From Stentor roeselii (taxonomy: Eukaryota > Ciliophora > Heterotrichea > Heterotrichida > Stentoridae): a DNA stretch of 29,815 bases. Both the position numbers and the translations under genes were made by a program. The notes beneath the pieces are model-generated. The model did not search any database. It saw nothing but the letters and a program-made list of their open reading frames with translations, and was not told where the DNA came from. Below are positions 1 through 29,815 of this stretch, piece by piece; the first letter of the stretch is position 1; each line of letters starts with the position of its first letter. The DNA is taken from positions 1 to 29,815 of the forward strand of contig RSEH01000385.1 in assembly GCA_006503475.1 (NCBI GenBank). The letters run 5' to 3'.

Positions 1-1359
1 GATCTTATGTGGAATGACCTTGTTGAATATGAAGCATATGAGTTTACCTCAAGAACCTCATTCCATCAGCTTACTTCAATTGTCTTAGAATTTATTGATC
101 AACCTCAACTTGAATCATTAGCCAAGCCTCGACTATCCAAGTATCTGAATTATTTATTGTCAAAACTTTCAAATATGTGTGATATCTATACTGACACAAT
201 TGAACTTTTCACATTTATTGCTGAAAGACTTCCTGTTATTGATGATTCTGATGAAACTAATGTTATTGCTTTAGAGCTATTAATAGAAACTGGTAGATTT
301 TACCAAGTTCCAGGTGAACTTTATACCCGAAGCACTGCTCAAATAAATATAATGCAAGTCGTTAACTTGCAGGATTATTTGATGCCTATCGCATTGGGTA
401 ATAATGAAGTGAAACTCAGGAACTCTGGTCTCAATGAAAACGCAATAATCAGATTAGCTGCTGGTACATTTAGCTCTTCTTCAAATTCAGATATAATCCA
501 AATCAGTGTGACTAGTTCAAGCTACATGACCGATGATAGCACAGAAGATTACGAAACTATTCAAGAAATGAACGCGAAGGATGAGGGCTGCATCATTGTT
601 ATGAAATACACTGGATTAAGCAAAAATGAAGTTGGATGTGCTTCTTTCAATGGTGAATGGGTGAATGAAAACTGCAAAGTCATCTCTGCTTCAGAAGATA
701 CTGTAGAAATAAGTGTCACTAAAAGTGGTACTTACAAGATTGTGAAAGCAGACAATGAAAATGAATCAAGTATTTTTCCGAATCTTTATATTGTTATTAG
801 TCTTGTCATTCTTTGTGCCTTGGCTATGCCTTTCATGGTTTACGTGGACAAGAACACTCTTTACATGAACATTCCTTCTCAATCTGCCACCAGCAGATCA
901 GGATTAGATGGAAAGTTCAGTTCAGAATACGGAGGAGAATATTCAGAAGACTCAATTTTCTCAAAGCACTTACTCATCAGCATGTTTATCAATGCTCACG
1001 ATATTCCAAGATCAGAAAAATTACTGACAATCATAACAAACATTGTCTTTGGAATTTTCATTCAAAGTGCAATGCTTGAATACTTGAGCATTCACAAAGC
1101 CTTGATAGGAGTGATCAGTGCATTGATTGTTTTGCCTCTTAGTGTGACAATAATCACTTTGATTAGATTCAGAACTAGTAAATTGGCCAAGATTATCGGA
1201 ATAGCTTTGGCTGTTATTTTCATGAGTTTCAGTGTCGTTGGAGTTTACATACTTGGTTCGACTAGCTTGTGGTACATCGCATTTATTTGTGGACTTGGAA
1301 CTGAATTTGTTGTTTCTCAAAGCATCATTATGGGTTTAAGACAAATTTTCAACTTTTAG
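1..1359 (+). CDS. Polycystin-1/REJ-like multi-pass membrane protein, C-terminal part (5' truncated)
   Basis: The frame is already open at base 1, so the gene starts outside the window; the first ATG is at 7. About 452 residues are visible, ending in TAG. Numbering from that ATG, residues 1-250 look extracellular. Around 195-246 there is a GPS-like stretch (C195, C211, W218, C223, then Ser/Thr-rich strands ending SGTYKIV) just before the first membrane segment (about 257-280). A polar cytoplasmic loop follows, then a patch reading SKHLLISMF plus PR, and four further hydrophobic segments to the C-terminus. GPS-like motif, membrane span, loop with a conserved H/PR patch and several more spans is the order known in polycystin-1 and in the large REJ/PKD-like surface proteins of ciliates. 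No PLAT domain is visible and the second GPS cysteine pair is missing. The family call is inference; a membrane protein is certain. Confidence 0.6.
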   Translation, partial: DLMWNDLVEYEAYEFTSRTSFHQLTSIVLEFIDQPQLESLAKPRLSKYLNYLLSKLSNMCDIYTDTIELFTFIAERLPVIDDSDETNVIALELLIETGRFYQVPGELYTRSTAQINIMQVVNLQDYLMPIALGNNEVKLRNSGLNENAIIRLAAGTFSSSSNSDIIQISVTSSSYMTDDSTEDYETIQEMNAKDEGCIIVMKYTGLSKNEVGCASFNGEWVNENCKVISASEDTVEISVTKSGTYKIVKADNENESSIFPNLYIVISLVILCALAMPFMVYVDKNTLYMNIPSQSATSRSGLDGKFSSEYGGEYSEDSIFSKHLLISMFINAHDIPRSEKLLTIITNIVFGIFIQSAMLEYLSIHKALIGVISALIVLPLSVTIITLIRFRTSKLAKIIGIALAVIFMSFSVVGVYILGSTSLWYIAFICGLGTEFVVSQSIIMGLRQIFNF

Positions 1360-2120
1360 ATAAGTAAAGATTTTTAAGTTTTATTGATGGAGGTTTTTTA
1401 TGTTGATTATTTAGAGGATGAAATATTTATGTTGGGATTGAATTAGGATTTTAGATTTTTAGAGTAGTTTGAATTAATAGCTTTCTCTAATTCTTTGAAT
1501 AGTAAGGGTTTATAGGTATTGTTTTTGAAAGATAATGGTATTTTAAAGATAAATGATATAATGTTTGATTAAAGATAGTTAAGTATGCTTGATAAGTTTT
1601 TAAATGCATATTTAGAATACTTGCATTTAATACTTAAATACTAAGAAGCTTTGAAAATTATTACTTAAAGACATCAATTTTTACGTAATTCACATAAATT
1701 TGAATATTTTGATCGATACACATATTTATTTACTCTCTCCAAATGATATATCAAATGAAAAGGAATCTATGCCCTAAAATTATTTTGATCCTCTTCTTAT
1801 GATAGCCCATAATATTTTTAGAATTATTCATACCTTATATTAGATTAAATTTATTCAACCTCTTATTGAATCATCATTCAATTCATTAAAAAATATCGAT
1901 CCAATCTCCTCACTTTCATCGAAATCACAGAAAATTCCTAAATCAAGAAGTTGAACCAAAAGTTCTCATGAAGCCATTTCGAGTTAATTCAAAACTTTAT
2001 TGATGAAAATCGTAAACCCTCTGTGGATCATCTGCCTGTCAATACCCGTCTTCATTCCCTAAAAGTTTTCAAATCAGTGAACCTAAGATAAATAAAAACA
2101 AATTTCTTGATTTTGGAATT

Positions 2121-2280
2121 TAGAACAGGTCTATCCTTGTTTCAAGCTTCTGCTGAAATACCTTAATGAAGCTTAAGTGAATGTTCAGGAAATGCCAGGT
2201 TCCTGATAATCACATCTGCCTGGTAAGGCCGTGACTACTGCAGCTTCAGTGAGATGAGCTAGGAGGTCGGTTCTGTTCAT
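2121..2280. ncRNA. Candidate structured RNA, island 1
   Basis: This 160-base island has 71 G+C (44%) in DNA that is otherwise far more AT-rich. Complementary segments nest into one coherent fold. GAACAG (2123-2128) pairs with CTGTTC (2273-2278), with further C-G and G-T pairs inside. Within that closing stem are three hairpins: AAGCTTC/GAAGCTT (2144-2150/2168-2174), TGCCAGG/CCTGGTA (2193-2199/2219-2225, one wobble) and ACTG/CAGT (2237-2240/2247-2250). An alternative hairpin CAGGAA/TTCCTG (2186-2191/2200-2205) competes with the second. A T6 run lies about 30 bases downstream on +. No known RNA class (tRNA, U-snRNA, SRP, RNase P) could be recognised, and the strand is undecided. Confidence 0.35.
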
Positions 2281-3735
2281 ACGAAAAGAATGCAAAATCA
2301 TTAGAAAATTTATTTTTTATGTTCAATTAGTCTCTTAATGTAAGTACTTTCTTTTTGCTTTATTCGTTAAGAAATCATGCTGAAATGCCAGACTGAGAAT
2401 ATACTTTTTAGTTCTTTTTTTAGTTAAAATGATCGGTTTATAGATATCTTAATATTGAATGTGATTAAATTTTAAAGGCTTCAGCTAAGAATGTTGTAAA
2501 TCTGGGTATTTTAGTTCAAAAGTTTTCAATAATAACTAGCTTTATGTCAGAATGAAAACTTTTTGAAATCAACTCCAATGTATTCACTTTCAAGGTCATT
2601 TTAAAAAGTTCTTATTCTCAACTCTTCAAGACTAGAGCTGATTACCTTTCAGTAAATTTTCAATCAATAAGCACCTCTATTCCTAAAAAATCATCAGAGC
2701 CTGCAATAAAATCCTTCTAATTTTATCTTCCTTCAATATAAATATTCTTTATATGAAAAAAATTTACTCCTCTGAACGATCTTGTGAGTGCCTTAAGAAG
2801 AAATTAGGAGGAACCCAGAAAACTTTTAAAAGATCTGAGCAAGGTGTTTCATTAAAATCAAAATTTCTACCGTTCGATCATTTAAACATCTTGATAAATA
2901 ACAACACGAACTATGTTTATTTAAGTGTACTTAGGCCATATGAACTTACATAAAATCATACTATTATATTTTTATTAGTTACTTAATATATTACCTCAAA
3001 ATAAATGATTTTTTATTTAGGGCTATCATGTAAAAATCATAGTGAAGATTGAATATTTCTATTCAGAAATATTTTAAATTCTAGAAGTTGGGGTGGAAAA
3101 TTTGAAATTAGAAGTTTTGGTTTGACTTTGCAGAGAGTTTTACGACTTTCACAATTTTGAAAATTTTCTTCTGTTTACTGTAGAGGAAAAGATCGATTTG
3201 TAGAGAGTTTCTATGCTTCTTGGCGCATTTAGTATGATTATTGAATTATATATAAAATTATTTTAAAGCAATCTCAAAAGCCTATTTCAAGCAGTAGTCA
3301 CTTATAGTAACCCTAGTTTCGAATGACCTAATCAATTATAATTTTAGGGTTTTGGTAATTCGTATCATATGCAATTTACTTATTGATACTCTATAAAAGA
3401 AAGTATTTTGACACTAGATTAAGAAAGACTTGTGATTATTTATTAAAGATTTCTTGATTTACAATTAGACTTAGCTCTAAAGAATTAAAATATCTAAATT
3501 ACCGTGAATAGAACTTACAATATTTCTGATTTTAGTTGAAGTGTTTTTTTATAAGAATATTTAAAAATTAAAGGAATTTATAAGAGATGATACTCAAAAC
3601 AATGAAGACTTTAATTATTTATTATGATATATATGGTTAGAAAATAAAGGATAATTTTAATCGAAGATTTATAATTGGAATAGAAGATCCATCAATTTAA
3701 TTGTTATTTTACTTAAAAAATCACCTTGAAGAGAT

Positions 3736-3900
3736 ACCAGAAACTGGGTTGGCTACAGGCCCTATCCTGTGGTTCCACAGCTTTTGTAGAACTTTCGTAG
3801 TTCCCACTTCGTTCTTGATTTTTATCATCAAACTGAGCCTTTTGAGCTCAGATTTGATCAAGTCCAGGTTTGCTAAATAGTTGGCCTGAGCGGTTTGAAT
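3736..3900. ncRNA. Candidate structured RNA, island 2
   Basis: A second GC-richer island. Its best element is an 11-bp stem with one bulged A: TCAAACTGAGC (3828-3838) pairs with 3846-3857 around a 7-base loop, extended after a bulge by CTTGA/TCAAG (3814-3818/3858-3862). Flanking hairpins are CTACAGG/CCTGTGG (3753-3759/3766-3772, one wobble), GAAC/GTTC (3789-3792/3800-3803) and CAGG/CCTG (3865-3868/3885-3888). A run of six A (about 3715-3720) just left of the island would be a T-run terminator if the RNA were transcribed from the minus strand. No RNA family was recognised. Confidence 0.35.
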
Positions 3901-6300
3901 GATTGTTAGTTAAGGGGAAAAGGGATTCAGTTTAAAAGATCATCAATATTGGGATCTATTGATCTAAGCCTTTATCCATAGGTTTCTATTATCTCAATAA
4001 TCTTTACTCAGACTACTTGATTCAATCCGGATATAATATGGAACACGCTTTGACCTGATAGAAAGATTTTACTTAATTAGGAGTCCTCTCATTGTTCCTC
4101 AATGACTTTCATCAAAGTATCATTCCTTGAATATCTTATTCTATGAACACAAATCATATGGGTCTGATCTAGTAAACAAGGGGGGATATTCTGAGAAGAT
4201 GAGAGATAATATGTCATTAGGAATTTTTTTTTCTTTTTAGGGCTAGATTCAATAAGAAGAAGTTTTGAAAGTTCCTTGAACTTGAAAGAGCTATGAATAC
4301 TCTTATTCTTATCTTCAGATTCTCAATTCTTGTTGTATTTTTAATTTAATTTTATAGTTAGAAAATTAGTTTGAATGGAAAAATGGATGAAAATTCGTTA
4401 GGATTTAAGTTTTTTTAGCTTAAAAATGATGTTTTATAATAACTAGGATAATCTAAGGGTTTTTAAATTGAGGAACGGCCAGTTGAACGAATTCCAATTT
4501 TTCAATAAATCAAGAAGCCAGTTCTTTAAGCTGCTCTATTCAAAAATTCATAAGGTTTGAAAATTAAGAAGCAGATGCCTATTGAAATAAGTAGCCTGCT
4601 GCCAGGGCAAGTCTTCTCGGTAAAGTTTTCGAAATAACTTTTGACATATAAAAACTCTAAAGTTTTAAAGTGAGCTCTCATTTCAGCCCAAAAACTAAAT
4701 CAGGTCTTTGATTCCATTTGATGTTCTAAAAAGAAAGCTCGACTCTAACAATCTCTTATCATGACTCAAACTTTTCCTTATCTTCTCTTTCTGTTTTAAG
4801 AGACGATACTTAAATCGAGTCCTTTGCTTTGATCTAGTTTTTTGAAGAGAGCTTTCCTCATAAAGAAACAAAAAATTGTTTTTATTTCCTTAAACGAAGG
4901 CAGACTGCAGAGATCATTACTATCTAGTAAAAGAATTAAATATATATGATATCATCTGAAGCTGCCTTAACTTAACCTATTTTTCTGCAGGATCTCTTGA
5001 TGGAGAGTTTTTTCCGACCATTAAAATAAATCAAATTGTTGACTTTGATTCATTTAAAAGCTAAAATTGAATTTTAGGCATCTTTTTAATTTGAAGAAAA
5101 GTCGAAGATGTGCACTTACTTTTTGGATTTTCTTCTTTGATAAAACAGCAAAAAAGATATGATTGACCTTTAAAGAACTCGCAGAAATATTCAAAAACTT
5201 TACTAGCATATTTCAACAGTTTTAATTAAGAAGTAATTTTGTTCTGAATGTTGATATCTTTGAAAATGAAGACTAAACTTAAAAGAGGTACAAAAAAAAG
5301 AAAATCATTTAAAAACTTTCAATCTAATTATTTAGGATCTGGTATGAAGAAGGTTTAATCAACCTAACTTCATCATTTGATATTATCAGGAAAATCTACT
5401 TATTATTGAACTGATTTAAAAATGTGAAAAGTTAAGAAGAAAACTAATAGAACTATTTTTGGATGCTAAAGCTTGAGAGATTTTTTGTTATTTTATTATA
5501 TGGTCTAATTATATGGCTATGAATTCAGCTTTTTTTTGATAAAAATGCACCCTGCTGAATTAGATATGTCAAGATAATTTTTACGCATATTATATTGAAT
5601 GTAAAGAGAAATATTCTGATTTTTGTTTTATATTTGAATATAGTATACTTTTTGTAAAGAATTACAATGTTTGCTATGAATCAAGATATGTTTATAATTT
5701 TTAATTGATTACAAAGTTTAGTTTTTTTTAATTTGACGACTTCTCCTCTTATCAAAGGGTTTTAGATGCTTACTGAACTTTAATGGAAATCTAAAAAGTA
5801 AACATGGAAATATCTGAAGTCGCCCTGAAAATATTGAGATCAATGTTTCATGAGAAAAAGGGAGTAAAAATTTCTCTTGAAGATTAATCTAGAGAACTTA
5901 AAAAATTTAGTTTGATTAGTTGTTTATATGGATTATGACTTTCTAATTCGGTAAAAATAGTCGATAAATATTTTATTCTACTTTTTAATCAACTATGAAA
6001 CTTTTATATGAGTTCTTTTTAACATTTTAATAAGCATAATTCGATTCTAAGTAATGAACTCTTAGTTTTTCTTTGAAATTTATTAAATTTGAGAACTTGA
6101 GCAATCTATTCCTAAAGTTTAGTTAGAGAAAAGTTTAATTGATAATTTTGGTGAAAGGAATAAAAATGATATAATTAAAATCACTTTACAAATATTAAAG
6201 GTAGAAAAATAGATAGAATCAAAATTTATGTATTTCCTTAATTTAATTTTGAAAAAAGTATAAATAATGTTGTTTACCAATTTTTAAATTCTAATCATGA

Positions 6301-6565
6301 AACTATCCTTTTCATATTATTCCTCTAGATATTTATCTGAAAATTTTTGAGAAATACTGAAGAATCGACTTTCTGGAAAATTTTAAAAATTTTTAGAGCA
6401 TTTGGATATAGAAGCTTTTTATTAGAAAGATAAACTATACTTTAACTATTATTCTCACAATATTTATCCGAAAATTTATCGAGATGTGCAGAAAAAATCA
6501 ATTTAATAAAATAATATAATGAAATATAAACACAGCCTGGATATTTAAGCTTCCCTATTTGAATA
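6301..6565. repeat. Diverged direct duplication, two copies of about 132 bp
   Basis: The segment starting AACTATCCTTT at 6301 matches the segment starting AACTATACTTT at 6433. Shared blocks in the same order include TATTATTC, ATATTTATC, GAAAATTT and, about 105 bases in, GGATAT followed by AAGCTT (6404 in copy 1, 6539 in copy 2). The nearly constant offset (132-135) argues for an old tandem duplication rather than scattered AT-rich chance matches. No third copy was seen on either side. No function is evident. Confidence 0.5.
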
Positions 6566-6885
6566 TAGAAATGATTTAGCTAAGATTTACTCCTGGCCAA
6601 AAGACATCGAATTAAATAAGAGAGAACTTAATATATGATAAATTTGAAGCTAATTGAAATACAACGACTTGTAAACTAATATCCAGTATCTTGGCCTTAA
6701 AGTAGGTCATCAGAAATAATTCCAGTCATTTTTCTTTCAGTTGCCTTCAGCTATCTTCTACGTCAATACAATCAGAGAAAAATAAGAAAACCTTATAAAT
6801 AATTCAACATCAAATCGATAAATATCAAAAGACATCGTTCACTGACCCATCAAAACATGATCTTTCCATAATCCTAAAAAAAATG

Positions 6886-7024
6886 CTAATTTTTCACCCA
6901 AATTAAAAAACCCCTAATAAATCCTCCTCTTCTCCCTCTCAACCATTCAACCAATCCCAAATCCCTTAAATCCTCAAAAAAATCTCTAAAATTCCTCAAA
7001 CTCCACCAAAATATCAAAATTCCT
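6886..7024 (+). promoter_or_regulatory. G-free 5' flank of the CD36-like gene
   Basis: 139 consecutive bases contain no G on the + strand and are rich in A and C, with CT-rich runs near 6920-6940. The tract ends 40 bases before the ATG of the downstream gene. Its position suggests promoter or 5' leader sequence. What the bias does is unknown; it resembles the G-free stretch at 24440-24638. Confidence 0.4.
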
Positions 7025-7031
7025 GACGTCA
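7024..7031. promoter_or_regulatory. TGACGTCA palindrome upstream of the CD36-like gene
   Basis: A perfect 8-base palindrome identical to the classical CREB/ATF (bZIP) site lies 33 bases before the ATG at 7065. It marks the edge of the G-free tract. An E2F-like TTTCCCGC is at 7052-7059. Short motifs like these can arise by chance, and no binding evidence exists here, so this is only a candidate. Confidence 0.25.
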
Positions 7032-7064
7032 GTAATAATCTCACTGACAAATTTCCCGCTGATA

Positions 7065-10000
7065 ATGATAAAACGTCAATGGGTAATCGGAGGCTGTCTG
7101 ACCTTCTGGTGCATAGTCTTCCTTCTAATCGCAGTCCTATCGCCAATAATCCTCTCAGACCTTCTCGAAAAGAAAATAAAAGATTCCATCACTCTAACCA
7201 AGTCCAACAAAGAAAAGCTTTGGGGAAAGGTTCCAGGTGACTTAAAAGTGAAAATGTTTCAAAGTTTCCAATTCTTCAACATTTTAAACCCCGAAGACGT
7301 GATGAACGGTGAGCAGCCTTTGATCGAGCGTAAAAACGGCTACGTCTACCAAGAGTTCGACGATTTCCAAAAGATTGACTGGGAAAAGCGACACGGCAAG
7401 AAACTGGTCAGGTTCCACCTGCTGCGTTACACAAAAAAGACGAACAATGCAAAGTGGCCTTCAAACGTTACGCCTGAAGACCAGATCACTCAAGTCAGTG
7501 TTGGAGCCTTCGGCGCCTGGTTTCAGTTAAAACATTTGACAAGACAACAAATCGCTCTTTCTGTACTTTTTCAGATAGTCAATGCAATGGAAACTTCTTT
7601 GTTGAATACTGCCTACAGCCAGGTCGTCTTGCCCTTGCTTGGAGGCTTTCGAGGGGCTTTTCAGTTTATTTTCCAACCGGCTGGCATTTCGCAGGAACGG
7701 GCTGAAAGCATCTGGAATGACAGGTACTACGGCATGGGACTCAATACGACTAACCCTGTCTGGGTCCAGGCTTTGATGGAGAATGTGTTTAATGATACTT
7801 TTGTCTTAACTCACCCTATTACTGGAACGATTTCTCTGCTTTGGTCGTATTTCGGACTCAGTGATTCGGAACTTAAAGCGATTTTTTCTGGGCATTTTAA
7901 AGATTCTTATGATTTGGCTACTATTTTGTTCTATAATAATTATGAATGTCCTGATAACTTTGAGACACCTTTTAATTGTGACCCGATTTATCTTGCGTCT
8001 TTGCAGTGGACTTTTTCTGGAGTCACTTTGTTTCCACCGTTTATGGCGAAACCTTCGATTTCTATTGCGAGTGTCAATGATACCACTACTGGGTACCCTG
8101 AACTTTATTATTTTTTTGAAGAGACTTCAGTGAGGCAAAAGTATGGAAATTATAATTTTACACTTGATGATTATCAGTCATTGTTTTTTTATAATAGGAA
8201 AAATAACTTCCCGCTTTATAGCAAATATACTTTATTGGATGTTGGGAAAATGAACAAGTTTTTTGATTGGGCTTATAAGGGAAAATTTGATTTGATCTCG
8301 GATATGTTGAATTTGGGATCGGAAAATAAGGCTAGGATTCTTTGGGATTATATTAATGCTTTGATTGATTATACTGCACTTCAGGGAAGGTTTGATCCTG
8401 ATGTTTATAATATTGACAACCGCGGAATGACGCAAGAACTTTCGATCGGTGTTCTAGGAAGTCAGACCCTTTACAGCTTACTAGTAGAAATGTCAGAAAC
8501 CTTACCACTGGGCATATCAAGTATATACAACCTTCAAAGGATCTTTCAAGACAATTTAGAATGCACAACAGCCGTCTCAGAAATCCTATCCTCTGAAAAT
8601 GCCACGATTTGCTCAACCTTCGAACTTGAATGGTCTCCTTCAAGCGACGGCATCTCTCAATGGATAAGCACTTACTGGTCCGATGTGAATTCAACATCCT
8701 GGTGGACTTTCCAAAACCTTTCACAATTAACCTACCCTGAAATGTTGAAACTATTCAAGACAAGTAACAACCTGACAAAAAACTTCGAAAAATACGACTT
8801 AGAACTGAAAGTAAATTACAAATGTGAAAATATTGGCCCAAGATGTGACCCAATGTTTTTAGCAAAAATGCAATGGGGTCAAAGTCTAGTCACTAACAAC
8901 CTTCCCAGTATTTTACAGAAAATTCACGTGAAAAACTCAACAACTATCACAAACTACCAGAACCTTTCCATGGGTCTGAAAGGTACTCCTGAGTACTCTT
9001 CTTTCATCAAGTCAAGAAACATTGAAGCTGAACTTTCCTTATCTTCAGTTGACTTTCTTTTAAGTTTTGAAGGTATTTTAAACCCTTTAGTAATTCAGAA
9101 GTTTTTCCTGTTCGAATTCGAGCGAAATTACGAAGGTCAAAAAAAATTACTGAAAATTGAGATGCCGGAGGCGATGATCGAGTACTTAAGATACACAGTC
9201 GACCTCTACGCACTTGGAGGTCTTATCAAGACGAAGACTGTGAACCAGATTCTCTTCGCTGACTACACCGAGCCTCTGCTGAGCAAGTCGAAATACATGA
9301 GTCCTCTGCTGGGTGGAAACCCTTCGATAAACCTGAACTCGACAAGCCTTGCACAGAACATGACTCAAGACCACTTCAAAAACATCAGCGAAGACATGCG
9401 TGACGGAATGGACACAGGCGAGCAGGACTCAAGTGAAGTGAGAAGGTACAGGCTTTATGGAGGAAAGACTTACATCAACTTCCTTAACCCGGCGTATTTG
9501 GGAGAGTCATCTAAAGGTCCTGTTATTTCTTATGTGAATTACAACCCCTGGCCTGAGGAAATTCAGATGATTGGAACTGATGGATGGGCTTTTAAACCTT
9601 ATCTTACAAAACATACTAATCTCAAATTCTTTCTTGATGTCGCTGGACTCATCTTTTCAGGGAATTATGATAAGAAGACTAATCAGAGGGGCTTTGAATG
9701 CTTACGATTTAATATTGGAAAGGAAAATTTTCAGAATGTCAGTTTTAATAAGGAAAATGCGAAGTATAATGCTTATGCACCTAATGGACTTATTAATTTT
9801 ACTGGAGTCTTGACGGCTCCTTTGTTTGGGTCTAAGCCTTATTATTTGGATGCTGATAAGACTTTGAGGAAACTTATTAATTATTCTGATCCTTCTCAGG
9901 TGAAACCTGAAAAATATGAGTCGTATTCTATTATTGAGAAACATACAGGTGCGGATTTTAAGGGCATGATGCAGGTTCAGTTTAATTCTGAGTTGAAACC

Positions 10001-10289
10001 TGATATGCTTTATCCCAAACTTGGACTTTATAATTTGAAGGAGTTTGGAATGAATACTTATATGCCTATGATGTTTCTTCAGAGATATATTGCTTTGAGT
10101 CAAAGCACTTGTGATAAGTATTTCGGGATTATTCATGTGATCTCAACAGTTATTTTAGTTGCTCAAATCGTAGGTTATGTCTTAGCTGGGATCTTTGTGA
10201 TTCTGCTGGTAATATACATCTGGAGACAGCATCGAAAGTCAAAGATTAAAAATGAAAGCGATTATGGGCATTCCTTAATGATTAAGTAG
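7065..10289 (+). CDS. CD36/LIMP-2 (scavenger receptor class B) family membrane protein, enlarged by an internal duplication
   Basis: 1074 residues with the CD36 layout: an N-terminal membrane segment (about 6-30), a very long lumenal/extracellular region, a C-terminal membrane segment (about 1022-1055) and a short basic tail. The C-terminal third carries the family signatures: an LFADYTEPLL element (the usual LWGY-DPLL strand), a cysteine in the RGFECLRF strand, and the P-G-x-x-(N/D) to SKPYYLDAD to HTG run that matches the CD36 SPHF/AD/TG region. At least twelve N-x-S/T sequons fit lumenal exposure. Family members bind lipids, lipoproteins or particles and move lipid across membranes or serve in lysosomes. 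It is about twice the usual 470-500 residues because the middle contains two related blocks, each with a C...CDPxxLAxxQW motif (about residues 295-315 and 585-610). ATG 7065 is the first in frame. The gene ends in TAG, after which the frame stays open for 66 more codons. Confidence 0.85.
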   Translation: MIKRQWVIGGCLTFWCIVFLLIAVLSPIILSDLLEKKIKDSITLTKSNKEKLWGKVPGDLKVKMFQSFQFFNILNPEDVMNGEQPLIERKNGYVYQEFDDFQKIDWEKRHGKKLVRFHLLRYTKKTNNAKWPSNVTPEDQITQVSVGAFGAWFQLKHLTRQQIALSVLFQIVNAMETSLLNTAYSQVVLPLLGGFRGAFQFIFQPAGISQERAESIWNDRYYGMGLNTTNPVWVQALMENVFNDTFVLTHPITGTISLLWSYFGLSDSELKAIFSGHFKDSYDLATILFYNNYECPDNFETPFNCDPIYLASLQWTFSGVTLFPPFMAKPSISIASVNDTTTGYPELYYFFEETSVRQKYGNYNFTLDDYQSLFFYNRKNNFPLYSKYTLLDVGKMNKFFDWAYKGKFDLISDMLNLGSENKARILWDYINALIDYTALQGRFDPDVYNIDNRGMTQELSIGVLGSQTLYSLLVEMSETLPLGISSIYNLQRIFQDNLECTTAVSEILSSENATICSTFELEWSPSSDGISQWISTYWSDVNSTSWWTFQNLSQLTYPEMLKLFKTSNNLTKNFEKYDLELKVNYKCENIGPRCDPMFLAKMQWGQSLVTNNLPSILQKIHVKNSTTITNYQNLSMGLKGTPEYSSFIKSRNIEAELSLSSVDFLLSFEGILNPLVIQKFFLFEFERNYEGQKKLLKIEMPEAMIEYLRYTVDLYALGGLIKTKTVNQILFADYTEPLLSKSKYMSPLLGGNPSINLNSTSLAQNMTQDHFKNISEDMRDGMDTGEQDSSEVRRYRLYGGKTYINFLNPAYLGESSKGPVISYVNYNPWPEEIQMIGTDGWAFKPYLTKHTNLKFFLDVAGLIFSGNYDKKTNQRGFECLRFNIGKENFQNVSFNKENAKYNAYAPNGLINFTGVLTAPLFGSKPYYLDADKTLRKLINYSDPSQVKPEKYESYSIIEKHTGADFKGMMQVQFNSELKPDMLYPKLGLYNLKEFGMNTYMPMMFLQRYIALSQSTCDKYFGIIHVISTVILVAQIVGYVLAGIFVILLVIYIWRQHRKSKIKNESDYGHSLMIK

Positions 10290-10725
10290 TTAATAAATAA
10301 GGAAATTACTATCGAGCTCATATCTCAAACAAACTTAGTTTCTTCCAACTTTTCGTCCATTTTTCAATTCTTAATCTCAACAACTTTTCAAGTTCATAAA
10401 TTTATCTCTAGTAATATCTCTTTTTCATTAGATTTAATCATAATAGCACCAAAGTATAAAATCCTAATCCGAAATTTTTATTTGTTTTAGCTGATAATCA
10501 AATTTCTCAGATTTATGTTGCAACCAGTCGAAAGTCTCTTGAAATAAAAATCATGCAAAACAACAACATGCTGATAATTATTTCATGGTAGCTCTAAATC
10601 AAAAAGTTTAGAATAAAGAATCTTTAATACTGATTCTTGGTTGGAAGATTTATCATAATTATTCTAATATCTTTCCACTTGTTGATTATTCTCATAATTA
10701 TTATCTTCTAATCTAAATCATAAAC
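10290..10725. other. Intergenic region between convergent genes
   Basis: 436 bases lie between the stops of the CD36-like gene (+) and the ISG12-like gene (-). Its first half is C-rich and G-poor on the + strand, and the CD36 frame remains open to the TAG at 10488-10490. Nothing else recognisable was seen. Confidence 0.5.
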
Positions 10726-11313
10726 TTAGTTTATCGAACATTCTTGTCCTGATAAGATTCCATAAAGACCAGCTGTTGCTGCAGTAAACGATGCAATAGT
10801 AGCTTTTAGCAAGATACCCTTCATTCCTAAGGAGGTTAAAATAGCAAATGTACTTCCAGCTGCTACATTCCCTATGAATGCTTGCATAGCTGCTGCAGCT
10901 GAACCAGCAGCAATACCAGCACCTCCAAAGCCTAATGCAATTGGTAATCCAAAAGCAGCAAGTCCAGCAGCACCAGCGCAGACTAAAAATTCTGAAACTG
11001 TACCTAAACACATATATGAACTGTTTATGATTTTTTTAAACTCATCAGATCTGTTTATCATTTCTTGATGAATTCTTTTTTTCTCATCATCTAATTCAAC
11101 TCCTTCCTTTCTCAATCTTTCCATCTCCCTTTTAAAAACATTGTTTTTTTTGTTATATTCTCTAATATTTTCTTCCAATTTATCCAGATCTGGTTTTAAA
11201 ATTTCTTTAGAAGAAGTAAAATCCAAAGAGTTAGTGCATTCGCCCATAGCTAAAGTAACTATGTTAAGAACCACAGATTTGCAATCTTGATTTAATTCTT
11301 TGGAGATTTTCAT
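10726..11313 (-). CDS. ISG12/IFI6-16 (IFI27-like) domain protein with N-terminal coiled coil
   Basis: 195 residues from the first in-frame ATG (11313) to TAA. Residues 40-95 are charged and predicted coiled coil (DKLEENIREYNKK, REMERLRKEG). Residues 110-188 are a Gly/Ala-rich hydrophobic block whose core, LGFGGAGIAAGSAAAAMQ then NVAAGSTFAILTSLG, closely matches the interferon-inducible 6-16/ISG12 family, small membrane proteins of mitochondria or ER linked in animals to cell death and innate immunity. Such domains also occur outside animals. The frame is open well upstream of this ATG (to about 11459) without another ATG. A separate ATG at 11468 opens a signal-peptide-like frame one base out of register. 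Either the protein starts at 11313, or the gene is broken by a missing base in the A-run at 11375-11378 (minus strand). No 14-, 15-, 16- or 17-base intron reconciles the frames. Confidence 0.75.
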   Translation of the reverse strand: MKISKELNQDCKSVVLNIVTLAMGECTNSLDFTSSKEILKPDLDKLEENIREYNKKNNVFKREMERLRKEGVELDDEKKRIHQEMINRSDEFKKIINSSYMCLGTVSEFLVCAGAAGLAAFGLPIALGFGGAGIAAGSAAAAMQAFIGNVAAGSTFAILTSLGMKGILLKATIASFTAATAGLYGILSGQECSIN

Positions 11314-11468
11314 GATTTCTGAGTTTCCTGTTTTATGAAGACATAGGTATTCAAATAGCAGGCAAGCCAAATGGATTTTGTTTGATCTTCTTGTGAATGT
11401 TCCGTCTCGTGTCCTGATATTCCAACAAAGAGCCAAATAAATACCAAAAGAATCATTATATTAATCAT
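11314..11468 (-). other. Signal-peptide-like open frame upstream and out of frame with the ISG12-like gene
   Basis: The ATG at 11468 (minus) begins a frame with a strongly hydrophobic start, MINIMILLVFIWLFVGISG, followed by a polar stretch. This is typical of a secretory signal peptide. It runs on for about 50 codons, overlapping the upstream extension of the ISG12-like frame but shifted by one base. The extension itself (KIHLACLLFEYLCLHKTGN) also reads like real protein. It may be the true 5' end of a frame-disrupted gene, a sequence error in the A4 run, or a separate short upstream frame. Confidence 0.4.
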
Positions 11469-12227
11469 TCATTTAAATTGTCTACTTTAATTTAAACAAT
11501 TACTAAGATTTTATTATGTCTATATTTTATATTCTACAAGTTTCAAGATCAAACTTTTGTTTAATGGAAACACGACTCAGATTGATCATTATTGAATAGT
11601 AATGAAAGTTAATTCAACATTAGATTCCCATAATTCAAGTAAATCACTAAAATATCGATTATTTAAACTTCAAGGGAATTGAGAAGTCATCTGGCAAGTA
11701 TCTCCATCAAAAATTAAAAGAACTTTTAAGACCTAGACTAATTTACTACAGAAATTTATTAGAAGGAGCAACCTACAATGTAAATGTTTCTAAGCCACCC
11801 TTACATCAAAAGAATAAAAATGCAATTAGAAGCATTCTGAATAAATTTCATGGAGTAAAGTTGAGCTTAAAGCTGAGCAATCAGAGATACTAATAATGAT
11901 GATATTCTCATATCAGTTAGATAAGGAGACTGAGTTTTGAATGATTAAATTATTATAATTTCCATTTAAATTAATAAGAAAATATATAGATTCAGTGATT
12001 AAATGATTTCCTTGATTTTATGAAAGTATAGGACTGAATTTCAGGGAGTTACGCGGATATCAAAAGCTTTAAAAAGTGTGTCAAGAGTAATTAAAAATAC
12101 TTTTTGGTTACTGTCTTCCTAGCCTAAGTCTTAAGTGATACTGACTCATGTAGTAATTTTGGTACCTTTTCACTACCGACTATCTTCTAAGATGAAATTT
12201 TCGACATGTGTCAATATAATGCACTAA
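11469..12227. other. AT-rich intergenic region
   Basis: About 760 bases upstream of the ISG12-like gene. No open frame of note, no tRNA and no clear repeat were seen on either strand. Confidence 0.5.
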
Positions 12228-12479
12228 TTAATATTTCCTTCTTTTTAGTTTGGATGATTCACTAACGCATTCATGATCAGGATTGAAAATCTCTTCTCTC
12301 ACTGCCATAAATAAGCAAGATTTCAATTTATATACTTGGATTTCGAGCCAAACACCATTAAGTTTCATTGAAAATTTTAGTGAAATAACTCTGGTATCAC
12401 TGTTACATATACCAGAAATAACCATACCTTTAAAGTGAATCAATTTCAGAAAATCAATCAAGTTATCGAAAACATCCAC
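12228..12479 (-). pseudogene. Orphan open frame downstream of the WD40 gene
   Basis: An 83-codon open frame with plausible protein character (hydrophobic/charged alternation, e.g. LNGVWLEIQVYKLKSC, and a basic end KLKRRKY) closes with TAA. It lacks an ATG at its 5' end; the first ATG is at 12425, leaving 66 residues. It sits 50 bases after the stop of the WD40 gene on the same strand, in a different frame. No single 15- or 16-base GT...AG intron joins the two. It could be a small gene, a decayed 3' part of the WD40 gene, or chance. No family recognised. Confidence 0.3.
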
Positions 12480-12529
12480 ATTTTCCTAAAATTTCCATTG
12501 TTCAAATATCTAAAATTACTAACTATATA

Positions 12530-14602
12530 TTAAAAAACTATAGTGTCTACTACATTTCCTAATAAGAAAACATTCAAAGTATTCTCATCCAAGAACTCAA
12601 TTCCTTTAATTGGACTATTTGTCGATATCTGCATTATGACTGAATTATTTTCCAAGTCATAAATATAAATGCACAAATCTCGAGATGCTGAAGCATAATA
12701 ATTATCTTCACCACTGAAAGCACAGTAAATAATCGAACAGTTATGCATTTCAAACAAATTTACAACTTTTCTTTTATTAATATCAAAAATAATTTCATGA
12801 TTATTTTTAATAGATACACCAAGAAAATTTTTACTTTCTGAGACTTTTAACAAGAAAATAGGACTAACATCATGCGGGAATTCAGAGAAGTTCATATTAT
12901 TTGATATTCTTCGGAAATCATAATCCTCAATATAGCTGACTCTCTGTTCAGATTGTTGTGAAGTATTTTCCGTGAATAAATATCTGCTGTTTATTTCATT
13001 CAGAAAATCATAATATGAAAAAATTTTTACTTGGGTTTGATTTTTTCGATAGTTTATTGAATAAATGTCTCCAAATCGATCTCCTAAATAAAATATATTT
13101 TCTGTTTCAACTCCTGTCAACGAAGTAAATGACTGTTTAATTATTTCTTTAAATTCTTTTGTTTTAATATTGAAAATTTTATAGCATTGTGAGTCTAACA
13201 TATGTAAAAATCCTCTAAGTTTATCTTTAACTAGATTTTGAAAATCATATACATTTAAGTGTTTTTTTATTTCTCTATAATCTTCAATATTGTTTTTATT
13301 ATAGATAATTGCATTGAAATAATCATTGATTATAATAAACGCAGAATGCCCTGTCGAATAAAGAATTTTCACATTAAGCATGAAGGAATTTATATATCTT
13401 TCTGTATTATTCAATAAATCAATAATGATAAAATTTGTCTTTTTCAGTACTATCAGAGTATTTTCAGTGACTAATTTAAAATCCAAAAATTGCTCATTTG
13501 AAGCCTCTTCTATTATCAACCTTTTTGTATTAGATTCAAATTTATACTGGCTTATTTCCCATCCTCTTGTGCTGAAAACTGCAAAAGCCCCAGAAAAAGA
13601 AATTTCTAAAAATAAGATAAGCTTTCTAGCAGTCGTTAGGATGTTGTTATAATTGCCAAAGACTTGAATTAGACTATAGTCAGATGAAATGAGAACAAAC
13701 TCTGGTGCAATAAATCTAACTAATAGATAATATTCAAAGTCAACATGATATTGCTGAAGACATTCCCAATTATTTAAATTCCAGATAAAAATTTTTCCTG
13801 AATGATCTGCTGTTGCGAATCTATTGTTTTCTAGGTTTATCGTGGAACTTTCTATGGGAAATTCATGAACTTCAATTGATTGTAATAGAGTTTTATCTGA
13901 TAAATTCCAGAGTTTTATTGAGTAGTCATCTGAGCATGATATTAGAAAATTTTCAGAGTTGTACAAGAATAAAGATGTTACAGAGGCTTTATGTCCTTTT
14001 AGTGTACACTTTAAACTATAATCTAGTAGGTTTATCACTTTTATAGTTGAGTCTTCTGAACCGATAATTAAAGAAGTGTAATCTTGATTAGTTAGTCCAC
14101 ATGTAGGGTAAGGAGATGCATATGGAACTAATAAATCATTGCAAAAAGATTTTCTATAATAAAATATCGCAAATGAATAGATAGGGATTTGATTTATGTT
14201 TTTATATTTTAGAAGATTATCATAGTTTATAGTAATTATAAGTTTTTTCTTCATAATTCTTGATACTAATTTCGCTTCAGCTTTTGAGTAAAAATCTTTA
14301 TTTTCAAGTATTTTAATTTTTTCAAGTTTTCCTTCGATGAAGTTATTGATTAAGTTATAAATCATTTCAGCTTTATAATAATTCCTATAATTTTTTTCTA
14401 ATTCTTGTAAATTTTTAATTTTAGCTTGCTCGAGGTAGAGTTTTTCTGAGTTTAATATTTTTTCAAATTTTGATTTTTCTTCTGTATTTTTAAACATTAT
14501 CGTTTTCATTACCTTATGACTTGGATATAGTTTTATGTGACGAATCAGCTTTGATTTCGATAGTTTTATGTGATGACAAGAACAGATATATTGATTTATC
14601 AT
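12530..14602 (-). CDS. WD40-repeat protein with N-terminal coiled-coil segment
   Basis: 690 residues from ATG 14602 to TAA. Residues 1-35 contain a CxC/HH cluster (ICSCHH) not enough to call a zinc finger. Residues 40-120 are Lys/Glu-rich and probably coiled coil. WD repeats are clearest at about 175-280: GSEDSTIKVINL, then GH at 203-204 with SDDYSIKLWNL, then ADHSGKIFIWNL. A last one lies near the C-terminus (HNCSIIYCAFSGEDNYYASASRDLCIYIYDL). The region between is diverged but has the strand-rich pattern of further blades, so one or two propellers are likely. WD40 proteins are scaffolds; no partner can be named. Codons are strongly A/T-ending, unlike the genes after 18.5 kb. It is isolated, with 609 bases of empty DNA upstream. 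Confidence 0.8.
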   Translation of the reverse strand: MINQYICSCHHIKLSKSKLIRHIKLYPSHKVMKTIMFKNTEEKSKFEKILNSEKLYLEQAKIKNLQELEKNYRNYYKAEMIYNLINNFIEGKLEKIKILENKDFYSKAEAKLVSRIMKKKLIITINYDNLLKYKNINQIPIYSFAIFYYRKSFCNDLLVPYASPYPTCGLTNQDYTSLIIGSEDSTIKVINLLDYSLKCTLKGHKASVTSLFLYNSENFLISCSDDYSIKLWNLSDKTLLQSIEVHEFPIESSTINLENNRFATADHSGKIFIWNLNNWECLQQYHVDFEYYLLVRFIAPEFVLISSDYSLIQVFGNYNNILTTARKLILFLEISFSGAFAVFSTRGWEISQYKFESNTKRLIIEEASNEQFLDFKLVTENTLIVLKKTNFIIIDLLNNTERYINSFMLNVKILYSTGHSAFIIINDYFNAIIYNKNNIEDYREIKKHLNVYDFQNLVKDKLRGFLHMLDSQCYKIFNIKTKEFKEIIKQSFTSLTGVETENIFYLGDRFGDIYSINYRKNQTQVKIFSYYDFLNEINSRYLFTENTSQQSEQRVSYIEDYDFRRISNNMNFSEFPHDVSPIFLLKVSESKNFLGVSIKNNHEIIFDINKRKVVNLFEMHNCSIIYCAFSGEDNYYASASRDLCIYIYDLENNSVIMQISTNSPIKGIEFLDENTLNVFLLGNVVDTIVF

Positions 14603-15211
14603 AATTATAGATAATTATAAAATGAAGAATTCAAAAATGATTTCTTCATTTTCAAAGTAAATTTATTAGAGAAGAACTAAGAAATTCGATAAGATATTCG
14701 TTTTCTTAATCAAACATGAAAAAAAAATAGAATGTGAAGAATATTTTCGATTCTTAAGACTATATATTCGCCTAGTTATTTTTTTTTCATCTATATTGAA
14801 ATATAAAGTGAAAAAGTGTTCAAATAAGAATCATCGTGAATGATATTATAAAATATACTTAAAAGATTATGTTAGTTTGATAGATAGCCTCTAATTTTTC
14901 AAGGATGTAAGGCCCGATTAAACTTGAATTATAATTAAATATCTTTCTCACTCAATTTACTGTTCTTTGTATTTTTATATCATCAGTTGATTGTAAAATT
15001 GGCCTGCTAATGGAATCTTCAAGGGATTAGTCTAATTTAAGAATTGATCGATGATTTATAAGATATAAATTTTGTTAAGTGTTCATAAGATTTGATATAT
15101 TTTATCTTATAATATAAAGGATTTTGATCAGAGCATAACAGTTAATTAAACTTTAGCCTCAAATAATTAATTCATAATATCAATATATGATGAGTAAAGT
15201 TCATAAATTAT
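14603..15211. other. AT-rich intergenic region
   Basis: 609 bases between two minus-strand genes, holding the promoter of the WD40 gene and the 3' end of the RING gene. Nothing recognisable beyond A/T runs was seen. Confidence 0.5.
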
Positions 15212-16234
15212 TTAACTACATACCTCTTTGATTTTCAAGTAGCTAGTAAGAGATGCACCTCCAGTTGAAAAAGTGTAGTTTTTATAGCGAATATCCTTGT
15301 CATTTAATATTATATATGCAAAGGTTTCTTCAAAAGTGTAACTGAATGAATAATTAACACCGGATTCTAACAATAAAGGTTCTGGAAAATGAATTCTTTT
15401 AGTAAACTGAAAATTCAACCGTGGTCTATAATCATTTATTTGGTAGCTTCCAATTATATTCCTTTTCTCATCAGAAATAGTTAAGGTAGAATAAATTAAA
15501 TTTCTAGATCCATTTGCAGATTGTCCAACTCCAATATACTCAATTAAGATAGGTAAATCTGAAGAAATCTTAATATAATCATTCAAATTGTTAACCATTT
15601 CAGAGTAAATCGAAACTTCACTTCCAAGCCAAATGCACATTCTCGGTTCTTCCATGTATTTCAATTCTCTTCTCAAGATAACATAAGAAAGTTTCTTTAC
15701 ATTTTTTATCATCATTCTATTGATAAATCCTTTCTCAGTAATATTATGATTAACCTTCGCTAATTCAAATATTTTTTCCTTTTTCATCAAACTCACTATT
15801 TTCTTTATTTCAAGATGTTTTGGATCATAGAGCTCAGGCGATGAATGACTGAGTTTCGAGAGGATTAGAAATATTTGTATTTCTTTTTGTTGTTTCTTGA
15901 AATTTTCTATTTCTGACTTGAAATCTGAAGATAATTTCGATATCGTCTTTTCATCAGGGGGTATTTGGATAGAGTTTTTAGTTTTTTTCATCGTTGGGTT
16001 TGATTTTGAAATTGTTGAGACTTGGCTTTTATTTGACTGGGACTTGTTTTTTGGTTGATCTTGGGTTATATCTAGAAAGGTATCTTGAGAGGCATTTACA
16101 CATATTGGGCAAATAACTTTTATATTGAAGGGTAAAGAATTTGAACAGTTAGAGCAAATCTGATGTGAACATTTTAAAGAAAGTTTGAGACTATGCTTTT
16201 TCCTGAGGCAATAAGAGCATTCATAAGAATTCAT
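15212..16234 (-). CDS. RING-finger protein with a C-terminal beta-rich (PHR-like?) domain
   Basis: 340 residues from ATG 16234 to TAA. The N-terminus is a textbook C3HC4 RING: C6-x2-C9-x12-C22-x-H24-x2-C27-x2-C30-x11-C42-x2-C45. RING domains usually recruit E2 enzymes for ubiquitin transfer, so an E3 ligase role is likely. Residues 55-100 are Ser/Lys-rich linker and 100-190 are helical. The last ~140 residues are strand-rich, with a GVGQSANGSRNLIYSTL turn, a PEPLLLESGVNYSFSY strand pair and a TGGASLTSYLKI end. These resemble the PHR beta-sandwich of PHR-type E3 ligases, but this match is weak. Codon use is A/T-ending like the neighbouring WD40 gene. Confidence 0.75.
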   Translation of the reverse strand: MNSYECSYCLRKKHSLKLSLKCSHQICSNCSNSLPFNIKVICPICVNASQDTFLDITQDQPKNKSQSNKSQVSTISKSNPTMKKTKNSIQIPPDEKTISKLSSDFKSEIENFKKQQKEIQIFLILSKLSHSSPELYDPKHLEIKKIVSLMKKEKIFELAKVNHNITEKGFINRMMIKNVKKLSYVILRRELKYMEEPRMCIWLGSEVSIYSEMVNNLNDYIKISSDLPILIEYIGVGQSANGSRNLIYSTLTISDEKRNIIGSYQINDYRPRLNFQFTKRIHFPEPLLLESGVNYSFSYTFEETFAYIILNDKDIRYKNYTFSTGGASLTSYLKIKEVCS

Positions 16235-17152
16235 TTTTAGATGAAATTTATTAAGGTTATTATTTACATGATTAAATATTTAAATCAAGGGTCAGGCGGA
16301 TTCAGCTTAATTATTTTAATAAATATTAGAAATTTATTTGTTATTTGGTACTTTATAGTTTTCAATCCAGAAGAGTAATTCTCAACTCAATCAATTCTAT
16401 AAGTATTGGGATTACTGAAGATATCATATTAAAATCATTCTAACGTTCCACAATATGATCAGAAAAATACTTATTCATCAAGACAAAATTATTTATCAAG
16501 TTATCTAAACAGTTTTGATCTTGATTAAAGCAATATTATAAATTTATTAACTTATGATAATGAACTTGAATTGTTCTCTTCATGATAATATTTCATCATC
16601 AAGAAAATTTTACTCTTTTTTCAAAGAGTTGAATTTTCTTATTTCAAGAGCCTTTAAATAATGTAGTCCATGCAGAGATTATTGATTTCCATTAGCGAAA
16701 TTTTTCTTTATGCTTCTTAAGTTCTCTGAATCTGGACTGATGATTAATTTAAAAGACTAGATTCTTGTAGATTTTGCTTGATTGTAAATTTTCTTTAGAC
16801 TTACTCAAACAGATCAGGCAGTAGTCTTGAATTTGCTTTAAAATAATTTATCTAATAACAGCCGTGCAAGTTTTGGCATTTTAGAATTAATTATGATTAA
16901 ATTACTTGCTAGTCAAAATCAAAATTTGTTAGTATTCAAATAATAAAAAACTTTACCACAAGCCTCGATAAATAATTTCGTATCATCACTTTTGGGAGGT
17001 AATCATATCAAGAATCTATTAAATCCTCATGAAAATTACTCAAAACAAAAATATATGCAGTGATAAAAAAATTTTTTACAGGAAAAATTTTCCATGTATC
17101 AAAGTAATTGCAAAACAGAGTAACTTCTAGTTATATTCTAAAAAATATAAAA
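16235..17152. other. AT-rich intergenic region
   Basis: 918 bases separating divergent genes (RING gene on -, small acidic gene on +). It must contain both promoters. No motif, repeat or RNA gene could be supported. Confidence 0.5.
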
Positions 17153-17518
17153 ATGTCTGACCTTTGTTCTGTTCTCCAATCCTCCTTTGAAAATCACGAA
17201 AAGTACTCTGAACCTAGCCTCGAGGTTTATGATATATTAAAAAAAGTATTACTTGTAAAGGATTGTAATTCAGTTGCACATAAATCATCTCAGGACAAAA
17301 GACAATTTTTTTATCAATTTCTTGAGCCTGGGGATGAAATTTATGATGTTTTTGAGGAAGAATTAAACAGTGGGTATAATGAGTTTGTACATATTTTGGA
17401 GAATTCTGACTGGGACTCTGAACGTAGAAATGATAGTTTCTTCTTTAAGAAGTCTTGTGAATATTCAGAAAGTTTTCTGAATCCTGTAGAAACTCACTTT
17501 GAATCTATAATCAAATAG
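17153..17518 (+). CDS. Small acidic protein of unknown function
   Basis: 121 residues from ATG 17153 to TAG. The frame is open a little further upstream (from 17108) but has no earlier ATG. The protein is acidic and probably mostly helical (EIYDVFEEELNSGYNEFVH), with four cysteines and no signal peptide or membrane segment. No family was recognised. Its codons are A/T-ending, matching the sparse 10-18 kb genes. It stands alone, with about 0.9-1 kb of empty DNA on each side. It could be a lineage-specific gene; a chance frame of this length is unlikely. Confidence 0.5.
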   Translation: MSDLCSVLQSSFENHEKYSEPSLEVYDILKKVLLVKDCNSVAHKSSQDKRQFFYQFLEPGDEIYDVFEEELNSGYNEFVHILENSDWDSERRNDSFFFKKSCEYSESFLNPVETHFESIIK

Positions 17519-18527
17519 AATGCAGAATATATTTATATTGTAAATAGTCTATCAAATAAGTAGCTTAGACATAACCGAGGCTTGATTAGAGAGGCACAAT
17601 TAGATAGCTGAAATCAAATAAAAGCCATTCTCATATAAAAAAAAACAAATAATTTAATGAAATATACATCCGGAAGAGTTAGTTCAAAATGAAGGTCAAT
17701 TTAATAAAAAATTTAAATTTCCAAAGTTTTTTTATCCATTAACTGATTTACTCTACAAACCTTCTAAAAATGTAAAAATATTCAGTTTTTCGAATATTTT
17801 GTTAATTCACTTAAAGATAAGACTAGATAGCACAAATGTTTAGTCGAGCAGCTCAGATTCCTATAAATCTTTATCTCAATTCAGATTTTTTCAACTTTAC
17901 TTTATTAATTTTAGCACAGATTAATAAATATGTCATGAAAATTTGAAATCATTGAAAAATTTAAAGGGACTTTAATGATTGACAAACTTGAATTGATAAG
18001 AGAACTTAATGAGCCTTATTTATAAATATCAAAGAAATCAATGACTTTATTGATAACTTTAAGTGAAAGAAGATAAAAATAACTTCGCGAATTTCAGATT
18101 TTTTATTTTTATTTTCAGTGTAGTTGGTATTATTTTATTATTAATTTCACAGAGGTTCCTACAATATATTATTTTCTAAGTATTTTAACAAAATATACAA
18201 AATTTTTAGAGAAAACAACTTTCTCTAGCTTTTGATTGGTTATCGTCAAATGTTTGCTTAGGTAATGGTCGAGTATTTGTCTCTTAAATGTGACTTTTTG
18301 TATATCTATTTAATGATCATATAAAGACAAGAAATCATTAGAAAATCATAAAATCTTCCATTTAAAATTTTAAAGATTTCAATAGAGAACTTTAATATTA
18401 ACTATTAAAATCACATGAAAAACTAGAAAACCCATAAAAATAAAGATACTAAAATAATCCAATCCATTTAAAATCCAAAAATAAATTCATCTTCCAATCC
18501 TAACCCTGACCATAAAAAAATTCAAAA
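17519..18527. other. AT-rich intergenic region
   Basis: 1009 bases before the compact gene cluster. The last ~100 bases become A/C-rich and G-poor on the + strand, like the flanks of the genes at 7065 and 24637. No gene or RNA was recognised. Confidence 0.5.
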
Positions 18528-20135
18528 ATGGGCTGTTCCTGTACCCAGCGTATAACCCGAATAAGCCAGCTAGAAGACCTAAGCCGTTCCCGTAGAAACA
18601 GCGACAAAAACCAATCCTTCCACTCAGCGACTCACCCAGACGAGTTAATTCACAACACAACAACAATCTCAGTCTGGACATACGAGAACAATTCCTTATT
18701 TACCCTATTCCCCGAGAAGTTTTTCTCATACAAAATCTCATCTCACTCCATTCTGAACTTCAACATCCTGAAGTACTCTTCTCCTTGTCAGATATGCGAC
18801 TGTTTGCTTTTCCATTCAAATTCACTTGCAGACAAAGACCTGATTTTACAAGTGATCGAAAGCAACTTTCACATTCCTATAAAAATCTTGATTTCTGAGT
18901 CAAATCCTTTCAACTTCCCCTCTTCTCTTCTTGCAACAGTGAAAACAATAAAAGACTTTTACCCTGAGTTCTTCTCTGCAATGGGGACTATTGAGAAAAA
19001 CCTGAAAAGGATCTTTAATGAAATAGACTCTGACCAAGATGAATTGATTGACAAGCATGAATTAATCGCTGGTTTGAATAAACTCGGCTTTCAAATGACC
19101 ATCATGGAAATTAATGATTTGCTTGTAAATGCTGAGTTTAACCAAGATGGAAAAATGAACTACGGCAACTTCAGCTATTGGTGGAAAAGAGGAAGACAGG
19201 GTGGGAAGTCTTTAAGAAAAATAACTGAAAACTTCAAAAAAATTCTGAATAAACTACTTCCTGAACACTTACCTTGTGTTTCAGTAAATAAAGAAAAATC
19301 AAGGAAAAACATCAGGATTTCTTTTGGACAGAAAAAAGAAGGCAATCTCGGAATTTCACTTTTAATTGGGACTAGTGCGAAAAGAGAAGAAATCTTGAGA
19401 CCTGTTAATAACTTTTTATCACTTTTTATGTATGAAACTTGGGTGGTTTTCAAAGTTCAGTTCAAAAAAGAGTCTCTACTTAAGTTCACTCTTCCGAGAA
19501 TAGAAGAACTTATGAATACTCTTAAATACACCCTCCTTGCCTCTGTCAGTTCTGGAAGTGAGATGGAATCAGGGATTATTACGAAAGTCGCACATTTTGC
19601 TTCAGATGTTTATCTTTGCGTTGTTTTTGATGTGCAAAACGACCTGGTTCAAGAATTTTTAGGATTCACTGAAAAAATTGAAAAAATTTTCAAGTCTCCT
19701 ACTGATGATTTTGTTGATATTAAACTTACATCGACGCAGAAGTTGAATCATGTTGATCTTAATCACTCACTTTTTGAGTCTTTGGAAAATGGCTCGGTTT
19801 TTATTAGCTCTGAGCACTGGGGAATGTTTAACTCGATTATTAGAACAGAGTCGATTTTTTTTAGAAAGTTTTTGGAAACTCAAGGAGATGTTAGGGTTGA
19901 TGATCCGAAAGTGGATCTTAAGTCATTCAAACATTATGCTATGTTCTTTATCAACCCTTTGAAATCCTTTTCATCCCTATCCCCAACAGCGGAGAGCCTA
20001 TTCAAATCCTTCAACGAAGAAATAATCCCCGAGTTTTCCCTATATCTCCGACACAACAACCTCGGTCTATATTTTTCAATAACAGATCCATCACTTCAAG
20101 ACATCTTTAATAATCCCCTAATAAATAATGCGTAA
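18528..20135 (+). CDS. EF-hand protein with N-terminal lipid-anchor signal
   Basis: 535 residues as an uninterrupted frame from ATG 18528 to TAA 20133-20135. The N-terminus MGCSC is a strong N-myristoylation/palmitoylation signal (Gly2, Cys3, Cys5), so the protein is probably membrane-anchored on the cytoplasmic side. One canonical EF-hand loop is at 167-178 (DSDQDELIDKHE, all ligand positions present). A second, degenerate one is at about 203-214 (EFNQDGKMNYGN: Glu at position 1, Asn at 12). The remaining ~300 residues are not recognised. The stop overlaps the ATG of the next frame (ATGCGTAA). A GT...AG segment of 16 bases (20132-20147) would remove this stop and run into the downstream frame, so these two frames may be one 745-residue protein. 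Codon endings switch from C-rich at both ends to T-rich around 19560-19940. Confidence 0.75.
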   Translation: MGCSCTQRITRISQLEDLSRSRRNSDKNQSFHSATHPDELIHNTTTISVWTYENNSLFTLFPEKFFSYKISSHSILNFNILKYSSPCQICDCLLFHSNSLADKDLILQVIESNFHIPIKILISESNPFNFPSSLLATVKTIKDFYPEFFSAMGTIEKNLKRIFNEIDSDQDELIDKHELIAGLNKLGFQMTIMEINDLLVNAEFNQDGKMNYGNFSYWWKRGRQGGKSLRKITENFKKILNKLLPEHLPCVSVNKEKSRKNIRISFGQKKEGNLGISLLIGTSAKREEILRPVNNFLSLFMYETWVVFKVQFKKESLLKFTLPRIEELMNTLKYTLLASVSSGSEMESGIITKVAHFASDVYLCVVFDVQNDLVQEFLGFTEKIEKIFKSPTDDFVDIKLTSTQKLNHVDLNHSLFESLENGSVFISSEHWGMFNSIIRTESIFFRKFLETQGDVRVDDPKVDLKSFKHYAMFFINPLKSFSSLSPTAESLFKSFNEEIIPEFSLYLRHNNLGLYFSITDPSLQDIFNNPLINNA

Positions 20136-20796
20136 AACCTTATCAAGAGCGCGACTTCGGTCAAAACTAGACGACACAGTAAACAAGCTCCTAAAAAAAT
20201 ACGAGCCACGTCACGCCTCAGCTCGAAACCTCTTCGCTTTATTAGACTCAAAATCAGCAAACAACGAATTAATCTACACCAACAAATTCAGAACTCCAAA
20301 AAAAATAATAATCGCCGCTTCGAAGCTTCCAATGATTTTTCCAGCAGAGCCCGAGCAAAAAATCGTAAAATTCTCAAACAAAGATCGTGAAAAGCATTTA
20401 AAAACAATTTCTCCAAATCATTCAAAACCTTTATTTTCAACTGAAATTGAGATAAACCCTCGACACGTCATCAGATACTCGAACAGTCGCGTCGATCGAC
20501 TGATTCGAATGAGTGAGTCTCCGATAATGACTCGATATAAAGACTTGATCAGGTCTTGTTCAACGATTCTGCCAAACAAGGACTTCGCATTTGAGCAGGA
20601 AGAGAGAAGAATAAAAAAGATTCAAAAAAGGATTAAGAATATCATAGAAGACCCTGAGGAAAATGCAGAGTAAGAAAAAAATAGTGAAAAGATAGAAGCG
20701 AAGAGAATTAATAAGAGGTATAAAAGACAGTATGTTGGTGAAGTGCTGAGAGACTTGAAAGATGTGAGGTATATTCCTTCTTTTACTTATAAATAG
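20128..20796 (+). CDS. Basic protein with a 15-base intron; possibly the C-terminal part of the EF-hand gene
   Basis: As a separate gene it starts at ATG 20128. The open frame meets TAA at 20671-20673, but this lies inside a 15-base GT...AG segment (20670-20684). Removing it continues the frame, DEKIEAKRINKRYKR and onward, to TAG at 20794-20796. That gives about 217 residues. The protein is highly basic (many Lys/Arg), with a helical charged segment at about 155-195 and no membrane segment. No family was recognised. It has no upstream leader, since it overlaps the EF-hand stop, and a 16-base intron candidate would fuse the two in frame. I slightly favour one fused gene. The next gene begins six bases after this stop. 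Confidence 0.7.
20132..20147 (+). other. Candidate 16-base intron joining the EF-hand frame to the next
   Basis: GTAAAACCTTATCAAG begins GTAA, ends AG and carries an A six bases from its 3' end, as do both 15-base introns here. It contains the TAA that would end the EF-hand protein. Its removal puts the upstream frame exactly into the downstream frame (NNA then ARLRSKL). Introns of 16 bases are a known minor class in heterotrichs. It replaces an awkward same-strand overlap with one continuous gene. Confidence 0.5.
20670..20684 (+). other. 15-base intron
   Basis: GTAAGAAAAAAATAG, GT...AG, exactly 15 bases, with an in-frame TAA. Without splicing the frame would stop at 20673. With splicing it continues for about 37 well-formed, Lys/Arg-rich codons to a TAG six bases before the next ATG. 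Confidence 0.8.
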
Positions 20797-20802
20797 TGTA
20801 AC

Positions 20803-23800
20803 ATGGACTACAAGTACCCTTTTGATGAGAAACTTACTGAGTTTATTGCTGGTAATGCGGAAATCGCGCTTGTTGGATTTTATGGAGATCAGAAAGCACT
20901 TCAAGCGGCTCTTGCACTTTACCTCGATCATTCTTTTACCCTTGATTCAGGATTCTACATTGTCTTAAACAATGCAAAAACTAGAGCTGGACTTGTTTAT
21001 TCCTCAGGTTTTGATAATTTTTACAAGGAAAATGAACAGGCTAAGATTTTTGTGTCTTTTTTGATTTCTATATGTATCACTGTTGTTCCTTGTCTTTCTA
21101 GGTTCCATGTTGAAAACTGGTACTTTTCAGAAAATGCTTTCCTTCGAAGTCACTTCAACAGGACCTTCAAAACAATTTCAGCGGAAAAGTTGAATTTTCT
21201 CTCACTTAGCTTGAAAGAAAGTTTTAAAATCAAAAACTCTGAATTGAACTTAAGTCATCTTTTTATTTCTAAAGGATTCGCTTATGAGTTTAAAGACAGT
21301 TTTAATAACCCTGACAGTTTGATTCAGTTAAAAAGGCTGACTTCTCAACTAATCCTTGATATTTTTCAAGGAAATCTCAAAGAAAATGAGCTTTTCTCAA
21401 AATTTTACATTTTTTTAAATGAAATCGACTGCATGGTTTATTGCAAACCTGAAAAAATCAAAGAAGTATTTGAAACTTTGCAAGATTTATACTTGAAATA
21501 TTGCTCTGAAATTCCTCAAATTTACTCAAACATGTGTGACTTAATAAAAGAAGAACTTTTTGATAACACCCAGAAACTTACAATGAGCATTGAATTGAAA
21601 AATGAAAGTATTTTCGATGAGTTTAAAACGAAAATAATGAAAAAACCGAAAGATTTAAACAGTGAAAGAATTAAAAAAATATTCATGGGACTTATGAAGA
21701 GTTACCTGGAACCTAATGAGTTGATATATGCTGAGACTCTGATAAACCAAAAGATGCAAGAGGCTCATCGAGAAGCTTACTCGATCAGAGAGTGCATCAA
21801 GAAAAAAGCACTTGAAAAGGTATCAGCTTTAGAAGCCTTTTTGATAAGGCAAGGTCTGATCATCAGTCAATACAATTTAAAAGAACTGAGTAAATCGACG
21901 ACTGATATCAAGGCAAATGAAGTAAACATCACGACTTCTACACATTTAGGAAAAATTAAAACTATTAAAACAATGACAAACCAGAACTTTGCATGTTTGT
22001 TTGAAAATTATGAAGTTGGTATAAGCAACTTGGTCCTTTTTTCAAATGGAGTCGATTATGTGCATCAGGTCCTTCAAGGTGTTAACTTTGATATCGCCGA
22101 AGGGTCTACTGAGGACTTTTTAGTCATTATCGACAACTCGAAATACTTAATTTCAGTCTTCGCAGTTGAAGAAAATTATTTCGTGTTAAAATTCGAAAAA
22201 ACAAGTGAAACGATTATGAATTTTTCACACTTTTTAAATCTAAGTCTTGAGATGGTTTATATTGATGATCAAGGAAGATTCAACATAATTGACCTGACTT
22301 CGAAAGACCCTCGAAGATTTTACAATTTGACTCATTTCGCTATCAACACCAGCTGTTATTCTGAAAAGTTTCTAATGGTAAATGTTTGCGAAGACTCACA
22401 ATTAATGTGCATTAGAATCAATAAACAACTGATGATTTTTCATAGATATGATGATCTTATCTTCAAATTAGACATCAACCCTTCCCAGTTCAAAAAAGCT
22501 TTTATTCTTATGGTGAACTCGAAGTACCTACTGGTAATCGTGAACAAGTCTAACAGTCAAGTCTGCGAAATAATTTTTGATAAGTTTAAACAAGATCGAA
22601 CTTACAGAAACTACATCATTGACGTACTTGAAGACGCTACTCTTTCAATTTTAAATAAATTTCTGGTAAAGTGCAAAGAAATCAGAGTATTCATCGACTC
22701 AGAGCACACCCCTGACAATATCTCAGCTTATTTCTCGATATTAAAAACAGCAAATCAGTACTTTAAGATCATGAATGACTTCATCACTGAAGACCTTTTC
22801 ACCCCATCAATGACTTTACAATGTTTATCAAAAACTTTACTTCAATATTCTTCTTACAAGCTTTTTGAACCTGCACCTTTCAGGCTTTTGTTAAAATCGG
22901 AAGTGATTAACTCAAAGCATCATCCGATAGTAAATCAAATACAAGATCAACTTCAATTCGGGTACTTTGAAAGTGAATTTTTTAAAATGGATTCAGTGAT
23001 TTTTGTGTCGATTATAGGAGAAAGTCAGTCTATTGTGAAAAGGGTACTTCAAAGTATCTTTCATGTTGATGTTTTTGCATTGGAAGAAGGGGGTTTTATG
23101 TATTATTCGAATATTCAAGGGAATAATTTCGCTGTTTTGGCTGTTGTTTTGAGGCATACTGAATTAACAAGTAGTTCTTTGAAAATTTATGAATTTATCA
23201 CTGCGCTTTCGGATATTATTATTTTACCTGTTTGGATGAAAAGTCATGAACATGTTCCTAGAATTATTTCTGAACTTTTTTATTGTAGCCGAAGGATTGA
23301 TGAAAGTCGATATTATCATTTTAAGCTTGAATATCTGGTTTTTGACTGGAATGAAAATAAACATAATTTTGTTTATGAGTCTTTGTCTAGGGTACCTGTG
23401 GAGGCTTATGTTGCATTATTTGGATATTGTGAATCAGTGACTTACTTTTCAGAGTGCTTGATTTATCAGAAGAGACTTATTGGTTTGAAACAGAGGTACT
23501 CAGGCAAAGATCTAATCACGAATATCAAGTTAGTATTATCTCAAGTCACAACTGGCGACACTCACAGTCAAGACTACTGGATCTACAAAAACCTTTCATC
23601 AATATCCAAATGGAAAGGCGAAATTTGCGAAGAAAAAAACGGTATCTGCGACCACGAAGTAAATATAATCAACAACGAATTTAAACAAGTTCCAATATTT
23701 TTACGTTTAAGTCACTCTGAAAATCATCTCTGCGCAGAAAGATGTTTTAAATGTTCCTGTTACTGTCAACTAGAAATCGGTCATTTCGGCCTTCATTCAT

Positions 23801-23955
23801 CAAAAAAACATTACGATTGTGATTTGGAATTTTTCAATGAAAAAAGGAAAAATAAAGATGGAAAAGTTGGTTTTGGCATTGAACGTAAAAATGAATGGTG
23901 GAAAAATAATTGGGAAACCCCTGAAGAGTCGATTTTAGGACTTTTGAATAATTAA
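20803..23955 (+). CDS. VLIG/GBP-like protein with two degenerate GTPase domains and a Cys/His-rich tail
   Basis: 1050 residues, ATG 20803 to TAA. Near the N-terminus, IALVGFYGDQKA (21-32) sits where a dynamin-like GTPase has its P-loop GxxxxGK(S/T). Lys is kept but the second Gly and the Ser/Thr are not. The following strands, with DSGFYIVLNN and an SFLISICITVVP helix, keep the order of a GBP-type fold. A second copy begins around 734 (VSIIGESQS, Gly739) in the very-large-inducible-GTPase style, but the GKST of that loop is replaced by Ile-Val-Lys-Arg. Residues 380-560 are strand-rich. The tail 977-1006 has five Cys in CxxxCxxCxCxC followed by H994, H998, H1003 and C1006, a probable zinc site seen in related protist proteins. 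Both domains look unable to bind GTP normally, so a pseudo-GTPase scaffold is likely. The family call is from motif order only. Confidence 0.55.
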   Translation: MDYKYPFDEKLTEFIAGNAEIALVGFYGDQKALQAALALYLDHSFTLDSGFYIVLNNAKTRAGLVYSSGFDNFYKENEQAKIFVSFLISICITVVPCLSRFHVENWYFSENAFLRSHFNRTFKTISAEKLNFLSLSLKESFKIKNSELNLSHLFISKGFAYEFKDSFNNPDSLIQLKRLTSQLILDIFQGNLKENELFSKFYIFLNEIDCMVYCKPEKIKEVFETLQDLYLKYCSEIPQIYSNMCDLIKEELFDNTQKLTMSIELKNESIFDEFKTKIMKKPKDLNSERIKKIFMGLMKSYLEPNELIYAETLINQKMQEAHREAYSIRECIKKKALEKVSALEAFLIRQGLIISQYNLKELSKSTTDIKANEVNITTSTHLGKIKTIKTMTNQNFACLFENYEVGISNLVLFSNGVDYVHQVLQGVNFDIAEGSTEDFLVIIDNSKYLISVFAVEENYFVLKFEKTSETIMNFSHFLNLSLEMVYIDDQGRFNIIDLTSKDPRRFYNLTHFAINTSCYSEKFLMVNVCEDSQLMCIRINKQLMIFHRYDDLIFKLDINPSQFKKAFILMVNSKYLLVIVNKSNSQVCEIIFDKFKQDRTYRNYIIDVLEDATLSILNKFLVKCKEIRVFIDSEHTPDNISAYFSILKTANQYFKIMNDFITEDLFTPSMTLQCLSKTLLQYSSYKLFEPAPFRLLLKSEVINSKHHPIVNQIQDQLQFGYFESEFFKMDSVIFVSIIGESQSIVKRVLQSIFHVDVFALEEGGFMYYSNIQGNNFAVLAVVLRHTELTSSSLKIYEFITALSDIIILPVWMKSHEHVPRIISELFYCSRRIDESRYYHFKLEYLVFDWNENKHNFVYESLSRVPVEAYVALFGYCESVTYFSECLIYQKRLIGLKQRYSGKDLITNIKLVLSQVTTGDTHSQDYWIYKNLSSISKWKGEICEEKNGICDHEVNIINNEFKQVPIFLRLSHSENHLCAERCFKCSCYCQLEIGHFGLHSSKKHYDCDLEFFNEKRKNKDGKVGFGIERKNEWWKNNWETPEESILGLLNN

Positions 23956-23968
23956 TTAGAATTTTTAT

Positions 23969-24451
23969 TTATAGGAGTTGGTGTTGGCAGCTTTGGAAAG
24001 GATGACAAGAAAGTTTTTCAATGTTTGAGTAGTTGAAAAGTGAATCTGGTTTTTCAAGTGTTTTAAGACTTTTGTACGAAACTTTAGATAGAAATAAACG
24101 GATTGAGTCGGAAAGATTTTCTATATGCAGAAGAAGGTCAGCGAAAAGGGAGTCAAGAGTTTTGTTTGAAATTCCTATTTCTTGGATATTTACTCTGAGG
24201 TTAATGCAAACTTTTTTCAATGCTGAGAAATGGATGAACTTGGCAAGACCTTCTATAAACAATGCATCGTTCTTCATTCTAGTGAAATTTCTGTTTATGT
24301 AACTGTTCAAAATCGACCTAGAAACTTTTCTAATTTCTTGATTTTCAATTCGATGTAGAAAATTATTCACTTTTTCCACGTCCCCAAAAGTATTCATTAT
24401 TTTTTCTAACTTGAATAAAATGATTCTAGATCCATTCTGCTTATTCTCCAT
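23969..24451 (-). CDS. Small helical protein of unknown function
   Basis: 160 residues from ATG 24451 to TAA. It is predicted almost wholly helical, with heptad-like leucines (LDSLFADLLLHIENLSDSIRLF) and no membrane segment or signal peptide. No family was recognised. Its stop is only 13 bases from the stop of the convergent pseudo-GTPase gene. Its start shares a 185-base, completely G-free (+ strand) divergent spacer with the next + gene. Confidence 0.65.
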   Translation of the reverse strand: MENKQNGSRIILFKLEKIMNTFGDVEKVNNFLHRIENQEIRKVSRSILNSYINRNFTRMKNDALFIEGLAKFIHFSALKKVCINLRVNIQEIGISNKTLDSLFADLLLHIENLSDSIRLFLSKVSYKSLKTLEKPDSLFNYSNIEKLSCHPFQSCQHQLL

Positions 24452-24638
24452 TATAACCCATCTTACACAACCAATATAACTAAAAATAAATAAATTCTAA
24501 CCCTATAAAAACCTAAAAACCTTAAAAAATCTTAATCAAAAATAATTATTCTCCAACACCCTCTAAACCTTTAAACATCCTAAAACCATTTCAACCAAAT
24601 CACCATCAATCCCTATTCCAACCCTTCAAAAAATAAAT
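24440..24638. promoter_or_regulatory. Divergent promoter region, 199 bases without a single G on +
   Basis: From 24440 to 24638 every + strand base is A, C or T; the first G is the third base of the ATG at 24637. The stretch covers the whole spacer between two divergent genes (24451 on -, 24637 on +) plus a few bases of the minus gene. It should carry both promoters. Repeated short elements such as AAACCT and AACCCT are visible, but no defined factor site can be named. Confidence 0.45.
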
Positions 24639-25599
24639 GGAATCTCTCCAACAAGACCTCGAGATCCTATCCCGAGACTACTCAATTTTCCGAATCTCGA
24701 ACAAATGGCGTTCATTCCGTTACTCCTTGAAATCCTGCGAATTATCTTCAATCCCCGAAGACTTCATAAAAATCCAGCGCGAGTCACTTTCAGTAGTCGA
24801 CTGTTACCAGCCTTCAATTCTTTTAAAGCGTCAAGAAGTGAAAAGGTCATCATCACTTTTATCAGAAATCCAAAAACTCTGGGTAAGTTTGAACCCTTTG
24901 AACCTTCGAAGCATTTCAAAGCAGGTTTATTTGGTGGTCATTGAATTGCTTTATAAACAGTTTCAAGCTGCTCAAGGAAATCCGGCTTTGGTCCCTGTTT
25001 GTGTCGCTCAAGACTGTGAAATTGACTTTAAGGATAAGAATTGTCTCACTTTTGCGGAGTTTTATGATGTTTTGTTTGAGATTATTGATGCGCTTTGTAA
25101 AAGTTCACTTGTTGGTGAGTATTCTAGAATTGTTTTTGTTTTTAAAATCAATTTGCTTAACTCGCTTCAGTTTAGATCTCTCAATCTTTGTAGCAAGCTT
25201 AATTTGGCTGAAAACTCTAGGGCTTCTTTTCATCCTTGGATGCAAAAAAGTAGGGCTTCTTCACCGGAGAGGGAAAATGAAAGGTTGCCTGGAATATTTA
25301 AAACTATGTCTAAGGAAGAATTGGCTCCGAAGTTTCTTTCGAGGGTTACAGTCAGAGTGATGAGAGACAATCATCCAATAAAATGGGACTTACAAAAGTT
25401 AATCCAAAGAAAATCCTCACCAAGCAGGTCAATAACTCCACTACTGCCATCAGTAAAAAAATCATCAAGCACAAGACGAGTAGATCTAAGACGAAAAGAC
25501 CCTCTATCAATAACCCCAATGAAAGAGCGAAAAGACACTTTTTTATTAGAAGAAGTGATCGAAGAAAGAAGCAAAAAACCATTCAAGAAGCTTTTTTGA
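24637..25599 (+). CDS. Protein with a protist helical domain (FxDxLFExxD type), basic tail
   Basis: 320 residues, ATG 24637 to TGA, the only TGA stop among the genes here. Residues 95-175 hold a helical block: QVYLVVIELLYKQF, then CEIDFKDKNCLTFAEFYDVLFEIIDAL, then EYSRIVFVF. This matches by pattern a domain found in many protist, often cilium-linked, proteins, where an EF-hand-like D-x-D-x-x-x-x-x-L-x-x-x-x-F stretch leads into FxxxLFEL-D. The function is not established. The last ~120 residues are Ser/Arg/Lys-rich and probably disordered. Codon endings switch from 21 C / 5 T in 24640-24786 to 4 C / 30 T in 25051-25197, then back towards A/C after 25380. The stop lies 10 bases from that of the next, convergent gene. 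Confidence 0.65.
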   Translation: MESLQQDLEILSRDYSIFRISNKWRSFRYSLKSCELSSIPEDFIKIQRESLSVVDCYQPSILLKRQEVKRSSSLLSEIQKLWVSLNPLNLRSISKQVYLVVIELLYKQFQAAQGNPALVPVCVAQDCEIDFKDKNCLTFAEFYDVLFEIIDALCKSSLVGEYSRIVFVFKINLLNSLQFRSLNLCSKLNLAENSRASFHPWMQKSRASSPERENERLPGIFKTMSKEELAPKFLSRVTVRVMRDNHPIKWDLQKLIQRKSSPSRSITPLLPSVKKSSSTRRVDLRRKDPLSITPMKERKDTFLLEEVIEERSKKPFKKLF

Positions 25600-25609
25600 A
25601 CTTTTCTTA

Positions 25610-25951
25610 TTATTCGATGGTTTGTATAATTTCCTCTAACTTCCCCTTAAACGATACGACACATTTCCTAGCACAATTATCATTCTTTCCACATTCACGT
25701 ATCTCTTCCACAAAGTTTTTCTATTTATCTCATACAAAAGCAGTCTTAAACCCATCTTCAACCTTTTTCCGAATTTCCATCTGAGCCTTAGAACACTGCT
25801 GAGCACAAGAATCCGCATCTTCAATATTCAAGCCATCCTTAAAACATTTCATTTCACAAACATAGCTTTCCTTTACCTTTTGCTTCATCTTTTTCATCAT
25901 TTGCATGTAAAACTCTTCTCTTGCCCCTGATAGGATATGCCTGATTTCCAT
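25610..25951 (-). CDS. FAM136A/DUF842-like CX3C protein with a 15-base intron
   Basis: 108 residues after splicing: ATG 25951, exon 1 to Phe72, intron 25735-25721, exon 2 to TAA 25612-25610. Without splicing the frame would hit TGA two codons later. Cysteines are C32-x3-C36 and C49-x3-C53, then C82, C88 and C92 (a C-x5-C-x3-C cluster), set in amphipathic helices. Twin CX3C pairs with this spacing are typical of FAM136A-like and Tim-like proteins, which are imported to the mitochondrial intermembrane space and disulfide-bonded. Exon 2 supplies the third cysteine cluster, supporting the splice. The ATG lies inside or next to the start of the divergent RMC1-like gene. Confidence 0.7.
25721..25735 (-). 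other. 15-base intron in the FAM136A-like gene
   Basis: On the minus strand, GTATGAGATAAATAG: GT...AG, 15 bases, with an in-frame TGA. It has an A six bases from the 3' end, as in the intron at 20670-20684. Splicing (phase 0) adds 36 residues including three cysteines that fit the protein family. Confidence 0.85.
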
Positions 25952-27553
25952 AGTATAACAATGGAGTATCTAAAAATAAGCAAGTTTCCTCAGCACTCGA
26001 ATCTTTTCTTTGATTGTCACAATAAGTCGCTTTTTTATATTCATCAGGATCGACTTCACTTTTCAGGAACTCACAACTCGATCAACTTGGGGCCTTACTC
26101 GAAATACCTCAGTAGAAATATTAAAAAAGCGACTCTTAATGAAGGGAGAGATGTTCTGGCTTTGGAAACTAAACCGAAAGTTATTCATTTTGTATCTATT
26201 AAAGACGTCTGTACATCGAAAGTCAGGTGTAAGTCGAAAGTTATTGGATTTTTTTTTAATGGCAAAAAAGGACAGGCCTGGGATTTTGTTGCTGTCAATG
26301 AACAAGGACTGTTGGTGGTGAAATTTGAGGAGGAACTTAAAGCAGTAGTTAAAAGTTCAGTCAACCTGATGATAGACTCTTACTTTGTGGACTCAACTCT
26401 CGGTTATCTTCTCCTGATGAGCAGTGAGACTCTCTTACTATTTTCCTTAACCTCTAAAAAGCCAGTTCAAATAAGCAAATACCGAGTAGGTTCAAACATC
26501 GCAATAACCCCAGGTGTAAACAACTTACTAATCTACAGCCAGGCATCATTAGACAGTAAACTAATCTCAATCGGCTTATTCCACTCAAAAGTCTACGTGA
26601 TCACCTTAGACGGTTTCTCAGGAACATTGACCCTCTACAAGAAAGACTCAATAAAATTCACTTTTGACCTAGACCCAGGTGCTTACAATTTGCGAGTTCA
26701 GGACAATTTGATGATTCTTCACAACTTTGGCCTTCAAGAGTCGACCATAATCGACCGTCTTCACAACCCGATAGTCTTCAAAGTGAATCATCGAGGGTCG
26801 TTAGAACTGAACCCGACCTTCATTCAGCTCGGGCAGGACTTTTCGATTGACTTGTCTTCTTCCAGCTTCTTCGAACTTCGACTAAGTCCTCCATCACTCG
26901 CCGAGTCTATTGTCAGTCCACCTGACTGCATTATTTTCTTACTTCGAAGGAAAAAATACGTCGCTGAAGGACTTTTACAGTTAAAAACTTTCCTCATTCA
27001 AGAAAAAAACGTGGAGCCTGTAGTTCGAAGACTAGTAAAACAAGAAGACAACGTGGCACTTATCAGTCAAAGTCAATTTTTAACTCAGGTGTTAATTCCT
27101 TGTTCAAAAGAACTGAAAAACTTGAAGTTTCTAGTAAAGTTTCTCCTTGTTTTCATGAAAGAACTGATTTTCGCTAATGTCCCTGTCGAGTCAGAACTTC
27201 AGATATGGGCTGTGAAGCTTTTAATTAAAACAAATGAACTTCTGGCTCTTCAGGACCTGGTAAGTTTTCATATAATTGACGACTCGAAAGACACTGCGCA
27301 GTTAATGATTGAACTAAGCAAAAGACAGCATTTTTCTTATGGGTACCTTTTGGGAATTGACATGCTTAGCAGACTAAAGCTCAGTAGTCTTGTAATGGAC
27401 GCGATGATCACTCATGGAGACTTCTACGAAACAATCCACCTGCTCAATGAACGACCTTGTCCCGGGTACGATTTGGGAAAGTTAAACAGAGAGACTCACG
27501 ACTTGTACACAAACCAAATGATTCAAACCTTCTTGAAACAAAACATTTATTAA
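25937..27553 (+). CDS. RMC1/Mic1 homologue (MON1-CCZ1 Rab7 GEF complex subunit)
   Basis: 538 residues to TAA. Residues 1-320 are strand-rich, a diverged beta-propeller: NLFFDCHNKSLFYI, HSKVYVITLDGFSGTLTLY, then LRVQDNLMILHNFGLQESTI, which match the RMC1 (C18orf8/Mic1/Bulli) propeller in order. Residues 330-538 are helical, like the Mic1 C-terminal domain. In animals RMC1 is the third subunit of the MON1-CCZ1 complex that activates Rab7 on late endosomes and autophagosomes. Human RMC1 is somewhat longer. Two starts are possible: ATG 25937, overlapping the divergent FAM136A-like start by 15 bases, or ATG 25961 (MEYLKIS, A at -3), which leaves nine bases between the two genes. The second may be the real one. 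Neither MON1 nor CCZ1 is in the window. Confidence 0.75.
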   Translation: MPDFHSITMEYLKISKFPQHSNLFFDCHNKSLFYIHQDRLHFSGTHNSINLGPYSKYLSRNIKKATLNEGRDVLALETKPKVIHFVSIKDVCTSKVRCKSKVIGFFFNGKKGQAWDFVAVNEQGLLVVKFEEELKAVVKSSVNLMIDSYFVDSTLGYLLLMSSETLLLFSLTSKKPVQISKYRVGSNIAITPGVNNLLIYSQASLDSKLISIGLFHSKVYVITLDGFSGTLTLYKKDSIKFTFDLDPGAYNLRVQDNLMILHNFGLQESTIIDRLHNPIVFKVNHRGSLELNPTFIQLGQDFSIDLSSSSFFELRLSPPSLAESIVSPPDCIIFLLRRKKYVAEGLLQLKTFLIQEKNVEPVVRRLVKQEDNVALISQSQFLTQVLIPCSKELKNLKFLVKFLLVFMKELIFANVPVESELQIWAVKLLIKTNELLALQDLVSFHIIDDSKDTAQLMIELSKRQHFSYGYLLGIDMLSRLKLSSLVMDAMITHGDFYETIHLLNERPCPGYDLGKLNRETHDLYTNQMIQTFLKQNIY

Positions 27554-27570
27554 TCATTAAACTGACTAGT

Positions 27571-27870
27571 TTAAAAATTAAGCTTTTTGGGAAATGAGTC
27601 AAGAAGCAACTTCTCACCTATTCGACGGTTATTCATCAAAATCGACTTGGATGAATCCAACACATACTGCTTATGAGACTCTGCTTTCTTCAAAGGAATT
27701 CCCATTTCATGAGAAGCTTTCACACATCTCGGACTGGAAAAACCGCACTGGTTAAAATTGATTCTTTCAGTGCTTTTCGAACAAAACACTCTCTTCGTCA
27801 ACGGAGACAAGTAAGACACTTTTGGTATCACAGGGTCAGTGATAAAGTGATACCTTTGTTTTCGGTCCAT
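27571..27870 (-). CDS. Small basic protein of unknown function
   Basis: 99 residues from ATG 27870 to TAA. Basic, with three cysteines (FCSK, QCGF, RCVK), no signal peptide or membrane segment, and no recognised family. It ends 17 bases from the convergent RMC1-like stop. It begins 12 bases after the TAG of the upstream minus-strand gene, in the same reading frame, with only sense codons (ATA ATA ATA TTT) between. It may therefore be a separate gene or a C-terminal extension made by stop-codon read-through. Confidence 0.55.
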   Translation of the reverse strand: MDRKQRYHFITDPVIPKVSYLSPLTKRVFCSKSTERINFNQCGFSSPRCVKASHEMGIPLKKAESHKQYVLDSSKSILMNNRRIGEKLLLDSFPKKLNF

Positions 27871-27882
27871 AAATATTATTAT

Positions 27883-29214
27883 CTAGAATTTTCCTAGTTT
27901 TCTTCCTATTTTTCTCACTTTTTCACTACTTGTCAACTTATTTTTCAGTTTCAATCTTTCAGACTCGACGTATTTTAAAAAATCAGTCTTGAACCGAGAA
28001 CGGTTCAGTTTTGGAGAAAGCTGAGAATCTTGCTTTGAAAGCTTTTTGTTCGGAGATACTTCAGAATGAGAAATTTCTCGAAAAATCATCTCGCGCAATG
28101 GCGAAGAGACTCGGATTGTTGGGGAAAAATTGCCTTCGTGTTGGTCTTTGTCCTTTAACCAGATCTTTGGACGACTTGATTCGAGGTACACTAAAAGCTC
28201 GTTGATTGAAGAGAATTGTTTTTTTGTTTTTACTTTCATTCGGAAGGACCTTTGAGAAGAAAAAGAAGCGAGTTGAGGAGAACAAGTCCCTGATTTACTT
28301 TCGAGTTCTTGTTTTAAGGATTTTATTGTTTCTTCGTTTTCTAAATTTTTTCGGGATTTGTCGAAGGTTTTTGCTATCATTTCGAGGAAGAGAGGAGAGT
28401 TTTGGGGTTGTTGCTTTCGGATTATTCTTCCTTGTTCTTTTTTTTTTAGGGTTTCTAAGAAGTTCTTGTAGAGGTTTATCTCGTTTATACCGTCTTCGAT
28501 TTCGTCTTCGTCTTTTGGCTCGAGCTTTAAGGTTATGTTTCGGTTACCTCTTCTGGCGAATGGCTCGGATTTTAAGCAGGTTTCTTCCGTGAGGATTAAT
28601 TTTTGTAGTCTTAAAATATAAAGATGTCCAGCCAAATCCGGCACAAGATCCAAGCTCATTTCCTTAATCTGTTTTCCATGATGTTTATAAAAATACTCAG
28701 AAAAAAACCCCGTCAAATTAATCGCCCTTTCATACAAAACCGAATCTTTCACCTCTTCTTTAGCCTCTTTGCAAGCTGGTCCAAAAGTGAACTCATTGAC
28801 GAGTTCTCCATTTTCAAAAACAGCTTTCAACCTAAAAACCATAGAAAAGTCTTCCGAAGTGATAAGTGCCTGATGAATACTTCTAACCTGCAATCCATGA
28901 AGTTGATTTTCCGCAAGTTCAATAGCTTCTTTAGCCTTAACCATGCGAATTCCTTTCAAATGATAAAGATAAGCAACGACTTTATCAGGGTTATACTCTT
29001 CCAGCACTGGCGAGCGCTGGTTCAAAAAATGACTTAAAACCAATTTCGACTTAGAATTTTGCTTTACCTGTCGTCTTACAACGCAAAAAGCGCTGTCATT
29101 GTAAAACCACGAAAGAAGTTTCGTCCCTCGACATATCCCGACTTCTAAAATTCGCACTGGCAGGCGACAACGACTAAGTTCAAAGAGAAGCCATGTGAAA
29201 CTCTTGTCTTCCAT
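27883..29214 (-). CDS. Unrecognised 443-residue protein, globular N-terminal half and basic disordered tail
   Basis: 443 residues, ATG 29214 to TAG. Residues 1-230 look folded, with mixed strands and helices. A segment ending KQIKEMSLDLVPDLAGHLYI resembles a DF(I/V)xDxxGxxY pattern common in protist flagellar and cytoskeletal proteins, but the match is too weak for a name. Residues 230-443 are rich in Ser, Lys, Arg and Glu with repeated SP/SSPL motifs, probably disordered and phosphorylated. It is divergent from the last gene, with only eight bases between the two start codons. Confidence 0.65.
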   Translation of the reverse strand: MEDKSFTWLLFELSRCRLPVRILEVGICRGTKLLSWFYNDSAFCVVRRQVKQNSKSKLVLSHFLNQRSPVLEEYNPDKVVAYLYHLKGIRMVKAKEAIELAENQLHGLQVRSIHQALITSEDFSMVFRLKAVFENGELVNEFTFGPACKEAKEEVKDSVLYERAINLTGFFSEYFYKHHGKQIKEMSLDLVPDLAGHLYILRLQKLILTEETCLKSEPFARRGNRNITLKLEPKDEDEIEDGINEINLYKNFLETLKKKEQGRIIRKQQPQNSPLFLEMIAKTFDKSRKNLENEETIKSLKQELESKSGTCSPQLASFSSQRSFRMKVKTKKQFSSINELLVYLESSRPKIWLKDKDQHEGNFSPTIRVSSPLREMIFREISHSEVSPNKKLSKQDSQLSPKLNRSRFKTDFLKYVESERLKLKNKLTSSEKVRKIGRKLGKF

Positions 29215-29222
29215 ATAATTCT

Positions 29223-29815
29223 ATGGACCTTCAACTTTTATTCAAATCTACGAAAGCCTTCGTTTTTAGCAATAATCAGAGAATTGCTACTGAAGATGAG
29301 GATTTCTTAAATTTAACTACTTTACAGGACTTAACGCCGAAACCTGCTGATTTTCTTGTTTTTGCTGAAATACCTGAAAGACTTGGCAGGTCTGAAAAGT
29401 TTTCAAGGAAGAAAAAAGTTGATGAGGCTTTGGAAAGGTTGGGAATGGTTCGGGATCAGGGGAAGAATAGGGAAAAATGTAAGGAAAGAGAGGCTTTAGA
29501 GAAGGATCCAGTTGTTCCTTTGTCAGTTGAGCATTTTTTTCATAGGAAGAATTTTAGTCCTTTCGCTCCTGGGGTTGTTAGGGTCAAGACTAGGAAAAAT
29601 CAGTCGCCTTTGAAGCCGAAGGAGCCGAAAGAGCAAAAAGAGCAAAAAGAACAAAAAGAACAGAAGGAGTTGAAAAGATCCTCGAATACTCCTCAACCCG
29701 TCAATTCTTATCGCGAGGTCAGGAGACAAGAAGAGGAATCTTCAAGTGTCTTAGAAGGAAAGAACAAGCAACGATTTTCAAGCAGCAGCAGATTTTTTAA
29801 AGCTGGAGAAAATAT
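29223..29815 (+). CDS. Unrecognised charged protein with KEQ repeats (3' truncated by window end)
   Basis: The frame is open from ATG 29223 (MDLQLLFKSTKAFVF) to the end of the window, 197 codons with no stop, so the gene continues outside. Residues 1-60 may be folded; the rest is highly charged and low-complexity. Four perfect-in-frame KEQ units are encoded at 29628-29663, within a longer KPKEPKEQ tract, and a Ser run follows. No family was recognised. Its ATG lies eight bases from that of the divergent minus-strand gene, so any shared promoter must reach into coding sequence. Confidence 0.65.
   Translation, partial: MDLQLLFKSTKAFVFSNNQRIATEDEDFLNLTTLQDLTPKPADFLVFAEIPERLGRSEKFSRKKKVDEALERLGMVRDQGKNREKCKEREALEKDPVVPLSVEHFFHRKNFSPFAPGVVRVKTRKNQSPLKPKEPKEQKEQKEQKEQKELKRSSNTPQPVNSYREVRRQEEESSSVLEGKNKQRFSSSSRFFKAGEN
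29628..29663 (+). repeat. 4 x 9-bp in-frame tandem repeat (Lys-Glu-Gln)
   Basis: AAAGAGCAA x2, then AAAGAACAA and AAAGAACAG: four 9-base units differing only at synonymous third positions, inside the last coding frame. Such units expand easily by replication slippage, so length variation between strains would be expected. Confidence 0.85.

Follow-up and report, generated by a model that had tools for sequence, protein, structure and literature searches.

A 199-nt G-free run at a gene start as a probable extreme of gene-edge strand asymmetry

A run of 199 nt without a single G, at positions 24440-24638 of the forward strand, is probably the extreme tail of a strand asymmetry that recurs at gene edges in the sequence sampled from this genome, a judgment that applies to the classification as gene-edge skew and excludes the cause discussed below. 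The rule that describes the asymmetry is the same at gene starts and gene stops: the strand read 5' to 3' into the nearest gene is the G-poor one. The run is ordinary in kind, and what is notable is the strength of the asymmetry and its presence at starts and stops alike. To the best of our knowledge, there is no consensus on what causes strand asymmetry at the ends of genes.

Genomic Material and Gene Calls

The window, as the term is used here, is the whole stretch of 29,815 nt that was analyzed; it is one entire contig of an AT-rich genome of 44.4 Mb in 522 contigs. It belongs to a non-random sample of 30 loci totaling 309,815 nt, for which, in addition to the window, 20 loci from the starts of contigs, 2 from the ends, and 8 from the interior had been requested. 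Two loci were dropped before counting, one that is part of the window (L001) and one (L011, C210:1-10000) in which 9,818 of the 10,000 bases are N. Loci L032-L037 served solely as upstream regions of paralogues, and the telomere run of locus L015 was left out of the periodicity, orientation, edge-composition, and word counts. Genes were called as ORFs with a minimum length of 100, 120, or 200 aa, without introns or transcripts, and their starts are ATGs rather than transcription start sites. A run counted as far from genes if no called ORF edge lay within 150 nt of it.

Telomere unit, genome size, AT content, and stop codons together indicate that this is probably the macronuclear genome of a heterotrich ciliate. 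Contig C330 begins with repeats of CCCTAACA, given as the telomere unit of the heterotrich Blepharisma (PMC9942806), and long ORFs in the sample, read in the standard code, stop with TAA (72), TAG (47), and TGA (14). A search of the window for tandem CCCTAACA repeats found none. Introns of Blepharisma are described as peaking at 15-16 nt (PMC9942806); no GTA..TAG peak at 15-16 nt was found here.

Results

The 199 nt of the focal run comprise 91 A, 54 C, and 54 T on the forward strand, and the reverse strand of the same stretch is C-free. This is what a sequence-only reading of the contig had reported, together with the judgment that such a run is implausible by chance, and both statements hold. 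The run is the longest G-free run in the window, followed by one of 139 nt at 6886-7024, whereas in Markov copies of the window (100 copies for each of orders 1, 2, and 5, 300 in total) G-free runs reached at most 77, 72, and 75 nt, respectively. The run is therefore real and far beyond chance. It contains a TATAAA word (24504..24509, forward strand) 127 nt before the end of the spacer in which it lies, which is a pattern match only. Neither repeats nor repeated words were found in 24300-24800, no RNA family reached its gathering score in 23900-25000, and no periodicity near 10 nt was visible across the sampled G- or C-free runs.

The sequence-only reading had also held that the run exactly fills the spacer between two divergent genes. 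That spacer, measured between the first ATGs of the two ORFs, spans 24452-24636 (185 nt) and does lie wholly inside the run; the fit is inexact on the left, where the run extends 12 nt into the start of the left ORF (24440-24451), and on the right the ATG itself, with its G, inevitably brings the run to an end. For the right-hand gene (24637..25599, forward strand, 320 aa) the run lies on the strand that reads into the gene and obeys the rule. For the left-hand gene (23969..24451, reverse strand, 160 aa, first ATG at 24451) its polarity is wrong, which counts against the reading as gene-edge skew. Since the run has the wrong polarity for the left gene and is the sole start-edge exception among runs of at least 80 nt, its fit to the divergent spacer looks incidental. 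It should be noted that the run touches both genes and is an exception by a tie-break, the script having assigned it to the left one.

Both flanking ORFs look like genuine genes, because each matches other places in the genome without internal stops. The left ORF has a paralogue at C83:66379-66771 (33% identity, E 2.6e-19) and 2 further weak matches, and the right ORF matches 10 further places, 9 of them with E below 1e-9. Searches of both ORFs for Pfam families at E 0.01 returned none, a search of solved structures found no match to the right ORF, and NCBIfam searches of three ORFs gave two matches, both far below cut-off. The gene at 24637-25599 thus belongs to a family with 10 other genomic places and neither a Pfam nor a solved-structure match. 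The starts of 5 of these 10 places were compared over the 100 nt before the ATG. Three are C-biased (CG skews of +0.85, +0.91, and +0.55) and two are not (-0.20 and -0.09), and the two without skew count against the reading as gene-edge skew; the corresponding value for the left-gene paralogue is +0.28. To judge from these upstream sequences, a C-biased patch is recurrent in the right-gene family yet dispensable. An alignment of the focal run with two paralogous upstream regions was too weak to use.

Long runs without G or without C recur in the sample. Noncoding DNA holds 75 runs of at least 60 nt, where Markov copies average 5.9 (order 1), 8.2 (order 3), and 8.3 (order 5), and 19 runs of at least 100 nt, against 0 in 30 Markov copies, in which the longest simulated run was 92 nt. 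The sequence-only reading had proposed as its own test whether such runs are equally common within coding or random positions after matching for composition. In the sample, the frequency of runs of at least 60 nt was 0.70 per kb in noncoding DNA, as against 0.049 per kb for coding DNA, and each class exceeds its own Markov copies, the coding class with 10 runs against 0.4-0.7. The focal run is the longest in the sample, followed by runs of 156, 152, 145, and 139 nt, and naive scaling from this non-random sample suggests about 2,700 runs of at least 100 nt genome-wide. At the mean G content of start edges (.097) a run of 185 nt would be very rare, and the edges therefore differ widely among themselves. 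Two runs of other composition or build were also seen: a 145-nt G-free run of irregular AAAAATCACTT-like repeats between two forward-strand ORFs (L031, 6489-6633), and a 58-nt T-free run over a AAAGAGCAA-type repeat in an ORF cut off by the end of the window's contig (29612-29669).

The orientation of these runs follows the gene beside them. Profiles over 99 starts and 98 stops show a sense strand that is enriched in C on both sides of the ATG, and in G at the stop and immediately beyond it. Of 36 runs of at least 80 nt, 3 are mostly coding and 6 are far from ORF edges; among the remaining 27, the strand reading into the gene is the G-free one in 25 (13 of 14 at starts and 12 of 13 at stops), the two exceptions being a repeat-like run in locus L026 and the focal run as assigned to its left gene. 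Without the window the count is 22 of 23, and without the window and loci L019 and L027 it is 14 of 15. At lower thresholds 40 of 48 runs obey (at least 60 nt; 90 runs in all, of which 11 are coding and 31 far) and 52 of 62 (at least 50 nt; 159 runs, 35 coding and 62 far). These counts were made on the same data that suggested the rule, and the fresh material consists only of the later paralogue upstreams, in which 4 of 6 are clearly or mildly C-biased and 2 are not. The far runs, 31 of 90 at the 60-nt and 6 of 36 at the 80-nt threshold, are not explained by the rule in the form applied here and weigh against gene-edge skew as a complete account.

Within the window, the second G-free run (6886..7024, forward strand) ends 40 nt before the start of a forward-strand ORF at 7065 and obeys the rule at a start. 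Two C-free runs on the forward strand (1354-1480 and 1494-1587, together 1354..1587) adjoin the stop of a forward-strand ORF ending at 1359 and obey it at a stop. Between these two genes lie 5.7 kb (1360-7064) devoid of ORFs of 100 aa and mostly of 25-30% G+C, with the long C-free runs at the left end and the G-free run at the right end.

Mean CG skew of the strand reading into the gene is +0.294 +- 0.052 at 79 starts and +0.216 +- 0.053 at 73 stops. Its extent at starts is about 150 nt outside and about 200 nt inside the gene; at stops the outer part averages about 50 nt and the inner part spans several hundred nt. The polarity relative to the gene is thus the same at both ends, and the differing extents leave exact symmetry unsupported. 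Across 87 complete ORFs divided into tenths, CG skew at third codon positions (all third positions, not only fourfold ones) declines from +0.21 in the first to -0.10 in the last. Divergent spacers (n = 19) average -0.177 at the left and +0.446 at the right edge, and tandem spacers (n = 41) -0.232 and +0.313. Convergent spacers (n = 16) are weak (-0.147 +- 0.093 and +0.150 +- 0.097), and in six long ones the left fifth (+0.04) is contrary to the rule. The weakness of convergent spacers speaks against the classification as gene-edge skew, as does the overall AT skew within coding DNA near stops, which has the opposite sign.

Edges appear to behave singly. Among 150 edges, 20 have an into-gene skew of at least 0.8 and 2 a skew of -0.8 or below. 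Flank skew correlates with that of the adjacent third positions (rho 0.29, n = 150), whereas no correlation links opposite sides of one spacer (rho -0.12, p 0.29, n = 75) or opposite ends of one gene (rho -0.004, n = 38); the skew thus seems to be organized in local patches that extend across the coding boundary. A gene-level property such as expression was rejected as the source of the skew because gene ends are uncorrelated.

On the strand reading into the gene, edges of 76 spacers contain A.383, C.174, G.103, and T.340, against A.361, C.139, G.139, and T.361 in the interiors of 36 spacers, and the edge values are the same within.003 without the window. G+C is unchanged (.277 at edges,.278 inside), the gain in C equaling the loss of G. 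Outside genes the strand reading inward is also somewhat A-rich, so that the outgoing strand is rich in G and T. CG and AT skews correlate in noncoding DNA (r 0.28) and hardly in coding DNA (0.07).

Discussion

The edge skew looks very like one described in yeasts and not like a new kind of promoter. For most unicellular fungi, McLean and Tirosh (PMC3315797) describe "opposite GC skews at the 5' and 3' ends of genes". The coding strand there is biased to C near the start and to G near the stop, with skew entering third codon positions and both flanks, and these features were found here as well; a weak relation to expression level also belongs to the fungal type. Besides coming from a probable ciliate, the present case differs in that single edges saturate, with runs of 100-199 nt that lack G or C, unlike the fungal skew as reported in that paper, and in that the flanks here carry an into-gene A bias where the A-over-T skew of fungi is given as flat. 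The fungal account also assigns the two ends to different phases of transcription (PMC3315797), whereas the pattern here looks like one gene-relative rule. GC-compositional strand bias has likewise been described around transcription start sites in plants and fungi (PMC555766), and C exceeds G near gene starts in both cases; here, in contrast to what that description covers, stops are skewed too and starts are ATGs. Among ciliates, nanochromosomes show an intrastrand base-composition bias beside telomeres (PMC2633312, PMC7858049, PMC3558436) that shares with the present case a strand asymmetry in noncoding gene flanks. As presented in these sources, that bias is tied to chromosome ends and in Nyctotherus is a purine bias, symmetric between the two chromosome ends, whereas the present one lies inside contigs, the focal run being about 5 kb from the contig end and not adjacent to a telomere, and sets A+C against G+T. 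Among the matches listed in our literature search, no title concerned strand skew at internal gene edges of ciliates with large chromosomes, and absence from the literature is unproven.

The cause of the edge skew is likewise unproven; we favor exposure of the outward strand as single-stranded DNA, with selection as the main rival. Besides an R-loop or nucleosome-free signal, the sequence-only reading had offered a strand-biased mutational process. This is supported in that the asymmetry is real, recurrent at many loci, and oriented, with mutation as a candidate process. Cytosine deamination alone was rejected: C to T change by itself would cut G+C and leave into-gene C as before, and the data show constant G+C and raised into-gene C. 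Combined C to T and A to G change is characteristic of animal mitochondrial DNA exposed as a single strand for long periods. It is possible, and this is our tentative preference, that the outward strand is often single-stranded beside gene ends and that both C and A are deaminated there. Exposure could arise, for example, if this strand were displaced as polymerase leaves the gene, by read-through transcription at stop edges and by divergent antisense transcription at start edges. Deamination of C to T and of A to G on that strand would lower C and A and raise G and T at constant G+C. Some edges would run to saturation, and the focal edge would have been stripped of every G over 199 nt. The compositions of edges and interiors fit such a paired loss, and selection would also accommodate them.

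A transcription-linked cause meets a difficulty in ciliates. Their germline nuclei are regarded as transcriptionally inactive (PMC6935857, PMC3416858), and transcription in the macronucleus should then not shape the inherited sequence. For the fungal skew, transcription-coupled mutation and selection on elongation have been offered as explanations, and cytosine deamination is disfavored as the main cause (PMC3315797).

Selection needs no germline transcription and could operate in the macronucleus, and we regard it as possible, if doubtful. The outward strand, rich in G and T and free of C, would be kept because outgoing transcripts form R-loops or pause on it and end early, thereby insulating closely packed genes; at starts, a G-free sense strand could also provide an unstructured leader. 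Outward transcripts would meet the same polarity at starts and stops, the spacers are short (medians of 421-704 nt), and the focal run is mostly unpaired in a predicted RNA structure. An unstructured leader cannot account for stop edges, however, and selection of either kind sits poorly with a skew that extends into third codon positions and is absent from two of the five right-gene paralogues. Nor do C and A tracts in the runs exceed shuffles, C tracts of at least 3 (G tracts on the outward strand) numbering 144 against 152 +- 6.7.

Breakage offers another route to exposed outward strands. Double-strand breaks in spacers, followed by resection, would leave outward 3' single-stranded tails that mutate, and the polarity expected is correct on both sides of divergent, tandem, and convergent spacers. 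Breaks centered on spacers were rejected because no correlation was seen across spacers, and the 5.7-kb ORF-poor spacer of the window carries its long runs at the two ends and not in the middle; we consider breakage unlikely.

Still less probable is a promoter class or regulatory element defined by the absence of G, which the sequence-only reading had put forward. The G-free into-gene strand at nearly all long start-edge runs and the strong upstream C bias in three right-gene paralogues would suit it. It is weakened by the finding that stop edges share the asymmetry with the same polarity, which leaves a promoter-only mark unsupported; two of five paralogues also dispense with it, and the region holds no repeated words.

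Degenerate telomeric sequence, or sites of telomere addition between genes, is very improbable even though Blepharisma is reported to have many alternative addition sites (PMC9942806), because the excess of telomeric 6-mers over all runs (72 against 46.0 +- 8.2 in shuffles) is due to locus L019 alone and disappears without it (39 against 38.0), which led to rejection of telomere-like words, and because the focal run has 4 such words against 1.9 expected, a count matched by 85 of 500 shuffles. Locus L019 (C450, 9180-9550) itself contains, beside a gene start, telomere-like GGGTGTTA units that form an irregular interstitial array with a spacing of about 40-60 nt.

Implications

In a ciliate, whose germline nucleus is regarded as untranscribed, it may be, although we put this forward with some doubt, that gene edges independently acquire strand-asymmetric and sometimes saturated patches with a G- and T-rich outward strand, in the same polarity at starts and stops. 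Should patches arise in a silent germline, the account of fungal skew by transcription-coupled mutation cannot be general, and the patches would have to be made either by a germline process local to gene edges or by selection for signals that terminate outward transcription. Ciliates separate the germline from the DNA that is transcribed and thereby make transcription-coupled mutation directly testable, and near-saturated patches of the kind described here expose the skew signal gene by gene. The case also shows that even a conspicuous G-free run can be something other than a regulatory element.
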